The notes under the pieces: model-generated | The model's database searches: none | Seen by the model: only the letters and a program-made list of their open reading frames with translations | What the model was told of the DNA's origin: nothing | Made by a program: the position numbers and the translations under genes | Origin: Falsiroseomonas oleicola | GTDB lineage: Bacteria > Pseudomonadota > Alphaproteobacteria > Acetobacterales > Acetobacteraceae | Length of the DNA stretch: 64,000 nucleotides | Direction of reading: 5' to 3' | NCBI RefSeq assembly: GCF_019029495.1 | Contig: NZ_JAERQM010000002.1 | Span: forward strand, 682,001 to 746,000 | Part shown: positions 1 to 64,000 of the stretch, piece by piece | Layout: each line of letters starts with the position of its first letter | How positions within the stretch are numbered: the stretch's first letter is position 1

Positions 1-23
1 ACTGTGTTGGGTCAGGGCACCTG

Positions 24-380
24 ATGGAAGACCGCATCTACACCATGGTCCGCGACGCCGATTGGCGCGCGGCGGAACAGGCCGGCGCCTATGCCGGCAG
101 CGCCGATGATGCGCGGGACGGATTCCTGCATTTCTCCACCGCCGCGCAGTTGCGGGCCAGTGCGGCGAAACACCGCGTCGGTGAGGCTGACCTCTGGCTG
201 ATCGAGGTGGATGCCCGGCGCCTCGGCGATGCCCTGCGCTGGGAACCGGCGGCGGGTGGCCGCCGGCCTGGCTTGTTCCCGCATCTCTACGCGCCGCTGG
301 GGATGGACGCGGTGCTGTCCGCCACGCGCCTGCCGCTCAGCCCCGAAGGGACGCATATCTTCCCGGCAGGAATCCCCTGA
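24..380 (+). CDS. DUF952 family protein
   Basis: A 118-residue protein of the DUF952 family, a small cytosolic fold of unknown function sometimes described as glutathione-S-transferase-like. The sequence shows the family signature DGFLHFSTAAQL at residues 32-43 and FPHLYAPL at 85-92, where the conserved His, Ser and Tyr lie. Length is normal for the family. The start at 24 has AGGGC just upstream; Met8 is a weaker alternative. It is convergent with the next gene, and one base separates the two stop codons. No substrate can be proposed from sequence. Confidence 0.88.
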   Translation: MEDRIYTMVRDADWRAAEQAGAYAGSADDARDGFLHFSTAAQLRASAAKHRVGEADLWLIEVDARRLGDALRWEPAAGGRRPGLFPHLYAPLGMDAVLSATRLPLSPEGTHIFPAGIP

Positions 381-381
381 G

Positions 382-1029
382 TCAGCGGGGTGGGGCGCAG
401 CGGGCGACCATCGGGCGGCAGGCGTCGCCCGGAAGCAGCCGCGAGGTGCAATCCTGCATGGCGACGCGGCGCGCGGCGGCCTGTGTATTGCCCTCGCCCG
501 CGCCATAATGCAGCACGGCGAAAGTGGCGGGGTCCCGGGTGATGACCAGGCCACGCGCCCGGATGCTGCGGGCGACGGCCACGCAGCGCTGCTGCGTCTC
601 GATCAGCAGGCTGCAGGGGCGGCCGCCGTTGCGGCGATAGCAACTCGTCTCCGCCGCCCGATGCGCCACGCCACGCGGGGCGGGGTGGGAAATGGCGATG
701 CCGGACTGGGGCAGGGCCCCCGTATAGATCACCAGGCTGGGCCTCTGGCGGACCACGGAGGTGCTGCGGGATGCGATGCCCAGGCCCGATGCGGCCGCGG
801 CGCCGCCGCGGCGCTGGCGCGCGACATGCGCCTCGCCGGCGGTGCAGCGCACCAGGCAGACCTGCATGTTCCGGGGGGTGGACCGGGCCAGGGGCTGGGA
901 CAGACATTGCTGCTGGCACGAGCGACTGGCGGTGCGCGTCTGCGCTGCCGCCTCCATCGTCGGGCCGCACAGTCCCAGCAGAAGACCGGCAAGCCCCATC
1001 CATCGCGCTGCGCGACCTCGATCAGCCAT
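382..1029 (-). CDS. secreted DUF4189-like protein
   Basis: A 215-residue exported protein of unknown function. Start 1029 is chosen because AAGGAGG sits 6 nt upstream and because residues 1-30 then form a classical signal peptide (basic MADRGRAAR, hydrophobic core MGLAGLLLGLC, cleavage near EAAAQ). An open frame continues upstream but lacks a ribosome site. The mature part has a first Cys cluster (CQQQC, then CLVRC) and a C-terminal half with the DUF4189 pattern: a GIAISHP strand, alternating Cys residues, and an Ala-rich helix ending in CTSRL...CRPMVARC. The even number of Cys suggests periplasmic disulfides (inference). It is convergent with the DUF952 gene. Confidence 0.75.
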   Translation of the reverse strand: MADRGRAARWMGLAGLLLGLCGPTMEAAAQTRTASRSCQQQCLSQPLARSTPRNMQVCLVRCTAGEAHVARQRRGGAAAASGLGIASRSTSVVRQRPSLVIYTGALPQSGIAISHPAPRGVAHRAAETSCYRRNGGRPCSLLIETQQRCVAVARSIRARGLVITRDPATFAVLHYGAGEGNTQAAARRVAMQDCTSRLLPGDACRPMVARCAPPR

Positions 1030-1345
1030 CAACGGCCTCCTTTGTCTGGTTGCCTTGCGACAACGGTCACCAGCGCACGAATTGTCGGGGCTGCCGGTCG
1101 GTAGATGACACTGAAAAAGCGTCAAGCTGAAGCCGTGGTTGCGGCGCTGCGAAGGCAAACGTCAGACGCGCGCCCTGCAAAATCCTTGGCGATCCAGCAC
1201 TTTGTATAATGATCCAAAACACCTCGCATGGCCAGGTATTTCGCCGCGCGGCGGAACAATTGTCAGAGTCATGGCCGCGTCATGACCTTGCGCAGTTCTG
1301 CTCTGCGCAGCATCGTGCCGTGGTGGCGGATTCAAGGCGGGGCAT
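1030..1345. other. divergent intergenic region with candidate promoter
   Basis: This 316-bp gap separates the secreted DUF4189-like gene (leftward) from the phosphotriesterase-like gene (rightward), so it should hold both promoters. It contains a perfect TATAAT at 1205-1210, but no good -35 hexamer lies at 16-18 bp, so the promoter call is weak. A 7-bp hairpin (TGCGCAG 1289-1295, CTGCGCA 1303-1309) lies in the leader of the rightward gene. The short open frame from 1228 has no family match and looks non-coding. Confidence 0.4.
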
Positions 1346-2383
1346 ATGGCAGGCTATGTGCAGACGGTGCTGGGTCCGGTAGCCCCGGACAGCCTCGGCC
1401 CCACCCTGATGCATGAGCATGTGCTGTGCGACATCACGCCGCGCAGCCTGCGCGAGGCCATCGCCGCGCGGCCGGAGCTGGTCCAGCCCATCACGCTGCA
1501 AAGCCGCTACGACATCGACTACGGCCGCCATCCGCATGCCGGCAAGACCGTGATGCTGGACCGCGAGCTGGCGGTGGCGGAACTCGCGATGTTCCGGGCC
1601 GAGGGCGGCGCCAGCATGGTGGAAATGACCATCGGCGGCCTGGCGCCCGACCCCGAAGGCCTGGTCGAGGTGTCGCGCCGCACGGGCGTCACCCTGGTGA
1701 TGGGCTGTGGCCAATATGTCGAGGATTTCCAGGACCCCGCCAACCACGCCCGCAGTGTCGAGGATTTCGCCGCAGAGATGCTCGGCGCGCTGCGCCAGGG
1801 CGCCTGGGGCACGGATATCCGCGCCGGGCTGATCGGGGAGATCGGCTGCTCCGCCCCCTGGACCGCGCTGGAACGCCGGGTGATGGCCGGCGCCGTGCTG
1901 GCGCAGCAGGAGACCGGCGCGGCGCTGACCATCCACCCCGGCGTGCATCCCGACCAACCGGCCGAGATCATCGCCTTCCTGCGCGCCCATGGCGGCGACA
2001 TCCCGCGCACCATCATCGACCATGTCGACCGCACCATCTTCGACGACGACCGGCTGTTCGCCCTGGCCGATACCGGCTGCGTGCTGGAATTCGACCTGTT
2101 CGGCTATGAACACGCCTACTGGTCCTTCGCGCCGATCAACATGCCGAATGACGGCACGCGCATCGACATGATCCGCCGGCTGCTGGACCGCGGCCATGGC
2201 GATCAGGTCGTCATCAGCCAGGACATCTGCCGCCTGACCCGCCTGCGCAGCCATGGCGGCCACGGCTACGGCCATATCTTCCGCAACATCGTGCCCTTCA
2301 TGCGGGAGCGCGGATTTTCCCAGGCCGAGTTGGACGCGATGCTGGTGCACACACCGCGCCGGCTGCTGACCCTGCCCGGCTGA
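1346..2383 (+). CDS. phosphotriesterase-family metal hydrolase (lactonase-like)
   Basis: A 345-residue TIM-barrel amidohydrolase of the phosphotriesterase (PF02126) family, probably hydrolysing a lactone or ester in the cytosol. All metal ligands are visible: H23 and H25 in MHEHV, E165 in GEIG where true phosphotriesterases carry a carboxylated Lys, H197 (TIHPG), H226 (IIDHVD) and D293 (SQDICR). Glu at the bridging position is typical of the php/resiniferatoxin-binding branch, so organophosphate activity should not be assumed. The start follows GGCGGGGC. It is followed by a convergent TM2 gene whose stop abuts its own. Confidence 0.9.
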   Translation: MAGYVQTVLGPVAPDSLGPTLMHEHVLCDITPRSLREAIAARPELVQPITLQSRYDIDYGRHPHAGKTVMLDRELAVAELAMFRAEGGASMVEMTIGGLAPDPEGLVEVSRRTGVTLVMGCGQYVEDFQDPANHARSVEDFAAEMLGALRQGAWGTDIRAGLIGEIGCSAPWTALERRVMAGAVLAQQETGAALTIHPGVHPDQPAEIIAFLRAHGGDIPRTIIDHVDRTIFDDDRLFALADTGCVLEFDLFGYEHAYWSFAPINMPNDGTRIDMIRRLLDRGHGDQVVISQDICRLTRLRSHGGHGYGHIFRNIVPFMRERGFSQAELDAMLVHTPRRLLTLPG

Positions 2384-2710
2384 TCAGCGCTGCAACTGCG
2401 CGATCAGCGCCGTGTTGTGCCGCGCGACCAGGCCGGGGATCAGGAAGGCGTCGACCAGCCACCAGATGCCGATGGCCAGGAATCCCAGGAAACCCACCGC
2501 CACGAAGGCGAGCGGGAAGGACAGCAGGAAGATCACCAGCATGGCGATGCCGGAGCCGGTCTGGCCCAGATAGAAGCGGTGCGCGCCAAAAGCGCCGAGG
2601 AAGAACCACAGCAGATAGGCCAGCAGCGCATTCTTCTTCGCTGCGTCGTACTGCATCATCACGACGGCGTCGCGGGACGGGCCGGAAGGCGGCAGGTTGC
2701 TGGACATCAT
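2384..2710 (-). CDS. TM2 domain-containing membrane protein
   Basis: A 108-residue inner-membrane protein made almost entirely of a TM2 domain. A cytosolic N-terminus is followed by KNALLAYLLWFFLGAFGAHR (residues about 25-44), the signature FYLGQ, a second hydrophobic stretch and the terminal WWLVDAFLIPGLV motif. TM2 proteins are of unknown biochemical role. Tandem ATG codons lie at 2710 and 2707. The only ribosome-binding sequence, GGAG six bases upstream, is buried in a perfect 10-bp hairpin (see 2712-2734). The gene lies 57 bp downstream of the UxaA-type gene on the same strand. Confidence 0.85.
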   Translation of the reverse strand: MMSSNLPPSGPSRDAVVMMQYDAAKKNALLAYLLWFFLGAFGAHRFYLGQTGSGIAMLVIFLLSFPLAFVAVGFLGFLAIGIWWLVDAFLIPGLVARHNTALIAQLQR

Positions 2711-2711
2711 G

Positions 2712-2734
2712 GGGCACTCCGAAACGGAGTGCCC
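2712..2734 (-). promoter_or_regulatory. perfect hairpin covering the TM2 ribosome-binding site
   Basis: GGGCACTCCG (2712-2721) and CGGAGTGCCC (2725-2734) pair perfectly around a three-base loop. On the minus strand the right-hand arm supplies GGAG at the correct distance from the TM2 start codon, so the structure could block translation initiation. It could also end transcription from the upstream UxaA-type gene, but no T-run follows. Confidence 0.6.
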
Positions 2735-2767
2735 TGCATCGGCCGGCCGCCCCGTTGCGTCAAGCGA

Positions 2768-4315
2768 TCAACCGGTGATGCCGATCTGCCAGGGCGCGAA
2801 TTCGTGTTTGCCGAGTCCGAGCAGTTCGCTTTTGGTGGGTTCGCCGGAGGCCGTGCGCAGCAGCAGGTCGAGGATGCGTTCGCCCATTTCGGCGAGGCTG
2901 GCGGTGCCGTCGAGGATTTCGCCGCAGTTGATGTCCATGTCTTCTTCCAGGCGGCGGAACATGGGTGTGTTGGTGGCGAGTTTCACGCTGGGCACGGGTT
3001 TGGCGCCGTACATGGATCCGCGGCCGGTGGTGAAGGCGATCATGTTGGCGCCGCCCGCGACCTGGCCGGTGGCGGAGACGGGGTCGAAGCCGGGCGTGTC
3101 CATGAAGACGAAGCCTTTGGTCGTGATGGGCTGTGCGTAGTGGAACACGTCCATCAGCGGGCCGGTGCCGCCTTTCATGGAGGAGCCGAGGGATTTCTCC
3201 AGGATATTGGCGAGGCCGCCGGCCTGGTTGCCGGGGCTGACCACGCCGTTGATCTGGGTGTCGCGGCCGGGGGTGTAGACGTCCTTCCACCAGCGGATGC
3301 GCTCGATCAGTTTTTCGCCGACTTCCCGGCTGACGGCGCGGCGCGTCAGCGTGTGTTCAACGCCGTAGATTTCCGGGGTTTCGGAGAGGATGGCGGTGCC
3401 GCCGTGGCGGACAAGAAGGTCCATGGCCGCGCCGAGGGCGGGGTTGGCGGTAATCGACGAAAAACCATCGGAGCCGCCGCATTGCAGGCCGACGGAGAGG
3501 TGGGCGGCGGAGACGGTTGTACGAGATGCCTTGTTGGCCTCAGCCATCATCTCGCGCACCGCCGCAACGCCGGCCTCGATGCTCTTCCGAGTCCCGCCGA
3601 CCTCCTGCATCACGAGGGATCGCAGCATCGGGCCGGGGGTGAGGCCCTGTTCCGCCAGCAGCCCCGCGATCTGGTTGCGCTCGCAGCCGAGGCCGATGAC
3701 GACGACGCCGGAGACGTTCGGGTGGCGCATATAGCCGCCCAGCGTCCGGCGCAGCAGCTGCATCGGCTCGCCCGACAATTCCATGCCGCAGCCGGTGGAA
3801 TGGGTGAAGGCGGCGACGCCATCCACATTCGGCCATTCCGCCATGCGATCCGCCGTGAACCAGTCCGCCACGGCGTGGGACACGGTGGCGGAACAGTTCA
3901 CGGAGGAGACGACAGCGATGAAGTTGCGCGTGCCGACGCGGCCATCGGCGCGGAGGTAGCCTTCGAAGGTCTTGCGCTGATCCTCGGGGATCATCTCCAC
4001 GGGCCGGTAGTCGCGGCCGATCGCGTAGTCGCGGTCGAATTCGCGAAAATCGATGTTGTGGGCGTGCACCATGGTGCCGGCGGGAATGTCCTCCGCCGCG
4101 AAGCCGATGGTGACCTGGTATTTCAGCACCGGGTCGCCCTTGCGGAGTTGCGTGGTGGCGATCTTGTAGCCGGCCGGCACCTTGTTGCGCGCCAGCATGT
4201 TCTCGCCGGGGATGGAGGTGCCGGGCTCGATATCGATACGGGCGACGACGACGTTGTCGTCGGGGTGCAGGCGGATCACCGGACCGTTCAGGCGTTTGGC
4301 TTTGAGGTCGATCAT
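2768..4315 (-). CDS. UxaA-family altronate/galactarate-type dehydratase
   Basis: A 515-residue sugar-acid dehydratase of the UxaA/GarD family, which uses Fe2+ or a similar metal to remove water from aldonic or aldaric acids. The N-terminal SAF-like domain spans about residues 1-95 (PGTSIPGENMLARNKVPAG), followed by a linker and the large UxaA domain from about 130 (GRVGTRNFIAVVSSVNCSA, THSTGCGM, GLGCERNQ, GGSDGFSSITANPALG). The conserved Cys residues sit in those motifs. Start 4315 is preferred because AGGAGA lies about 7 nt upstream; an in-frame ATG at 4348 has no such site. The real substrate is unknown. The SDR upstream on the same strand could act in the same pathway. Confidence 0.88.
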   Translation of the reverse strand: MIDLKAKRLNGPVIRLHPDDNVVVARIDIEPGTSIPGENMLARNKVPAGYKIATTQLRKGDPVLKYQVTIGFAAEDIPAGTMVHAHNIDFREFDRDYAIGRDYRPVEMIPEDQRKTFEGYLRADGRVGTRNFIAVVSSVNCSATVSHAVADWFTADRMAEWPNVDGVAAFTHSTGCGMELSGEPMQLLRRTLGGYMRHPNVSGVVVIGLGCERNQIAGLLAEQGLTPGPMLRSLVMQEVGGTRKSIEAGVAAVREMMAEANKASRTTVSAAHLSVGLQCGGSDGFSSITANPALGAAMDLLVRHGGTAILSETPEIYGVEHTLTRRAVSREVGEKLIERIRWWKDVYTPGRDTQINGVVSPGNQAGGLANILEKSLGSSMKGGTGPLMDVFHYAQPITTKGFVFMDTPGFDPVSATGQVAGGANMIAFTTGRGSMYGAKPVPSVKLATNTPMFRRLEEDMDINCGEILDGTASLAEMGERILDLLLRTASGEPTKSELLGLGKHEFAPWQIGITG

Positions 4316-4389
4316 TGGGTGCGTCTCCTGTTGCCCCCAATCCACCATGTTCCGGCGCCCGTGTCAGCCTCCGCCGGCCCGCGGCGAGG

Positions 4390-5145
4390 CTAGCTCAGCA
4401 TCTGGCCGCCATCGACGATGATGGTCTGGCCGGTGACCCAGCGCGCGGCGGGGCTGGCGAGGAACAGCACCACCTCGGCGATTTCCTCCGGCGTGCCGAG
4501 CCGGCCGAAGGGGATCGCGGCGAGCACGCGGTTGTACAGATCCGGCGCGCTGCTGCGCCGCTCTTCCCAGGACCCGCCCGGGAATTCGATGGAGCCCGGC
4601 GCCACCGCGTTCACCCGCACCCCCTCCGGCCCGAAGGCGGCGGCCTGGCTGGATGTGTAGTTCACCAGCAGCGCCTTCACCGCCGCATAGGCCGGCGTGC
4701 GCAGCGAGGGCCGGTAGCCGGAGATGGAGGAGACGTTGATGATGGAGCCGCGCGCTGCCTTCAGGAAGGGCGCGGCCGCGCGGCTGGCGCGCACGGTCGC
4801 CATCACATCCACGTTCAGCCCGCGCGCCCAGTCCTCCTCCGTATCCTTGGCGCCGAAGCCGCTGGCATTGTTCACCAGCACATCCACCCCACCCAGCACC
4901 GCCGCCGCCTGTTCCACCCAACCCGTCACCTGGCCCGCCACGCCGAGATCGGCGGAGACGGCATGGGCGGTGACGCCGAGCGCCGCGATTTCGGCGCGCG
5001 TTGCCTCCAGCGCCGCGGGATCGCGCGCGCAGATGGAGACGTTGGCGCCGGCCTGGGCGAAGCCAAGTGCGATGGACCGCCCAATGCCACGGCTGCCGCC
5101 CGCCACCAGCACATGCTTGCCCGCGAAATTCGTCATGGCCGTCAC
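4390..5145 (-). CDS. SDR family NAD(P)-dependent oxidoreductase
   Basis: A 251-residue classical short-chain dehydrogenase. The nucleotide loop GGSRGIG is at residues 16-22, NNAS at 92-95, catalytic Ser140, Tyr153 and Lys157 (YAAVK), and the C-terminal strand VTGQTIIVDGG. The arginine of ICARD suggests NADP preference (inference). It lies 74 bp upstream of the UxaA-type dehydratase on the same strand, so the pair may form a sugar-acid or hydroxy-acid pathway. A second in-frame ATG is nine bases downstream. It is divergent from the TPP enzyme, with about 100 bp shared for promoters. Confidence 0.9.
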   Translation of the reverse strand: MTAMTNFAGKHVLVAGGSRGIGRSIALGFAQAGANVSICARDPAALEATRAEIAALGVTAHAVSADLGVAGQVTGWVEQAAAVLGGVDVLVNNASGFGAKDTEEDWARGLNVDVMATVRASRAAAPFLKAARGSIINVSSISGYRPSLRTPAYAAVKALLVNYTSSQAAAFGPEGVRVNAVAPGSIEFPGGSWEERRSSAPDLYNRVLAAIPFGRLGTPEEIAEVVLFLASPAARWVTGQTIIVDGGQMLS

Positions 5146-5244
5146 CCTCGCTCATTTTCGGATCGCAGCAGAAGCCCTTCGCCCCCGGCTTGGCAAGTCG
5201 CGCCGTCCGGGGCAGTGATGCGGCGGGGTGGGAGTATCCAAGTC

Positions 5245-6858
5245 ATGCCGAACACGGCAAGCCAGACAGTGGCGCAGGCGCTGCTGGAGGACCTCGCGGG
5301 GCGCGGCACCAGGCGCATCTGGGGCGTGCCGGGCGGTGGTTCCTCGCTCGATGTCATCGCCGCCGCGCCCCGCTTCGGGGTGGACTTCATCCTGGCCCGG
5401 CAGGAAGCCAATGCGGCGATGATGGCGCTGGCAGATGCCGAGCTGACGGGCGCGCCGGGCGTGGTGATGACCACCAAGGGGCCGGGCGTGTCCAATGCCG
5501 CCAACGGCCTCGCCTGCGCCACGCTGGAACGCGCGCCGCTGCTGCTGCTCTCGGATGGTTTTTCCAGCCAGCAATTGGGCTGGGTGACACATCAGGTCTT
5601 CGACCAGCAGGGTGCTACGGCGGCGATCGGCAAGGGCTATGCGCGGGCGGAGGGCGATGCGCCGCGGGACGAGATCGCCGGGCTCCTGGACCTCGCGCAG
5701 CAGGCGCCGCGCGGCGCCGTGCATCTCGACCTCACGGTCCAGGCGGCGCGGCGCGCGGCGCCGCCGGCCGGGCCGCGCCGGGCAGCGCCGGCCATGGCCG
5801 CGCCCATCGGCGATGCGGCGGCGTTGCTGGCGCAGGCCAGGCGGCCGGTGATCCTGGCGGGCGTCGAGGCCGCCGAGCCAGGCGCCAGCATGGCGCTGCG
5901 CGCGCTGGCCGAAGCGCTGGGCTGCCCGGTGCTGGTCACCTACAAGGCCAAGGGCGTGCTGCCGGATGCGCATCCGCTCTATGCGGGCCTGTTCACCGGC
6001 GGCGCGCTGGAGGCGCCCTGCGTCGGCGCGGCGGACCTCATCATCCAGGCCGGCCTCGATCCGGTGGAGCTGATTCCGCAGAGCTGGCGCTACAAGGCGC
6101 CGATCCTCGATATCGCGCTGCGGCCGCATCCGGTGCGCTATGCCGATCCCACCGCCGCGCTGCATGGCGATATCGCCGCGAGCCTGGAGGTGATGCGTTC
6201 GGTGGCGCAGCCCTCCGCCTGGACCGATTCCGAAATCGCCGGCCATCGCGACACCGCGCTGGCGGCGCTGGACTGGCAGGGGCAGGGGGGTGTCTCGCCG
6301 CCGGATATCGTGCGCATCGCCCAGCAGGAAGCCCGCGCCGTCAGCCGCGCGCCGCGCGCCACGGTGGATGCGGGCGCGCATATGTTCTCCGCCACCGCCT
6401 TCTGGCAGGCGGAGCAGCCGCGCGACCTGCTGATCTCGAACGGCCTCGCCTCCATGGGCTTTGCATTGCCGGCCGGCATTGCTGCGGCACTGCATGATCC
6501 GGCGCGCGGCGCGGTGGCCTTCACCGGCGATGGCGGGCTGATGATGTGCGTCGGCGAACTGGCGACGGCGCGGCAGATGGGCGCAAGGCTGGTCACCATC
6601 GTCTTCAACGACAGCGCCCTGTCGCTGATCGACATCAAGCAGCAGCAGCGGCAACTCACCCCGGCCGGCGTCGCATTCGCGCCCACGGATTTCGCCAGGG
6701 TCGCCGAGGGCTTTGGCGTGCCCGGTTTCCGGGCCGACACGCCCGAAACCTACCGCACCGCGCTGCGCGCGGCCTTCGCGGTGGAAGGTCCGAGCCTGGT
6801 CGACGTGCAGGTCAACCCGGCGGGCTACCCCGCGCAGCTGCAGGCGCTACGCGGCTGA
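5245..6858 (+). CDS. thiamine-pyrophosphate-dependent enzyme (acetolactate synthase-like)
   Basis: A 537-residue member of the acetolactate synthase/benzoylformate decarboxylase superfamily. The N-terminal TPP pyrimidine domain has GVPGGGS and the catalytic Glu54 in RQEANAAMM, where most relatives have an R-H-E sequence. A central FAD/ADP-like domain covers about 190-320. The C-terminal domain holds the diphosphate motif GDGGLMM followed by the Asn of VFNDSALSLI. Start 5245 follows GGGTGGGAG; an ATG at 5218 is possible. No small regulatory subunit gene is adjacent, so biosynthetic acetolactate synthase is unlikely and the substrate is open. A structured repeat lies between it and the convergent aminotransferase gene. 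Confidence 0.85.
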   Translation: MPNTASQTVAQALLEDLAGRGTRRIWGVPGGGSSLDVIAAAPRFGVDFILARQEANAAMMALADAELTGAPGVVMTTKGPGVSNAANGLACATLERAPLLLLSDGFSSQQLGWVTHQVFDQQGATAAIGKGYARAEGDAPRDEIAGLLDLAQQAPRGAVHLDLTVQAARRAAPPAGPRRAAPAMAAPIGDAAALLAQARRPVILAGVEAAEPGASMALRALAEALGCPVLVTYKAKGVLPDAHPLYAGLFTGGALEAPCVGAADLIIQAGLDPVELIPQSWRYKAPILDIALRPHPVRYADPTAALHGDIAASLEVMRSVAQPSAWTDSEIAGHRDTALAALDWQGQGGVSPPDIVRIAQQEARAVSRAPRATVDAGAHMFSATAFWQAEQPRDLLISNGLASMGFALPAGIAAALHDPARGAVAFTGDGGLMMCVGELATARQMGARLVTIVFNDSALSLIDIKQQQRQLTPAGVAFAPTDFARVAEGFGVPGFRADTPETYRTALRAAFAVEGPSLVDVQVNPAGYPAQLQALRG

Positions 6859-6904
6859 GGACGGCGCGGGTTCATACCAACGGCCCTTTCGCGTGACCGC
6901 TCCG

Positions 6905-7016
6905 GGCCGCCCTCAGGCGCCGGGCGCCGCCTCCGGCGGCTTGGCTTCGCCGCATAAGCGGCGGCGCCCATTCGGGCGCTCGGACCGGTCAAGAGACCGG
7001 TCCGCTTATATCAGAC
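6905..7016 (-). repeat. dispersed hairpin-array repeat, copy A
   Basis: Read on the minus strand, this begins at the stop codon of the aminotransferase gene and forms a chain of hairpins. Stem 1 is 6982-6990 with 6995-7003. Stem 2 is GCGCCC/GGGCGC with loop ATTC at 6970-6973. Stem 3 is CGCCGC (6948-6953) with GCGGCG (6958-6963) and loop ATAA. A GC-rich stem 4 follows. It aligns over its whole length with copy B at 45212-45319. Stems differ by paired changes while loops and junctions are kept. Confidence 0.75.
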
Positions 7017-7919
7017 GCGCGTGCGCCATTCCGGATGGGCGTCGGTGGTGCCGCGCACCACTGCCTCATAGGCCGCCTGCAACTGCCGGGTCACGGGTCC
7101 GGGCGTGCCGTCGCCGACAGGCAGGCGGTCGACGCTGGTCACCGCCACCAGCTCCTGCCCCGTGCCGCAGAGGAACACCTCCTCCGCCACATACAGCTCC
7201 GTCCGATCGACATCGCGCTGTTCGACGGCAAGCCCGGCCTCGGCGGCCAGCACCAGCACCGTCTCCCGCGTCACGCTTTCCAGGATGTCGCTGCCTTTGC
7301 CCGGCGTCACCAGCACGCCATCGCGCAGCAGGAACAGGCAGGCCGCCGCGGCCTCCGAGACCTTGCCGCGCGCCGTCAGCAGCAGGGCGCTGTCATAGCC
7401 ATCCGTCCGCGCCTGGAGATTCGCCAGGCGCGAGGCGTGATAATTGGCGGTGGCCTTCACCCGCGGCGGCATGGCGTTGTCCGAGATGCGGGTCCAGGAG
7501 GAGACGGTGGCGGCCAGGCCCGTGGCGAATTTGGCCGAACGTTCCCGCGGCAGCGCCGCCGCGATCCAGCCGACCGGCCCGGTGCTGGCCAGCGTGCCGA
7601 TGCCCTCGATCTGCGCCTGCACCCGCAGATAGGCATCCTCATCCGGCGCGTTCAGCCGCAGCACTTCCAGCACCGCGGCGCGCAGCACCTCCGTGCTCGG
7701 CGGCGAGTCGAAACGCATGACCTTCATGCCCTGCTGCAGCCGCGCGAGATGCTCCTCCAGCCGGAACACGCTGAGGCTGCCATCGCTGGGGTTCATATAG
7801 GCGCGCAGACCCTCGAACACCGCCACGCCATAGGCGACGCCGACCGCCAGCGGGTGCAGCCGCGCCTCGGCGAAGGGGATCGCCTGGCCGTTGTGGATGA
7901 TGGTGTGGGCCTGCCACAT
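7011..7919 (-). CDS. ilvE: branched-chain amino acid aminotransferase (class IV)
   Basis: A 302-residue fold-type IV PLP aminotransferase, most likely making or degrading Leu, Ile and Val with 2-oxoglutarate. Family marks are FEGLRAY near residue 35, the PLP lysine K155 in RVKATANYHASRLA, and Glu189 in GKVSEAAAACLFLL, which holds the pyridine nitrogen. Start 7919 is chosen because CAGGAAC lies upstream at good spacing and the protein then begins like its homologues (MWQAHTIIHNG). A longer open frame to 7994 runs into the divergent promoter region. A D-amino-acid or aminodeoxychorismate enzyme is less likely given the FEGLRAY motif. Confidence 0.88.
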   Translation of the reverse strand: MWQAHTIIHNGQAIPFAEARLHPLAVGVAYGVAVFEGLRAYMNPSDGSLSVFRLEEHLARLQQGMKVMRFDSPPSTEVLRAAVLEVLRLNAPDEDAYLRVQAQIEGIGTLASTGPVGWIAAALPRERSAKFATGLAATVSSWTRISDNAMPPRVKATANYHASRLANLQARTDGYDSALLLTARGKVSEAAAACLFLLRDGVLVTPGKGSDILESVTRETVLVLAAEAGLAVEQRDVDRTELYVAEEVFLCGTGQELVAVTSVDRLPVGDGTPGPVTRQLQAAYEAVVRGTTDAHPEWRTRV

Positions 7920-7999
7920 GCCGCATGTTCCTGTATCGCGATGCGCCAAGTCTGCGCGGCCGAGTCGGGCGCGGCAATATGAGTGGGGAGACAAGGCGC

Positions 8000-9088
8000 A
8001 TGATGCCGATGGATGACGGGCTGCTGCCGCGGGGCCTGCGTGCCCGGATGGTGCCGGATGTGAACGGGCTGAATGTGCATCTGCTGGAAGCCGGGGAGGC
8101 CGGTCGCCCCGCCATCCTGCTTTTGCACGGCTTTCCCGAACTGGCCTTCTCCTGGCGCAAGGTGATGCCGGGCCTCGCAGCGGCGGGCTTTCATGTCATC
8201 GCGCCGGATCTGCGCGGCTATGGCCGGACCACGGGCTGGGTCGCGGAGTATGACGCGCCGCTGGCGCCCTTCCAGATGCTGAACATCGTCCGCGACCAGT
8301 TGGCCTTGCTCGATGCGCTGGGCATCGCCGCGCTGCATGGCGTGGTCGGGCACGACTATGGCTCGCCGGTTGCTGCCTGGTGCGCGCTGGTCCGGCCGGA
8401 TGTCTTTTGCCGCGTCGCCCTGATGAGCTCGCCTTTCGCCGGCCCGCCACAGCGCAACCCGCCGCAGGGGCCGGATGTGCATGCCGCACTCGCCGCGCTG
8501 GACCCGCCGCGCAAGCACTACCAGTGGTACTATGCGGAACGCCGCGCGGCGGCGGATATGGACCATCCGCCGCAGGGCCTGCCCGCCTTCCTGCGCGCCT
8601 ATTACCACCAGAAAAGCGCCGACTGGCCCGGCAACATGCCCTTCGAGCTGACCGGCTGGACCGCCGAGGAACTGGCGAAGCTGCCCGACTACTATGTAAT
8701 GCCGCTGCACGCGACGATGCCGGAGGCGGTGCGCCCCTATGCCCCGGCCGGGGAGGCGCCCTGGCTGACGGATGCGGAGCTGGATGTCTATGTCGGCGAA
8801 TATGCCCGCACGGGCTTTGCCGGCGGCCTGCAATCCTATCGCTGCGCCACCGGCGGGGCGAATGCGGCGGAGCTGGTGCTGTTCAGCGGCAGGCGGATCG
8901 AGGTGCCGGCCACCTTCATCGCCGGCGCCAGCGACTGGGGAATCCACCAGTTTCCCCTGGCCCTGGCGAAGATGCAGGCGCAGACCTGCGCCGATTTCCG
9001 CGGCCTGCACCTGATCGAGGGCGCCGGCCATTGGGTGCAGCAGGAACAGCCGGAGGCGGTCGTCGAACGGCTGCTGAACTTTTTCTAG
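8000..9088 (+). CDS. alpha/beta hydrolase, epoxide-hydrolase-like
   Basis: A 362-residue alpha/beta hydrolase. The oxyanion motif HGFPE is at residues 43-47, the nucleophile is Asp119 in GHDYGSP (an Asp nucleophile marks epoxide hydrolases and haloalkane dehalogenases), a cap domain covers about 145-260, and the base is His344 in GAGHWVQQE. The HGFPE motif favours an epoxide hydrolase over a dehalogenase. Start 8000 is chosen over 7979 because GGGGAG lies 9 nt upstream. It is transcribed divergently from ilvE with about 80 bp between the starts. Confidence 0.85.
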   Translation: MMPMDDGLLPRGLRARMVPDVNGLNVHLLEAGEAGRPAILLLHGFPELAFSWRKVMPGLAAAGFHVIAPDLRGYGRTTGWVAEYDAPLAPFQMLNIVRDQLALLDALGIAALHGVVGHDYGSPVAAWCALVRPDVFCRVALMSSPFAGPPQRNPPQGPDVHAALAALDPPRKHYQWYYAERRAAADMDHPPQGLPAFLRAYYHQKSADWPGNMPFELTGWTAEELAKLPDYYVMPLHATMPEAVRPYAPAGEAPWLTDAELDVYVGEYARTGFAGGLQSYRCATGGANAAELVLFSGRRIEVPATFIAGASDWGIHQFPLALAKMQAQTCADFRGLHLIEGAGHWVQQEQPEAVVERLLNFF

Positions 9089-9145
9089 CGACAACGCCCT
9101 CGGTCGCCTGCGCGGCCTGCGGCCACCTGGCTGCGCGGCCGGGAC

Positions 9146-10030
9146 TCAGGCCGCCTGTTCCAGCGTCGGCGCGCTGTCCATCAGCGTCACGCGCCGCATG
9201 TCGCGCGGGTAGCGGGTATCCTCGAAGGGGCGGGCGCGGTGCATGGTGCAGCGGTTGTCCCACAGCACCAGGTCATGCGGCCGCCAGTGATGCGCATGGA
9301 CGAATGGGCGCTGCGTCGCGTGTTCCGTCAGGTCGCGGACCAGGGCCAGCGCCTCCGGCACCGGCAGCCCGCGGATGCGGCCGATATGGGAGGACAGGTA
9401 CAGCGACAGCCGCCCCGACCCCGGATGGCGGCGCACCAGGCGCTGCGGCACGGGCGCGAATTTCAGCCGCTCCTCCGGCGTGAATTCCCCGAATCCGAGC
9501 ATGGCGCGGGAGAAGATCAGCGAGTGCTCCGCCACCATCTCCCGCAACGTCGCCTGTTCCTCGGCCGGCAGCGCGTCCCAGGCTGCGCGCATATCGGCGA
9601 ATTCGGTATTGCCGCCGGCCGGCGGCACGCTGCGGGCATGCAGCATGGAATACTTCGCCGGCACGCGCTTGAAGCTGCTGTCGCTGTGCCACAGCCGGTT
9701 GCCCAGGTTGAACATGCGCCGCCGGTCATCGGCCGCCAGCAGCCGGCCCTGTTCGTCGAGGTTGGAGATGTCGTTCATCTGCGCGTGCCGCAGCCGGCGC
9801 TTCTCGGCATCGACCGTCGCCGGTTCCTGTTCCAGCGGGCCGAGGGCGGCGCCGAAGGCCATCTGCTGGTCGTCGTCCAGGTCCTGGTCGCGGAACACCA
9901 GCACCGCGAAGCGGTCCACCGCCGCATCCAATGCTGCCACCTGTTCGGCGGTCAGCGGCCGGCGAAGGTCGAGGTCCGCGACCTCCGCCACGAAATCCCG
10001 ACCGATCGGGGTCACCTGCATGGCCGTCAC
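9146..10030 (-). CDS. TauD/TfdA family Fe(II)/2-oxoglutarate dioxygenase
   Basis: A 294-residue non-haem dioxygenase that hydroxylates a substrate using O2 and 2-oxoglutarate. The facial triad is His115-x-Asp117 in WHSDSSF and His264 in CTMHRARPF; the 2-oxoglutarate-binding Arg lies in the RRVTL segment about 15 residues later. The length suits 2,4-D or taurine dioxygenase-type enzymes, but no sulfonate or phenoxyacetate genes are adjacent, so the substrate is unknown. Starts at 10030 and 10021 are both possible. It is convergent with the hydrolase at 8000-9088. Confidence 0.9.
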   Translation of the reverse strand: MTAMQVTPIGRDFVAEVADLDLRRPLTAEQVAALDAAVDRFAVLVFRDQDLDDDQQMAFGAALGPLEQEPATVDAEKRRLRHAQMNDISNLDEQGRLLAADDRRRMFNLGNRLWHSDSSFKRVPAKYSMLHARSVPPAGGNTEFADMRAAWDALPAEEQATLREMVAEHSLIFSRAMLGFGEFTPEERLKFAPVPQRLVRRHPGSGRLSLYLSSHIGRIRGLPVPEALALVRDLTEHATQRPFVHAHHWRPHDLVLWDNRCTMHRARPFEDTRYPRDMRRVTLMDSAPTLEQAA

Positions 10031-10322
10031 TCCCGCGCCAGATCTTGAAGCCTGGCATTCCCGTTTTATGCGACCCCCGAATCGGCCGGGTCAAGCTGTC
10101 TGGCGCGAGGTGAGGATCGGGCGGAATCACCCGCCGGGTGACCCTCGGGGCGCTGTCGGCCCCAGGGAGTGTTGCGCCGCGGCAACAGGCGCCTGCGCTC
10201 CTGCGAAGCTTGCCTGCACCACCCTCGATAACGTGACGGTTGGGCGATAGGGTGCCACCTGGATAGAGCGCGCGGGTCTGACGGCCCGCCGCCGCCCCGG
10301 CACCGCCGGGGGATATGGAGCG

Positions 10323-11429
10323 ATGATGATGCGAGTTCGGAACGCCTTGCTGGCCGCCACCTTCCTGGCCCTGCCTCTGGCAGCCCAGGCGCAGCCGATC
10401 ACAGGTCTCTATATCGGGGCCGGCGCAGGTGCGAACCTGCTGCAGGAATCCGACGTTTCCATCACCGGCCCGGTGGTTGCGGGTGCCACCGCCGCGCAGC
10501 GCAGTGGCCAGATTGAGTTCAACTACGGCTATGTCGGCGTGCTGAGCCTTGGCTATGGCTACGGCAACGGGCTGCGCGTCGAACTGGAAGCCTCCTACCG
10601 CGAGAACGAGGTTGATGGCGTCAGCGGCTTCACCGCCCTGGTCCGCCCGGTCCGCGCCGATGGCAAGGCCCGCTCCTACGGTGTGATGCTGAACGCGCTG
10701 TACGACTTCGACCTCGGTCCGGGCAGCTTCATGACCCCGTATCTCGGCGTCGGTGCCGGCTACCAGTGGCATGAATACGACAGCGTGCGCGCCCGTGGCG
10801 TGAATGGCACGAGCACGATCGACGGTGAGCAGGGCCGCTTCGCCTACCAGGCGATCGCCGGCGCCGCCTTCCCGATCGCCGCCGTCCCCGGCCTGGCCGT
10901 GACCGCCGAATACCGCTTCATGGGCACCCTTTCGCCTGAGATCGATGCGCGCAGCAGCATCGTCCCGGGCGCCGCCGGCAATGCCGAGGTCGACAACTTC
11001 AACCACAGCCTGCTGCTCGGCCTGCGCTACGCCTTCGGCGTGACGCCGCCGCCGCCGGTCGTGGCCCCGGCCCCGCCGCCGGCCGTCGCCCCGGCCGTCG
11101 CCCGCACCTATCTGGTGTTCTTCGACTTCGACCGCGCTGACCTGACGGACCGCGCCCGCCAGATCATCGCCGAGGCCGCGACGAACAGCCAGCGCGTCGG
11201 CGCCACCCGCATCGAGGTCTCCGGCCACGCCGACCGCTCCGGCACGCCGCAGTACAACCAGCGCCTGTCCGAGCGCCGCGCGGCGGCCGTTGCCGCCGAG
11301 TTGGAGCGCCGTGGCGTTCCGCGCGCCGCCATGGCCATCCAGGCCTTCGGCGAGAGCCGCCCGCTGGTGCCCACCGCCGACGGCGTGCGCGAGCCGCAGA
11401 ACCGCCGCGTCGAGATCGTCCTGCGCTGA
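10323..11429 (+). CDS. OmpA-family outer membrane protein
   Basis: A 368-residue outer-membrane protein tethering the envelope to peptidoglycan. A signal peptide ends near AAQAQ (about residue 24), an eight-strand-type beta-barrel spans roughly 25-240 with repeated aromatic/glycine strands (YIGAGAGANL, GVGAGYQWHEY, EYRFMG), a Pro/Ala-rich linker covers about 242-262, and a C-terminal OmpA domain follows (VFFDFDRADLT, GHADRSGTPQYNQRLSERRA, NRRVEIVLR). Three ATG codons stand in a row; the third, at 10329, has the best spacing from GGAG. A strong intrinsic terminator follows. It is probably a highly expressed single-gene unit. Confidence 0.93.
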   Translation: MMMRVRNALLAATFLALPLAAQAQPITGLYIGAGAGANLLQESDVSITGPVVAGATAAQRSGQIEFNYGYVGVLSLGYGYGNGLRVELEASYRENEVDGVSGFTALVRPVRADGKARSYGVMLNALYDFDLGPGSFMTPYLGVGAGYQWHEYDSVRARGVNGTSTIDGEQGRFAYQAIAGAAFPIAAVPGLAVTAEYRFMGTLSPEIDARSSIVPGAAGNAEVDNFNHSLLLGLRYAFGVTPPPPVVAPAPPPAVAPAVARTYLVFFDFDRADLTDRARQIIAEAATNSQRVGATRIEVSGHADRSGTPQYNQRLSERRAAAVAAELERRGVPRAAMAIQAFGESRPLVPTADGVREPQNRRVEIVLR

Positions 11430-11456
11430 TCGCAGGCCTCTCGCGACCATCACGGG

Positions 11457-11483
11457 AAAGGGCGCCGCAAGGCGCCCTTTTTT
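11457..11483 (+). terminator. intrinsic terminator after the OmpA-like gene
   Basis: A perfect 10-bp stem, AAAGGGCGCC (11457-11466) with GGCGCCCTTT (11471-11480), loop GCAA, is followed by further T residues. It lies 27 bp after the stop codon of the OmpA-like gene and has the classical rho-independent form. Confidence 0.9.
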
Positions 11484-11573
11484 GTTGCGCGCGGTAGCGG
11501 TTGACGGGGACCTGCCCGGCATGTCGCACTGGCTCCAAAGCAAGGGGGAGTGGCGCATGACGGGGCCTGGGCG

Positions 11574-13196
11574 ATGACGGCGATTGTCAGCACCGCCGAT
11601 CCGCGATCCGAGGCCTTCCGCGCCAATGCCGCCCGCATGGCCGCCCTGGTGGCGGCGCTGCGCGGCACGGTGGAGGCGATTCGCCAGGGTGGCGGGGAGG
11701 TGGCCCGGAAGCGCCACCTCGACCGTGGCAAGCTGCTGCCGCGCGACCGCATCCGCGCCCTGATCGACCCGGCCTCCCCCTTCCTGGAATTCTCGCAGCT
11801 TGCCGCCCAGGGAATGTATGGTGGGGAGGTGCCGGCGGCCGGGATCATCACGGGCATCGGCCGCGTCGCCGGGCGGGAATGCGTGGTCATCGCCAATGAT
11901 GCCACGGTGAAGGGCGGCACCTATTTCCCCATCACCGTGAAGAAGCACCTGCGGGCGCAGGAGATCGCCGAGCAGAACCGGCTGCCCTGCCTCTACCTGG
12001 TTGACAGTGGCGGCGCCAACCTGCCGAACCAGGACGAGGTCTTCCCGGATCGCGACCATTTCGGCCGAATCTTCTTCAACCAGGCGCGCATGTCGGCCGC
12101 CGGCATCCCGCAGATCGCCGTGGTGATGGGCAGTTGCACGGCCGGCGGCGCCTATGTGCCGGCCATGGCCGACCAGGCCATCATCGTCCGCGACCAGGGC
12201 ACCATCTTCCTCGCCGGCCCGCCCTTGGTGAAGGCCGCGACCGGGGAGGTGGTCTCGGCCGAGGATCTGGGGGGGGCGGAGCTGCACAGCCGCACCTCCG
12301 GCGTCACCGATCACCTGGCCGAATCGGATGACCATGCCCTGGCCCTGGCACGGCGCATCGTCGCCGGGCTGAACCGCGCCAAGCCCGCCGGCCATGACGA
12401 CCCGGCCCCGCCGCGCCCGCCGCTCTACCCACCGGAGGAGCTGGGCGGCGTCGTGCCCACCGACTTCGCGGAGGGCTATGATGTGCGGGAGGTGATCGCG
12501 CGCATCGTCGACGGCAGCGACTTCGATGAGTTCAAGCCGCTCTACGGCCCCACCCTGGTCACCGGCTTCGCCCGGATCTGGGGCTACCCTGTCGGCATCG
12601 TCGCCAATAACGGCGTGCTGTTTTCCGAATCGGCCCAGAAGGGCGCGCATTTCATCGAGCTGTGCGACCAGCGCGGCATTCCGCTGGTCTTCCTCCAGAA
12701 CATCACCGGCTTCATGGTCGGCCGGAAATACGAATCGGGCGGCATCGCCAAGGATGGCGCCAAGATGGTCACCGCCGTGGCCACCGCCCGGGTGCCGAAA
12801 TTCACCGTCATCATCGGCGGCAGTTTCGGTGCCGGGAACTACGGCATGTGCGGCCGCGCCTATTCGCCGCGCTTCCTGTTCATGTGGCCGAATGCGCGCA
12901 TCAGCGTGATGGGCGGGCCACAGGCCGCCGCCGTGATGGCCACGCTGCGCCGCGACTCGATCGAATCGCGTGGCGGCACCTGGTCGGCCGAGGAGGAGGC
13001 GGCCTTCAAGGCGCCCATTTCGGAAAAGTATGAGGCCCAGGGCAGCCCGGGCTACGCCTCCGCCCGGATCTGGGACGATGGCGTGATCGCGCCGGAGGAT
13101 ACCCGGCTGGTCCTGGCCCTGGCGCTGTCCGCAGCCCGGAACAACCCGGTGCCGGGCTGGCAGGGGGAGGCCCGCTTCGGCCTGTTCCGCCTGTGA
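11574..13196 (+). CDS. mccB: methylcrotonyl-CoA carboxylase beta (carboxyltransferase) subunit
   Basis: A 540-residue biotin-dependent carboxyltransferase that moves CO2 from carboxybiotin to 3-methylcrotonyl-CoA in leucine breakdown. The two crotonase-like halves are clear: [40 protein letters not shown] and [14 protein letters not shown] in the first, and [13 protein letters not shown] and [14 protein letters not shown] in the second. These strings are characteristic of MccB rather than propionyl-CoA carboxylase; geranyl-CoA carboxylase cannot be fully excluded. Start 11574 (MTAIVST) is used; an in-frame ATG at 11550 also exists. Its stop overlaps the GTG start of mccA. Confidence 0.93.
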
Positions 13197-15178
13197 CGCC
13201 CTTCTCCAGCCTGCTGGTGGCGAATCGCGGCGAGATCGCCTGCCGTATCCTGCGCACCGCCCGCCGCATGGGTCTGCGCGGCATCGCCGTCTTCTCCGAT
13301 GCCGATGCCGGCGCCGCGCATGTGGCCCAGGCCGATGCCGCGATCCGCATCGGCCCGGCCCCGGCGCGCGACAGCTATCTGGACATCCCCGCCATCCTCG
13401 CCGCCGCGCGGGCCACGGGGGCGGAGGCGGTGCATCCCGGCTACGGCTTCCTGTCCGAGAATGCGGATTTCGCGGAAGCCTGCCTCGCCGCCGGCCTGGT
13501 CTGGATCGGCCCGCCCCCGGCCGCCATCCGCGCCATGGGCTCCAAGGCCGCGGCCAAGGCGCTGATGGAGGCATCCGGCGTGCCGCTGGTGCCCGGCTAT
13601 CACGGGGAGGACCAGTCGGAGGCGCGGCTGCTGGCGGAGGCCGCGCGCATCGGCTTCCCCATCCTGGTGAAGGCCAGCGCCGGCGGTGGCGGCAAGGGCA
13701 TGAAGGTGGCGGCCACGGCGGCGGAGCTGGAGGAAGCGCTGGCGCTGGCCAGGGGCGAGGCCCGCGCCGCCTTCGGCGATGACCGCCTGCTGCTGGAACG
13801 TTTTCTCCAATCACCCCGCCATATCGAGATCCAGGTCTTCGGCGACAGCCAGGGCAACATCATCCATCTGCATGAACGCGACTGCTCCATCCAGCGCCGG
13901 CACCAGAAGGTGGTGGAGGAGGCCCCCGCGCCGGGCATGACGGCGGCGCGTCGCGCCGCGATGGGCGAGGCAGCCTGCGCCGCCGCGCGGGCGGTCGGCT
14001 ATGTCGGCGCCGGCACGGTGGAGTTCATCGCGCAGGGTGACGACTTCCACTTCATGGAGATGAACACTCGCCTCCAGGTCGAGCATCCGGTGACGGAGGC
14101 GATCACCGGCCTCGACCTTGTCGAATGGCAGATCTGCATCGCCATGGGGGAAGCCCTGCCCCTGGCGCAGCACCAGGTGTCGCTGGAAGGCCATGCCATC
14201 GAGATGCGGCTCTATGCCGAGGACCCGGCCCGGGACTTCGCGCCTTCCACCGGCCGGCTCCGCCATCTGGACCTGCCGGAAGGGCTGCCCGGTATCCGGG
14301 TGGATGCGGGAGTCCGGCCGGGGGATGCCGTCTCCATCCATTACGACCCGATGCTGGCCAAGATCATCGCCCATGGGCCGGACCGGGCCACGGCGCTGCG
14401 GCGGCTGGATCGCGCGCTGGCCGCCGCCGCCGTCGCCGGCATCCAGACCAACCTGCCCTTGCTGCGCGGCATCGCGGCGCATCCGGATTTCCGGCGGGGC
14501 GCGGTGGATACCGGCTTCATCGCCCGCCATGCCGCAAGCCTTCTGGCCCCGCTTGGCCCGGCGCCGCGCGCCGCCCTGGCCGCCGCCGCGCTGCGGCTGC
14601 TGCGGGATGCGGCGCGGCCCGACCCGGCCGATCCGCATTCGCCCTGGGGGCAGGCCAGCGCCTTCCGGCTGAACGGCACGGGCTACCAGGACTATGCCCT
14701 GGCGGAGGGGGAGGCGGTGGTGAAGCTGCGCCTGCATCCCGGCGCCACCGCGCGGATCGACCTGCCCGATGGCCCCGCCGAGGCCGTGGCGCCCACCTGG
14801 GCCGGGGACCGGCTGGAGATGGCGCTGGACGGCCAGGCGCGGCGCGCCACCGTGCTGCGCGAGGGTCCCGCTTTGACCGTGCTGCTGGATGGCGCGACCC
14901 ATGAGCTGCGGCTGATCGACCCTGGCACTGCCAGCGATTCGGTCGCGGAAGGCGGCGGCCGGGTGCTCGCGCCGATGCCGGGGCGGGTGCTGCAGATCCT
15001 GGTGGCGGAAGGCCAGGCGGTGGCGCGGGGCGCGGTGCTGCTGGTGATGGAGGCGATGAAGGTGCAGATGCGCATCGCCGCCCCCGCCGATGGCCTCGTC
15101 CGCAGCCTGCGCTGCCGGGTGGGCGACCTGGTGGAGGATGGCCATGAACTGGTGCTGCTGGAGCCTGCCGAGGCTTGA
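13193..15178 (+). CDS. mccA: methylcrotonyl-CoA carboxylase alpha (biotin carboxylase/carrier) subunit
   Basis: A 661-residue subunit that carboxylates biotin at the expense of ATP and carries it to MccB. In order: biotin carboxylase N domain ([18 protein letters not shown]), ATP-grasp with [12 protein letters not shown] and [26 protein letters not shown], the C-terminal carboxylase domain, a central BT-like domain, and a biotinyl domain with Lys623 in VMEAMKVQM. It starts with GTG, overlapping the mccB stop by four bases, which indicates translational coupling. Other leucine-pathway genes (isovaleryl-CoA dehydrogenase, methylglutaconyl-CoA hydratase) are not adjacent. Confidence 0.93.
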
Positions 15179-15275
15179 CCGGCGCCCCATCCCCTCACAT
15201 GCTTAGATAGTGAAGTATTCGCCGTCGGGCCGTTTCAGCGCCCGCCAGAAGCGGATCGCAGGGGGAGGACAGCAG

Positions 15276-16253
15276 ATGACCATTCGGATCGGCCGCCGCG
15301 GCACGCTGGCGCTTGGCCTCGGCGCCCTGGCGGCACCCGCCTTGGCCCCACCCGCCTGGGCCCAGCCGCGCAATGCGCGACTCGTCGTGCCCTATCCGCC
15401 CGGCGGCACCACGGACCTCACGGCGCGGCTGATCGCGCCGAAGGCGGCCGAGGGGCTGGGCGTGAGCTGGGTGATCGAGAACCGCTCCGGCGCCAATGGC
15501 GTGGTGGGGGCGGAGGTGGTGGCGCGCAGCCCGGCCGATGGCACGACGCTGCTCTATTCGAACGAGGTGCTGACCGTGCTGCCCTTCGTGCAGCGCAACA
15601 TCCCCTTCGACCTGCGGGCGGATTTCACGCCGGTCGCCCGCACCGTCTCCATCCCCTATGTGCTGGTGGGCGGCAGCGGCCTGGCACCGCCCGACATGGC
15701 GGCGCTGCTGACCGCCTTGCGCGCGACGCCGGATCGCTTTTCCTTCGCCGGCTCCTCGCTCGGCTCGGTCGGCCAGCTCGCCACCGCGGCGCTGTGGCAG
15801 AAGTTGGGGGTGGAGACCACCTTCGTGTCCTATCGCGGCACCGGGCCGGCGATGAACGATCTGGTCTCCGGCGCCGTCAGCCTGTTCTTTGCCCCGCTCG
15901 GCCCGGCCATCCCGCTGGTGCGGGATGGCCGGCTGCGCGCCTATTGCGTCACCTCCGCCAGCCGCCAGCGGGTGCTGCCGGATGTGCCGACCCTGGTCGA
16001 TGCCGGCTTCGCCGACATGGTCTATGAGGGCTGGACCGGTGTCTGGGGGCCGAAGGGCCTGCCGGCGGATTTCGTGCAGCGCGCCAATGCGGCGGTGAAC
16101 CAGGCGGCGGCGGAATCCTCGGTCGCCGCGCGCATGGCCGATCTCGGCCTGACGGTGCTGACCGAATCCGCGGCGCGGTTCGAGGCGGTGATCGCCGACG
16201 AGATCACGCGGAACCAGGCCTTGGTCGCCGCCGCGCGGATCCAGCCGCAATGA
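15276..16253 (+). CDS. Bug/TctC-family tripartite tricarboxylate transporter receptor
   Basis: A 325-residue periplasmic binding protein of the Bug family, which bind carboxylates and other small ligands. Start 15276 has GGGGGAGG 7 nt upstream. The N-terminus carries a twin-arginine-like signal (RIGRRGTLALGLGAL, cleavage near AWAQP). Family marks are VVPYPPGGTTDLTARLIAPK, ENRSGANGVVGAEVVARSPADG, YRGTGPAMNDLVSG and PTLVDAGF. No tctA or tctB membrane genes accompany it, as is common for the many orphan Bug proteins in such genomes. It precedes a sensor kinase gene, so a sensory role is conceivable (inference). Confidence 0.92.
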   Translation: MTIRIGRRGTLALGLGALAAPALAPPAWAQPRNARLVVPYPPGGTTDLTARLIAPKAAEGLGVSWVIENRSGANGVVGAEVVARSPADGTTLLYSNEVLTVLPFVQRNIPFDLRADFTPVARTVSIPYVLVGGSGLAPPDMAALLTALRATPDRFSFAGSSLGSVGQLATAALWQKLGVETTFVSYRGTGPAMNDLVSGAVSLFFAPLGPAIPLVRDGRLRAYCVTSASRQRVLPDVPTLVDAGFADMVYEGWTGVWGPKGLPADFVQRANAAVNQAAAESSVAARMADLGLTVLTESAARFEAVIADEITRNQALVAAARIQPQ

Positions 16254-16471
16254 GGACACCAGGCGAGGCGCCGCTGGCAGGGACGTGATTTCGCCCCCGC
16301 TTCGGCGCTGATCGCGTCTGGGTGACAATGCAACCGCCGATGCATAAGATCGGCGGGGCGATAAACCGTGCCGGCCGGGCCGATGCCGTCTCGCCCGGCC
16401 CGCCGGGATATCGTCCGCATCGTCAGACCCAGATTTCGCGAGGCTTTTGCGCATCCGTGCTGTCCCCCAGG

Positions 16472-18520
16472 ATGCCCCCGGACGAGAAGGCTGAAGCGCG
16501 GCAGGGGCCGGGGCAGGATTCGGGGCGGCGAGGCTGGTGGCTGCTGGCGCGGCTGGCGCCCTTCCTCGCCCTGCTGCCGCTCGCGCTCTATGTCCTGGTG
16601 CTGCTGATCGGCCTGGGGGCGGAGCGCCAGGCGGATCGGCGCGAGGATGTGCTGCGCACCGCCAATGTGCTGGCGGCCGGCCTTGATTCGGAACTGCGCG
16701 CCGCGCTGCGGGCGCTGGATGCCCTGGCGGGTTCGCAGCATCTGAAGACCGGCGACCTGGCCGGCTTCCGCCAGGAAGCCCAGCGTCTTCTGGCGCGCGA
16801 GCCCTACTGGTTCACCATCGCCCTGACCGATGGCGAGCGGCAATTGCTCAACCTGCGCTATCCGGAAGGCGCGCCGCTGCCGCCCATCCAGGACCTGGCC
16901 GCGGTGGGCAGCGTGCTGCGCACCGGCTACGCCGCCCCGGGCGGGCTGGTGGAGGGGCGGATCTCCTTCCGCGTGCCGGTGCGGGTCGATGGCGCGGTGC
17001 GCTTCGCCCTGGTGGCGACCCAGGAAGCCACGACCTTCGCGCAGTTGCTGGACCGCGCCGGCCTGCCGGCCGGCTGGTCCGCCCTGTTGCTCGATGGCGA
17101 CGGCCGGCTGATCGCACGCGCCGCCAGTGGCAGGGCGGAGCCGGAAGCCATGCGCCAGGTCTTCGAACAGCGCCGCGGCATCGTCGAGGCGGACGGCCTG
17201 CTGGCGATGGGTCTGGCGATCGGCGATTCGCGATGGACGCTGGTTGTCGCAGCGGCGCCGCGCGGTGTGGCGGAGGTCGCCGTGTTCTGGCTGGTGCTGG
17301 CCGCCGGCGCCGCCGCGCTTCTCGCCGGCATCGCCATCGCGGCCCAGACGAGCCTGCGCGAGGGTGGCCACGATGCCCTGCGGCGGCGCCTGCACCACGA
17401 GGCCCTGGCCCGCGACGCCGCCGCGGAACGCAATCGCACCACCTCGATGGCGATGGTGAGCCAGGAGCTTTGCGCACCGCTGTCCGGCCTGCTGAGCTAC
17501 ACGGACCAGTTGGCCGGCGCCGACCTGCCGCCCCAGGCGGCGCATTGGGTGCGGCAGCAGCGGGAGGCCGGGCAGGCGCTGCTGGCGCTGGTGGGCGATG
17601 TGCTGGATTTCGCCCGCCTGGAGGATGGCAGCCTCAGCTTCGATGACACCGATATCGAAATCGCGCCGCTGCTGGAGGATTGCGCCGCGCTGCTGCGACG
17701 CTTCGCGGAGGAGAAGGGTCTTCGACTGCGGCTCGCGATCAACCCGGGGCTGCCGCATTGGATCCGCGGCGATCCGCTGCGGCTGCGGCAGATGGTGACC
17801 AAGCTGCTGGACAACGCGATCCGCGCCACCCCGGCGGGGGAGGTGGTGCTCTCCGCCCGGCTGACGCCGCGGCCGGAGCGGGTGGAGGTGGCCGTCTCCG
17901 ATGCCGGTCCCGCCATACCGGAGGCAGAACTGCCGCGGCTGTTCGACCGCTTCCGTGAGGCGGCACCCGGCGACTGGCGCGGTTTCGGCCTGGCCATCTG
18001 CCGGCGGTTGGTGGAGGCGATGGGTGGGGCGATCGGTGCGGAGGCCCTGGCCGGCGGCGGCAACCGCTTCGTCTTCTGGGTGCCCTTCCGCCCCGGCGCG
18101 TCGCCGGCCCTGATGCAAGGCGGCTTCGCGCTGCGCCTGCTGGTGGCGGAGGATGTGCAGGCGAGCCGGATGCTGCTGAGCACGGTCCTGGAACGTGCCG
18201 GCCATGTGGTCACGCTGGCCAATGACCGGCACGCCGTGCTCGCCGCGCTGCGGGGCGGGCGGTTCGACATGGCGCTGCTGGATCTGCACATGCCGGGTCT
18301 GGGCGGGCTTGGCATTGCCCGGACGGTGCGCGACCTGCCCGGGGTGGAGGCGCGGCTGAAGCTGATCGCCATGACGGTCGATCCGGCGGAGCAGCGGGAG
18401 GCGGATGGGCGCGCGGCCGGCTTCGATGCGGTGCTGCGCAGGCCTTTCACGATGCGTGGCCTGCTCGACCTGATCGAGACCCTGCGCGAACGCCCGGTGG
18501 AGCAAGTCGAGGGGGCATAG
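16472..18520 (+). CDS. hybrid sensor histidine kinase with His-to-Gln in the H-box
   Basis: A membrane-bound hybrid two-component sensor, 682 residues from the start at 16472. A TM helix lies near 23-47, a periplasmic sensor of about 220 residues (dCache/CHASE-like, inferred from layout) follows, a second TM is near 270-290, then HisKA, HATPase and a receiver. The H-box reads VSQELCAPLSGLL, with Gln331 in place of the phospho-accepting His. ATPase boxes survive (N448 in DNAI, VSDAGPAI, GFGLAICRRLVEAMGG). The receiver has E560/D561, the acceptor D604 in LLDLHMPG and Thr, but Arg replaces the conserved Lys before Pro. The frame extends upstream to 16322, but that segment overlaps a hairpin (16334-16356) and looks non-coding. 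Confidence 0.85.
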   Translation: MPPDEKAEARQGPGQDSGRRGWWLLARLAPFLALLPLALYVLVLLIGLGAERQADRREDVLRTANVLAAGLDSELRAALRALDALAGSQHLKTGDLAGFRQEAQRLLAREPYWFTIALTDGERQLLNLRYPEGAPLPPIQDLAAVGSVLRTGYAAPGGLVEGRISFRVPVRVDGAVRFALVATQEATTFAQLLDRAGLPAGWSALLLDGDGRLIARAASGRAEPEAMRQVFEQRRGIVEADGLLAMGLAIGDSRWTLVVAAAPRGVAEVAVFWLVLAAGAAALLAGIAIAAQTSLREGGHDALRRRLHHEALARDAAAERNRTTSMAMVSQELCAPLSGLLSYTDQLAGADLPPQAAHWVRQQREAGQALLALVGDVLDFARLEDGSLSFDDTDIEIAPLLEDCAALLRRFAEEKGLRLRLAINPGLPHWIRGDPLRLRQMVTKLLDNAIRATPAGEVVLSARLTPRPERVEVAVSDAGPAIPEAELPRLFDRFREAAPGDWRGFGLAICRRLVEAMGGAIGAEALAGGGNRFVFWVPFRPGASPALMQGGFALRLLVAEDVQASRMLLSTVLERAGHVVTLANDRHAVLAALRGGRFDMALLDLHMPGLGGLGIARTVRDLPGVEARLKLIAMTVDPAEQREADGRAAGFDAVLRRPFTMRGLLDLIETLRERPVEQVEGA

Positions 18521-18526
18521 GGGACG

Positions 18527-20056
18527 TCAGCGGCAGGCGAGGAAGGGGCCGAGCGGGCGGCAGCGGGTCGCGCCCCCGGGCACCAGCGGTGCCAGTTCCG
18601 GCTGCGCGGCGGGCAGGATCAGCCGGACCTCGCCGGGGGCGAAGTCTGCCGCCGCCAGCGCCGCGTCGCGGCAGGCGGGCGGGCTGCGCCAGCGGGCGAC
18701 ATACATGGTGCTGGCCGGCACCGGATGCTCCGCCGCCAAGGCGAGCGTTTCCAGCAGCAGGGCGAAACTCTCGTGATCCGCCACCGGGACGCAGCGCCAG
18801 CTCGGCAGCAGGGTGAGCGCTTGCGCGCCCGCCAGTTCCTGCCGCAGGGCAGGGGCGTCGAAGGACCAGGCGGGGCGGGACTGCGCCCAGCCGGCGATGG
18901 CGGCGCGGAGCGGCGTGGCATCGGCGAATTGCAGCAGCCCGGCGGCGAGGCACAGCGCCGGCCCGGCGCGGCCGGCCCGCGCCAGCAGAACCATGCCCGC
19001 CAGCAGCAGGGCATAGGCCGCCGGCCAGAAGAAGCGGCCGGAGGCGCGGAACTGCTCCAGCGCCGCCGGTGGCGGGCCGAGATCCAGCACGATCCGGTCG
19101 CCGAAGCCGACCTGGAAGGACAGCGCCAGCGCCGTCAGCGCCAGCAGCACCACGGCCAGCCCGGCCTGCCGGCGCAGCCCGCGCCAGGCGAGGCCCGGCC
19201 GCAGCACCAGCCCGAGGGCCAGCGCCGCCAGCAGCCCGGCGCCGAGCCAGTTATACCCTTCCCACCCGCCATGGCCGGTGGCGTCCAACTGCGGCGACCA
19301 GGGCCAGCCGGACAGCAGCGACCCCGCCGGCCATAGCGGCGAGAGCAGGTTCATGGCGAATTGCCCGTAGCCGCCATCGCCGGCCGCGCCGAGATAGCCG
19401 AAGCCCGCCATCACGCCGAGCACGGCCGCGAAGCTGGCCGCGACCGCCAGAGCCGGTCCGATGAAGGCCTCTCCGCGCAGCAGCCGTGTCGCCGGCACCG
19501 CGCCGAGCAGCGCCAGGGTCATCGCCGCCAGATAGGGGTGCACCAGCAGCGCCGCCACTTGCAGCAGCCCCGCCGCGATCCAGAGCGCGACCCCGGGTCG
19601 GGTCACCAGGCGCAGGTAGAAGCCAAGGCCGAGCAGCAGCAGAAAATGGCCGCAGAGGGCGGCATGGCCAAAGCGGCCGATCCAGGCGGGCATGGAGGCG
19701 GCGGCGAGCGCGATGCCCAACGCGGGCAGCAGCCGCTTCTCCCCCGCGCCGCGCAGCGCCCAGACCGCGGTCAGCGGCTGCGCCAGCCAGGCCAGTCCGT
19801 AGAACAGGCCGACGCCGTGGAACCCCTCCGGCAGCCAGCCGCGCAGGGCCTTCAGGATCAGCGCCAGCAGCGGGATGGAATCGGCGAAGGCGGTGTTCAT
19901 GCCGCCTTCCTGGGTGTTCAGGTTCAGCGCCATGGTCGGCGGCCAGCGCCAGGCATCGGCGATCAGGTAGCGCTGGGCCACCACATGCTGGGCGGCATCG
20001 CCCGCCGGCCGCCAGCCCAGCCCGGCGCCGGGGAATAGCACATCCAGCGGAAACAC
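18527..20056 (-). CDS. DUF6311-type polytopic membrane protein
   Basis: A large inner-membrane protein with about ten hydrophobic helices, resembling DUF6311 proteins and GT-C glycosyltransferases. Marks include FPLDVLFPGAGLGWRPAGD and QHVVAQRYLIADAWRWP at the N-terminus and the SIPLLALILKAL segment. A soluble domain follows the last helix (from about residue 370). The only ordinary start is GTG 20056, which would cut off a first TM helix. In-frame sequence upstream encodes that helix (AALASYLAALALGLG), preceded by a CTG at 20128 and GAGGAA at 20139-20144, so the real protein may start there. Position next to the exopolysaccharide locus suggests transfer of sugars or lipid-linked precursors (inference). 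Confidence 0.75.
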   Translation of the reverse strand: MFPLDVLFPGAGLGWRPAGDAAQHVVAQRYLIADAWRWPPTMALNLNTQEGGMNTAFADSIPLLALILKALRGWLPEGFHGVGLFYGLAWLAQPLTAVWALRGAGEKRLLPALGIALAAASMPAWIGRFGHAALCGHFLLLLGLGFYLRLVTRPGVALWIAAGLLQVAALLVHPYLAAMTLALLGAVPATRLLRGEAFIGPALAVAASFAAVLGVMAGFGYLGAAGDGGYGQFAMNLLSPLWPAGSLLSGWPWSPQLDATGHGGWEGYNWLGAGLLAALALGLVLRPGLAWRGLRRQAGLAVVLLALTALALSFQVGFGDRIVLDLGPPPAALEQFRASGRFFWPAAYALLLAGMVLLARAGRAGPALCLAAGLLQFADATPLRAAIAGWAQSRPAWSFDAPALRQELAGAQALTLLPSWRCVPVADHESFALLLETLALAAEHPVPASTMYVARWRSPPACRDAALAAADFAPGEVRLILPAAQPELAPLVPGGATRCRPLGPFLACR

Positions 20057-20187
20057 CCAGAGGGCGAGGCCCAGCCCGAGCGCGAGCGCTGCGAGATAGG
20101 AGGCCAGGGCGGCCTGGCGATCGGTCAGGATGGAGGCGTTCCTCGGCTGCGCCCGAATCCTCTACCGCAGCGGCAAGGCGCTGGAAA

Positions 20188-20355
20188 TCACACCACCCAG
20201 GCGAGCCCCACCCAGAAAAGGGCCGATAGCAGCAAGGCCACGCCAATCCCCCGCACCGCGCTGCCACGCGCCGGCCGGTCCGCCAGGCGGCGTTGCGACG
20301 GCAGGCGCGGCGACCGGATTGCGGGGGGCGGGCGGCGGTGAAGGGCGTTGTTCAT
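20188..20355 (-). CDS. small single-helix membrane protein (55 aa), hypothetical
   Basis: A short frame from ATG 20355. It encodes an Arg/Pro-rich basic N-terminal half (RRPPPAIRSPRLPSQRR) and one C-terminal transmembrane helix (GIGVALLLSALFWVGLAWVV). No clear ribosome site precedes it. It lies about 60 bp before the candidate CTG start of the DUF6311 gene on the same strand, so it could be the first gene of that transcript. The evidence is only the positively charged domain followed by a clean helix; no family is recognised. Confidence 0.4.
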   Translation of the reverse strand: MNNALHRRPPPAIRSPRLPSQRRLADRPARGSAVRGIGVALLLSALFWVGLAWVV

Positions 20356-20628
20356 GCCGAATTCTGGCGCAAAAGGGGCAGTGGCGGCAGGCAAAAGCGG
20401 CACAATCATGATATTTTGAAAGGCAAGCCGAGGGATTTCCTGAAGTTTTTGGCGCCGCCACAATCCCGCCGCAAGCGCGTCGCAAACCCGCCCGTCCCCC
20501 TGCGTATCTAGCTCATCAAGGGAACGGGTCCTGACCTGAAACGGGTGGCCAGAAGGCCAGCCGGCTCAGCCAGGGTTCAGACCCGCAACACAAGCTGCGG
20601 CCCCCCCGCCGTTCAACGAGGACCCTCC
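20356..20628. promoter_or_regulatory. divergent control region of the exopolysaccharide locus
   Basis: This 273-bp gap between the leftward small membrane protein and the rightward sugar transferase contains the most AT-rich stretch of the area (around 20400-20450, with TCATGATATTTTGAAA and TGAAGTTTTTGG). It is the likely site of the promoters of the polysaccharide operon. A ribosome site GAGGA (20618-20622) precedes the sugar-transferase ATG. No convincing -35/-10 pair could be fixed by eye. Confidence 0.4.
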
Positions 20629-21360
20629 ATGCCCGGCCTGGAAGTCGTCCATACCCTGCTTCGCGAACCGGAAACCCGGCGCTCCGTCTTCACCTACGCC
20701 CCGGCGGGGGCGGAGCCGCATGGCCCCGCCGTCGTCACCCCCGCCGGCTTTCAGGCGGCCGCGAAGCGGGCGCTCGACATTGTCGGCGCCGGCGCCCTGC
20801 TGCTGTTCTGCTTGCCCGCCTTCCTGGTGATCGCGGCGCTGGTGCGGATGGACGGTGGCGCGGCCTTCTATGCGCATGAGCGTGTGGGCCGTGGCGGGCG
20901 TCTGTTCGGCTGCCTCAAGTTCCGCTCCATGGTGGCGGATGCGGACCGTCGCCTTGCCGAGCTGCTCGACCGCGACCCGCAGGCCCGGGCTGAATGGGAG
21001 GCGACCCGCAAGCTGAAGGCGGACCCCCGCATCACCGCCATCGGCCGCTTCCTGCGCGCGACCTCGCTGGACGAGCTGCCGCAGATCATCAATGTGCTGA
21101 AGGGCGAGATGAGCCTGGTCGGCCCGCGCCCGGTGCAGGCCGCCGAGCTCGCGGTCTATTACGGCCCGGCCGCGCAGCACTACATGGCGGTTCGTCCTGG
21201 CATCACCGGCCCCTGGCAGGTCGGCGGCCGCAACGACACCTCCTACGCCCAGCGCGTGGCGCTGGACGTGGCCTATGCCCGCCACCACTCGCTGCTGGGC
21301 GATATCAGCATCCTGCTGCGCACCCCGAAGGCGGTGCTGGCCCGTCGCGGCGCCTACTGA
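20629..21360 (+). CDS. ExoY-like undecaprenyl-phosphate sugar phosphotransferase
   Basis: A 243-residue polyisoprenyl-phosphate hexose-1-phosphate transferase, the enzyme that loads the first sugar on undecaprenyl phosphate at the inner membrane. An N-terminal cytosolic segment is followed by KRALDIVGAGALLLFCLPAF (membrane hairpin, residues about 45-64), then the catalytic part: YAHERVGRGGRLFGCLKFRS, SLDELPQIINVLKGEMSLVG, RPGITGPWQVGGR. The length matches ExoY/WcaJ-core proteins without the large N-terminal domain. Start 20629 has GAGGA six bases upstream. It is the first gene of a plus-strand glycan operon running to about 27.7 kb. Confidence 0.92.
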   Translation: MPGLEVVHTLLREPETRRSVFTYAPAGAEPHGPAVVTPAGFQAAAKRALDIVGAGALLLFCLPAFLVIAALVRMDGGAAFYAHERVGRGGRLFGCLKFRSMVADADRRLAELLDRDPQARAEWEATRKLKADPRITAIGRFLRATSLDELPQIINVLKGEMSLVGPRPVQAAELAVYYGPAAQHYMAVRPGITGPWQVGGRNDTSYAQRVALDVAYARHHSLLGDISILLRTPKAVLARRGAY

Positions 21361-21418
21361 GGCCGCGCCAGCACCGCGTGCCTTCCCATAGGATGCCGCG
21401 CGGGGCATACCGCGCGGC

Positions 21419-22996
21419 ATGAGACACCAGGGATCGGCGGCCATCGCCACCGACCAGGCAGGAACGGCGCAGGTCATGGCCCATTCGGCCGAACAACGCG
21501 CCTCCGGCGGGCGACTTCTCTCCGGTACCCTTTGGAACGCCGCCGGGCGTGGCCTTCCGCTTTTGCTGGCCCTGGCGCTGACGCCGGTACTGGTGGCGCA
21601 GATGGGCATCGACCGCTGGGGGCTTTTCACCCTCGCCCTGGCTCTGGTCGGCGTCTTCGGCGTGTTCGACCTCGGCGTCGGCGCGGCGCTGACCCGGGCG
21701 CTGTCCGCCCGCATCGGCGCCGGAGAGGTTGAGGGCGCGGCGGAGCTGGCGGGGGCCGCGATCGGCGCGCTGTTCCTGCTGAGCGCCGTTATCGCCGCCG
21801 CCGCCTTCGCCTTCGTGCCCGCCCTGGTCACCGGTGTGCTGAACACCCCGCCCGAGCTTCAGGCGGAGGCGATCACCGCCTTCCACTGGCTATGCGCCGC
21901 CGCGCCGCTGGTCGTGGTGAATGCGGCGCTCTGGGGCACGCTGGCGGCGCATCAGCGGTTCAAGGAAGCCAATCTGGCGGCGATCCCGGTGGCGATCTTC
22001 TACTACCTGGGTCCGGTGCTGGTGCTGATGGTCTGGCAGAGCCTGGTCGGCGTGATCCTGGCGCTGCTCGCCTGCCGACTGGCCAATACCCTCTCCTATG
22101 CCTGGCTGGCGCGGCGGGACCTGCCCGGCCTGCACCCGGCCTGGCCGCGCTGGGACCTGGTGGCGCCGCTGCTGCGCATGGGCGGCTGGATGAGCGCATC
22201 GGGCGTGCTGACCCAGGCCCTGCTCTATGCGGACCGCTTCCTGGTGGGCGCGCTGCTGACCCTGGCCGCCGTCGCCTATTACGCCACGCCGCTCGACCTG
22301 GTGATGCGCATGTGGATCCTGCCCGTCGCGGTGTCCCAGGCGCTGCTTCCGGCCATGGCCAGCGCCTATCTCTCGCATGCCGAGGCCACGGCCGGGCTGC
22401 TGCGGCGCGGCGCCCTGCTGGTGATGGCGGCGGTGCTGCCGGCCTGCCTGGTGCTGGTGATCTGGGGGCCGGAGATCCTGGGCCTCTGGCTCGGCGAGGA
22501 TTTCGCCACGGGCGGCGGGCGGGTGCTGCAGATCCTCTCGGTCGGCGTCTTCTTCTCCTGTGCCGCCTTCGCCCCCGGTGCGCTGCTGGATGCGATCGGG
22601 CGGCCGGATGCCAATGCCAAGTGGCAGTTGCTGCAGGCGCTGGTCTTCCTGCCGCTCTCGGCGCTGCTGCTGGTCTGGATCGGCATCGAGGGCGCGGCCG
22701 CCGCCTGGGCGCTGCGCTGCGCCACCGATGTCTTCGGGCGGCTGTTCCTGGTCGGGCGGCTGTATCCGGCGGCCGGCGTCGCGGCGCGCCAGCTTGCCTG
22801 GCCGCTATTTGCCGGCGGGCTGGGCCTCGCCATCCTGCTGCCGGGCCTGCTGCCCATCCCGCTGGCCCTGCTGGTCCTGGCCGCCTTCGCCGCCGCCGGC
22901 CTGTTGGCCCTGACCGAGGCGGAGCGCCGCGATGCGCGTGGCCTGCTCCGCCGCCCCTGGCGCATCCGCGCCGTGCTGCGCGGGGAACCCGCATGA
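21419..22996 (+). CDS. Wzx-like polysaccharide flippase
   Basis: An integral membrane protein of 525 residues (506 if it starts at 21476) with about 12-14 helices, of the MATE/oligosaccharide-flippase superfamily that moves undecaprenyl-linked repeat units across the inner membrane. Typical features are the amphipathic start GGRLLSGTLWNAAGRGLPLLL, the FGVFDLGVGAALTRALS segment at the second helix and PLLRMGGWMSASGVLTQALL before the second half. Its stop overlaps the ATG of the next glycosyltransferase (ATGA). No Wzy polymerase or Wzz/Wzc chain-length protein is recognisable next to it. Confidence 0.87.
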   Translation: MRHQGSAAIATDQAGTAQVMAHSAEQRASGGRLLSGTLWNAAGRGLPLLLALALTPVLVAQMGIDRWGLFTLALALVGVFGVFDLGVGAALTRALSARIGAGEVEGAAELAGAAIGALFLLSAVIAAAAFAFVPALVTGVLNTPPELQAEAITAFHWLCAAAPLVVVNAALWGTLAAHQRFKEANLAAIPVAIFYYLGPVLVLMVWQSLVGVILALLACRLANTLSYAWLARRDLPGLHPAWPRWDLVAPLLRMGGWMSASGVLTQALLYADRFLVGALLTLAAVAYYATPLDLVMRMWILPVAVSQALLPAMASAYLSHAEATAGLLRRGALLVMAAVLPACLVLVIWGPEILGLWLGEDFATGGGRVLQILSVGVFFSCAAFAPGALLDAIGRPDANAKWQLLQALVFLPLSALLLVWIGIEGAAAAWALRCATDVFGRLFLVGRLYPAAGVAARQLAWPLFAGGLGLAILLPGLLPIPLALLVLAAFAAAGLLALTEAERRDARGLLRRPWRIRAVLRGEPA

Positions 22997-24039
22997 CCCC
23001 ACTCGCCATCAACGCCCGTTTCCTGACCCAGAAGCTGAGCGGCGTGCAGCGCTTTTCACGAGAAATCGTGACCGCGCTTGCCCAGTCCGGCACGCCGCTC
23101 CGCCTGCTCGCGCCGCGCGATGCGCCCGCGACCTTTGCCGGCCTGCCGGTGGAGCGCGTCGGGCGGCGCAGCGGCCAGGCCTGGGAACAGTTCGACCTGC
23201 CCGGTGCCGTCGCCGGCCAGCACCTGCTGAACCTGGGCAATACCGCGCCGCTGCGCCTGGGCGCGGCGCAGACCCTGGTGATCCACGATGCCGGCGTCTT
23301 CGACACGCCCGAAAGCTATTCCTTCGCCTTCCGCGCCTGGTATCGCGCCTTGCACTGGACCCTGCCACGGCGGGGTGCGCGCATCGTCACCGTCTCGGAA
23401 TTTTCCCGCGCGCGCCTTTCCCTGCATCTGGGCCTGCCCGTCGCGCGTATCGGCGTGGTGGCGGAAGGGGGGGAGCATGCGCTTCGGGATGCGGCGGAGC
23501 CGGGGGTGTTGACGAAGCACGGGCTGGAGCGCGGCCGCTTCGTGCTGGTCGTCGGCACCCGCGCCGCCCACAAGAACCTGGATGCGCTGCGGGAGGCGGT
23601 GGCGCTGCTGGCCGCGCGCGGGTTGAAGCTGGCGGTCGCGGGCGCCGCCGATGCCAGCGTCTTCCGCGATGCCGGCGATGTCGATGCCGCCCTCGCTTTG
23701 GGCCGGGTCAGCGATGGCGAGCTTCGTGCGCTGTATGAGAACGCGCTCTGCCTGATCTTCCCCTCCCGCTATGAGGGTTTCGGCCTGCCGCCGCTGGAGG
23801 CCATGTGGTGCGGCTGCCCGGTGCTGGCGGCGCAGGCCGGCGCCGTGCCGGAAGTCTGTGGCGACGCCGCCTTGTGGTTCGACGCCGAGGGCGCGCGCAC
23901 GCCCGCCGCCGCCCTCACCCGCCTGCTGGACGAGCCCTTCCTGGCCGAGAAGCTGCGCATGGCCGGGCGTGCCCGCGCCGCCATCTATTCCTGGCCGGCC
24001 GCCGCCGACCGGCTGCTGGCCCTGATGGAGCATCGATGA
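22993..24039 (+). CDS. glycosyltransferase family 4 (GT-B fold)
   Basis: A 348-residue GT-B glycosyltransferase acting in the cytosol on the lipid-linked glycan. The N-terminal domain starts INARFLTQKLSGVQRFSREI, as in GT4 mannosyl/rhamnosyl transferases. The C-terminal GT1 domain holds GTRAAHKNLDAL, the EX7E-type region FPSRYEGFGLPPLEAMWCG and AGAVPEVCGDAALWFD. The start ATG overlaps the flippase stop by four bases and its own stop overlaps the next start, so expression is coupled. Sugar specificity cannot be read from sequence. Confidence 0.9.
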   Translation: MTPLAINARFLTQKLSGVQRFSREIVTALAQSGTPLRLLAPRDAPATFAGLPVERVGRRSGQAWEQFDLPGAVAGQHLLNLGNTAPLRLGAAQTLVIHDAGVFDTPESYSFAFRAWYRALHWTLPRRGARIVTVSEFSRARLSLHLGLPVARIGVVAEGGEHALRDAAEPGVLTKHGLERGRFVLVVGTRAAHKNLDALREAVALLAARGLKLAVAGAADASVFRDAGDVDAALALGRVSDGELRALYENALCLIFPSRYEGFGLPPLEAMWCGCPVLAAQAGAVPEVCGDAALWFDAEGARTPAAALTRLLDEPFLAEKLRMAGRARAAIYSWPAAADRLLALMEHR

Positions 24040-25157
24040 GGATCGCGATCATCCATGAATGGCTGGACAGCTATGCCGGGTCCGAGCGGGTGCTGGAACA
24101 GCTCCTTGCGATCTATCCGGAGGCCGACCTCTATGCGGTCTGCGACTTCCTGCCGGACTCCGAGCGCCATTTCCTGGGCGGGCGGGTGCCCACCACCTCC
24201 TTCATCCAGCGCCTGCCGCGGGCGCGGCGCTGGTTCCGCCATTATCTCGGCCTGATGCCGCTGGCGGTGGAACAGTTCGATCTTTCCGGCTACGATCTGG
24301 TCCTGTCCTCCTCCCACGCCGTCGCCAAGGGGGTGCTGACCGGGCCGGGGACACTGCATGTGAGCTATGTGCACAGCCCGATGCGCTATGCCTGGGACCT
24401 TCAGCACCAGTATCTGCGCCAGGCGCGGATGGAATCGGGCATGAAGGGCGCGCTGACGCGCTGGCTGCTGGGCCGCATGCGGGCCTGGGATTTCGCCTCC
24501 GGCGCCCGGCCGGATGTCATCGCCGCCAACAGCGCCTGGATCGCGGAACGCATCCGCAAGTCCTGGCGGCGGGAGAGTGTGGTGGTGCACCCGCCGGTGG
24601 ATCTGGAGGGCTTTCCCTTCCAGCCACTGAAGGGCGATGCCTATGTCGTCGCCTCCCGCATGGTGCCCTATAAGCGCATCGATCTGATCGCCGAGGCCTT
24701 TCGCCAGATGCCCGACCGGCGCCTCATCATCGCCGGCGACGGGCCGGAGATGGGTCGGGTGCGCGAAGCGGCGGGCGACTCGAACAACATCGAGATCAAG
24801 GGACGGGTCAGCCAGCCGGATCTCGTCGCCCTGCTGGCCGATGCCCGCGCCTTCGTCTTCGCGGCGGAGGAGGATTTCGGCATCGGCATGGTCGAGGCGC
24901 AGGCCTGCGGCACGCCGCTGATCGCCTATGGCCGCGGCGGCGCCACCGATATCGTCCAGCCGGACATCACCGGCCTGTTGTTCCCTCGCCAGGAGGCTTC
25001 CAGCCTGATCGCCGCCGTGAACCGCTTCGAGACCCTCGCCATCGCGCCCGAGGCCTGCCGCGCCAATGCCGAGCGCTTCTCCCGCGCCGTCTTCCGCGAC
25101 CGCATGCGGTTGCTTGTCGCGGAGGCCTGCGCGGCGCGGGGCATCGCCACATCATGA
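24036..25157 (+). CDS. glycosyltransferase family 4, WbaZ-like
   Basis: A 373-residue GT-B glycosyltransferase. The N-terminus MRIAIIHEWLDSYAGSERVL and the segment YVHSPMRYAWDL are strongly typical of WbaZ-like mannosyltransferases of O-antigen and exopolysaccharide loci. The donor-binding domain has ASRMVPYKRIDLIAEAF, GDGPEM and AAEEDFGIGMVEAQACG. It is joined by four-base ATGA overlaps at both ends. It probably adds a mannose-type residue to the repeat unit (inference from family). Confidence 0.9.
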   Translation: MRIAIIHEWLDSYAGSERVLEQLLAIYPEADLYAVCDFLPDSERHFLGGRVPTTSFIQRLPRARRWFRHYLGLMPLAVEQFDLSGYDLVLSSSHAVAKGVLTGPGTLHVSYVHSPMRYAWDLQHQYLRQARMESGMKGALTRWLLGRMRAWDFASGARPDVIAANSAWIAERIRKSWRRESVVVHPPVDLEGFPFQPLKGDAYVVASRMVPYKRIDLIAEAFRQMPDRRLIIAGDGPEMGRVREAAGDSNNIEIKGRVSQPDLVALLADARAFVFAAEEDFGIGMVEAQACGTPLIAYGRGGATDIVQPDITGLLFPRQEASSLIAAVNRFETLAIAPEACRANAERFSRAVFRDRMRLLVAEACAARGIATS

Positions 25158-26044
25158 TCCAGTTCAGCCTGGTGGTCGCGACGCGCGGCCGGACGACGGA
25201 GCTGGTGGAATTCCTCGACAGCGTCACCGCCCAGGGGCGCGACGATGTCGAGGTGATCGTGGTCGACCAGAACGAGGATGGCCGCCTCGCCCCGCTGCTG
25301 GCGCCCTATGCCGACCGGCTGCCAGTGACGCATCTGCGCTCCTCCGTCGCCCGCGCCAACCATGCGCGCAACCTTGGCCTGCGCCTGGCGGCCGGGGAGC
25401 TGGTGAGCTTCCCGGATGATGACTGCCTCTACCCGCCCCATCTGCTGGACCGCGTGGCGGCGGCCTTCGACGCCGATCCGGCGCTGACCATCCTGACCGG
25501 CCCGGCGGAAAGCCCGGAGGGCGGCCTCGGTTCGGGCCGCTGGCGGCAGGAGGGCGGGCCGATCACGCCCGAGAATGCCTGGACCAGCATCATCGAGTTC
25601 AACCTCTGGCTCCGCCGCAACCTGGCGCTGCGCCTCGGCGGCTTCGACGATGAGATGGGGCCGGGCACGCAGCTCGGCTCGGCGGAGGGCAATGACCTGG
25701 TCCTGCGCGCGGTCACCGTGGGGCACAAGGCGATCTACGACCCCAGCCTGCGCATCATCCACCCGGACAAGCGGCTGTCGGAAGTGGCGGTGGCGCGGGC
25801 CTGGCTCTACGGCGCCGGGCTCGGCTTCGCGCTGCGGCGTCATTCGGTGCCGGCCGTCGTCTGGATGCCCTTCGCGATCCGCCCGCTGGGCGGGCTGGCG
25901 CTGAGCCTGGTGAAACTGCGGCCGCGCGATGCGGCCTATTACGGCATGACCTTCCTCGGAAGGCTGCGCGGCTTTCTGCGCGGCGATGCGACGGCCGGGC
26001 GCATCCGCCCGGCGATCCAGGGCCGCAAGCCGGATTCGAAGTGA
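25154..26044 (+). CDS. glycosyltransferase family 2
   Basis: A 296-residue GT-A enzyme. It shows the N-terminal SLVVATRGRTTELVEFLDSV, the nucleotide-binding DQNEDGR, SVARANHARNLGL, and the metal site PDDDCLYPP (the D-x-D-like motif). The acceptor-side segment ITPENAWTSIIEFNLWLRR ends at the GGFDDEMGPGT loop common to GT2 rhamnosyl/galactosyl transferases. The C-terminus has hydrophobic stretches that may associate with the membrane. Start and stop overlap neighbours by four bases or fewer. Confidence 0.9.
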   Translation: MIQFSLVVATRGRTTELVEFLDSVTAQGRDDVEVIVVDQNEDGRLAPLLAPYADRLPVTHLRSSVARANHARNLGLRLAAGELVSFPDDDCLYPPHLLDRVAAAFDADPALTILTGPAESPEGGLGSGRWRQEGGPITPENAWTSIIEFNLWLRRNLALRLGGFDDEMGPGTQLGSAEGNDLVLRAVTVGHKAIYDPSLRIIHPDKRLSEVAVARAWLYGAGLGFALRRHSVPAVVWMPFAIRPLGGLALSLVKLRPRDAAYYGMTFLGRLRGFLRGDATAGRIRPAIQGRKPDSK

Positions 26045-26916
26045 TGCGGCTGGCCATCGGCATCGCCACGCGCGGCCGCGCCGCCATCCTGGGCGAGGTG
26101 CTTTGCGAGTTGGCCCGGCAGTCCCGCGCGCCGGACCGGGTGCTGGTCTGCCATGTGACGGAGGATGACGTCGCCGGGCTGCCGGCGCGCTTTCCCCAGG
26201 TGGAATTCCTGGCCAGCCCGGCCGGCCTGCCGCGCCAGCGCAACGCCATCCTGGACCGGCTCGGCGATTGCGATGCGGTGCTGTTCCTCGACGATGATTT
26301 TTTGCCGGCGCCGGACTACCTGGCGGTGACGGAGGCGGTGCTCGTCACGCATCCCGATTGCGTCGTCACCACCGGCACGGTTATCGCGGACGGGGCGAAG
26401 GGGCCTGGGCTGGGCGTGGCGGAAGGCCGCGCCGTGCTGGCGGCCGATGTGCCGCCCGCCGACGGCATGGCGGTGGCGCCGCATTTCAATGGCTATGGCT
26501 GCAACATGGCCTTTCGCCTCGCCCCCCTGCGCGCGCATGGCATCAGGGTGGATGAGGCCCTGCCGCTCTATGGCTGGTACGAGGATATCGACGTGACCCG
26601 GGCGCTCGGCCGGCACGGCACCATCCTGCGGCTGGAAGGGGCGCGGGGCGTGCATCTCGGCAGCAAGTCCGGGCGCGTCTCCGGCCTGCGGCTTGGCTAC
26701 AGCCAGGTGGCGAACCCGGTCTATCTGGCGCGCAAGGGCACCTTCCCCTGGAGCCACGCCATCCCCTCCGCCGCGCGCCACACCGCGATGAACGCGCTGC
26801 GGTCCCTGGCGCCGGAGCCGCATGTGGATCGCTTCGGGCGGCTGCGCGGCAATCTGATCGCGCTGTTCGACCTGCTGCGCGGCCGGGCGCATCCCGCGCG
26901 CATCCTGGAGCTGTAG
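26044..26916 (+). CDS. glycosyltransferase family 2
   Basis: A 290-residue GT-A enzyme starting at the ATG that shares one base with the preceding TGA (a GTG three bases upstream is also possible). Motifs are AIGIATRGRAAILGEVL, LPRQRNAILDRL, LFLDDDFLPAPDY with the metal-binding Asp cluster, and FNGYGCNMAFRLA followed by YGWYEDIDVTRALGRHG, the usual acceptor/base region. It differs clearly from the previous GT2, so it probably adds a different sugar. A four-base gap leads to the YdcF gene. Confidence 0.9.
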   Translation: MRLAIGIATRGRAAILGEVLCELARQSRAPDRVLVCHVTEDDVAGLPARFPQVEFLASPAGLPRQRNAILDRLGDCDAVLFLDDDFLPAPDYLAVTEAVLVTHPDCVVTTGTVIADGAKGPGLGVAEGRAVLAADVPPADGMAVAPHFNGYGCNMAFRLAPLRAHGIRVDEALPLYGWYEDIDVTRALGRHGTILRLEGARGVHLGSKSGRVSGLRLGYSQVANPVYLARKGTFPWSHAIPSAARHTAMNALRSLAPEPHVDRFGRLRGNLIALFDLLRGRAHPARILEL

Positions 26917-26919
26917 TAG

Positions 26920-27717
26920 ATGGACGGCGCCTTCTTCCTTGTCTCCAAGCTGGTCTGGGGGCTGCTGCGGCCGAACACGCTGGCGCTGGCCCTGGCGGTG
27001 CTCGGGCTGGTGCTGGTCTGGCGCGGGCGGCGCTTCGGGCGCTGGCCGCTGACGCTCGGCCTCGGCTGGTATGCGGCGGTGTTCTGCCTGCCGGTCGCGG
27101 CACTGCTGACCCTGCCATTGGAAAATCGCTTCCCCCGGCCCGCGACGGCGCCGCCCTTCGTCACCGGCATCATCGTGCTGGGCGGCGCGGTGGAACAGCG
27201 CATGACCGCGGCCCGCGGCATCCCGGCGCTGAATGGCGCGGCGGAACGCATGACGGAGGGCATGGCGCTGGCGCTGCGCTATCCCGAGGCGCGGCTGGTC
27301 TTCACCGGCGGCACCGCCGCCCTCGACCAGTCAGGCCCCACCGAGGCGGAGACCGCGCGGCTGCTGTTCACTCAGCTCGGCCTGCCGGCGAACCGGCTGC
27401 TGCTGGAGAATGAAAGCCGCAACACGCATGAGAACGCGGTCTTCACCCACCGCCTGCTGAACCCCCAGCCAGGCGAGACCTGGCTGCTGGTGACCTCCGC
27501 CAGCCATATGCCGCGCTCGGTCGGGGTGTTCCGCGCGGCGGGGTGGCGGGTGGTACCCTGGCCGGTGAACTACACCACGGGCGACGATCCGGCGCTGTGG
27601 TGGGACAATCCCTTTCCGACCCGGCTGAACCAGGCGGAATGGGCGCTGCGGGAATGGGTGGGGCTGACGGTCTATTGGCTGACGGGGCGGACAGGGGCCT
27701 GGTTTCCGGGGCCGTGA
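26920..27717 (+). CDS. YdcF/ElyC/SanA family protein (DUF218)
   Basis: A 265-residue inner-membrane protein with two N-terminal helices (about residues 12-31 and 45-65) followed by a DUF218 domain facing the periplasm. Marks are FVTGIIVLGGAVEQRM, RLVFTGGTAALDQSGPTEAE, LLLENESRNTHENA, LVTSASHMPRSVGVFRAAG and WPVNYTT. ElyC-type relatives affect envelope and undecaprenyl-linked glycan homeostasis in E. coli. Its place as last gene of the coupled glycosyltransferase run suggests a role in the same lipid-carrier pathway (inference). Confidence 0.9.
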   Translation: MDGAFFLVSKLVWGLLRPNTLALALAVLGLVLVWRGRRFGRWPLTLGLGWYAAVFCLPVAALLTLPLENRFPRPATAPPFVTGIIVLGGAVEQRMTAARGIPALNGAAERMTEGMALALRYPEARLVFTGGTAALDQSGPTEAETARLLFTQLGLPANRLLLENESRNTHENAVFTHRLLNPQPGETWLLVTSASHMPRSVGVFRAAGWRVVPWPVNYTTGDDPALWWDNPFPTRLNQAEWALREWVGLTVYWLTGRTGAWFPGP

Positions 27718-27792
27718 CCGCAGATCAACTTCCCATGATGCTATTGTATACTTTTCTGCTCAGGTAGATGGTGCTGGCGAGGTGACGACGCC

Positions 27793-28242
27793 ATGCAGAT
27801 CCGCTTCCGACGTTTCGCCATCGACCACCATCTGACCAAACACCAGATCCGTGGCAGCGGCATGTTGCTGATGTCGCTCGGCTTGCTGCTGGCCGGCTCG
27901 GCGGCCTTGGGGATGGCCGCCCTGCTGCAGGATCCTTTTCCGCAGCAATGGTTGTCCCCGGGCTTGGCGCTCGTCCAGCGCGAGGCGGGTGCGGAGCCAG
28001 CGGGGGCGCTGCTGATCGCCGGCTGGGCTTTCGCCTTCCTGGCGCTGATCGCCGCTACGGCCATCTGCCTTCAGGGACTTTGGCAGATGGTCGTCGGCAG
28101 CCGGAGTGCCGCGGTGATTGGGTTGTTGATGTGTCTGGGCGCCCTGTTGCTGGCCGGCGCCGTGTCTGCCTCCATTCTCCTGGGCAGGCCGATCGGGCGG
28201 CTGATCGTTCAGGCGGTGGCGTCGTCATCCGGCCTCGCATGA
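27793..28242 (+). CDS. hypothetical membrane protein (149 aa)
   Basis: An unrecognised inner-membrane protein with three clear hydrophobic helices (about residues 23-43, 68-92, 103-127) and a basic N-terminus (MQIRFRRFAIDHH). The region before it (27744-27752, TTGTATACT) could contain a -10 element, so it may have its own promoter rather than belong to the preceding operon. It is convergent with the following GT-C gene. The Leu/Ala/Gly-rich helices give no clue to function. Confidence 0.6.
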   Translation: MQIRFRRFAIDHHLTKHQIRGSGMLLMSLGLLLAGSAALGMAALLQDPFPQQWLSPGLALVQREAGAEPAGALLIAGWAFAFLALIAATAICLQGLWQMVVGSRSAAVIGLLMCLGALLLAGAVSASILLGRPIGRLIVQAVASSSGLA

Positions 28243-28249
28243 GGCGGCC

Positions 28250-29851
28250 TCAACCAGGGCTTGTCGAGCCGTCCGGAGTTGCTGCGGGCACCGGCATGGC
28301 GGCCTTCACCCGATAGATCTCCACCGGCCCGCGGCGCTCCGCCACTGTCGCCGCCAGTTCATAATCGCGGGCCACCGCCGCCATCACCTGCGCCGCCGCG
28401 GCCGGGCGCATGTTCTGCATCCAGGCGCGGTCCACGACGATGACGCGGGGGCGGGCGGCCAGGACGCGGTCCAGCTCGGCCTCGGTGTTCGTATCCGACA
28501 GATCCTCGAATTCGCCGGTCAGATGCGGTGGGAAGGGGAAGCGCGTGGCGATGCGCAGGCCGGACAGGACATAGGCGCTGGTGTGGTAGTTGGCGATGAA
28601 GGCATCCGCCCCCGGCCCGCCCGCCGCCGCCATCGCTGCCGCCACCTCCCGCACCGGGTCGCGGTGCAGCAGGCCGGGGCCGCGTTCCAGCCGTTCATGC
28701 ATCTCCGGCACCCAGCCCTGCGCCGCCAGCGCCAGCAGCAGCACGGCCATCATCGGCCGCACCACATCCGGGCGCGCCAGCAGCCCCGCGACGCGCCATA
28801 TGCCGACCGCCGCGAGCAGGGAGAGCGAGGGCAGCCACAGCAGAAAGTAATGCGCGAAGAAGAAGCCCGGCCCGGCAATGGCGATGCTGGCGATGCCGAA
28901 CCAGGCGAAGGCCACCGCCGTCAGCAGCGCCGCCGGCCCGCGCGGCCGCCACAGCGCCAGCGCCACCAGCGCCGCCGCGAAGATCAGGCTGAGCTGCACC
29001 GCCGCCGCGGCGATGCGCCGCCAGGCCTCACCGCTCGCGATCCGCTCCATGGAATAGCGGAAGGGGGCGAGGATCGAGCCGTCCAGGTAGTCCGCCAGCC
29101 AGCCCTGCGCCCAGTAGATCAGCGCGAAGACCAGGAAGGGCGTGGCGCAGAGCGCGGCATAGGCGCCCGCCATGGCCAGGGCACGCCGCCAGGGCAGGGC
29201 GCCGCGCCACAGCGCCGGGCCGAGCAGCACGGCGAAGGCGAGGCAGCCCGCCGGCACCGCCACCTGCTTCACCACCAGCGCCCAGCCGACCAGCAGCCCC
29301 ATCGCGATCAGGGCGGGCCAGCCCGGCGCCCGGCGCTCCGGCCCCAGCGCCTGGGCCGCGCCATGGATGGCGATGGCCATGGCGCTGGCCATGAAGGGCG
29401 CGATCAGAAGTTCCGTATTGGTGCAGAGCCCGCTGAGCAGCAGCGTATGCGCCGCATAGATCACGCCGGCGCTGACGCCGACGCCACGCGGCGCCCCCGC
29501 CGCCCGCACCGCGCCGAACAGCGCGCAGGCCGTGGCGGCCACGCAGATCAGCCCGAGCAGCCGCACCGCCTCCACGGACACGCCGAAGGCCAGGAAGGCG
29601 AGGGCGAACATGGCCGGCGCGCCGATCGGGTGCATGTCCCAGGCGGCGACCAGCGGCCAGCCGCCGTTCAGCCATTCCCGCGCCTGCACCATGTAGAGCC
29701 CCTCATCCGTATCGACCACGGCCGGGACGAAGGAGGTCAGCCGCAGCAGCACGGTGGCGGTGATGATGAGCAGCAGCGCCAGAGCATCCCTCCCGCCGGG
29801 GCGGGCGAGGGTGGCGGTGGGGGCGTCGGGCAGGATGCGACCGTCCAGCAT
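28250..29851 (-). CDS. GT-C fold membrane glycosyltransferase (ArnT/PMT_2-like)
   Basis: A 533-residue polytopic protein of the GT39/PMT_2 type that uses polyprenyl-phosphate sugars as donors and acts on the periplasmic side. After the first helix comes VVDTDEGLYMVQAREWLNGG with the catalytic Asp pair, then DMHPIGAPAMFAL, further helices to about residue 390, and a C-terminal soluble domain with YHTSAYVLSGLRIATRFPFP. This arrangement is normal for the family. It lies at the edge of the exopolysaccharide locus and is convergent with the preceding gene, so it may modify an envelope glycan or lipid A-like acceptor. Confidence 0.85.
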   Translation of the reverse strand: MLDGRILPDAPTATLARPGGRDALALLLIITATVLLRLTSFVPAVVDTDEGLYMVQAREWLNGGWPLVAAWDMHPIGAPAMFALAFLAFGVSVEAVRLLGLICVAATACALFGAVRAAGAPRGVGVSAGVIYAAHTLLLSGLCTNTELLIAPFMASAMAIAIHGAAQALGPERRAPGWPALIAMGLLVGWALVVKQVAVPAGCLAFAVLLGPALWRGALPWRRALAMAGAYAALCATPFLVFALIYWAQGWLADYLDGSILAPFRYSMERIASGEAWRRIAAAAVQLSLIFAAALVALALWRPRGPAALLTAVAFAWFGIASIAIAGPGFFFAHYFLLWLPSLSLLAAVGIWRVAGLLARPDVVRPMMAVLLLALAAQGWVPEMHERLERGPGLLHRDPVREVAAAMAAAGGPGADAFIANYHTSAYVLSGLRIATRFPFPPHLTGEFEDLSDTNTEAELDRVLAARPRVIVVDRAWMQNMRPAAAAQVMAAVARDYELAATVAERRGPVEIYRVKAAMPVPAATPDGSTSPG

Positions 29852-30029
29852 GGTCTCTCACGCGGCCGTGATGGCTCACGCGCTACCCATCTCAAAGCTG
29901 GGGCGCGGATGCAACCGCTCTATCGGCGCTGATGCGCGCGCCGCGTGGCTTTGTGCGGGCGGGGTGAAGGCGGGATCGGGGCAGGGGGCACCCTTGAACC
30001 GGGGGCAGGGACGGGCAACATGACCAGCC

Positions 30030-30329
30030 ATGGAACCGCATCGACCTCCGCCCGTCCTGGACATGACGCCCGACGGGGAATTCCGGCAGCCGCCGACCCC
30101 GCCGCAGCCCGGCCTTCTGGACCGCGTGCTGGCACGTGTCGGCGGCGTCGCGCTGCTGGTCGCGCTGGTCGCGGGTGGGCTGGTGCTCGCCTCGCTGGCC
30201 GTGGTCTTCGTCGGGCTGATCCTGCCGGTGCTGCTCGTGGCCGGGCTGATCGGCGCCGGCTCCATCTGGTGGCGGCTGCGGCGCGCGAGCCAGCAGGGCC
30301 GGCCCGTCTTCGTCGTGATGCGCCGCTGA
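30030..30329 (+). CDS. small hypothetical membrane protein (99 aa)
   Basis: A protein with a Pro-rich soluble N-terminus (residues 1-28) and two closely spaced hydrophobic helices (about 37-60 and 61-78), ending in the basic tail WWRLRRASQQGRPVFVVMRR. No family is recognised. The codon bias matches neighbouring genes. Its stop overlaps the possible CTG start of the next small gene, so the two may be a unit of paired small membrane proteins. Confidence 0.6.
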   Translation: MEPHRPPPVLDMTPDGEFRQPPTPPQPGLLDRVLARVGGVALLVALVAGGLVLASLAVVFVGLILPVLLVAGLIGAGSIWWRLRRASQQGRPVFVVMRR

Positions 30330-30355
30330 GCACGCCACCCGAGCCGCCCTTCCGG

Positions 30356-30667
30356 GTGGCGGAGGACCGGCTTTACGACGTCTCCCCCCGCGGCACCCCC
30401 TGGACCGAGGGCGACCCGGCCGAGGCCGCGCTGCGGCTGCGCCGGATGCGCTGGCTGTTCGGCATCGGATTGCTGGTCAATGGCGCCACCTGGACAGCGG
30501 CCGGCGCCGCCCTGGCGCTGGGCGGGCCGCGCTGGGGCGCGGGATTCGGGTTGCTGGCGGTGCTGACGGCGCCGCTGCTGGGATTGCCCGCCATCGCCGA
30601 AGTCGCCGCCCGGCGCCGGGCGCGCCGCGTGCACCGGCAGCGGCCCGCGGATTTTTCGCGGGGGTGA
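30356..30667 (+). CDS. small hypothetical membrane protein (about 103 aa)
   Basis: A frame directly downstream of the 99-residue membrane protein. It encodes a polar start (AEDRLYDVSPRGTPWTEGDP), a basic amphipathic segment (LRLRRMRWLFG), two hydrophobic helices and a very basic tail (RRRARRVHRQR). GTG 30356 is taken as the start. The reading frame stays open upstream to a CTG at 30326 that shares bases with the preceding stop codon, so a coupled, longer form is possible. No family is recognised, and the ribosome site is weak. Confidence 0.5.
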   Translation: MAEDRLYDVSPRGTPWTEGDPAEAALRLRRMRWLFGIGLLVNGATWTAAGAALALGGPRWGAGFGLLAVLTAPLLGLPAIAEVAARRRARRVHRQRPADFSRG

Positions 30668-30684
30668 GCTATCTGTGGAAGCCA

Positions 30685-30939
30685 CTACGGGATCGATGTG
30701 TGACTGCTGCACCCAGCCTGGAGCCATCCGTGTTTGCAGGCGGTTTCGTGTCCCACCACGGCACCCTGGATGAAGCCGCCCAAACCCCCCAATATCGCTG
30801 CGGCTGCGACTACCGAGGCGCCTACCGCCTGCCATCGGGAGAGTGAAATTCGGCGGCCTACCTCCACAGGCTTCCCATCCCAGTAGAGCCGTCCATCGTC
30901 GTCCAGGCCCAGCCAACTCGTCTCGTCATTGGTCATCAT
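30685..30939 (-). CDS. small membrane-anchored hypothetical protein (84 aa)
   Basis: The N-terminal part reads WLGLDDDGRLYWDGKPVEVGR, a small beta-rich motif. Then comes a single helix (VGASVVAAAAILGGLGGFIQG) and a short Cys-containing tail (ETACKHGWLQAGCS), suggesting an outward-facing C-terminus with a possible disulfide. ATG 30939 is followed by another at 30936. A longer form from 31002 would overlap the stop region of the upstream LLM oxidoreductase gene by a few bases. Neither start has a good ribosome site. Function is unknown. Confidence 0.55.
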   Translation of the reverse strand: MMTNDETSWLGLDDDGRLYWDGKPVEVGRRISLSRWQAVGASVVAAAAILGGLGGFIQGAVVGHETACKHGWLQAGCSSHTSIP

Positions 30940-30994
30940 GCGGACGCCAGGAGGCCACTTCGAAGTATCGGGCCGGGTGCCAAGGATGACCTTC

Positions 30995-32044
30995 CTAGGC
31001 ATGCTGATACGCACCGTGGCGTGTGGCGCCGGCCGCCACCGCCTCCGCCAGTAACCGAAAGGACTCCTGCCGCGCTTTAGGGTCGTGGCAGGGGGTGAGG
31101 ACGGCGACTTCCTCCACCCCATGCGCTTCCGCCAGCGCGGCCAGGCGCGTCGCCACCTGTTCGGGGGCGCCGACCAAAGCGCGGGCGCGCATTCGCTCGA
31201 TCTTTGCGGAGTCCTCCGGCGTCAGCGGATAGGCCTCCGCCTCCTCCAGGCTTGGCAGAGGCGGGTAGATTCCGCGGTCGCGGGACAGGCGCCAGATGGC
31301 GCGGGACCGGAAATGCCGGAACGCCTCGGCCTCCGTCGCCGCGGTCAGGGCGAAGACGGCGACCACGCCCTGCGGCTTCGCCAGCCGGCCCGGCACGCCG
31401 GGATGCGGCCGGAAACCCTCGCGATACAGGGCCATCGCTTCCTCGCTCCCGCGGCCATCGGTGATGAAGTGGGCAAAACAATAGGGCAGGCCGAAATAGG
31501 CGGCGAGCTGGGCGCCGAAATCGGAACTGCCGAGAATCCAGACCTCCGGCCGCGTCGGGATCGCCGGATTGGCGGCAACCATGCGGAAGGGGTGGCTTTC
31601 CGGCAGCCCGTCGCCGAGCCAGCCCATCAGGTCCTGCACCTGCTGCGGGAATCGGTCCCCGGCCTGGGCCGCATCCGGGTTAAGCGCATAGGCGGTGCGG
31701 CCGTCCGAGCCCGGGGCGCGGCCGACGCCGAGGTCGATGCGGCCTGGCGCGATTGCCTCCAGCACCCGGAACTGCTCGGCCACCTTCAGCGCGGCATAAT
31801 GCGGCAGCATGACGCCGGCGGTGCCGATGCGGATGCGCTGGGTGGTGGCGGCGATGGCGGCCACCAGGATTTCGGGCGCAGTGCCGGCGTGGGAGGCGCT
31901 GTTGTGATGCTCCGCCAGCCAGTAGCGGCGATAGCCCCATTGGTCCGCCAGCTTCGCGAGCGCCAGCGTCTCCCGGATCGCGTCATCGGCACCGCGGCCG
32001 GAGGCGATGGTCGATTGGTCGAGAATGGACAGCGCAAGCGGCAT
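30995..32044 (-). CDS. LLM class flavin-dependent oxidoreductase
   Basis: A 349-residue bacterial-luciferase-like monooxygenase that uses reduced FMN supplied by a separate reductase. Marks of the YhbW-type subgroup are LSILDQSTIASGRGADDAIR at the N-terminus, RYWLAEHHNSASHAGTAPEI, GRIDLGVGRAPGSDGRTA, EVWILGSSDFGAQLAAYFGL and GAPEQVATRLAALAEAHGV. The substrate is unknown. It is divergent from the nucleoside deaminase, with about 55 bp between starts. The small membrane-anchored protein follows it on the same strand. Confidence 0.92.
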   Translation of the reverse strand: MPLALSILDQSTIASGRGADDAIRETLALAKLADQWGYRRYWLAEHHNSASHAGTAPEILVAAIAATTQRIRIGTAGVMLPHYAALKVAEQFRVLEAIAPGRIDLGVGRAPGSDGRTAYALNPDAAQAGDRFPQQVQDLMGWLGDGLPESHPFRMVAANPAIPTRPEVWILGSSDFGAQLAAYFGLPYCFAHFITDGRGSEEAMALYREGFRPHPGVPGRLAKPQGVVAVFALTAATEAEAFRHFRSRAIWRLSRDRGIYPPLPSLEEAEAYPLTPEDSAKIERMRARALVGAPEQVATRLAALAEAHGVEEVAVLTPCHDPKARQESFRLLAEAVAAGATRHGAYQHA

Positions 32045-32100
32045 CGGGGACCCTCCAGCCTGTAACCTGGGGCCTGTGTCCCGCCGCGTCGAGGTGGCCG

Positions 32101-32571
32101 ATGACCGATGAGGATTTCATGCGCCACGCCATCGCTTTGTCCCGCCGCGGCATGGCGGGCGGCGCGGGCGGGCCTTTCGGGGCGGTGGTGGTGCTGGAGG
32201 GCCAGGTGGTGGCGGAGGGCTGGAACCAGGTGACCTCGACCCTCGACCCGACGGCCCATGCCGAGATCGTCGCCATCCGTCGCGCCTGCACGACGCTCGG
32301 CCGCTTCGACCTGCGCGGCGCCACGGTGTTCACCAGCTGCGAGCCCTGCCCGATGTGCCTGGCCGCGCTGTACTGGGCACGCTGCGACCGCGTGGTCTAT
32401 GCGAATGACCGCCAGCAGGCGGCGGCGATCGGCTTCGACGACGAGTTTCTGTACCAGGAAGTGCCCAAGCCGATCGCGGCGCGGAGCCTGCCGATGCAGC
32501 GGCTGCTGGGGGCGGAAGCGCTGACGGTGTTTGAGGAATGGGCGGGGAAGGCGGATCGGGTGGCGTATTGA
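32101..32571 (+). CDS. nucleoside/guanine deaminase, zinc-dependent
   Basis: A 156-residue cytidine/deoxycytidylate-deaminase-fold enzyme, most similar in layout to bacterial guanine deaminase (GuaD). The zinc site is complete: His53 and proton-shuttling Glu55 in TAHAEIVAIRRAC, and Cys83/Cys86 in CEPCPMCLAALYWAR. Substrate-side motifs are GGPFGAVVV and the C-terminal DEFLYQEVPKP, typical of guanine deaminases rather than tRNA adenosine deaminase (TadA). Role: purine salvage and catabolism in the cytosol. The start is 56 bp from the divergent LLM gene. Confidence 0.88.
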   Translation: MTDEDFMRHAIALSRRGMAGGAGGPFGAVVVLEGQVVAEGWNQVTSTLDPTAHAEIVAIRRACTTLGRFDLRGATVFTSCEPCPMCLAALYWARCDRVVYANDRQQAAAIGFDDEFLYQEVPKPIAARSLPMQRLLGAEALTVFEEWAGKADRVAY

Positions 32572-32645
32572 GGGGGTGATGGACGCTCCACGAACATTTC
32601 CATACCGTATCCTGCCGTTGATCCGATTGAAGATGGCGAGTTGAA

Positions 32646-33764
32646 ATGAATGTCTATGCAGGCGTGAAGCGGATGTACCGCGACATGACGGGTGCGAGCG
32701 CGCGCGAGGCACGGGATTGGCTGCTGATGCGCGAGTCGCGGATCAAGGCGCTGGAGGAGCTGATCTATCTGCGCGAGATGGCGATCCAGAACGAGCAGGC
32801 GTCGAGCCGCAAGATCCAGAGCGATTACGAGATCAGGCTCAAATATCGCGAGGACACGGTGCTGGAACGCGAGGCGCGCATCAGCGACCTCGAGGAGAAC
32901 GTCATTGCGCTGGAGGAGCTGATCAATCTGCGCGAGATGGCCATCCAGAACGAGCAGGCGACGACACGGAAGATCCAGAGCGATTACGAGATCAGGCTCA
33001 AATACCGCGAGGACACTGTCTTGGAACGCGAGGCCCGCATCAGCGACCTCGAGGAGAACGTCATTGCGCTGGAGCGGAAGGCGCGAGAATTCTGCGCCGG
33101 AATGCCGCAGGTCGAGGTGGATTTCGGCCGGTTCTCAAGGGCATCGCCGCAGGACCGGGCATTGATGGCCTGGCAGGCCGCCGATGGCTGGTGCACCCGG
33201 GAAAAGGCGCTCTGGCTCGCGCATCTCGTGGAAAGCCGGCACGTCACGCGGGCGCTGGAAATCGGGGTGCATGGCGGCAAGTCGCTATTGCCGATCGCGG
33301 CGGTGATTTCGGCCTGGGACGGGGTAACGTTCGGCGTCGAGCCCTGGTCGCCCGATATCGCGGTCGCCGAGCCGACCACCGGGGCCAATGACGATTACTG
33401 GCGCAATCTCGACTACAATCTGGTCAAGTCCCGCTTCCACGTCGCCGGCCTGAAGCTGGGCCTGACGCGGCATATCCGCATGTTGGAGATTTCCTCCGAC
33501 CAGGCCCGCCTCGCCTTGGCCGATCAGCGCTTCGATCTCATCCATCTCGACGGATCGCACGCGCCCGATCAGGCGCTGCGCGACATCATCGGCTGGTCTG
33601 CCCTGCTGAGCGAGTCGGGCGTCCTGGTGGTGGACGATATCGACTGGCCGACATTGGCGGAGGGGCGCGCCTATCTGGCCCGGCATTTCCTGGCTCTGGA
33701 CGAGTTCCGCGAGGCGGGCGGCGCTTCCTATGGCGCCTACCTGCTTCGCGACAAACCCGCCTGA
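32646..33764 (+). CDS. coiled-coil class I methyltransferase with internal duplication
   Basis: A 372-residue protein. Residues about 30-140 are a long charged coiled coil (heptads of Leu/Ile among Glu, Arg and Lys) made of two near-identical 53-residue units. A C-terminal class I methyltransferase-like domain follows: RALEIGVHGGKSLLPIAA (SAM-binding loop), FGVEPWSPD, FDLIHLDGSHAPDQALRDI and GVLVVDDIDWP, as in class I methyltransferase family 24-type enzymes. This domain pair resembles glycan-modifying methyltransferases that measure or tether chains by a coiled coil (inference). Codon use is less GC-extreme than in neighbours, hinting at acquisition. Confidence 0.8.
   Translation: MNVYAGVKRMYRDMTGASAREARDWLLMRESRIKALEELIYLREMAIQNEQASSRKIQSDYEIRLKYREDTVLEREARISDLEENVIALEELINLREMAIQNEQATTRKIQSDYEIRLKYREDTVLEREARISDLEENVIALERKAREFCAGMPQVEVDFGRFSRASPQDRALMAWQAADGWCTREKALWLAHLVESRHVTRALEIGVHGGKSLLPIAAVISAWDGVTFGVEPWSPDIAVAEPTTGANDDYWRNLDYNLVKSRFHVAGLKLGLTRHIRMLEISSDQARLALADQRFDLIHLDGSHAPDQALRDIIGWSALLSESGVLVVDDIDWPTLAEGRAYLARHFLALDEFREAGGASYGAYLLRDKPA
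32748..33065 (+). repeat. tandem duplication, two 159-bp units
   Basis: Units 32748-32906 and 32907-33065 are in-frame direct repeats of 53 codons inside the coiled coil. By eye they differ at about 11 of 159 positions, mostly synonymous; the amino-acid changes are Tyr to Asn, Ser to Thr and Ser to Thr. This indicates a recent duplication, or homogenisation by recombination. Confidence 0.9.
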
Positions 33765-33766
33765 TG

Positions 33767-33886
33767 TCAGTGCGCCCGTGACAGGCGTCGCATGACCGCC
33801 AGGTACATGCTGTCCAGCAAGGCCAGCAGCGGGTCGCGGGAGAGCAGGGACTGCGGGGCGGGGGCGGCGGGGCGGTGGTTCGGCAT
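33767..33886 (-). CDS. 39-residue hypothetical protein with a strong ribosome site
   Basis: A small gene from ATG 33886 to TGA. The near-perfect Shine-Dalgarno AGGAGGAA lies 7 nt upstream. The product starts with a Pro/Ala-rich stretch (MPNHRPAAPAPQ) and ends with an amphipathic, Arg-rich helix (LLALLDSMYLAVMRRLSRAH). The upstream region (33930-33960) is unusually AT-rich for this genome and could hold a promoter. No family is recognised. The composition would suit a membrane-peripheral or regulatory peptide. It is convergent with the methyltransferase gene, whose stop is two bases away. Confidence 0.6.
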   Translation of the reverse strand: MPNHRPAAPAPQSLLSRDPLLALLDSMYLAVMRRLSRAH

Positions 33887-33987
33887 CTGTCGTTTCCTCC
33901 TGGGGCAACGACGGAAGCTTGCGCTTCGAAACATTCCAAAAAACTAAACTGAACGCGATTTCATGAGACTTGTCGCGGAGTGCGAAC

Positions 33988-35289
33988 CTACCCCGCCACG
34001 CGCCCGAACACCGCCGTCAGCACCGCATACAGCGCCCCACCCACCAGGAAGCCCACCAGCGTCCCGTTCATCCGCACATATTGCAGGTCCTTGCCGACCC
34101 GCAGCTCGATCTTCTCCGTCACCGTCGCCGTGTCCCAGTTCCGCACCACCCCGGCGATGAACTCCGAAAGCTGGTTTCGTGCGCGCGGCAGCAGGGCGAT
34201 CAGGGCGCGTTCGGCGCCCTTGTTCAGGCGGTCGCGCGCCGCCGGGTCCTCGGCCAGCATGGTGCCGAGATTGCCGAGCGCGGATTGCAGCGCCTGCACC
34301 GTGCGGCCGTTCGGATTGGTGGCGTCCGCCTCCAGCGCCCCTCGCAGCCGGCCCCAGATGTCGGACAGCCAGGCGGCGACGGCAGGGTGGGACAGCGCCT
34401 CCCGCAGCGCGCGGCCCACGGCAGCGGCACGCTCGGGGTCGGTTTCCAGGCGCTTGATCTCGGCGCGGATCCAGGTCTCGAAGGCCGCGCGCAGGTCGGA
34501 ATCGCCGGGCTGCACCCGGTCCAGCTCGGCATTCAGGGCGGAGAGCACGCGCCGCGCGATGCCGGCGCCGGCGATCCAGCCGACCAGCGCGCCACCTTCC
34601 GCCCGCACCCGCGCGGAAATGGCGGCCTGGAGCTGGTCCTCCTTCGCCGCCAGGATCGCCTTGAGCTGGCCGATGGCGAGGTCGAAGACCTCCTGGTGCC
34701 GGCCGCCCTCGATCAGCGCGGTCAGCGCCCGGGCCAGCACGCGCGCGGCGCCCGGGCCGCCGGCGATGCGCGGCAGCAGGCGGGCGAGCAGGCGGCGGGC
34801 GCGGCCATCCTCCAGGCTGGCCAGGATGCGCGGCAGGGCCTTGGCCAGGGCGCCGGCGGCGGGCTGCACCGCGGCGGGGTCGGAGAAGAAATCCCCCAGC
34901 ACCCGCGCCAGGTCCACCTTGGACAGAACCCGGGCGACCTCGGCTTCGGTGAAGACGTGGTTCGCCACGAAGCGGCCGAGGCCCGCGCCCAGCCTTTCCT
35001 TCTGCATCGGGATGATGGCGGTGTGCGGGATCGGCAGGCCGAGCGGGTGGCGGAACAGCGCGGTCACGGCGAACCAGTCGGCGATGCCGCCGACCACCCC
35101 GGCCTTGGCGGCGGCCTGCAGCAGGTCCGTGCCATAGCCCGGCGGCAGGGCGTAGCTGCCCAGCAGCAGCCCGCCCATGCCGGCGAGCAGCCCGGTGGCG
35201 GCGGCGCGATGCCGGCGCAGCGCCAGGCGCAGCGGAGCCTCCGGATCGGGGGTGGGGAGGGGAGCGGGGGGCGGGGGGCTGTCCTGCAT
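33988..35289 (-). CDS. DUF445 family membrane protein
   Basis: A 433-residue protein of the DUF445 (YjiN-like) family of unknown function. A hydrophobic N-terminal region (GLLAGMGGLLLGSYALPPGY) is followed by the diagnostic AAKAGVVGGIADWFAVTALF and RHPLGLPIPHTAIIPMQKER. A long helical middle follows, then a C-terminal membrane anchor (MNGTLVGFLVGGALYAVLTAVF). Start 35289 (MQDSPP) is preferred over an upstream extension that is Pro/Arg-rich and runs into the metal-transporter promoter. It is divergent from that operon. Confidence 0.88.
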   Translation of the reverse strand: MQDSPPPPAPLPTPDPEAPLRLALRRHRAAATGLLAGMGGLLLGSYALPPGYGTDLLQAAAKAGVVGGIADWFAVTALFRHPLGLPIPHTAIIPMQKERLGAGLGRFVANHVFTEAEVARVLSKVDLARVLGDFFSDPAAVQPAAGALAKALPRILASLEDGRARRLLARLLPRIAGGPGAARVLARALTALIEGGRHQEVFDLAIGQLKAILAAKEDQLQAAISARVRAEGGALVGWIAGAGIARRVLSALNAELDRVQPGDSDLRAAFETWIRAEIKRLETDPERAAAVGRALREALSHPAVAAWLSDIWGRLRGALEADATNPNGRTVQALQSALGNLGTMLAEDPAARDRLNKGAERALIALLPRARNQLSEFIAGVVRNWDTATVTEKIELRVGKDLQYVRMNGTLVGFLVGGALYAVLTAVFGRVAG

Positions 35290-35319
35290 CGCCTGCGCAG
35301 GTAGTCCGCCCGGTGGCCT

Positions 35320-35348
35320 TTGCCCAGGACCCCTGCCGATGTTATAAG
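35320..35348 (+). promoter_or_regulatory. sigma70-type promoter of the metal ABC operon
   Basis: TTGCCC (35320-35325, four of six consensus bases), a 17-bp spacer and TATAAG (35343-35348, five of six) form a well-spaced promoter. The expected transcription start is at or next to the ATG at 35355, so the first small gene would be read from a leaderless or nearly leaderless message. The -10 element overlaps the Zur-like dyad. Confidence 0.5.
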
Positions 35349-35356
35349 GTAACCAT
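35339..35356. promoter_or_regulatory. putative Zur operator
   Basis: ATGTTATAAGGTAACCAT contains the imperfect dyad GTTAT-AAG-GTAAC (35341-35353), which resembles the GTTAT-centred core of known Zur zinc-repressor sites. It lies on the -10 element and touches the first start codon of the zinc-type ABC operon, a position expected for repression by zinc-loaded Zur. The assignment rests on pattern and context only. Confidence 0.5.
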
Positions 35357-35489
35357 GTCAATCCAGCCCCTCCGCCTGTCCCTTGCCGACCCGCTCGCCC
35401 TGTCCGGCGGCGTGGGCGCGCGGCTGGTGCTGGCCGGGGCCGTGCTGGCGGCGCTTTGGGCGGCCGTGGCCTGGGCGATGTCGGCGTGA
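35355..35489 (+). CDS. 44-residue single-helix membrane protein leading the metal ABC operon
   Basis: A short gene whose ATG directly follows the promoter/Zur-like site and whose TGA shares a base with the ATG of the ABC ATPase gene (TGATG). It encodes a polar start (MSIQPLRLSLADPLALSGG) and one transmembrane helix (ARLVLAGAVLAALWAAVAWA). The tight coupling and the operator position suggest a small accessory subunit or assembly factor of the transporter, or a leader cistron that tunes its translation (inference). No family is recognised. Confidence 0.55.
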   Translation: MSIQPLRLSLADPLALSGGVGARLVLAGAVLAALWAAVAWAMSA

Positions 35490-36226
35490 TGCCGCGTGGT
35501 CCGGCGGTCGATCTGGCCAACCTCACCGCCACGCATCAGCGGCATCCGGCGGTGCATCACGTCTCCGCGCATTTCGCCGCCGGGTCGCTGGCGGCCATCG
35601 TCGGGCCGAATGGCGCCGGCAAGACCACCCTGCTGCGCAGCATTGCCGGGCTGCACCGGGTGGATGAGGGGCGCGTCACCCTTTCGGGCCATAAGCCGCG
35701 CGTGGCGCTGCTGCCGCAGCAATCCGGCATGGACCGCGCCTTTCCGATCCTCTGCCTCGATGTGGTGCTTCAGGGCCTCTGGTCCCGCCTCGGCGCCTTT
35801 CGCGGCGCCAGCGCGGCGGACCGGGACCGGGCGCAGCATGCGCTGGAGGCGGTGGGCCTCGGCGGCTTCGCGCGGCGCCCGGTCGGTGCCATGTCCGCCG
35901 GCCAGTTCCAGCGCCTGCTCTTCGCGCGCCTGCTGGTGCAGGATGCCGACCTGATCCTGCTGGACGAGCCCTTCAACGCCGTCGATGCGCGCACCGCCGC
36001 CGATCTTCTGGCCGTGCTGCGCCGCTGGCATGGCGAGGGCCGCACGGTTCTGGCCGTGCTGCACGACCTGGACCTGGTCGAGCGCGAATTCCCCGACTGC
36101 CTGCTGCTGGCGCGGGAGGCGATTGCCTGCGGCCCGACGGCCGAGGTGCTCTCCGCCCAGAACCGCCTGCGCGCCCGGATGATGGCCGAGGCCTGGGACG
36201 AATCCGCCCCCGCCTGCGCGGCCTAG
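35489..36226 (+). CDS. znuC: zinc/manganese-type ABC transporter ATP-binding protein
   Basis: A 245-residue ABC ATPase energising import of a divalent metal. Walker A is at residues 39-47 (GPNGAGKTT), Q-loop LLPQQ near 74-78, signature MSAGQFQR at 135-142, Walker B LILLDEP at 155-161 and the switch His182 in VLHDLDLV. The signature and the segment FPILCLDVVLQGLW are typical of the metal (ZnuC/TroB) branch. Gene order small protein-ATPase-permease and the Zur-like site upstream favour zinc. The permease follows after six bases. Confidence 0.85.
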   Translation: MPRGPAVDLANLTATHQRHPAVHHVSAHFAAGSLAAIVGPNGAGKTTLLRSIAGLHRVDEGRVTLSGHKPRVALLPQQSGMDRAFPILCLDVVLQGLWSRLGAFRGASAADRDRAQHALEAVGLGGFARRPVGAMSAGQFQRLLFARLLVQDADLILLDEPFNAVDARTAADLLAVLRRWHGEGRTVLAVLHDLDLVEREFPDCLLLAREAIACGPTAEVLSAQNRLRARMMAEAWDESAPACAA

Positions 36227-36231
36227 GACCT

Positions 36232-37095
36232 ATGGACTTCCTGTTCGGGCCGTTCCTGGAATTCGGCTTCATGCGCCGCGCCCTGGTGGGCTGCCTGGCG
36301 CTGGCCGTGGCGGCGCCTTTGCTCGGCGTGTTCCTGATGTTGCGGCGGACCTCGCTGACGGCGGAGGTGCTGGCGCATGGCGTCACCCCTGGCATCGCCG
36401 CGGGTTTCCTCATCGCGGGGCTTTCGGTGCCGGCCATGTCGATCGGCGGGTTGATCGCGGGGCTGCTGGTGGCCGTCGGTGCCGGAGCGCTGTCCCGTGC
36501 GACGGGGGGGCGGGAGGATGCGGCGCTGACGGCGCTGTACCTGATCGCCCTCGCGCTGGGCGTCACCCTGGTGTCGCTGCGCGGCGATACCTCCGACCTG
36601 ACGCATCTTCTGTTCGGCCAGGTGCTCGGCGTGGATGACCCGGCGCTGCTGATGATGGCCGGCGTCGCCACCCTGACCCTGCCGGTGCTGGCGCTCGCCT
36701 GGCGGCCGCTGGCGCTGGAATGCTTCGACCCGGGATTTGCCCAGGCGGAGGGTGTGCGCGGCGGGCTGTGGCACGCGCTGTTCCTGGTGCTGGTGGTGCT
36801 GAATGTGCTGGCCGCCTTCCAGGCCATGGGCACGTTGATGGCCGTCGGGCTGATGATGCTGCCGGCCGTGGCGTCGCGCCATTGGGCGCGGGAATTGTCA
36901 GGCATGGCCTATGCGGCGGTCGCGATCGCGGTGCTGTCGGCGACCTTCGGCCTGCTGGCCAGCTACCACCTGGACCTGCCCTCCGGCCCGGCCATCGTGC
37001 TGATGGCGGGGGTGCTCTGGGCCGTCTCGGTCATCGCCGGGCCGGTGGATGGGCTGGTGGCGCGCTGGGTGCGCCGGCCGCATCTGGCGGGGTAG
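36232..37095 (+). CDS. znuB: zinc/manganese-type ABC transporter permease
   Basis: A 287-residue inner-membrane permease of the ABC-3 (ZnuB/TroC) family with about eight helices. Marks are MRRALVGCLALAVAAPLLGV, LRRTSLTAEVLAHGVTPGIA (the coupling region near residue 38), LFGQVLGVDD and FQAMGTLMAVGLMMLPAVAS. It forms the membrane channel with the ATPase encoded just upstream. No periplasmic metal-binding protein (ZnuA) gene lies in the operon or elsewhere in the window, so it must be encoded at a distance or replaced. Confidence 0.88.
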   Translation: MDFLFGPFLEFGFMRRALVGCLALAVAAPLLGVFLMLRRTSLTAEVLAHGVTPGIAAGFLIAGLSVPAMSIGGLIAGLLVAVGAGALSRATGGREDAALTALYLIALALGVTLVSLRGDTSDLTHLLFGQVLGVDDPALLMMAGVATLTLPVLALAWRPLALECFDPGFAQAEGVRGGLWHALFLVLVVLNVLAAFQAMGTLMAVGLMMLPAVASRHWARELSGMAYAAVAIAVLSATFGLLASYHLDLPSGPAIVLMAGVLWAVSVIAGPVDGLVARWVRRPHLAG

Positions 37096-37100
37096 CCGTG

Positions 37101-37119
37101 GCGGCCTTGAGGCCGCTTT
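37101..37119. terminator. bidirectional hairpin terminator
   Basis: GCGGCC, TTGA, GGCCGC (37101-37116) followed by TTT lies between the convergent stop codons of the permease gene (37095) and the double-glycine peptide gene (37121). It is a short but GC-rich stem in the place where a shared terminator is expected. Confidence 0.5.
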
Positions 37120-37120
37120 A

Positions 37121-37375
37121 TCAAAGCTCCCCCATGGACCGCAGGGTGTCCGACAGGTCCTGGCTCCCGGTCAGACGCTGGATCTCATCCCGCACCTGCT
37201 GCATCTGGTCCGTGGCATCATTGTGGGTGCGCGGATGCGCGTCGTCCGGATTCAGGTGGTAATAGTGGTCGACAGCATGCTGCCTGGCGTTCTCTTTCCA
37301 CCAGACGCCGCCCGCCACGGTCGCGGCCTCCGCCTCCGTCAATGGGCGCGGAGCGGATAGGGATTTTTCGGACAT
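37121..37375 (-). CDS. 84-residue protein with double-glycine-type leader
   Basis: A small protein with AGGAG seven bases before its ATG. Residues 12-23, LTEAEAATVAGG, fit the double-glycine leader rule of exported bacteriocin-like peptides: Leu at -12, Thr at -11, Glu at -8, Val at -4 and GG at -2/-1. Cleavage after Gly23 would release a 61-residue, hydrophilic, His/Asp-rich peptide (VWWKENARQHAVDHYYHLNP and onward) with no Cys. No C39 peptidase-transporter or immunity gene is adjacent. Nearness to a zinc transporter and the His content make metal binding a possible alternative role. The leader match could be chance. Confidence 0.7.
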   Translation of the reverse strand: MSEKSLSAPRPLTEAEAATVAGGVWWKENARQHAVDHYYHLNPDDAHPRTHNDATDQMQQVRDEIQRLTGSQDLSDTLRSMGEL

Positions 37376-37420
37376 GTCGCTTCTCCTGAGACAGCGGGCT
37401 CAGGATGCGACGTGATGGTT

Positions 37421-37433
37421 AAGACTTTGTCTT
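37421..37433. promoter_or_regulatory. small palindrome upstream of the double-glycine peptide gene
   Basis: AAGACTTTGTCTT is a perfect 5-bp inverted repeat around TTT, in a locally AT-rich stretch about 46 bp upstream of the peptide start codon. It could be an operator or part of the end of the GNAT transcript; nothing more can be said. Confidence 0.3.
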
Positions 37434-37488
37434 CTTTGCGGGCAGCCGGCCCAGCACCCGCGGCACCACCACGCAGGGCCGCATCGCT

Positions 37489-37935
37489 TCAGATCCGCCG
37501 GACCTCGAAGAAGGTCTTGGCATTCCGCGTGAAGCCCGCCTTTTCGTAGAAGCGCAGCGTCGATTCCTGATGGGACCCGGTGGCCAGGCTCACCTTGTAG
37601 CAATTCGCCGCCCAGGCGGCCTCCAGCGCGGCCGCCAGCACCGCCTGGCCAAGACCTTCGCAGCGATGCGCCGCGTGGGTCACCACATTCTCGATCACCG
37701 CATAAGGCCTTGCGCCGACCGTGAGGTTCGGGACGCGGATCAGGATGCAGGAGGCGACGATGTCGCCATACCGCTCCGCCACGATGACGGTGACGAGGGG
37801 GGAGGCGGCCAGCATCTCGCCCCAGGCGGCTTCCGCCCGCGCGGGGTCCGGCGCCGGGTCGCCCGGATTCAGGTGGGGATAGAGCGCCAGCAGCCCGGGC
37901 AGGTCCCCCGGCATCGCGCTTCGGATCACGGTCAT
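37489..37935 (-). CDS. GNAT family N-acetyltransferase
   Basis: A 148-residue acetyl-CoA-dependent acetyltransferase. The fold is seen as MTVIRSAMPGDLPGLLALYP, central strands TVIVAERYGDIVASCILI, the motif A region VVTHAAHRCEGLGQAVLAAA (acetyl-CoA pyrophosphate loop, here RCEGLG) and the C-terminal ESTLRFYEKAGFTRN. The substrate is unknown. The ATG lies two bases after the stop of the UPF0114 gene on the same strand, so the two are co-transcribed. Confidence 0.88.
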   Translation of the reverse strand: MTVIRSAMPGDLPGLLALYPHLNPGDPAPDPARAEAAWGEMLAASPLVTVIVAERYGDIVASCILIRVPNLTVGARPYAVIENVVTHAAHRCEGLGQAVLAAALEAAWAANCYKVSLATGSHQESTLRFYEKAGFTRNAKTFFEVRRI

Positions 37936-37937
37936 CG

Positions 37938-38426
37938 CTATTTCTTCGTCAGCCGGTCCAGTACGCCCAGCGCCACCGCGCCGGCCACGAACATCCCATG
38001 GATCGCCAGCCCCCACATCACGGAACGGTCGTCGTAACTGGTCACCTCCATGAAGATCTGGAGAAGGTGGATGGAGGAGATGGCGATCAGCGCGGAGGCC
38101 AGTTTGATCTTCAGATTGCCGGGGTCGATGTTGGCCACCCAACTGACCCCCTCCGCATCCTCATGCTTGCCCAGCCGCGACACCAGGCTGTCATAGGAGG
38201 AGATCATCACCGTCACGACCAGGGAGGCGACCAGCGCCGCATCCAGCAGGTGCAGCAGTTCCAGCAACTGGCGGTTGTCCGATCCCGTCAGCGCATTGCC
38301 GGCGAACTTCCACAACTTGGCGAGGAAGCCCACCGCATAGATGGCCAGTGCCACGCCGAGGCCCAGGAAGAACACCACCAGCACATGCCGGCTGGCGAGC
38401 ACGACTTTGTCGATCAGCACCTGCAT
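37938..38426 (-). CDS. UPF0114/YqhA family membrane protein
   Basis: A 162-residue inner-membrane protein of the UPF0114 (TIGR00645) family with four helices. The N-terminus VVLASRHVLVVFFLGLGVAL, the conserved DAALVASLVVTVMISSYDSL, and WVANIDPGNLKIKLASALIA are characteristic. Function is unknown; relatives are small channel-like proteins. Start 38426 is the Met of the conserved N-terminus; an open frame upstream overlaps the divergent RidA gene and is not coding. It is followed directly by the GNAT gene. Confidence 0.9.
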   Translation of the reverse strand: MQVLIDKVVLASRHVLVVFFLGLGVALAIYAVGFLAKLWKFAGNALTGSDNRQLLELLHLLDAALVASLVVTVMISSYDSLVSRLGKHEDAEGVSWVANIDPGNLKIKLASALIAISSIHLLQIFMEVTSYDDRSVMWGLAIHGMFVAGAVALGVLDRLTKK

Positions 38427-38492
38427 GGCACCCTCCGGGGACGGCCAGGATGTGCCCTGTGCCGCGTCATTTTGGAAGGGAAAGACAACAGA

Positions 38493-38843
38493 ATGATCCG
38501 GCGAATTGCGGAGGAGCAGCGCCTGTCGGGCGCCGTGATGGGTGGCGGCATCATCTGGCTGGCCGGGCAGGTGGCCGATGATCCGACCCTGGATGCGGAG
38601 GGCCAGACCGCCGACATCCTGGCGCAGATCGACGCGCTGCTGGCCGAGGCCGGCACCGACAAGCGCGCCCTGCTCAGCGTCACCATCGTTCTGGCCGATA
38701 TCCGCGACGCGCCGGCGATGAACCGCGCCTGGGACGCCTGGCTCGACCCCGCCGCCAAGCCGGCGCGGATGACCATCGAGGCGGCGCTGGTCGATCCGCG
38801 CTGGAAGGTGGAGATCACCGGGGTGGCGCTCGCGCCCGCGTGA
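38493..38843 (+). CDS. RidA/YjgF family protein
   Basis: A 116-residue member of the RidA family, which hydrolyse reactive enamine/imine intermediates of PLP enzymes. The sequence follows the YoaB-like branch: LSGAVMGGGIIWLAGQVADD at the N-terminus, ILAQIDALLAEAGTDKRALL, and AKPARMTIEAALVDP with the conserved Arg that binds the carboxylate. GGAAGGG lies upstream of the ATG. It is divergent from the UPF0114 gene. Confidence 0.9.
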   Translation: MIRRIAEEQRLSGAVMGGGIIWLAGQVADDPTLDAEGQTADILAQIDALLAEAGTDKRALLSVTIVLADIRDAPAMNRAWDAWLDPAAKPARMTIEAALVDPRWKVEITGVALAPA

Positions 38844-38974
38844 TAATGGGCGTGATCCCCCCTCGACCGCGGGCGGCGGGCCGGGCATTTTAGCGCACGG
38901 CCATGGCGCCGCCCGGGCTCGGCCCTGTGGCCGCCGCAATCCGCTGCCATAGATGGGCCGACCGAGGAGTCTTC

Positions 38975-40036
38975 ATGAATATCCTGCTGACCGGCGGCCT
39001 TGGCTTCATCGGCTCCGCCGTCGTCCGCCGCCTGATCGCCACCACCGACCATCTGGTGGTGAATGTGGACAAGGAGACCTATGCCGCGAGCCATGAGGCG
39101 CTGGGCGCCGCGCGGGGCGATGCCCGCCATGTGCATGTGAAGGCGGATATCTGCGACCCGGCGGCGATGAGCGCCGTGCTTGCGCAGTGGCAGCCGGAGG
39201 TGGTGATGCACCTCGCGGCCGAGAGCCATGTCGACCGCAGCATCGACGGCCCGGCCGAGTTCATCCAGACCAATGTGGTGGGCACCCAGGTGCTGCTGGA
39301 GGCCGCGCGCGCCTACTGGTCCGCGCTCGACCCCGCCCGGAAGGCGGCCTTCCGTTTCCACCACATCAGCACCGACGAGGTCTTCGGTTCGCTGGAGACG
39401 CTTGAAGCAAAACCCTTCGACGAACACACGCCCTACGACCCGCGCAGCCCCTACAGCGCGTCGAAGGCGGCCTCCGACCATCTGGTCCGCGCCTGGCATC
39501 ACACCTACGGCTTTCCGGCCTTCGTCTCGAACACGACGAACAACTACGGGCCGTGGCAATTCCCCGAGAAGCTGATCCCGCTGGTCTCGCTGAACGCGCT
39601 GGAGGGGCGGCCGCTGCCGGTCTATGGCGACGGCGCCAATATCCGCGACTGGATCCATGTGGAGGATCATGCGGAGGCGCTGTGCCTGGCGGCGCTGGGC
39701 GCCGGCAAGCCGGGCGGCACCTATTGCATCGGACCACGGCAGGAACGCAGCAACCTCGACGTCGTGCGCGCTATCTGCGCCGTGCTGGACCGGCTGCGGC
39801 CGGACCCGGCTGGGCCGCGCGAGCGTCTGATCACCTTCGTGAAGGACCGCCCCGGGCACGATTTTCGGTATGCCATGGACCCGTCGGGCGCGGAGAAGGT
39901 GTTGGGCTGGACAGCGAAGTACGATTTCGAACGCGGGCTGGAACACACGTTGCGCTGGTACCTCGACAACGAGGCCTGGTGGGGGCCGATCCGGGCCGCA
40001 CGATATGCGGGGCAGCGGCTCGGCCAGACTGGGTAG
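38975..40036 (+). CDS. rfbB: dTDP-glucose 4,6-dehydratase
   Basis: A 353-residue extended SDR making dTDP-4-keto-6-deoxy-glucose, the branch point to rhamnose and amino-deoxy sugars. Visible are the NAD loop GGLGFIG (residues 7-13), AAESHVDRSIDGPAEFIQTN, the catalytic Thr133-Asp134-Glu135 (STDEVFG) and Tyr160/Lys164 (YSASK), then NNYGPWQFPEKLIPL and DWIHVEDH. GAGGAG precedes the ATG by six bases. The usual partner genes rfbA, rfbC and rfbD are absent nearby, so it more likely feeds the aminotransferase downstream. A strong hairpin follows. Confidence 0.92.
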   Translation: MNILLTGGLGFIGSAVVRRLIATTDHLVVNVDKETYAASHEALGAARGDARHVHVKADICDPAAMSAVLAQWQPEVVMHLAAESHVDRSIDGPAEFIQTNVVGTQVLLEAARAYWSALDPARKAAFRFHHISTDEVFGSLETLEAKPFDEHTPYDPRSPYSASKAASDHLVRAWHHTYGFPAFVSNTTNNYGPWQFPEKLIPLVSLNALEGRPLPVYGDGANIRDWIHVEDHAEALCLAALGAGKPGGTYCIGPRQERSNLDVVRAICAVLDRLRPDPAGPRERLITFVKDRPGHDFRYAMDPSGAEKVLGWTAKYDFERGLEHTLRWYLDNEAWWGPIRAARYAGQRLGQTG

Positions 40037-40041
40037 GAGTT

Positions 40042-40078
40042 AAAGCCCTCTCCCCCATAAGCGGGGGAGAGGGCTTTT
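40042..40078 (+). terminator. 15-bp hairpin terminator after rfbB
   Basis: AAAGCCCTCTCCCCC (40042-40056) pairs perfectly with GGGGGAGAGGGCTTT (40063-40077) around the loop ATAAGC, ending in TTTT. It starts six bases after the rfbB stop. The next gene is on the same strand, so this probably attenuates or ends the transcript and the epimerase may need its own promoter. Confidence 0.8.
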
Positions 40079-40116
40079 CAGAGATGCTCGACGGCTCAAC
40101 GAAGGAACGCGACAAA

Positions 40117-41103
40117 ATGGACGGGTGGCGCGGCAAGCGCGTTTTGGTGACGGGTGGGGCCGGCTTCCTCGGCAGCGGGCTGTGCCATGCCCTGGCCGCG
40201 GAAGGCGCCCGCGTGGTGGCGCTGGATGCGATGGAGCCGGAGGGCGGCGCCAATCCGCTGAACCTCGAAGGCAGCAACGTGATGCTGGTGCGGGGCGACA
40301 TCCGCGATGCGGAGCTGCACAGCCTCTGCAACGGCATCGACGTGCTGTTCAACATGGCCGCCCAGACCAGCCATATGGGCGGGCAGCGCGACCCGGTTTC
40401 CGACATCGCCATCAACGCCGTGGCCCAGGTGCGGCTGATCGGCGTGATGCGGGAGGCGGCGCCGAAGGCCACCGTGGTGCATGCCTCCACCCGCCAGTTC
40501 TACGGCCGCCCGCAATACCTGCCGGTGGATGAGAAGCACACGGTGAACCCGCCGGACGCCAATGGCGTCTCCAAATGGGCCGGCGAGCAGTACTGGCTGC
40601 TGGAAAGCCGCGTCCACGGCCGCCCGGTGGTCTCCCTCCGCCTGACCAACTGCTACGGCCCCCGGCTGCGCATCAAGGACGCCAAGCAGACCTTTCTGGG
40701 GATCTGGATCCGGAAGGTCCTGGAGAACGAGCCCTTCGAGGTCTGGGGCGGGGAGCAGTTGCGCGACCTGACCTATCTGGACGACGTCACCGACGCCTTT
40801 CTCCGAGCTGGCCTGCAGGCCGCGCGGCCCGAGGTGAACGGCAAGGTCTTCAACATCGGCGGGCCGCCCCCACTGTCCCTGCACGAACTGGCCGAACGCC
40901 TGATCGCGGCGAATGGCGGTCAGGGCAGCTTCGTCACGAAGACCTTCCCGGCCGATCGGGCGCAGATCGACATCGGCAGCTACGCCGCCGACGATCGCGC
41001 CTTCCGCGCCGCCACCGGCTGGTGGCCGCGCGTCGATGTCGATGACGGGCTGCGCCGTTCGCTCGAATGGTACCGCCCGCGCCTTGCCGAATATGTCGCC
41101 TGA
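40117..41103 (+). CDS. NAD-dependent sugar-nucleotide epimerase/dehydratase
   Basis: A 328-residue extended SDR. The NAD loop GGAGFLG is at residues 13-19, ASTRQFYGRP holds Ser124/Thr125, and the substrate end has RLTNCYGPR and RDLTYLDDVTDAF. Where the catalytic Tyr-x-x-x-Lys is expected the sequence reads NGVSK (Asn149, Lys153). Flanking motifs (LPVDEKH, KWAGEQYW) suggest a subgroup in which Asn at this position may be normal. The start at 40117 follows AAGGAAC; an ATG at 40084 is possible. The aminotransferase begins 15 bases after its stop, pointing to joint synthesis of an amino or branched sugar. Confidence 0.85.
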   Translation: MDGWRGKRVLVTGGAGFLGSGLCHALAAEGARVVALDAMEPEGGANPLNLEGSNVMLVRGDIRDAELHSLCNGIDVLFNMAAQTSHMGGQRDPVSDIAINAVAQVRLIGVMREAAPKATVVHASTRQFYGRPQYLPVDEKHTVNPPDANGVSKWAGEQYWLLESRVHGRPVVSLRLTNCYGPRLRIKDAKQTFLGIWIRKVLENEPFEVWGGEQLRDLTYLDDVTDAFLRAGLQAARPEVNGKVFNIGGPPPLSLHELAERLIAANGGQGSFVTKTFPADRAQIDIGSYAADDRAFRAATGWWPRVDVDDGLRRSLEWYRPRLAEYVA

Positions 41104-41118
41104 ACAGGAGGCACGCCC

Positions 41119-42249
41119 ATGAACGCCACCACCATCACCGTGCCGCAGGCCGATCCCGGCGCCGGCTACCGTGCCCATAAGGACGAGATCGACGCGGCGG
41201 TGCTGCGCGCGCTCAACTCCGGCTGGTACATCCTCGGCCAGGAAGGCGCGGCCTTCGAGAAGGAATTCGCCGCCTGGCAGGGCGCACAGCGCGCCGTCGG
41301 CTGCGCCAACGGCACCGACGCGCTGATGCTGACGCTCCGCGGCATGGGCATCGGCGCCGGCTGCACCGTCGTCACCGTCTCCCACACCGCGGTCGCCACC
41401 GTGGCCGCGATCGAGATGACGGGCGCCACACCGCTGCTGGTCGATATCGACCCGGATACCTTCACCATGGATCCGGACGAACTCGTCGCCGTCCTCAACG
41501 ACCCGCCGCCCGGCCTGCCGCCGATCCGCGCCATCATCCCCGTCCACCTCTACGGCCAGTCCTGCGACCTGGACCCCATGCTGGCCGCCTGCCGCGAACA
41601 CGGCGTGATGGTGATCGAGGATTGCTCCCAGGCCCACGGCGCGACGCTGGGTGGCCGCAAGGTCGGCACCATGGGCGACGCCGCCTGCTTCTCCCTTTAT
41701 CCCACCAAGAACCTCGGCGCGCTGGGCGATGGCGGCGTGATGTCCACCGATGATGCGGCGCTCGCCGACCGCATCGGCGCCATCCGCCAATATGGCTGGA
41801 AGGAGCGCTACATCAGCGACAGCATCGGCGTGAACAGCCGCCTCGACGAGGTCCAGGCCGCCATCCTGCGCACGCGCCTGCCCTACCTCGACGGCACCAA
41901 CGCCCGCCGCGCCGAAATCGCCGCCGCCTACGACGCGGCGCTGGCCAACGGCCCCTACGCGCCGCCCGTTCGCCGCGCCGATGCCGGCCATGTCTACCAT
42001 CAATACGTGCTGCGCGTGCCCAACCGCACCGCCCTGATGGCCCGCCTGCGCGCCGAAGGCGTGGCCACCGCCATCCACTACCCCGCCCCCGTCCACCTGC
42101 AACCCGCCTATCGCGGCCGCACCCCCATGGGCCCCGCCGGCTGCGCCGAAACCGCCCGCGCCGCCAGCGAAGTCATGAGCCTGCCCATGTTCCCCGAACT
42201 GACCGACACCCAGGTCGAGCACGTCTGCCAGGTGCTGCGAGGGTTGTGA
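41119..42249 (+). CDS. DegT/DnrJ/EryC1/StrS family sugar aminotransferase
   Basis: A 376-residue PLP enzyme that transaminates keto-sugar nucleotides. The PLP lysine is Lys197 in SLYPTKNLGALGDGG, the PLP-binding Asp168 lies in IEDCSQAHGA, and GCANGTDALMLTLRGMGI and YHQYVLRVP are family marks. With rfbB it could turn a dTDP-4-keto- or 3-keto-6-deoxysugar into an amino sugar for surface glycan (inference). AGGAGG lies ahead of the ATG. The last codons and the stop lie inside a very long hairpin. Confidence 0.92.
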   Translation: MNATTITVPQADPGAGYRAHKDEIDAAVLRALNSGWYILGQEGAAFEKEFAAWQGAQRAVGCANGTDALMLTLRGMGIGAGCTVVTVSHTAVATVAAIEMTGATPLLVDIDPDTFTMDPDELVAVLNDPPPGLPPIRAIIPVHLYGQSCDLDPMLAACREHGVMVIEDCSQAHGATLGGRKVGTMGDAACFSLYPTKNLGALGDGGVMSTDDAALADRIGAIRQYGWKERYISDSIGVNSRLDEVQAAILRTRLPYLDGTNARRAEIAAAYDAALANGPYAPPVRRADAGHVYHQYVLRVPNRTALMARLRAEGVATAIHYPAPVHLQPAYRGRTPMGPAGCAETARAASEVMSLPMFPELTDTQVEHVCQVLRGL

Positions 42250-42304
42250 GGGTGGTCCTTGCAGGGGGCAGCGCCCCCTGCAAGGACCACCCACACACCC
42301 TCGC
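42237..42304 (+). terminator. 68-nt near-perfect hairpin spanning the aminotransferase stop codon
   Basis: The inner arms 42250-42269 and 42273-42292 form a perfect 20-bp stem with a three-base loop. The outer arms GCGAGGGT (42237-42244) and ACCCTCGC (42297-42304) extend it through a short imperfect part. The structure includes the last four sense codons and the TGA of the aminotransferase gene. There is no T-run, so it may act as a 3-prime stabiliser, a factor-dependent terminator or a dispersed repeat. Confidence 0.8.
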
Positions 42305-42360
42305 AACGACCGGGCAAATACGTGCTGGCGTTCCGGGCCTTCGCAGGTGCAGCATGGGGT

Positions 42361-45192
42361 ATGGATCAGACCGTTGAGGCGCTGGGCGCCGGGACCCGTT
42401 CTGCTGCCGTGCCGCCTGGGGCGGATGGGGTGGGTGACACCTTGGCTGAGTTGCTGCTGCGCCTGAGGGAGGCGCGGGAGGCGGCGGCGACGGATCCGTT
42501 CGGGGATCCGGTGTTGTTGATTGCCTTGGCGATCAGTCGGCGGCTGGATGATGGGCGGCTGGATGTGGCGGGCGTGGGCGCGCTGATCGCGCGGCTGGCG
42601 GATACCGCGGCGGCGGAACGGGCGCGGCGGATTGCCGCTTATGTGGGGGTGGAGCGCGGGGCGGCGACGCTGGATGCCCTGGCGGCGCGGCTGGTCCGCC
42701 CCGATCCGCATGACAGCCCGGTGCCTTTCGCGGCGTATCGGGAGGTGGTGGAGCGGCCGCGTTTCGCGGCGGTGTTCACCGCGCATCCCACCTTTTCCCT
42801 GCCGCCAGCAACGGGCGCGGCGGTGGCGGCAGCCGCCTCCGGCGCGGAGATGCCGCGCGGCCTGTCGCATCGCCCGGCGGCGCCGACGCTGACGGAGGAA
42901 TTCGTGCAGGCGGTGGCGGCGATCCAGCGTGGGCGCGATGCGCTGGATGCGTTGAATGGCGCGCTGCTGCGGGCGGCACGGGGCATCTGGGGCGATCGCT
43001 GGCAGACCCTGTTGCCGGCGCCGATCCTGCTGGCCTCCTGGGTCGGCTATGACACGGATGGCCGCACCGATATCGGCTGGTGGGATACGATCGGGCTGCG
43101 GCTGACCATGAAGCGGCTGCAATTGCAGCGGATGGCGGCGCAACTCGCCCCGCTCGGCGATTGCGCCCAGGCGCTGTCGGCCAGGGTGGCGCAGGCCGAA
43201 GCGGCGGTGGCCCGGCAGTTGGAGGCGCTGCCCCATACGCCGGTGGCGGAGGCGGTGCAGGGCTTCGCGGAGGTGCTGATCGGCCAGCGCCAGGCGGCGA
43301 TGACCAATCCGGCGGCGCTGCTCGGCCTGTTTCCCGCGGCGATGGCGGCGGCGCCGGATGAAGCGGCGCGGCTGGCGCTGGTGGTGATCCGCGCCGGGCT
43401 GGTCGGGCATGGGCTGGCGCTCGCGCATACCCATACCCGGCTGAATGCCAGCCAGATCCACAATGCGCTGCGCCAGCGCCTGGGGCTGACGGCCAGCCCG
43501 GACGACATGGCCAGCCGGCGCGGCCTGCTGGCGGCAATGAATGCGGCGCTGGCGGAGGTCACGCCGCAGCCGGTGGATTTCGGCGCGCTGATGGCGGAAC
43601 AGGCCTCCGCCGTGCGGCTGATGATGACGGTGGCGCAGATCACCAAGCATGTGGATGCCTCCCAGCCCGTGCGCTTCCTGATCGCGGAGACGGAAAGCGG
43701 CTACACGCTGCTCGGGGCCTTGTGGCTCGCGAAACGCCTGGGGATCGAGCGGCATATCGAAATCTCTCCGCTGTTCGAGACGGCGGAGGCGCTGGAACGT
43801 GGCGACAAGGTGGTGGAGGAGGCGCTGCGCAGCCCCTTCTTCCGCGACTATCTGCGCGCCCATGGCCGGCTGTGCCTGCAGTTCGGCTATTCCGATTCCG
43901 GCCGCTATGTCGGGCAGTTGCCGGCCAGCTACCTGGCGGAGCGGCTGAAGCTGCGGCTGGGGGACCAGCTGCACCGGCACGGCCTGGGCGAGATCGAGCT
44001 GGTGCTGTTCGACACCCATGGCGAGAGCATCGGCCGGGGTGGGCATCCGGACAGCCTGGCGGACCGGCTCAATTACCTCTCCCCACCCCAGGCGCGGGCG
44101 GCCCTGGCGAAGGCCGGGTTGAAGCTGCGGGAGGAGAGCAGCTTCCAGGGTGGCGATGGCTATCTGCTGTTCGGCACGCCGGCGCTGGCGGCGGCGACCG
44201 TCGCCCGCATCGCGGAACATGCCTTTGTCGAGCCGGAAGGTGAGCCCGACCCGATCTATGCCGAGAGCGATTATGGCGCGGATTTCTTCGCCACGATCCG
44301 GCGGGAGATGCAGATCCTGGTGGAGGATCCGGGCTATGCGGCGCTGCTCGGCGCCTTCGGGCCGGGGCTGCTGGACCGCACAGGGTCACGCCCGGCGGCG
44401 CGGCAATCCGACATGGGCGGGCCGGCGCGCATCAGCCATCCGTCGCAGCTCCGCGCCATTCCGAACAACGCGATCCTGCACCAGATGGGCTGGCTGGCGA
44501 ATACGCTGCACGGCATGGGCGCGGCGGTCGCCGCCAATCCCGACAGTTTCGCCGATATGCTGGCACGCAGCCCGCGCTTTGCACGTGCCGTGGCCATGGC
44601 GGCCAGGGCGGCGGCCTGTTCGGATCTCGGCGTGCTGCGGGCGGGGGTGGATACGCTCGACCCCGGCCCCTGGCTCGACCGTGCCGGCGCCACCAGGCGG
44701 CCGGGGCGGCGGGAGGAGCTGATGCATATCTCCGCCGCGCTGGAAAAGCTGGGCCTGTCCTCCGATGTGCGGCGGATGTTCCGGCGCTTGCAGGCGGATC
44801 ACCTGGCGTTGCGCGCCAATTGGCCGGAGCTGCCGCGCATGCCGGACAGGCTGGTGCTGCTGCATGCGCTGCGGCTCGCCCTGATCCACCGCATCTGGCT
44901 TCTGGCCGTGCAGATCCCCGAATTCAGCCCGCGCCACGGCGCGACGCGAGAGGCGCTGATCCGCGGCATCCTGCAGCTGGATGTGGAACGCGCCCTGGCG
45001 CTGCTGGCGGAGGTCTTTCCGGCGCGCCCCGACCCTGCCAGCGGCCTCGATTTCCATGAGCCGGCGCCGGGGCGGGGTGGCGCGTCCTATGCCGCGGAAC
45101 ATGCCGCCTTGTTCACGCCGATGGCGGCGCTGTTCGCGCAGGTGCGCGAATGCTCGGCCGCCATTGTGCATGAGGTGGGCGCCTTCGGGTGA
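42361..45192 (+). CDS. divergent phosphoenolpyruvate carboxylase
   Basis: A 943-residue protein of the PEP carboxylase family, which adds bicarbonate to PEP to give oxaloacetate. Recognisable are FTAHPTFS (His142, matching the catalytic His), SWVGYDTDG, SPLFETAEALERG, GYSDSGRYVG, a glycine loop FDTHGESIGRGG with Arg559, GSRPAARQ and RAIPNNAILHQMGW. Several canonical residues differ: by alignment around GRGG the usual FHGRGGTV is FDTHGESI, so the conserved His and Arg of that loop are Asp551 and His553. The C-terminus ends GAFG, not NTG. Length is close to normal. It could be a variant enzyme or a paralogue with changed activity. Confidence 0.8.
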   Translation: MDQTVEALGAGTRSAAVPPGADGVGDTLAELLLRLREAREAAATDPFGDPVLLIALAISRRLDDGRLDVAGVGALIARLADTAAAERARRIAAYVGVERGAATLDALAARLVRPDPHDSPVPFAAYREVVERPRFAAVFTAHPTFSLPPATGAAVAAAASGAEMPRGLSHRPAAPTLTEEFVQAVAAIQRGRDALDALNGALLRAARGIWGDRWQTLLPAPILLASWVGYDTDGRTDIGWWDTIGLRLTMKRLQLQRMAAQLAPLGDCAQALSARVAQAEAAVARQLEALPHTPVAEAVQGFAEVLIGQRQAAMTNPAALLGLFPAAMAAAPDEAARLALVVIRAGLVGHGLALAHTHTRLNASQIHNALRQRLGLTASPDDMASRRGLLAAMNAALAEVTPQPVDFGALMAEQASAVRLMMTVAQITKHVDASQPVRFLIAETESGYTLLGALWLAKRLGIERHIEISPLFETAEALERGDKVVEEALRSPFFRDYLRAHGRLCLQFGYSDSGRYVGQLPASYLAERLKLRLGDQLHRHGLGEIELVLFDTHGESIGRGGHPDSLADRLNYLSPPQARAALAKAGLKLREESSFQGGDGYLLFGTPALAAATVARIAEHAFVEPEGEPDPIYAESDYGADFFATIRREMQILVEDPGYAALLGAFGPGLLDRTGSRPAARQSDMGGPARISHPSQLRAIPNNAILHQMGWLANTLHGMGAAVAANPDSFADMLARSPRFARAVAMAARAAACSDLGVLRAGVDTLDPGPWLDRAGATRRPGRREELMHISAALEKLGLSSDVRRMFRRLQADHLALRANWPELPRMPDRLVLLHALRLALIHRIWLLAVQIPEFSPRHGATREALIRGILQLDVERALALLAEVFPARPDPASGLDFHEPAPGRGGASYAAEHAALFTPMAALFAQVRECSAAIVHEVGAFG

Positions 45193-45211
45193 AGGCCGGC
45201 AGGCCGCAGAG

Positions 45212-45319
45212 GTCTGACATGCGGCCGGCGTCTTACGCCGGCCGAGCGGCCGAATGGCCGCCGCCGCTTATGCGGCGAGCCAAGGCCGCGGATGCGGCCG
45301 CCCGGCACTTGAGGGCACC
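45212..45319 (+). repeat. dispersed hairpin-array repeat, copy B
   Basis: It begins 20 bp after the PEP carboxylase stop and fills the gap to the convergent rhodanese gene. Stem 1 is GGCCGGCG/CGCCGGCC with loop TCTTA. Stem 2 is GCGGCC (45246-45251)/GGCCGC (45256-45261) with loop GAAT. Stem 3 is CGCCGC/GCGGCG (45262-45277) with loop TTAT. Stem 4 is GGCCGC/GCGGCC. It matches copy A from GTCTGA to TGAGGGC, with paired stem changes. Confidence 0.75.
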
Positions 45320-45326
45320 AAAATAA

Positions 45327-45707
45327 TCAGCCGTTCTCGACCTCGCCGCCGCCCTCGACCCAGTCCTTGAAGCCGCCGAGGTTGCGGACGTCGCTGTAGC
45401 CCATGTCCTTCAGCGTCTTGCCGGCCATCGCCGCGCGGCCGCCGGAGGCGCAGTAGACGATGATGGTTTTGGCGCGGTCGAAGGCCGCGTCATGCAGCGG
45501 GCTTTCGGGATCGGCGCGGAATTCCAGCAGGCCACGGGAGACGGCGAGCGCGCCCTTGGCCTTGCCGCTGGTCTTCACCTCCGCCGCATCCCGCACATCC
45601 AGCAGCACGGTTTGCGGATCGGCGGCCAGGGCCTGCGCCTCGGCGGCGCTGATGCGCGGCACGGCGGCATTGGCGGCGGCGAGCATGTCTTTCACGGTGG
45701 TCGGCAT
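45327..45707 (-). CDS. rhodanese-like domain protein
   Basis: A 126-residue single-domain rhodanese. The catalytic loop is CASGGRA with Cys86, preceded by TVLLDVRDAAEV and followed by MGYSDVRNLGGFKDWVEGGG. Such proteins carry persulfide sulfur in thiosulfate or glutathione-persulfide metabolism, or act as sulfur relays. No signal peptide is present, so it is cytosolic. It is convergent with the PEP carboxylase gene across a structured repeat. Confidence 0.92.
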   Translation of the reverse strand: MPTTVKDMLAAANAAVPRISAAEAQALAADPQTVLLDVRDAAEVKTSGKAKGALAVSRGLLEFRADPESPLHDAAFDRAKTIIVYCASGGRAAMAGKTLKDMGYSDVRNLGGFKDWVEGGGEVENG

Positions 45708-45755
45708 GGATCGTTCTCCCTTGGTCGCGGGGACGATAGGCCGGGCCGGGGGGAT

Positions 45756-46148
45756 TCAGAAAGCCAGGCAGGTGCCGGTGGTTGTCACCATCACGCTCTC
45801 CTGTCCGAAACGGGCGCGATAGGCGGCGATGACGGGGGCGAGGCGGGCGGTGGCGGTGGCGGCCTCGGCGCCGGGCAAGGCGAGGACCAGCACCTTGCTG
45901 CGTTCCCGCGCCACCACGCCCGACCGGCCGCGCCATTGGCCGGCGCCGTCCAGCACGGTCAGGCCATCGGGAAAGGCGGGCGTCACCACCTCATCCATGA
46001 AGCGCGCCCAGGCGGCGTCATCCACCACTTCGGCACCGCCCGCGTTGCGGCCGAAATAGCCCTCCGCCAGCGTGGCGGCCTGCATGCCGGGCGGGCAGGG
46101 CGGGGTGGCGCAGGCGGCGAGGAGCAGGGGCAGGGCGAGAAGGCGCAT
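45756..46148 (-). CDS. DUF3574 lipoprotein
   Basis: A 130-residue lipoprotein. The signal MRLLALPLLLAAC ends in a lipobox with Cys13. The mature part shows the DUF3574 pattern: EGYFGRNAGGAEVVDDAAWA, TPAFPDGLTVLDGAGQWRG and VARERSKVLVLAL. The family is periplasmic or outer-membrane anchored and of unknown function. It is the last gene of the minus-strand run that starts with the methyltransferase near 49.4 kb, following the MFS gene by ten bases. Confidence 0.88.
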   Translation of the reverse strand: MRLLALPLLLAACATPPCPPGMQAATLAEGYFGRNAGGAEVVDDAAWARFMDEVVTPAFPDGLTVLDGAGQWRGRSGVVARERSKVLVLALPGAEAATATARLAPVIAAYRARFGQESVMVTTTGTCLAF

Positions 46149-46158
46149 GGCGGACAGG

Positions 46159-47304
46159 CTAACCTGAACGTGCCGCCACGCGCAGCAGGGTAAAGGCGCC
46201 CAGCACGCCCACAGCCGCGACGGCCAGCGCCGCCTCCGCCCCCAGGGCGAAGAGCAGGGGTGCGAAGAGGGCGGGTGCTAGGGCCATGGCGCCCGTCACC
46301 GGGGCCATCACCTGGCCGGCGACGGTGGCATAGCCCTCCGTCCCATGCAGCTCGATCAGGCAGGCTGGGCGCATGACGGACATGATGCCGGAGGCGAGAC
46401 CATAGGTCAGCACGAAGACCGGCGCGGCGATCGTCACGCCCAGCGGCGCGACCAGCGGCAGGACCAAGGCGAAGGGAATCAGCAGCAAGGCGGCGGAGGC
46501 CATGGTCACGGCGCTGAAGCGCCCGCCGCCCACCACATCCAGCAGCCTTGCCGCCACCTGCGCCGGCCCGACCAGGGCCGCCCACCAGATGGCGCTGCCG
46601 CGCTCCATGCCCAGCGCCTCCACCAGCAGGACCATATTGGCCAGGATGGCGCTGCCCATCAGCGTCTGCATGGTGAAGGCCGCGGAAAGCCAGCGCAGCC
46701 GCGCCGGCAGGCGCCCGCCCGGCAGGCGCAGGGGGCGGGCGCCGCGTGGCGCGGCCGGCACGAAGAACAGATGCAGCGGCAACGCCAGCAGCAGATGCAC
46801 CGCCGCCGAGGCCAGCACCGCGCCGCGCCACCCAAAACCCGCCTCCAGCGCTGCCAGCGCCGGCCAGGTGACGGCAGAGGAAAGCCCGCTCGCCAATGCC
46901 AGCAGGCCAAGGCGTTTACGCGCCCGTTCGGCGCCCAGCGTGGCGATGGCGGCATTGGCGGCCTCGGTCAGCGCCAGGGCAGCAGCCAGGCCCATCACCA
47001 GGCAGGCGATCAGCGCCTGGGCGCTGTTCTGCGCGCCGGCCAGCAGCACCAGCCCGGCGGCGAAGGCGAAGGAGCCGCAGACCATGGCCAGCCGCGCGCC
47101 ATGCCGGTCGATCGCCCGCCCCACCATCGGCGCCAGGGCGCCGGCGAGCCCCAGCATGATGAGGATGCCGAGGAAGGCGCCGCCCGGCGCCAGGCCGAGG
47201 TCGCGCTCCATCGCCGGGCCCAGCACGCCCGGCAGGAAATAGGCGGTGCCCCAGCCGAGGATCTGGGTGACGCCCAGCGCCCCCAGCACCAGCCCTGGCC
47301 GCAT
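46159..47304 (-). CDS. MFS transporter
   Basis: A 381-residue major facilitator with about 12 helices. The loop 2-3 motif is seen as PMVGRAIDRHGARLAM, and the N-terminal LGVTQILGWGTAYFLPGVLG is typical of the MCT-like or uncharacterised alphaproteobacterial MFS group. The substrate is unknown. It starts one base before the stop region of the SMR-type gene, which implies a polycistronic message with it. Confidence 0.88.
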   Translation of the reverse strand: MRPGLVLGALGVTQILGWGTAYFLPGVLGPAMERDLGLAPGGAFLGILIMLGLAGALAPMVGRAIDRHGARLAMVCGSFAFAAGLVLLAGAQNSAQALIACLVMGLAAALALTEAANAAIATLGAERARKRLGLLALASGLSSAVTWPALAALEAGFGWRGAVLASAAVHLLLALPLHLFFVPAAPRGARPLRLPGGRLPARLRWLSAAFTMQTLMGSAILANMVLLVEALGMERGSAIWWAALVGPAQVAARLLDVVGGGRFSAVTMASAALLLIPFALVLPLVAPLGVTIAAPVFVLTYGLASGIMSVMRPACLIELHGTEGYATVAGQVMAPVTGAMALAPALFAPLLFALGAEAALAVAAVGVLGAFTLLRVAARSG

Positions 47305-47305
47305 G

Positions 47306-47656
47306 TCAGGCCGTGGTCGCGAGCAGCACCACGCCGGCGGAGATCAGCCCGATCGCCGCGATCTTGGCCATGCCCAGGCTCTCCCCGAACATGCCCCAGC
47401 CGATCAGGGCGATGACCACATAGCTCGCCGCCGTGCAGGGCAGGGCGACGGACATCGGGATCTTGCGCAGGGCGATGATGTAGAGCAGCGCCGCGCCGCC
47501 ATAGCAGCCCAGCCCGACAATGGTCTGCCAGCGGAACAGTTGGTCGATGAAGCCGGCCTCCGCCGCGACGGAGCCCGAGGCGCCGGCCTTCAGCAGGATC
47601 TGCCCGATGAGGGAGGTGGTGATGGCCGCGGCGAGCGTCGTCCAGGCGGCGATCAT
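47306..47656 (-). CDS. SMR/EamA-type four-helix transporter
   Basis: A 116-residue protein with four helices (WTTLAAAITTSLIGQILLKA, GLGCYGGAALLYIIALRKIP, SVALPCTAASYVVIALIGWG, AAIGLISAGVVLLATTA). It fits small multidrug resistance proteins and the ArnE/ArnF flippase subunits. Its start codon overlaps the stop of a polyprenyl-phosphate-type GT2, which favours flipping of a lipid-linked sugar over drug efflux (inference). A homodimer, or pairing with another small subunit, would be needed. Confidence 0.8.
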   Translation of the reverse strand: MIAAWTTLAAAITTSLIGQILLKAGASGSVAAEAGFIDQLFRWQTIVGLGCYGGAALLYIIALRKIPMSVALPCTAASYVVIALIGWGMFGESLGMAKIAAIGLISAGVVLLATTA

Positions 47657-48702
47657 GCGCCCTTGCCTTCGCTGCGAACCACATCCCGCACCACGCCCTG
47701 CGGCTTGCCATTGGCCGAGAGGAAGGCGCGGCCGACATACTCGCCCAGCACGCCCAGGATCAGGAACTGCACGCCGGCGACCAGCAGCGTGACCGTCATC
47801 ATCGAGGCCCAGCCGGAAGGCGTCTCCCCGCTCAGCCCCTCGAACAGCACGATGGCCGCGGCGATCAGGCCGAAGATGCCCATCACCGCACCGGCCAGGA
47901 TGGCCAGCCGCAACGGCAGGACGGAAAAATTGGTGGCGAGGTTCATCCACAGCAGCACCAGCCGCTTCAGCGTGTAGTTCGACCGTCCCTCGGCGCGCGG
48001 CAGGTGCATCACCTCGATGCTGTCGAGGCGCTGGGTCACCTGCATCAGCAGCCCGTCCACATAGGGGTAGGGACCGCTGTATTTCGCGACCTCCCGCACC
48101 GCCATGGCGCTCATGCAGCGGAAGGAGGACAAATAGAGGCCCTTCGGCTTGTCCAGCAGCATGTCCGCCACGCCATTGGCGAAGCGGCTGCCGAGGTTGC
48201 GCCAGCCGTCATGTTCCTTCTTGGCATAGCGGGTATAGACCACGTCCCAGCCGCCGAGCCGGGCATGGTCGTACAGCTTCACCACCTCCTCCGGCGGGTT
48301 CTGAAGGTCGTCATCCATGGTGATGACATAGGCGCCGCGGGCCTGGCGCAGGCCGGACATGACCGCGTTGTGCTCGCCGAAGTTGCGGGCGTGCTCGATA
48401 TAGACCAGTGGCACGGTGGCGCGGGCGGCGAGCGCCCGGCAGACCTCGCCGGAATTGTCCGGGCTGCCGTCATTCACCAGGATGATCTCGATGCCGCCGG
48501 CCGGGCGCAGCGCGGACAGCGCCTCGACCAGCGCGCCCACCGTGGCGGCGCCGCGATAGACCGGGACGACGATGGAAAGGCCGACAGGCGTGCCCTCGGC
48601 CTGCGGCAGGCCGGAGGACAGTCCCGCGGCAGCGCCGGCGCCGAAAGTGCCGGTGGGGCGGGCATCCGCCGATCCGGCGGCTTTGGCCATGATCTCAGTC
48701 AC
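47653..48702 (-). CDS. ArnC/DPM1-like membrane GT2 (polyprenyl-phosphate glycosyltransferase)
   Basis: A 349-residue enzyme loading a sugar onto polyprenyl phosphate. A low-complexity N-terminus of about 40 residues is followed by the GT2 domain (LSIVVPVYRGAATVGALVEA, ILVNDGSPDNSGEVCRAL, ARNFGEHNAVMSGL, ITMDDDLQNPPEEV) and two C-terminal helices (about 265-290 and 305-325), the classic ArnC/GtrB layout. The next gene is an SMR-type flippase, as in modification systems for lipid A or O-antigen. The sugar is unknown. Confidence 0.9.
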   Translation of the reverse strand: MTEIMAKAAGSADARPTGTFGAGAAAGLSSGLPQAEGTPVGLSIVVPVYRGAATVGALVEALSALRPAGGIEIILVNDGSPDNSGEVCRALAARATVPLVYIEHARNFGEHNAVMSGLRQARGAYVITMDDDLQNPPEEVVKLYDHARLGGWDVVYTRYAKKEHDGWRNLGSRFANGVADMLLDKPKGLYLSSFRCMSAMAVREVAKYSGPYPYVDGLLMQVTQRLDSIEVMHLPRAEGRSNYTLKRLVLLWMNLATNFSVLPLRLAILAGAVMGIFGLIAAAIVLFEGLSGETPSGWASMMTVTLLVAGVQFLILGVLGEYVGRAFLSANGKPQGVVRDVVRSEGKGA

Positions 48703-48716
48703 GTCGCGTTCTCCGG

Positions 48717-49454
48717 TCAGGGCCGCGTGCCGATGACGAGGACGGAACCGCCGCCGGGCATGGAAATGCCCGCGCGGCCGATGCGTCGCTCGATCTCGGA
48801 GACGGTGTGCAGGGTGGTGTCGATCCAGGGGGGGAAGTGGGTCACGTCGCTGGGCGCGCCGGGGCGTGCCTGCAACACCTTGCGTTGCAGCGCCATCAGC
48901 GGCAGCAGCAGGCCGTTCCAGTAGCGGGTGGTGATGGCAGTGAAGCCGCCGGCTTCCAGCAAAGCGCGGGCGGTGCGGGCGGTGTAGCGGCGGGCGGTGT
49001 GCACCCGCGCATCATGCGCGCTGCGCAGCCATTCATAGGCCGGCAGGTTCAGCACCACGGTGCCGCCGGGGCGCAGCACCCGGTGCAACTCCGCCATGCC
49101 GCGCGCCGGGTCCACGCCGGCATGGCAGATGACGTCGATGCTGACGGCGGCGCCGAAGCTGGCATCGGCGAAGGGCAGGGCATTGGCATCGCCGGCCGCG
49201 ACCGGGCTGCCGCTTTTCTGCGCGGCGCGGCGGGCGGCATCGGCGACATATTCCAGCCCCACCGCGGGCCGGGCCGGCTGGTCCTGGACCAGCTTGGCCA
49301 GGAAGCCGCCGGTGCCACAGCCGGCATCCAGCACCGGCCCCGGGGCGCCGGGCCGTTCGCGCAAGGCGTCGAGGATGCGGGCATGGGCGGCGCGATACCA
49401 CCACATGCCGTCCTCGGCCGCGTCCATCAGGTCGTATTCTGCGGGTTCCACCAC
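48717..49454 (-). CDS. class I SAM-dependent methyltransferase
   Basis: A 245-residue methyltransferase of the UbiE/type-11 kind. The SAM loop is VLDAGCGTGGFLAKL, followed by VGLEYVADAARRAAQ, GDANALPFADASFGAAVSID and ELHRVLRPGGTVVLNLPAYE. The start is uncertain: GTG 49454 (VVEPAEYDLMDAAEDGMWWY) gives the natural family N-terminus; ATG 49427 is next; a longer frame to 49538 begins in low-complexity sequence. It is the first gene of the GT2-flippase operon, so a glycan or lipid-linked intermediate is the likely substrate (inference). Confidence 0.82.
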   Translation of the reverse strand: MVEPAEYDLMDAAEDGMWWYRAAHARILDALRERPGAPGPVLDAGCGTGGFLAKLVQDQPARPAVGLEYVADAARRAAQKSGSPVAAGDANALPFADASFGAAVSIDVICHAGVDPARGMAELHRVLRPGGTVVLNLPAYEWLRSAHDARVHTARRYTARTARALLEAGGFTAITTRYWNGLLLPLMALQRKVLQARPGAPSDVTHFPPWIDTTLHTVSEIERRIGRAGISMPGGGSVLVIGTRP

Positions 49455-49555
49455 GCCCTTGTGACGCCGCACCGGGGCAACCGCAAGGCACCGGCAAGGC
49501 GGATCGGGGGCAGGCGCTGCGCCGCCGCCCGGTGCCACGGCACTTTAGCGAAGGC

Positions 49556-49606
49556 GGCCCGCCATGCGGGCCGAGCGGCCGAACGGCCGCCGCCGCTTAT
49601 GCGGCG
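49556..49606 (+). repeat. dispersed hairpin-array repeat, shortened copy C
   Basis: Three hairpins of the A/B element in the same order: GGCCCGC/GCGGGCC (49556-49572, loop CAT), GCGGCC/GGCCGC (loop GAAC, 49575-49590) and the constant CGCCGC-TTAT-GCGGCG (49591-49606). The junction GAGCG is kept. The 3-prime part of the element is missing; an unrelated GCATCCGC/GCGGATGC hairpin follows about 15 bp later. It lies in the divergent promoter gap of the methyltransferase and GT-C genes. Confidence 0.7.
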
Positions 49607-49701
49607 TACTTTACGAAACACAGCATCCGCCCAGCGGATGCCGCAATGCGGTTGCACCCTGTGGCAAGGCGGCCGAGGATGTGGCCAGCCGAGAGCCAGT
49701 C

Positions 49702-51300
49702 ATGACCCCGAAGCATCCGTCCCCGCCGGCCCGCCCGATCGCCGAAGCCTTGCCGCATCTGCCGGCCCGGGTGGCGCCCGAGACCCGCCTGCGGCTGTTG
49801 CGTGCCGTGGCCCTGCTGCCCGCGCTGGCCTTCCTGCTGATGGCGCTGACGCCGCCGCTGAATCACGACGTCGCGGCGATCCTGAACTTCGCCGAGCGCT
49901 GGGTGGCGGGCGAATCGCTTTTCCGCGACCTGATCGACGTCAACCCTCCGCTGATCTTCGTGCTGACCGCCATCCCGGCGCTGATCAGCCGCTTCACCCC
50001 GCTGGATATCGTCACCGCCTGGCTGCTCTGCGTGCTGTGCCTCTGCGCCCTGTCCTGGTGGATGTGCCTGCGGCTGCGGCAGAGGGCGGAGGAAGGGCCG
50101 GTGGAGCGGGCGGTGCTGGATGCGCTGATCCCGCTGGTGCTGGTGATGGTCGCCTATGATGTCGGCCAGCGGGAGCATCTGATGGCGCTGTTCGCGCTGC
50201 CCTATGCGCTGCTGGCGGCGCGCCGGGCGCAGGGCCTGGCGACACCGCGCGGGCTGGCGCTGGGCGTCACTGTCGCCGCCGCGCTCGGCTTCGCGCTGAA
50301 GCCGCATTTCCTGGCGATCCCGGCGCTGGTGGAGGTGCTGGTGCTGGCCCATCGCGGCCCGGCGGCGGCGCTGCGCGACCGGCTGCCCTGGCTGATGGCC
50401 GGCATCTGGCTGCTGTACCTGGCCAGCCTGCCGCTGGTCTTCCCCGATTATCTCGGCTTCGTCGTGCCGCTGGTGATGGATTTCTACCTCGGCAATGGCG
50501 GCATCGGGCTGTGGGACGTGCTGTTCACCGACCGGATGGGGGCTGCCACCCTGGCGCTGCTGGCGGCCATGGCATTGCTGCTCTGGCCCGGCGCCGGGGT
50601 GCCGGCGCGGATGCTGGCGGCGGCGGGGGTCGGCGGGATGCTCTCCGCCTGGGTGCAGCACAAGGGCTGGTCCTATCATGTGGTGCCGATGGCCATGGCC
50701 ACCGCGCTGCTGGCCGGCTGGGTGATCGCCCGCTGGTTCGACCGCGCCTTGGCGCCGGGCCGGGCCATGGCGGCGGCGCCGATGCTGGCGATCGGCATGG
50801 TGGTGGCCCTGGCGGCCGTGCATATCCGCGGCGAGAGCCCCTGGCGGCAGATCTGGTACGGGGTGCTGGCGGAGGGCCAGCTTTCCGCCACGCTGAAGCG
50901 GGAGGTCGCCGGGGAACGCCTGCTGGTGCTCTCGCCGGACATCTACCCGGTCTATCCGGCGCTGAACTACGCCCGCGCACGGTCCACCCTGCGGACCATG
51001 AACCTCTGGCTGCTGATCGGCGCCTATCCGGACTGTCCGGAGGGTGCGCCGCGCTATCGTGAACCCTGGGAGATGTCGCGCCCCGAATTTTTGGTCTACC
51101 GCACGGTGGCGGAGGATTTCGCGCGTGCCCCGCCGGGTGCGGTTCTGGTGGCGAAGAACTCCGGCATTCCCCGTTGCGGGGCGGAGGATTTCGACCCGAT
51201 CGCCTATTTCTCCCGCCACCCGGCCTTTGCCGAGACCTGGCGCCACTACACACGGGTGGTCCACATGAACACCTACCTTCTCTATCTGCGCGAGGATTGA
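49702..51300 (+). CDS. GT-C-like polytopic membrane protein
   Basis: A 532-residue inner-membrane protein with about ten helices and a C-terminal soluble part. The stretch PPLNHDVAAILNFAERWVAG after the first helix places an Asp where GT-C (GT39/GT87) transferases have their catalytic acid, and DLIDVNPPLIFVLTAIPALI follows. The C-terminal segment LSPDIYPVYPALNYARARST is typical of hypothetical Acetobacteraceae proteins of this layout. Start 49702 is chosen as the first ATG after the repeat element. Its stop shares a base with the next ATG (TGATG), so it leads the following operon. Confidence 0.75.
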   Translation: MTPKHPSPPARPIAEALPHLPARVAPETRLRLLRAVALLPALAFLLMALTPPLNHDVAAILNFAERWVAGESLFRDLIDVNPPLIFVLTAIPALISRFTPLDIVTAWLLCVLCLCALSWWMCLRLRQRAEEGPVERAVLDALIPLVLVMVAYDVGQREHLMALFALPYALLAARRAQGLATPRGLALGVTVAAALGFALKPHFLAIPALVEVLVLAHRGPAAALRDRLPWLMAGIWLLYLASLPLVFPDYLGFVVPLVMDFYLGNGGIGLWDVLFTDRMGAATLALLAAMALLLWPGAGVPARMLAAAGVGGMLSAWVQHKGWSYHVVPMAMATALLAGWVIARWFDRALAPGRAMAAAPMLAIGMVVALAAVHIRGESPWRQIWYGVLAEGQLSATLKREVAGERLLVLSPDIYPVYPALNYARARSTLRTMNLWLLIGAYPDCPEGAPRYREPWEMSRPEFLVYRTVAEDFARAPPGAVLVAKNSGIPRCGAEDFDPIAYFSRHPAFAETWRHYTRVVHMNTYLLYLRED

Positions 51301-52133
51301 TGTCGCATCAGGATTACGTCGGCCGCAGCGAGACCCGCGAGGACCGGCTCGACCCGAGACTGCTGCGCGGCATGGCCGCGACGCTGGGCCTGCCGATTCC
51401 CGCCGAGCTGCCGCCGCTGTGGCACTGGATGTTCTTCCAGGACTGGGTGATGCCGGAGGGGATCGGCCCGGATGGCCATCCGAAGCGGGGCGGCTTCCTG
51501 CCGCCCGTGCACGATCTGCCGCGCCGCATGTGGGCCGGCGGGCGGCTGCGCTTCCACCCGGTGGCATTGCACGCCGATGACATCGTCACCCGCACCAGCA
51601 CCATCCTGAAGGTGGAGGAGAAGTCGGGCGGATCGGGCCGGCTGGTCTTCGTCACCGTGGGCCACCTGCTGCACGGCCCGGCCGGGCTGGCGGTGGAGGA
51701 GGAGCAGGACATCGTCTATCGCGGGGCGGAGGGCGCGGCGGTGAAGCCCGCCGCGGCCGCGGCGGCCTGGCCGGAGGCCAGCAGCATGGCGGTGATGCCG
51801 GACCCGGTGATGCTGTTCCGCTACTCCGCTTTGACCGGCAACGGCCACCGCATCCATTACGACCACCCCTATGTGACCGGGGAGGAGGGCTATCCCGGCC
51901 TCGTGGTCCATGGCCCCTTGCAGGCGACGCTGATGGCGCAGCACGCGCTGGCGCAGTCGCCCGGCAAGCGCCTGCACAGCTTCGCCTTCCGCGGCCGCCG
52001 CCCGGCCTTCGACAGCCGGGCGCTGACCGTGCTGGGCCGGGTGGAGGGCGATCAGATGCGCCTGGAAACCCGCGACGACGGCGGCGCCACCTGCATGCAG
52101 GCCGAGGCCGAACTGGCCGATACCCTTGCCTGA
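51300..52133 (+). CDS. MaoC/HTD2-like acyl-CoA dehydratase (mesaconyl-C4-CoA hydratase type)
   Basis: A 277-residue hot-dog fold hydratase. The N-terminal half (LPPLWHWMFFQDWVMPEGIG, RRMWAGGRLRFHPVALHADD) resembles FAS1-like dehydratases. The C-terminal half carries the hydratase motif FRYSALTGNGHRIHYDHPYV with the catalytic Asp/His pattern and GLVVHGPLQATLM. Such proteins are annotated as mesaconyl- or itaconyl-CoA hydratases or mitochondrial HTD2-type dehydratases. The substrate is not defined here; no itaconate or methylaspartate-cycle gene is adjacent. It is coupled to the upstream gene by TGATG. Confidence 0.82.
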   Translation: MSHQDYVGRSETREDRLDPRLLRGMAATLGLPIPAELPPLWHWMFFQDWVMPEGIGPDGHPKRGGFLPPVHDLPRRMWAGGRLRFHPVALHADDIVTRTSTILKVEEKSGGSGRLVFVTVGHLLHGPAGLAVEEEQDIVYRGAEGAAVKPAAAAAAWPEASSMAVMPDPVMLFRYSALTGNGHRIHYDHPYVTGEEGYPGLVVHGPLQATLMAQHALAQSPGKRLHSFAFRGRRPAFDSRALTVLGRVEGDQMRLETRDDGGATCMQAEAELADTLA

Positions 52134-53070
52134 ACGACAAACGGGCACGGCGGCAGCGCGCCCGCTGCTGCCGCTGACCCAGAACACGCTGCGCGGCATC
52201 GCCATCATCGTTGCCGGCTATACCGTTATCTCCGCCGCCGATGCCGCCGTGAAATGGGCGCTGCCGGAGGTGGGGGTGGCGGTCGCCATGATCTGGCGCG
52301 GCGCCTTCGGCATGCTGGCCATCGCCCTGCTGGTGCGCGGCCGCGGGCTGATGCCCGTACGCCGCCCGCTGCTGGCGCTGCGTTCGCTGCTGCATTGCGT
52401 GGTGACGGTGGCCTTCTACCTGGCCTGGTTCAACGCCTTCCCGCTCGGTGCTTCCTACGCCGTGAATGCCGCCGCGCCGCTCATCATGACGCTGCTGGCG
52501 ATTCCGCTGCTGGGGGAGAAGGTGGGCTGGCGGCGCTGGACCAGCACCTGCGTCGGCTTCGTCGGCGTCATGGTCATCCTGCAGCCCGGCGGCGAGCTGT
52601 GGCGGTGGGAGGCGCTGATGCTGCTGGCCGGCGCGGCGACGCTCGGCCTGACGCGGATCTGGACCCGGGTGCTGGCTTCCACCGACACGCCGCAGACTAT
52701 CGCCTTCTGGCTGCTGGCGGCGCATGTGCCGGTGGGTTTGCTTCTGTTGCCGGTGTTCCCGCCGCTCGGCCCGCTGCTGCCGCGCTGGGATATCGTGATC
52801 TGCCTGGCCTTCCTCGGCATGGCGAACGGCTTCGCGCATCTGCTGTTCTCGCGTGCCTTCGCCATCGCGCCGGTCTCGGCCCTCGCCCCCTATGAATACA
52901 CCACGCTGCTCTGGGGCGGGGTGCTGGGCTTCCTGATCTGGGCCGAGGTGCCGGCCTGGAATACGGTGGCGGGCGCCGTCATCGTCATCGCCGCCGGCCT
53001 GTACAATCTGCACCGGGAGCAGGTGCGCCGGCGCGAGGACCGCGCCGCGGCGCTGAGGGAGCCTCGCTGA
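52126..53070 (+). CDS. DMT/EamA family transporter
   Basis: A 314-residue drug/metabolite transporter with ten helices in two EamA repeats (GIAIIVAGYTVISAADAAVK; NAAAPLIMTLLAIPLLGEKV at the end of the first; AFAIAPVSALAPYEYTTLLW in the second). It begins with TTG 52126, inside the end of the preceding gene; no ATG lies near the expected N-terminus. RhtA-like amino-acid or metabolite export is the usual role. A second family member follows directly, so the two may form a pair or be duplicates. Confidence 0.88.
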   Translation: MPERQTGTAAARPLLPLTQNTLRGIAIIVAGYTVISAADAAVKWALPEVGVAVAMIWRGAFGMLAIALLVRGRGLMPVRRPLLALRSLLHCVVTVAFYLAWFNAFPLGASYAVNAAAPLIMTLLAIPLLGEKVGWRRWTSTCVGFVGVMVILQPGGELWRWEALMLLAGAATLGLTRIWTRVLASTDTPQTIAFWLLAAHVPVGLLLLPVFPPLGPLLPRWDIVICLAFLGMANGFAHLLFSRAFAIAPVSALAPYEYTTLLWGGVLGFLIWAEVPAWNTVAGAVIVIAAGLYNLHREQVRRREDRAAALREPR

Positions 53071-53984
53071 TGGCCTTGCGGCATGATCCCAGGCGCGGCG
53101 TGATCTTCATGCTGGCCGCCTGCGCCCTGTTCGCGGCGATGAGCGTGCTGGTGAAGGAGCTGTCGGACCGCGTCCATTTCCTGGAGCAGATGTTCTTTCG
53201 CGGTGCCTTCGCCCTGCCGGTGGTGATGCTGATCGTGCTGCGCCGCGTCGGGCTGCGCGGCGACATTGCTGGCACGCTGCGCACCAGGCGTTTTCCCGGC
53301 CATGTGCTGCGGGCGCTGACCGGCACCGCGGCGCAGGCCTGTTCCTTCTATGCGCTGGCGCATCTGCCGCTGGCCGAGCACACGGCGCTGACCAATACCA
53401 CGCCGCTTTTCGTCACCCTGCTGTCGATCCCGCTGCTGGGGGAGAAGGTGGGCATCCATCGCGGCGGCGCGGTGCTGGTGGGCTTCCTGGGCATCGTCAT
53501 CATCGCGCTCGGCCAGGGCGCCTTCACCGGGGATTTTGGCGGCGCGGCGCGCTGGGGGATGATCGCGGCGCTGGCGCATGGCATGTTCTCGGCTGGCACC
53601 ACCATGCTGGTGCGGACGCTGTCCTCCACCGAATCCTCCGGCACCATCGTGCTGTGGCAGTCCCTGCTGATGACCTTCTTCAGCCTGTTCTGGCTGCCCT
53701 TCGTCTGGGTGACGCCGGGTCCGATGGACCTGCTGATGCTGATCGCCATCGGCCTGATCGGCGGCGCCGCGCAGACCCTGCTGACGGAGGCCTGGGCCAG
53801 TGCGCAGGTGTCCTTCCTCGCGCCCTATTCCTATTCGGCGCTGCTCTGGGCGGTGCTGTTCGGCTGGGTCGCCTTCGGCGATGTGCCGGGGGTCTCGACA
53901 CTGGCCGGTGCCTTGGCGATCGTGCTGGCCAGCCTCTACATCATGCATCGCGAGATCATGCTGCGCGGAAGGAAGAAGTCATGA
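53070..53984 (+). CDS. DMT/EamA family transporter
   Basis: A 304-residue paralogue of the preceding transporter with ten helices and the same markers (PRRGVIFMLAACALFAAMSV, ALTNTTPLFVTLLSIPLLGE, AQVSFLAPYSYSALLWAVLF). The two proteins are clearly related but differ along their length, indicating an old tandem duplication. The start shares a base with the preceding stop (TGATG), and its stop overlaps the MBL hydrolase start (ATGA). The substrate is unknown. Confidence 0.9.
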   Translation: MALRHDPRRGVIFMLAACALFAAMSVLVKELSDRVHFLEQMFFRGAFALPVVMLIVLRRVGLRGDIAGTLRTRRFPGHVLRALTGTAAQACSFYALAHLPLAEHTALTNTTPLFVTLLSIPLLGEKVGIHRGGAVLVGFLGIVIIALGQGAFTGDFGGAARWGMIAALAHGMFSAGTTMLVRTLSSTESSGTIVLWQSLLMTFFSLFWLPFVWVTPGPMDLLMLIAIGLIGGAAQTLLTEAWASAQVSFLAPYSYSALLWAVLFGWVAFGDVPGVSTLAGALAIVLASLYIMHREIMLRGRKKS

Positions 53985-54853
53985 GCATCCCCTTCCTGCG
54001 GGACGACCCGCTGCCGCCGGGCGTGGTGGCGGAGGTGGCGCCGGGCGTGCGGCGCATCCTGTGCGGCAATCCCGGACCCTTCACCTGGCGCGGGACCAAT
54101 ACCTGGCTGATCGGGCAGGGGCGGGTGGCGGTGCTGGATCCCGGGCCGGTGGATGCGGCGCATCTCGCCGCCATCCGGCGCGCGACGGAAGGCGAGACCA
54201 TCACGCACATCCTGGTCAGCCACACCCATCGCGACCATTCGCCGGGGGTGGCCGCGCTGCAGGCGGCCACCGGTGCGCCGAGCTACGGCTTCGGCCCGCA
54301 CCTCACGCCGCCCGACCAGGGCGGGGAGGGCGGCGACCATTCCTTCACCCCCGATGTGACGCTGGCCGATGGCGCGGTGCTGGAGGGGGATGAGTTTCGC
54401 CTGACCGCGATCCACACGCCGGGCCATTGCGCCAACCACCTGTGCTTCGCGCGGGAGGACGGCGTGCTGTTCAGCGCCGACCATGTGATGAGCTGGTCGA
54501 CCACCGTGGTCAGCCCGCCGGATGGCGACATGGCCGCCTACATGACCTCCCTGGGAAAACTGGCGGCGCGCGAGGCCCGCCTCTACCTGCCCGGCCACGG
54601 CCCGCCCTTGCCCGACCCCGCGCCCTTCGTCGCCGCGCTGGCGACGCATCGCCGGGAGCGGGAGGCGATGGTCCTGGACGCCCTGCGCATCGCCGGTCGC
54701 GCCAGCGCGCTGGAACTGGTGCCGGCGGTCTATGGTCCGGTGCTGGACATGAAGCTGGTGCCCGCCGCGGCGCGCAGCCTGCTGGCGCATCTGCTGAAAC
54801 TGGTGGCGGAGGGCGCGGCGCGGCAGGATGGGAACTGCTTCGAGCCGCGCTGA
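53981..54853 (+). CDS. MBL fold metallo-hydrolase (LACTB2-like)
   Basis: A 290-residue metallo-beta-lactamase-fold hydrolase. The zinc motif is HTHRDH (residues 81-86), with further ligands in TPGHCANHLCFA, SADHVMSW and LPGHGPP. The N-terminal GNPGPFTWRGTNTWLIG and a C-terminal winged-helix-like tail (RREREAMVLDALRIAGRASA onward) match the LACTB2/hydroxyacylglutathione-hydrolase-like group. It is the last gene of the coupled plus-strand operon and ends near the convergent NUDIX gene. Confidence 0.9.
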   Translation: MSIPFLRDDPLPPGVVAEVAPGVRRILCGNPGPFTWRGTNTWLIGQGRVAVLDPGPVDAAHLAAIRRATEGETITHILVSHTHRDHSPGVAALQAATGAPSYGFGPHLTPPDQGGEGGDHSFTPDVTLADGAVLEGDEFRLTAIHTPGHCANHLCFAREDGVLFSADHVMSWSTTVVSPPDGDMAAYMTSLGKLAAREARLYLPGHGPPLPDPAPFVAALATHRREREAMVLDALRIAGRASALELVPAVYGPVLDMKLVPAAARSLLAHLLKLVAEGAARQDGNCFEPR

Positions 54854-54874
54854 CCTCGGAGGGGGGCCTGCGCC

Positions 54875-55564
54875 TTACCCGTCGCTCAGCCGGTTGTCCT
54901 GCCCGCGGAAGACGATCCGCGGCCGCTCCGCCCGCTTCGCCGCCGGCACCTCCAGCCATTCCGAGAACTCGGTCAGGATCTTGGCGGTGATATCCGCCAG
55001 CTTCGCCGCGCGAGCCTCGCTCAGCGGATACCAGGCCAGCCCCTCCAACTCTCCCGACCCGCTGATCTCGCCGCGCACCGCCTCGGCGGGGGCGATCAGG
55101 AAGCGGGCGTTGAAGCGCATGCTGCGCGTGGTCGGCGTCACGGCGCGGCAGAGGTAGTCGAGCGGGGCGAGGTCGGCCAGCAGCCGCGTGCCGCGAAGCT
55201 CGCCCAGAAGCAGCCCCGTCTCCTCATACAATTCACGCACGGCGGCGACGCCCAAGGCGCGCGCCAGCGACGGCTTGGCCCGGTGTGCCAGCAGCCCGAG
55301 GGTCTCCGGCTTCATCTCCGAAAGCGTCTTCACGCCGTGGTCGCCGCGATCCACCCGGCCGCCCGGGAAGACCAGGATGCTCGGCATGAACTTGTGCTTG
55401 GCGTGGCGCATGCCCATCAGGATCTCGGGCTCGCCGGAGCCCCCCTTGGTCCCGGGCCGCCAGACGATCAGGCTGGCCGCATGGCGCGGCACCACCGCGC
55501 GCTTGCGCGGCGCCGGGATCAGGTCGCCGGCGCCGCCGGGGTTGTCGGCGGTCGCGTCAGCCAA
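54875..55564 (-). CDS. NUDIX hydrolase (NUDT19-like)
   Basis: A 229-residue NUDIX enzyme that probably hydrolyses CoA derivatives or other nucleoside diphosphates. The motif is split as in NUDT7/NUDT19 relatives: ILVFPGGRVDRGD, an insert of about 30 residues, then AAVRELYEETGLLLG with the metal-binding REXXEE. The TTG at 55564, overlapping the end of the nitroreductase gene, is the plausible start (LADATADNPGG); the longer upstream frame is antisense-like. It is the last gene of the acyl-CoA operon, consistent with CoA-ester turnover (inference). Confidence 0.85.
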   Translation of the reverse strand: MADATADNPGGAGDLIPAPRKRAVVPRHAASLIVWRPGTKGGSGEPEILMGMRHAKHKFMPSILVFPGGRVDRGDHGVKTLSEMKPETLGLLAHRAKPSLARALGVAAVRELYEETGLLLGELRGTRLLADLAPLDYLCRAVTPTTRSMRFNARFLIAPAEAVRGEISGSGELEGLAWYPLSEARAAKLADITAKILTEFSEWLEVPAAKRAERPRIVFRGQDNRLSDG

Positions 55565-56369
55565 GGTTGATGCCCCTCGTCGCCAGCCAGGCGCGGAAAT
55601 TCGCGCGTTCCGGCACGGACAACTGCCGCGCCGCATTCTCGGACCATGTGCAGCCTTCCGGCTTCGGCCCATGCACATCCGGATAGCGCGGCTTGCCCGG
55701 CGGGCGCAGCGCGTCATAGCCGGGCAGGGCGGCGGCAAGGCCACTGTCGTCATAGACCTCCCGATGCACCACCACGGAGGGAGGCAGGCGGGGGGAGGTC
55801 TCGTTGCGCGCCGCGGGGAAGCCGAGCGTCAGGCCGGCCAGGGGAAACACCCCCTCTGGCAGGCCGAACAGGTGCCGCACCAGATCCAGGTTGTTGCGCA
55901 CATAGGAGATCGGGCAGGTGCCGAGCCCCAGGGCCTCCGCCGCCAGGATGCCAAAGCCCATGGCGAGCGCGGCGTCGGCGCTGGCATTCAGGAAGGTGTC
56001 GATGCTGTCATTGGCATGGTCGCGGCCATGGGCCGCGCAGATTTCGCGCCCGCGCCGGATGTCGCCGCAGAACAGCAGCAGCACCGGCGCGTCCTTGATC
56101 CAGGGCATGGTGCCGATGGCATCCGCCACCTGCGCAATCTTGGCCGTATCCCGCGTCACCAGGATGGAATATTGCTGCAGGTCGGATTTCGCGGGCGCGG
56201 ATTGCGCGCCGGCCAGCACCAGATCCAGCAGCGCATCCGGCAGCGGGTCCGGCCGGTAGCGGCGGGTGACCCGCCGGTCCAGCAGCATGGCCAGGCCGGC
56301 GGGGATTTCGGCGGGCGGGGTGAAGGGCAGGGCGCCGTAGCGCGCGCGGATCAGGTTTTCGGCGTCCAT
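55557..56369 (-). CDS. nitroreductase family protein
   Basis: A 270-residue FMN-dependent oxidoreductase fold. The N-terminal DRRVTRRYRPDPLPDALLDL holds the FMN-binding Arg pair, followed by AGAQSAPAKSDLQQYSILV, IKDAPVLLLFCGD and the second FMN loop GFGILAAEALGLGTCPIS. The C-terminal extension (ALPGYDALRPPGKPRYPDVH) has a redox-unrelated Cys. The electron acceptor is unknown. Its end overlaps the NUDIX start, and it follows the acyl-CoA synthetase gene by 22 bases on the same strand. Confidence 0.88.
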   Translation of the reverse strand: MDAENLIRARYGALPFTPPAEIPAGLAMLLDRRVTRRYRPDPLPDALLDLVLAGAQSAPAKSDLQQYSILVTRDTAKIAQVADAIGTMPWIKDAPVLLLFCGDIRRGREICAAHGRDHANDSIDTFLNASADAALAMGFGILAAEALGLGTCPISYVRNNLDLVRHLFGLPEGVFPLAGLTLGFPAARNETSPRLPPSVVVHREVYDDSGLAAALPGYDALRPPGKPRYPDVHGPKPEGCTWSENAARQLSVPERANFRAWLATRGINLG

Positions 56370-56391
56370 GTCCTATAGCCTCCCACGCCGC

Positions 56392-58434
56392 TCAGCGCAG
56401 CACCACCCAGGCATCGGCGACGGTCACGCCTTCGCCCGGCCGGCCGACCATCAGCGGGTTGATCTCCGCCTCCGCCACCTGGTCCAGCGCCGCGAGGCGC
56501 GATGCCGCGACGACCGCTTCCGCCAGCGCGTCCAGATCGCCCTTCGGCAGGTTGCGCCAGCCGGATAGCGGTTTCAGCGCGCGCACCTCCGCGATCATGT
56601 CCCGAGCTGTCTCCAGATCGACGGGTGCCAGGCGCAGGGCGATGTCGCGATGCAGTTCGGAAAGCACGCCGCCGGCGCCCAGCAGAACCACCGGCCCGAC
56701 TTCCGGATCGCGGCGGAAGCCGAGAATGGCCTCCGCCAGACCCTTGCGCATCGTCTGCACCAGCAGCCCGGTGATCTTCGCCTGTGGCGCCGCGACGGCG
56801 ACGCGCGCCCGCATGGCGGCGGCAGCCTCCGCCAGTGCCGCCGCGTCCGGGATGTTCAGCATGACGCCGCCGACTTCCGTCTTATGCGCGATGTCCGGCG
56901 ACAGGATCTTGAGCGCCACCGGATAGGCGATGCCCTCCGGCGGCGTGTCCTGCATGACGGCGAAGGGCGAATCGAGGCCCAGCGTGGCGAACAACCCGCG
57001 CGCATCCGCCTCATCCGGCCGCGCGGGCAGGGTGGTGGTGGGCGGGGTGGGGGCGGGAATGTCGCGCGGGGCCTGCCAGGCGCAATAGGCGTTGATGCAA
57101 TCCGCGGCGCTCTCGGCCGTGCGGAAGGCGGCGATGCCGGCCTCCGCCAGCAGGCGGAGCGACGCCTCGGCCTGCGGCGCGAGGAAGGCGGCCACCGGCT
57201 TGCCCGGCACCTTCACGCCCTCGACGATGCCGGCGACGGCATCCTTCGGCCGGAACTGCGCCGAGCTGCCGATGACGGCCAGCACCAGGTCCGTGTCATC
57301 GGCGGCGCGCAGCGCATCCAGCGCCGCCATGACGCGATCCGGCCGGGCGCCGGCCAGCGTCAGGTCCAGCAGCCGCGCATGGCTGTTGAATCCTCCCGAG
57401 CTCAGCTTCGCGCCGGCCTTGGCGTCCGGCTTGCGTGCCTCGATCCCCAGCACGCCGAGCGCGTCGACCGCCAGCGCACCGCCGCCGCCCGTCGTCGTCA
57501 TCACGCTGACCGCGCGATGGCTGTGCGCGGGCGCACGCCGCCCGGCGACAAGTAGGGGTAATTCCAGCAGGGATTCCAGCATGGAGACCCGCAAGATGCC
57601 GTGGGCGCGGAAGAAGGCATCGGCCGCCGCATCGCTGCCCGCGAGTGCGCCGGTATGGCTGGTGGCAAGCTCCGCGCCGAAGGGGCTGCGGCCGAGCTTC
57701 AGGGCTATGATCGGCTTGCGCAGATCGCGCGCCTTGGCGGCGGCGGTGGCCATCTGCTCCGGCGCGCGGATCGCTTCCAGGAACAGCGCGACCGCATCCA
57801 CATCCGGATCGTCGAGCAGCAGGGAGGCGATTTCGCCCGCCGTCAGATCGGCCTCATTGCCCGTGCCGATGAGATGCGAGAAGCCAAGCCCCCGCGCCGC
57901 GCCGCGCGACAGCAGCGCGCCCATCATCGAGCCGGATTGGGAGACCAGGGCGACGCGACCGGCCGGCAGTTCCTCCGCCTCCAGCGCCGCATTGGTGGTG
58001 AGCGCCGTGCGGGCGTTCAGGTTGACGATGCCCATGGAGTTGGGGCCGAGCAGCCGGAGGCCGCTGGCCTGTGCGGCGGCCAGCACGCGCGCCTGCAAGG
58101 CCGCGCCCTCCGGCCCCGATTCCGCAAAGCCGTCGGCCAGCACGCAGGCCACGGGAATCTTGCGGGCTGCACAAGCCACGACCTGCGCCTCGACATTGTC
58201 CGTGCCGAGCAGAATGTAGGCGAAATCGATTTCGCCCGGGATGTCGGCCAGGGTGGCATAGGCGCGCTCGCCCAGCACCTCGGCTGCACGCGGATTCACG
58301 GGGAACAACTCCCCCGTGAAACCATGGCGGCGCAGGTAGCGCTGAGGGCGCGCCGTCAGCCGCTGTTCGTCGGCGGAGGCACCGATCAGTGCGATGCGGC
58401 GCGGATTGAGAAGCGCTTGCGCCAGAGGCGTCAC
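56392..58434 (-). CDS. acetate--CoA ligase family protein (ADP-forming acyl-CoA synthetase)
   Basis: A 680-residue fused alpha-beta NDP-forming acyl-CoA synthetase. The N-terminal CoA-binding domain has RRIALIGASADEQRL, LLGPNSMGIVNLNAR, SQSGSMMGALLSRGAARGLG and, further on, SHTGALAGSD. The C-terminal ATP-grasp part starts near residue 465 (ARGLFATLGLD) and has KILSPDIAHKTEVGGV and VLLGAGGVLSELHRD. It starts with GTG 58434, overlapping the acyl-CoA dehydrogenase stop (GTGA). It likely activates the acid processed by the two upstream enzymes, with reversible ATP use. Confidence 0.9.
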   Translation of the reverse strand: MTPLAQALLNPRRIALIGASADEQRLTARPQRYLRRHGFTGELFPVNPRAAEVLGERAYATLADIPGEIDFAYILLGTDNVEAQVVACAARKIPVACVLADGFAESGPEGAALQARVLAAAQASGLRLLGPNSMGIVNLNARTALTTNAALEAEELPAGRVALVSQSGSMMGALLSRGAARGLGFSHLIGTGNEADLTAGEIASLLLDDPDVDAVALFLEAIRAPEQMATAAAKARDLRKPIIALKLGRSPFGAELATSHTGALAGSDAAADAFFRAHGILRVSMLESLLELPLLVAGRRAPAHSHRAVSVMTTTGGGGALAVDALGVLGIEARKPDAKAGAKLSSGGFNSHARLLDLTLAGARPDRVMAALDALRAADDTDLVLAVIGSSAQFRPKDAVAGIVEGVKVPGKPVAAFLAPQAEASLRLLAEAGIAAFRTAESAADCINAYCAWQAPRDIPAPTPPTTTLPARPDEADARGLFATLGLDSPFAVMQDTPPEGIAYPVALKILSPDIAHKTEVGGVMLNIPDAAALAEAAAAMRARVAVAAPQAKITGLLVQTMRKGLAEAILGFRRDPEVGPVVLLGAGGVLSELHRDIALRLAPVDLETARDMIAEVRALKPLSGWRNLPKGDLDALAEAVVAASRLAALDQVAEAEINPLMVGRPGEGVTVADAWVVLR

Positions 58435-59582
58435 TTGGGCGGCCTCTGCGAAAAGCTGCGGCCGAAGACGCCCTCGGCGATGCGGTTCTTCATCACCTCG
58501 AGGCTGCCGCCCGCGATCATCCAGCCACGCGTCTTGCGCACGCAGTATTCGATCAGCAGGTCCTGGCTGTAGCCCGTGCCGCCCATGATCTGCATGGACT
58601 CGTTCGAGCACATCCAGCCCGCCTGGTTGCAGGCGTATTTCGCCATGGCGACGTCCTGCGCATCCGGCAGCCCGTCCTTGGCGCGCACGGCGGCGCGGTA
58701 GAGCAGCAGCTGCGCGCTATCCAGCGCGACGCGCATCTCCGCGAACTTCCATTGCAGGCCCTGGAATTCCATCAGCGCCCGGCCGAACTGCTTGCGCTGT
58801 TCGGCATGGGCCTTGGCCTGGCGAAAGCAGTATTCGCCGAGCGCCAAGGCGCGCGTCGTGTTGCCCGCGCGCTCAACGTTGAAGCCCGCGATCTGCTTCC
58901 GGAATCCGCCCTCGCCGAGAAGCAGGTTCTCGTCAGGCACGAAGACATTGTCGAAATAGAGCGCGCACCAGGTCTCGCCATTCATGTAGCGGCTGGGCTG
59001 GCCGAGGCGGAATCCCTCCATGCCGCGTTCCAGCAGGACGGAGCCGATGCCGTTCACGCCGGGGGCGAAGCGGCAGTAGATGACGAAGACGCCCGCATCC
59101 TCGGTATTGGAGGTGAAGACCTTGCCGCCGTTCAGCAGATAGCCGCCCTGCACCTTGGTTGCGGTGGTCTTCAGGTCGGTCAGCGCCGATCCCGCATCCG
59201 GCTCCGTCATGCCAACGGCGGCGATGGTCTCGCCGCGCAGCAGCGGTTCGAAATAGCGCGTCTTCTGGTCCGGGGTCGCGTATTCGGCGAATGTACGAAA
59301 AGCGCCGAAATTGCCGGCCTGCAGCACATCGGCGCTGCGCGGGCAGACATAGGCGATCTGTTCCATGGCGAGGATCGCATCGAACAGCGTGCCGCCCTGG
59401 CCGCCATCGGCTTCCGGCACCATGATGCCGAACAGCCCGTTCTCCGCCATCAGCTTGGCGACATCCCAGGGGAAGCGCTCATCATGCGCGCGGGCCAGCG
59501 CGTCCTTGGCCAGGTGCTGCTCGGCGAAGCGGCGGACGGAATCCTGGAACGCGACCTGTTCCTCGGTGAGCGAGAAGTCCAT
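58431..59582 (-). CDS. acyl-CoA dehydrogenase
   Basis: A 383-residue flavoprotein of the acyl-CoA dehydrogenase family. N-terminal MDFSLTEEQVAFQDSVRRFA, FAD/substrate motifs VGMTEPDAGSALTDLKTTAT and KVFTSNTEDAGVFVIYCR, and C-terminal QIMGGTGYSQDLLIEY followed by GGSLEVMKNRIAEGVFG with the likely catalytic Glu362. The chain specificity is unknown. Its ATG overlaps the stop of the SDR gene (TGATG), and its stop overlaps the synthetase GTG, making a three-gene coupled cassette. Confidence 0.92.
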   Translation of the reverse strand: MDFSLTEEQVAFQDSVRRFAEQHLAKDALARAHDERFPWDVAKLMAENGLFGIMVPEADGGQGGTLFDAILAMEQIAYVCPRSADVLQAGNFGAFRTFAEYATPDQKTRYFEPLLRGETIAAVGMTEPDAGSALTDLKTTATKVQGGYLLNGGKVFTSNTEDAGVFVIYCRFAPGVNGIGSVLLERGMEGFRLGQPSRYMNGETWCALYFDNVFVPDENLLLGEGGFRKQIAGFNVERAGNTTRALALGEYCFRQAKAHAEQRKQFGRALMEFQGLQWKFAEMRVALDSAQLLLYRAAVRAKDGLPDAQDVAMAKYACNQAGWMCSNESMQIMGGTGYSQDLLIEYCVRKTRGWMIAGGSLEVMKNRIAEGVFGRSFSQRPPK

Positions 59583-60493
59583 CAGACGGGATCCCAGGAA
59601 AACACGTCGCCGGAGCGATCGAGCGGCAGGAAGTGGCTGCGCAAAGCGGGCAGAGCGGTCTCGGCGATCGTCTCGGGAGTCCAGCCGCCGGCGCTGTGCG
59701 TGGAGCGGATGGGCCGCGGCTGGCTGAACAGGAACAGTTCGTTGTGGCGCGCGGCGAAAATCTGCCCCGTGACGTCCTTCGCCGCGTCGCTGGCCAGGAA
59801 CACCGCGAGCGGCGCGTTCTTGTCCGGCGTCATCTGCTGCAGCCGCGCCACGCGGGCCTTCTCGGCCTCCGTGGTGGAAGGGATGGAACTGGTCATGCGC
59901 GACCAGGCGAAGGGGGCGATGCAGTTGGACCGCACGCCAAAGCGCTGCATGTCCAGCGCGATCGACTTCGACAGCGCCGCCACACCCAGCTTCGCGGCGG
60001 AATAATTCGCCTGGCCGAAATTGCCGATGAGGCCGGAGGTGGAGGTCATGTGCACATAGGCGCCCGACGACTGCTTCCGGAAATGTTCGGCGGCGGCACG
60101 GCTGACGAAGAAGCTGCCGTTCAGATGCACATTGATGACCGCCAGCCATTCCTCCGGCGACATCTTGTGGAAGATCTGGTCCCGCAGAATCCCGGCATTG
60201 TTGACCACGATGTCGATGCGGCCGAAGGCCTCCAGCGCGCTGCCGATGATGCGCTGGGCGCTGGCCCAGTCGGCCACGCTGTCGGTATTGGCCACCGCCT
60301 GGCCGCCGCGCTGGTGGATGATGGCCACCGTCTGCTCGCCGGGGCTCGCGCTGGTCGGACCCTCGCCGGTCAGGCTCGCGCCGATGTCGTTCACCACGAC
60401 CTTCGCGCCGGCCAGCGCCATGGCGAGGGCAATTTCGCGCCCAATACCGCCACCGGCCCCGGTGACGACCGCCACCTTGCCCTCGAGCATCAT
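59582..60493 (-). CDS. SDR family hydroxyacyl-CoA dehydrogenase-like protein
   Basis: A 303-residue short-chain dehydrogenase resembling the dehydrogenase part of peroxisomal multifunctional enzyme 2. The NAD loop is TGAGGGIG (residues 11-18), NNAGILRDQIFHKMSPEEWL follows, and the active site is Ser151, Tyr164 and Lys168 (YSAAK). The insert IGASLTGEGPTSASPGEQTV is typical of that subgroup. First gene of the operon SDR, acyl-CoA dehydrogenase, ADP-forming synthetase. Together they suggest breakdown of a branched or aromatic-derived acid by beta-oxidation (inference). Confidence 0.9.
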   Translation of the reverse strand: MMLEGKVAVVTGAGGGIGREIALAMALAGAKVVVNDIGASLTGEGPTSASPGEQTVAIIHQRGGQAVANTDSVADWASAQRIIGSALEAFGRIDIVVNNAGILRDQIFHKMSPEEWLAVINVHLNGSFFVSRAAAEHFRKQSSGAYVHMTSTSGLIGNFGQANYSAAKLGVAALSKSIALDMQRFGVRSNCIAPFAWSRMTSSIPSTTEAEKARVARLQQMTPDKNAPLAVFLASDAAKDVTGQIFAARHNELFLFSQPRPIRSTHSAGGWTPETIAETALPALRSHFLPLDRSGDVFSWDPV

Positions 60494-60555
60494 CCGTTTG
60501 CCTCCTATCTGCGCAGCCCGCTTCTAATCCCGCACCGCCGGGGCGTGAAGCCGGC

Positions 60556-60583
60556 TTGCCGCAACCCGGCGGTGCCCTAAACT
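60556..60583 (+). promoter_or_regulatory. candidate promoter of the TauT/NitT ABC operon
   Basis: TTGCCG (60556-60561) and TAAACT (60578-60583) are separated by 16 bp, each matching four of six consensus bases, about 30 bp upstream of the TTG start with its GGGAG ribosome site. The 118-bp gap also serves the divergent SDR operon. This is a weak but best-placed pair. Confidence 0.3.
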
Positions 60584-60611
60584 CAACCCTGGATACAAGT
60601 GGGAGATCACC

Positions 60612-61379
60612 TTGGGCTTTGTGGAGCTGGATGGGGTCGGCATGACGTTCAGGGGCCGCACCGGCGCCTATGAGGCGGTGCGGGACTTCAACCTGGAGTT
60701 GGCGGAGGGCGAATTCTTCTGCCTGCTGGGCACTTCGGGCTGCGGCAAGACCACGGTGATGAACATGCTGGCGGGGTTCGACAGGCCAACGAGCGGGGAA
60801 ATCCGGCTGGAGGGCAGGCCCGTGCGCGGCCCGGGCGCCGATCGGGGCGTGGTCTTCCAGGGGCATGACAGCCTCTATGACTGGCTGACCGCGCGGGACA
60901 ACATTGCCTTCGGCCTGCGGTTGCGGAGCATGGGGCGCGGCGAGCGGCGCGCCATTGCCGACCGTTTTTTGAACATGGTGGGTCTTACGGGGCAGGGGGC
61001 GAAGCACCCCTCCGAACTTTCGGGCGGCATGAAGCAGCGAATCCAGATCGCCCGCGCCTTGGCGAACGACCCACGCATGCTGCTGATGGACGAACCATTC
61101 GGCGCATTGGACGCGATGACGCGGGCGGTGCTGCAGGGCGAACTTTCGCGAATCTGGTCGGAGAACCGCAAGACGGTGCTGTTCATCACCCATGACATCG
61201 AGGAGGCCTGCGCGCTGGCCACCCGCGTCGGCGTGATGAAGCGCGGTCCGGGCGGCACCTTGAAGGCCGTGGTGCCGATCGACCTGCCCTTCCCGCGGGA
61301 ACGCACCTCCGACGCCTTCATGGCCTGCTTCCGCCAGGTGCATGCGCTGATCCATGAGGAGATCCACCCCCATGAATAG
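60612..61379 (+). CDS. TauT/NitT-type ABC transporter ATP-binding protein
   Basis: A 255-residue ABC ATPase of the nitrate/sulfonate/taurine/thiamine-precursor group. Walker A GTSGCGKTT at residues 40-48, signature LSGGMKQR at 136-143, Walker B LLMDEPFGALD from 157 and the switch His in FITHDIEEA. It starts with TTG, supported by GGGAG six bases upstream, with no ATG near. Its last codons overlap the permease start. Import of a sulfonate, pyrimidine precursor or similar small anion is likely, but the ligand is not defined. Confidence 0.9.
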   Translation: MGFVELDGVGMTFRGRTGAYEAVRDFNLELAEGEFFCLLGTSGCGKTTVMNMLAGFDRPTSGEIRLEGRPVRGPGADRGVVFQGHDSLYDWLTARDNIAFGLRLRSMGRGERRAIADRFLNMVGLTGQGAKHPSELSGGMKQRIQIARALANDPRMLLMDEPFGALDAMTRAVLQGELSRIWSENRKTVLFITHDIEEACALATRVGVMKRGPGGTLKAVVPIDLPFPRERTSDAFMACFRQVHALIHEEIHPHE

Positions 61380-62133
61380 CCGCGCCGCCACCGTCGCCGG
61401 CTATCTGATCGGCTTCGCGCTGCTGTTCGCCATCTGGCACCTGGCCTCCGTCTTCATTGTCCGCTCGGTGCTGTTTCCCTCGCCGTTTCCGGTCTTCGAG
61501 CGCGGCTGGGTGCTGATCGCGGACGGGCTGCTGCAGGAATCCGTCTGGGCCTCGATGCGCCGCATCATCCAGGGTTTTCTGCTGGGCTCCGCCATCGGCA
61601 TCCCCATCGGCCTCGCCATCGGCAGCTTTCGCCCGGTGCGTCTGCTGCTGGAACCCTGGACGGAGTTCTTCCGCTTCATCCCCGCCGTCGCCATGATCAC
61701 CGTCGCGGTGATCTGGTTCGGCATCGGGGAGGAGAGCAAGATCTTCCTGATCGCCTATACCACCGTCTTCGTGGTGGTGATCGCCACGGCGGCCGGCGTC
61801 GGCGCGGTGGGCAAGGACAAGATTCGCGCGGCGCAATGCCTGGGCGCCAACAAGTTCCAGGTTTTTGCGCTTGTCGCCCTGCCGGCGACGGTGCCCTACA
61901 TCCTGACCGGCATGCGGCTGGCGATGGCGAATGCCTTCGTCACCATCGTGGCGGCGGAGCTTGTCGCCAGCAATGACGGGCTGGGCAAGATGCTGTGGGA
62001 TGCCCGCCTGTTCATGCAGGTGGAGGACATCTTTGTCGCGCTGATTTCGCTCGGTCTGCTGGGCTTCGCGACGGACCGCGTGTTTCGCCTGCTGATCCGC
62101 GCCTTCGCGGGTCGCTTCAACCCGACCATGTGA
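61372..62133 (+). CDS. TauT/NitT-type ABC transporter permease
   Basis: A 253-residue inner-membrane permease with six helices and the binding-protein-dependent transport motif (the EAA-like loop ...GAVGKDKIRAAQCLGANKFQ around residues 145-164). The N-terminal IWHLASVFIVRSVLFPSPFP is typical of SsuC/TauC relatives. The ATG at 61372 overlaps the end of the ATPase gene, and GAGGAG lies about ten bases upstream. A periplasmic receptor gene follows after about 20 bp. Confidence 0.9.
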   Translation: MNSRAATVAGYLIGFALLFAIWHLASVFIVRSVLFPSPFPVFERGWVLIADGLLQESVWASMRRIIQGFLLGSAIGIPIGLAIGSFRPVRLLLEPWTEFFRFIPAVAMITVAVIWFGIGEESKIFLIAYTTVFVVVIATAAGVGAVGKDKIRAAQCLGANKFQVFALVALPATVPYILTGMRLAMANAFVTIVAAELVASNDGLGKMLWDARLFMQVEDIFVALISLGLLGFATDRVFRLLIRAFAGRFNPTM

Positions 62134-62153
62134 CCAACAGGGAGAACAACAAC

Positions 62154-63119
62154 ATGCTTCGCCGAACCCTTCTCGCCGCCAGCGGCGCCGCACTCGCCGC
62201 CCCCTTGGCCGCCCCCGCTTTTGCCCAGAACGCGCCGATCAAGATGACCATCGCCACCGGCGTGGACCCGTCCTTCGCGCCCTATTACGTCGCCCGCGAA
62301 GGCGGGTTCTTCACCCGCAACGGGCTGGACGTGACGGTGAACACCGGCCCCTCCGGCTCCGCCATGATCGCCTTCCTGATCGGCAATCAGATCAACTCCG
62401 CCTATGGCGCCGAACAGGCCGGCGTCTCCGCCCATCTGGTGGACCCGAATGTGGTCGCGGTGGCGGAGGGCACGGCGCTGCTGCGCTGGATCAGCGTGCT
62501 CGGCCGCAATGTGGAGAATATGGAGGCGCTGAAGGGCAAGAAGGTCGGCGTCGCGCGCGGCACCGGCAGCGAGACTTTTTGGTTATCCGTCGTCTCCAAG
62601 CTCAATCTCAATCCCGCAGATTACACCATCGTCAATGTCGAGGCGCCGGAGATGGTGGCGGCGCTGGAGCGCGGCAATATCGACGCCTTCGCGGTGTGGG
62701 AGCCCTGGCCGACGCGCGCCATGCGCGCCATTCCGAACACCAAGATCCTCGTCTCCAACGAGCAGATCCAGATCGTCCGCAACTTCGTCTACATGAACAA
62801 GGGCTGGGCGCAGTCGAACATGGAGGCGACGACGCGCATGATGCGCGCGCTGATCCAGGCGCAGGAATTCATCGCCAGCAACCCGACGGAGGCCGCCGCC
62901 CAGGTCGCGCGCTTCCTGCGCCAGGACCGTGCCTTCATCGCGGAGCTGATGACCAAGGTCGAGTACAAGATGAACCTGACGCCCGACAGCGTCGGCAATA
63001 TCCAGCTCGCCATCGACCAGCTTCGCGGCATGAACCGGCTGAGCAAGGAAGTGACGCCGGCCGAAGTGATCTGGAAGGAACCGCTGGCGGCGGCTGCCGC
63101 TGGGCGCGTTATGATCTGA
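62154..63119 (+). CDS. ABC transporter periplasmic substrate-binding protein (SsuA/NMT1-like)
   Basis: A 321-residue exported receptor. The signal peptide MLRRTLLAASGAALAAPLAA is cleaved near AFAQN. The mature domain has the SsuA/THI5-like pattern: VDPSFAPYYVAREGGFFTRN, GLDVTVNTGPSGSAMIAFLI, LKGKKVGVARGTGSETF and ERGNIDAFAVWEPWPTRA. It binds the ligand for the ATPase/permease encoded upstream; aliphatic sulfonates, taurine or thiamine precursors are the family options. GGGAG lies ahead of the ATG. Confidence 0.9.
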   Translation: MLRRTLLAASGAALAAPLAAPAFAQNAPIKMTIATGVDPSFAPYYVAREGGFFTRNGLDVTVNTGPSGSAMIAFLIGNQINSAYGAEQAGVSAHLVDPNVVAVAEGTALLRWISVLGRNVENMEALKGKKVGVARGTGSETFWLSVVSKLNLNPADYTIVNVEAPEMVAALERGNIDAFAVWEPWPTRAMRAIPNTKILVSNEQIQIVRNFVYMNKGWAQSNMEATTRMMRALIQAQEFIASNPTEAAAQVARFLRQDRAFIAELMTKVEYKMNLTPDSVGNIQLAIDQLRGMNRLSKEVTPAEVIWKEPLAAAAAGRVMI

Positions 63120-63138
63120 GCAGGGGAGGGCGGCCGGG

Positions 63139-63498
63139 GTGATCGACGATATCGAGGCCACCGGCCGCCTTCAGGCGCGGATCGAAGCCGCGCTGCCCTT
63201 GCCCGCGCACCCCACGCCGGAGCTGCTCGCCATGCTCCGGCAGCAGAATCCGACCATGCGGCTCGGGCCGGACTGCCATATCGTGGCGCTCAGCTATGCG
63301 GGGGATGAGGGTGGCATCGTCTGCAAGCTGGACTTCGGCGCGGATGCGACGGGGCAGGCGGCCTATGTCTCCCTCACGCATCTGCGCTTCGACCCGCGCC
63401 TGCCGCTGGCGCGGGATATTGCGGCCTACCAGCGCCGCCGCGTGAAGCGGCTGCGCCGGCAGGCCGGCGCCGCGCCTACTTCTCCGACGCCGCGATAA
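63139..63498 (+). CDS. hypothetical protein (119 aa)
   Basis: A small soluble protein starting with GTG, with GGGGAGGG eight bases upstream. The sequence is mixed alpha/beta: a helical start (MIDDIEATGRLQARIEAALP), strands CHIVALSYAGDEGGIVCKLD and AAYVSLTHLRFDP, and a basic C-terminal helix (RDIAAYQRRRVKRLRRQAG) that could bind nucleic acid or membrane. No family is recognised. It is the last gene of the ABC operon and slightly overlaps the end of the convergent hydrolase gene. Confidence 0.65.
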   Translation: MIDDIEATGRLQARIEAALPLPAHPTPELLAMLRQQNPTMRLGPDCHIVALSYAGDEGGIVCKLDFGADATGQAAYVSLTHLRFDPRLPLARDIAAYQRRRVKRLRRQAGAAPTSPTPR

Positions 63499-64000
63499 TC
63501 CCGCCGGCCAGGCTGGCCGGAATGCGGTTGGTCCAGCGGCCGCCATCCACCTGGGTCACGAAATCCAGCACCGCGCGGTTGAAGGCGTCCGGGTCCTCCA
63601 GGTTCATGGTGTGCCCACACTTCGGCATCACCAGCAGGGCGCTGCTCTTGATGGTGCGCTTGAGGTAGAGGCTGGCCTCCAGCGTGGGGTCGTCCTCGTC
63701 GCCGGCGATCACCAGCGTCGGCACCGTCATGGCGCGGAACTGGGCTTCCAGGTCGAACAGGCTGGGCCGGCGGCGCTGCACGCCGTTCATGGTCAGCGCG
63801 GAGCCCTCCGTGCTGTGCTCGCAGAGCTGGGCCTGGAATTCGGCATAGCCGCGCGGGTCCTTCTCCTCGAAGACCAGGCGGGTCGGGCCGCGGCTGTAGG
63901 TCAGGCCGAACCTGTCCATCCCCTCCGCCCGGATGCGGGCGATGGCGGCGTCCGTCTCCGCATGGAATTGCGCGGTCTTGCCCGGGGCGGCGCCATAGCC
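63476..64000 (-). CDS. alpha/beta hydrolase, partial (5-prime end cut by window)
   Basis: The C-terminal 174 codons of an alpha/beta hydrolase; the frame is open to the right edge (GYGAAPGKTAQFHAETDAAI upstream of an internal Met). Visible are the strand and acid loop VPTLVIAGDEDDPTLEASLY (likely catalytic Asp) and the catalytic His in MPKCGHTMNLEDP, plus a terminal helix. The nucleophile elbow lies outside the window, so the class (3-oxoadipate enol-lactonase-like, esterase or other) cannot be decided. It overlaps the convergent hypothetical gene by 23 bases. Confidence 0.85.
   Translation of the reverse strand, partial: GYGAAPGKTAQFHAETDAAIARIRAEGMDRFGLTYSRGPTRLVFEEKDPRGYAEFQAQLCEHSTEGSALTMNGVQRRRPSLFDLEAQFRAMTVPTLVIAGDEDDPTLEASLYLKRTIKSSALLVMPKCGHTMNLEDPDAFNRAVLDFVTQVDGGRWTNRIPASLAGGIIAASEK

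Follow-up and report, generated by a model that had tools for sequence, protein, structure and literature searches.

The hairpin array directly downstream of ilvE in Falsiroseomonas oleicola probably represents one copy of a mobile DNA repeat that is dispersed in the genome, as opposed to a regulatory element of ilvE. The array appears to have inserted at the gene's stop codon, and a small genomic hitch-hiker is a likelier description of it than a control switch for ilvE. We read it as a member of a new family of structured intergenic repeats with a REP-like core and a MITE-like composite form. This reading rests on the copy number of the element, the covariation of its stems, its placement at the 3′ ends of genes, the TNA repeats around composite copies and the lack of PF01797 matches in the genus. 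The window referred to below is the whole stretch of 64,000 nucleotides that was analysed, in which three copies (A, B and C) are located (Table 1).

Architecture of the element

The core unit, approximately 95 bp long, is made up of four hairpins, the loops and joints of which are conserved, and ends with TGAGGG. It comprises, in order, a weak ACCT, GCGG..., hairpin 1, GAG, hairpin 2, hairpin 3, GA(A), GCCAAG, hairpin 4, CGCCCGGCG, TGAGGG and a short A-rich stretch, the loop of hairpin 2 being mostly GAA(T/C) and that of hairpin 4 mostly GGA(T). GAG, GAAT, GCCAAG and TGAGGG are conserved among the F. oleicola copies, GCCAAG and TGAGG recur in copies from several orders, and the core is retained while the ends and stem 1 vary between lineages. 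Hairpin 1 is of the ACCGGT type in 30 of the 102 F. oleicola copies analysed, copy A included, and the other 72 have another stem 1. Composite copies measure approximately 130-195 bp (129-194 bp for the 18 clear F. oleicola copies) and often carry a fifth hairpin, and tandem arrays with a period of approximately 100 bp are present.

Table 1. Coordinates of the three copies and their parts in the window.
Copy	Feature	Position	Strand	Remark
A	full composite copy, 136 bp	6875..7010	-	
A	TGA	7011..7013	-	ilvE stop codon; left copy of the 3-bp TNA direct repeat around copy A
A	left end TATAAGC	7004..7010	-	variant; the commoner end is TACCAGC
A	hairpin 1, GGACCGGT/ACCGGTCC, loop CTCTTG	6982..7003	-	variable among other copies
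A	hairpin 2, GCGCCC-GAAT-GGGCGC	6964..6979	-	
A	hairpin 3, CGCCGC-TTAT-GCGGCG	6948..6963	-	6 perfect arm alleles among 102 copies
A	GCCAAG	6940..6945	-	conserved; its GCC can pair with GGC after hairpin 4
A	hairpin 4, GCCGCC-GGA-GGCGGC	6926..6940	-	
A	tail GCCCGGCGCCTGAGGGC	6909..6925	-	conserved
A	hairpin 5, GGCCC...GGGCC	6882..6908	-	
A	right end GTTGGTA	6875..6881	-	inverted TACCAAC
A	TGA	6872..6874	-	right copy of the 3-bp direct repeat
B	core without composite ends	45222..45316	+	called as between convergent genes
B	hairpin 1	45222..45244	+	
B	hairpin 2	45246..45261	+	
B	hairpin 3	45262..45277	+	
B	GCCAAG	45279..45284	+	
B	hairpin 4	45284..45299	+	
B	tail	45300..45316	+	
C	truncated copy	49553..49606	+	hairpins 1-3 only; hairpin 4 and tail lost
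C	hairpin 1	49553..49572	+	
C	hairpin 2	49575..49590	+	
C	hairpin 3	49591..49606	+	

The initial annotation had correctly located the three copies and recognised that the arms of stems 1 and 2 are complementary in each; its description of a dispersed, covarying hairpin array distinct from a single REP palindrome is supported by the present analysis. The extent given for copy A (6905-7016) is corrected to 6875-7010: the element begins directly after the ilvE stop codon (7011-7013), and hairpin 5 and the right end (6875-6908) had been overlooked. The inverted ends of copy A resemble those of an IS630-family element. The GTCTGA that was taken as the start of the element is indeed present at copy A, where it is the end of ilvE (GTC TGA) and no part of the element; as GCGG has nothing more than a weak ACCT before it in the copies with another stem 1, the GTCTGA match between copies A and B is probably a coincidence. 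Copy C retains hairpins 1-3 and has its right half (GCCAAG, stem 4 and TGAGGG) replaced by other sequence. The supposed invariance of the CGCCGC-TTAT-GCGGCG hairpin proved to be an artefact of viewing three copies, as a perfect 6-bp stem is found in 74 of 102 copies, with 6 different arms and 16 different loops among them. When folded as RNA, copy A gave a z of -5.7, and its minimum-energy fold is not the hairpin array, as hairpins 2-4 fold into each other; hairpins 2 and 3 form as drawn in the remaining 14 of the 15 copies folded.

A number of variants were also observed. In Croceicoccus and other named genomes, cores occur as head-to-head pairs around a spacer (five loci and others), and the A-rich stretches after TGAGGG often point outwards in these pairs. 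Nine F. oleicola loci carry an additional hairpin (GTCGCGCC...GGCGCGAC and variants) inserted at one fixed place, the 3′ arm of hairpin 3, and a similar mini-hairpin, TCACGCC...GGCACGA, is found between CGCCCG and CTGAGGG or nearby at eight loci, with nested mini-hairpins at two fixed sites in some copies. A longer variant beginning GCGC(C/A)CA(A/G)ACC replaces hairpin 3 at five loci. Finally, a separate short palindrome with similar ends (e.g. TACCAACGGTCGATGAAATCG...CCGTTGGTA) adjoins some cores (four loci) and is perhaps a minimal relative of the composite form.

Copy number and distribution

Eleven copies of similar stem-4 length served to build a covariance model that covers hairpins 2-4 together with the tail and omits stem 1. 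The search with this model, which the initial annotation had proposed, recovered further copies with stems that are mostly still paired, at least 122 matches being obtained in the F. oleicola genome at E up to 0.01 (150 candidates scored). The analysis was performed on 102 of these copies (108 matches minus three duplicates from overlapping loci and three weak or partial matches), the remaining 20 being 19 weaker matches and one that was dropped. An exact search of the 5.6-Mb genome for the 14-nt core hairpin returned 18 sites as compared to one for the reversed pattern, and a chance origin was rejected by these counts together with the shuffles and stem-1 controls described below.

Among 59 sampled genomes, matches were present in all 15 of the genus, F. 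oleicola included, and in at least 2 of 20 genomes from other genera of the family and at least 3 of 24 genomes from other families (83 candidates scored). A survey of the class detected the element in at least 24 of 289 genomes, again including F. oleicola, from at least 19 of 219 genera (17 candidates scored). A strict motif identified 54 stretches on named contigs, which belong to Falsiroseomonas, Roseomonas, Roseococcus, Croceicoccus, Erythrobacter, Porphyrobacter, Qipengyuania, Blastomonas, Magnetospirillum and a Rhizobium MAG. A copy is found close to the 3′ end of tRNA-Ala(CGC) in three assemblies, those of Porphyrobacter, Erythrobacter and an alphaproteobacterial MAG, and this common placement suggests that some positions may be inherited vertically. 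Carriage by known phages was rejected, as the element had no match among INPHARED phages and just one matching stretch in IMG/VR; two plasmid records, both from Niveispirillum, matched, and no features are listed in one of them. A known Rfam RNA was likewise rejected, since no family matched in the window at the gathering score, and in E-value scans of 11 loci only V_AS7 fell over an element, with 21 bits (E 1.2) where its gathering score is 90.

Covariation of the stems

In the starting 11 copies all 231 stem cells pair and 32 are doubly changed, values that none of 500 shuffles reached, two other measures being weaker (67/500 and 12/500). Both large alignments were fitted to the model structure and are therefore biased towards it: in the F. 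oleicola alignment A6 (104 distinct rows of 108 matches) 98.1% of 2133 cells are paired, both members vary in 17 of the 21 pairs, and the doubly changed cells number 407 as compared to a shuffled mean of 139 (0/500 shuffles), while in the corresponding alignment A7 of 124 distinct matches from other genomes 95.7% are paired, with 469 doubly changed cells against 143 in shuffles. Stem 1 lies outside the model; directly next to the modelled part, 68 of 102 copies have 7 bp or more paired without mismatch, as compared to 1.7% of 1020 control positions, and 79 of 102 have 5 bp or more, with 36 different arms among them. The covariation is real, as stem 1, absent from the model, still pairs far above controls.

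Where an RNA is selected on one strand, G.U is tolerated more than A.C, and a small tRNA control gave 4 G.U versus 1 A.C among 84 cells. The F. oleicola copies contain 20 G.T and 22 A.C among 2133 stem cells, and the other genomes 18 and 31, respectively, 23 of these 31 A.C cells belonging to the model's first hairpin, a poor fit to some lineages, with two of its pairs unpaired in 26 and 27 cases. No difference by gene context was observed, G.T being commoner only in convergent gaps (11 versus 10). This balance points to palindromes at the level of DNA and fits selection or a mutational process alike. Where both bases of a pair in hairpins 2 and 3 have changed, G-C has in most cases become C-G, and G.U cells are few. 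Selection on structure, as claimed in the initial annotation, is thus possible yet unproved, because doubly changed stems with few G.U intermediates are also compatible with a DNA process that keeps palindromes perfect.

Gene context and the ilvE locus

Genes were called with a simple codon-usage caller trained on the window, and none of the 102 F. oleicola copies overlapped a called gene by more than 30 nt. Convergent gaps hold 43 copies, co-directional gaps 26 in sense and 29 in antisense orientation, and divergent gaps four, as compared to 16 convergent, 84 co-directional and 49 divergent among 149 element-free gaps of at least 20 nt at the same loci, so that divergent gaps are depleted (4/102 versus 49/149, P 4e-9; 2e-8 with one copy per locus). 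There was no orientation bias in the co-directional gaps (binomial P 0.79). Nine of the 26 sense copies terminate in TGAGGG 1-9 nt before the next called start, and the GAGGG of the element could there act as the ribosome-binding site of the next gene. A dedicated gene beside the cores was rejected, as no cluster among the 186 proteins flanking the F. oleicola copies exceeds 5 members; judged by one member each, the top five clusters are presumably ordinary families.

The initial annotation had suggested that the array may act as a 3′ RNA element of ilvE, and the evidence from this locus speaks against such a role. No terminator-like site was found in 6700-7200, the copy A region to which the scan was applied, and an intrinsic terminator was rejected, as no hairpin with a T-run is present there. 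Eleven of 14 congeners have a close ilvE homologue, and no element-like sequence was detected 3′ of the gene in these 11, the best model score being 22 bits, within the ilvE match itself, as compared to 94 bits for copy A; a conserved ilvE element was therefore rejected. Given the similar numbers of G.T and A.C, the lack of orientation bias and the 11 ilvE loci without the element, selection at the RNA level is not supported.

Composite ends, target sites and transposases

Both ends (TACCAGC-like and GTTGGTA-like) were found within one mismatch in 16 of the 30 ACCGGT-type copies as compared to 1 of 30 for reversed motifs, and composite copies thereby possess terminal inverted repeats as MITEs do. 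They also possess the target site duplication of MITEs: identical flanking trinucleotides occur in 12 of 38 both-end rows, a set that includes chance end matches and does not include copy A (permutation mean 2.8, maximum 9 in 10000), and all 12 exact direct repeats are TNA, six of them from other genera or families (G029, G041 and G045). The 18 clear F. oleicola copies, in which the left end is one of seven variants listed after the copies were seen and the right end is within one mismatch, have an exact 3-nt direct repeat in 9 cases and none in the other 9. In 8 of these 18 the left trinucleotide serves the sense gene as stop codon, and in 3 more the right one serves the antisense gene. With four of the 18 sites skipped, a called gene overlapping an element end there, stop codons were hit in 10 of 14 testable gaps, whereas the available TNAs would lead one to expect 7.4 (P 0.014); this enrichment is mild, and most of the preference for stop codons follows from the TNA target and the small gaps.

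The F. oleicola genome harbours an IS630-family IS with the ends TACCAACGGCAT/ATGCCGTCGGTA and TGA on both sides, the transposase gene of which is broken, three separate open pieces matching consecutive parts of NF033545. The link of the composite copies to this candidate partner consists of approximately 10 bp of terminal similarity and the TGA flanks, and is weakened by the broken gene and by the fact that IS630-family elements are generally known to duplicate TA, not TNA. IS-related DNA is present in congeners (at best 73% over 1037 nt, in G010), and one end of the relative in congener G003 reads GGCGTTGGTA-TTA. This relative gave 25 partial matches, many at contig ends, and is probably an IS present in multiple copies at which the assembly breaks.

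At two sites, the genes that flank the element in F. oleicola are also neighbours in congeners, where the element is lacking. At the fabG site of the congener, TGATTGAC occurs twice around a 16-nt hairpin, owing to which the exact pre-insertion sequence can only be inferred, and at the L178 site two relatives are without the element but differ in gap sequence.

The 72 copies mentioned above are defined by another stem 1 and not as copies proved free of ends. Terminal inverted repeats are near background among them, both ends being found in 7 as compared to 3 for reversed motifs and neither end in 49, which indicates that an IS630-type machinery hardly reaches these copies. Target duplication was not observed in the 59 of 72 that were testable (mean longest shared word 4.44 versus 4.40 permuted, P 0.38), nor in the 54 copies without both ends (4.44 versus 4.38, P 0.28). 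PF01797, the RAYT/Y1 transposase profile, had no match at E up to 0.001 in any of the 15 genomes of the genus, nor in G025, G029 and G045, all with many copies; the same search did detect it in 5 of 14 control genomes and, among carriers, in G035 and G041, each with a few copies. No constant GTAG or CGTC tag was seen by eye in the copies read. A RAYT-associated REP was rejected, as PF01797 is not matched in the genus and the unit is not a single tagged palindrome of 20-40 bp.

Discussion

An IS630-type transposase acting in trans and duplicating TNA would have mobilised the composite copies. TGA and TAA stop codons are themselves TNA sites and would often be the sole tolerated ones in small gaps, which may explain why copy A inserted at the stop codon of ilvE, with the codon restored. 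Against the reading of the element as a mobile repeat, the conservation of motifs across the class is greater than expected for the interior of a passive hitch-hiker. It is conceivable, though rather unlikely, that the core is instead a new self-spreading four-hairpin unit, sharply bounded (GCGG ... TGAGGG and the A-rich end), which multiplies across Alphaproteobacteria to about a hundred copies as single, tandem or head-to-head units without RAYT, terminal repeats or target duplication, with a mechanism that also keeps its stems paired, and which is sometimes captured by IS630-type ends.

Other explanations were weighed against the same data. Strong covariation, placement at 3′ ends and a very stable fold would suit a cis-acting 3′ RNA element, the hairpins of which protect or end upstream transcripts and the stems of which are kept paired by selection on RNA, but such a function is improbable when orientation is unbiased, G.T is not commoner than A.C outside convergent gaps, copy A has neither a U-run terminator nor a best fold that corresponds to the array, and ilvE of 11 congeners is without it. 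Selection on DNA would keep both arms and loops if the hairpins were a host site that binds a chromosomal protein, as REPs reportedly do with gyrase or Pol I; the strand-symmetric pairing, the conserved motifs and the retention of the core under differing ends and stem 1 agree with this, while a presence as patchy as that seen in the class survey ill suits a needed site and the position at ilvE is not conserved, so that we consider such a site unlikely. We know of no protein that binds the core. Movement of a classical REP/BIME by a RAYT (Y1) transposase appears highly improbable in view of the genus and the three copy-rich genomes without PF01797, the four hairpins per unit and the lack of a recognised GTAG-type tag, despite the intergenic, hairpin-based nature of the repeat, its tandem arrays, its inverted pairs in Croceicoccus and other named genomes, and the PF01797 matches in two carriers of a few copies. 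A possible, if doubtful, account that is compatible with a mobile repeat is that covariation arose without selection, template switching at palindromes copying one arm onto the other; the prevalence of G-C to C-G double changes with few G.U cells in hairpins 2 and 3 and the strand-symmetric mismatches of the F. oleicola copies argue for it, whereas the constancy of loops and joints across the class is left unexplained.

The mobile repeat shares features with several described families. Like the REP, BIME and REPIN elements of the GTAG and CGTC super-families, it is an extragenic hairpin repeat with many copies, dimers and clusters, yet those consist of one hairpin of 20-40 bp as compared to four hairpins, approximately 95 bp and a different sequence here (PMC3733652). 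The CGTC repeats are described as mainly alphaproteobacterial, without a dedicated transposase and missing in Acetobacteraceae, whereas the present family is abundant in genomes related to Roseomonas and Falsiroseomonas (PMC3733652). The BOX element of Streptococcus pneumoniae is similarly a modular intergenic repeat with a stable predicted structure and inner modules variable in number, but it differs in sequence and organisms, the present family being GC-rich, patchy over a class and characterised by counted stem covariation (PMC3049150). RUP and other MITEs with IS630-type ends are likewise short and non-autonomous with inverted ends that resemble an IS630-family IS, but here the direct repeats are TNA and not TA, and the hairpin array also exists without ends (PMC2229807). 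The CIRs, the methyltransferase-associated repeats of Caulobacter, are structured intergenic alphaproteobacterial repeats of approximately 110 bp, with two arms and GANTC in place of the four or five hairpins seen here (PMC2229807). GANTC was present in 2 of 102 F. oleicola copies, and identity with CIRs was rejected. No published description of the element was found in the open-licence PMC literature, which is weak evidence of absence.

An abundant family for which no name was found is thus present in a class whose REP-like repeats reportedly lack a dedicated transposase. As its stems vary in matched pairs with few intermediates, comparison of close strains could distinguish selection from mutation that keeps palindromes perfect. 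By landing on stop codons that are restored in the process, composite copies would illustrate how repeats can fill compact genomes and leave genes intact.
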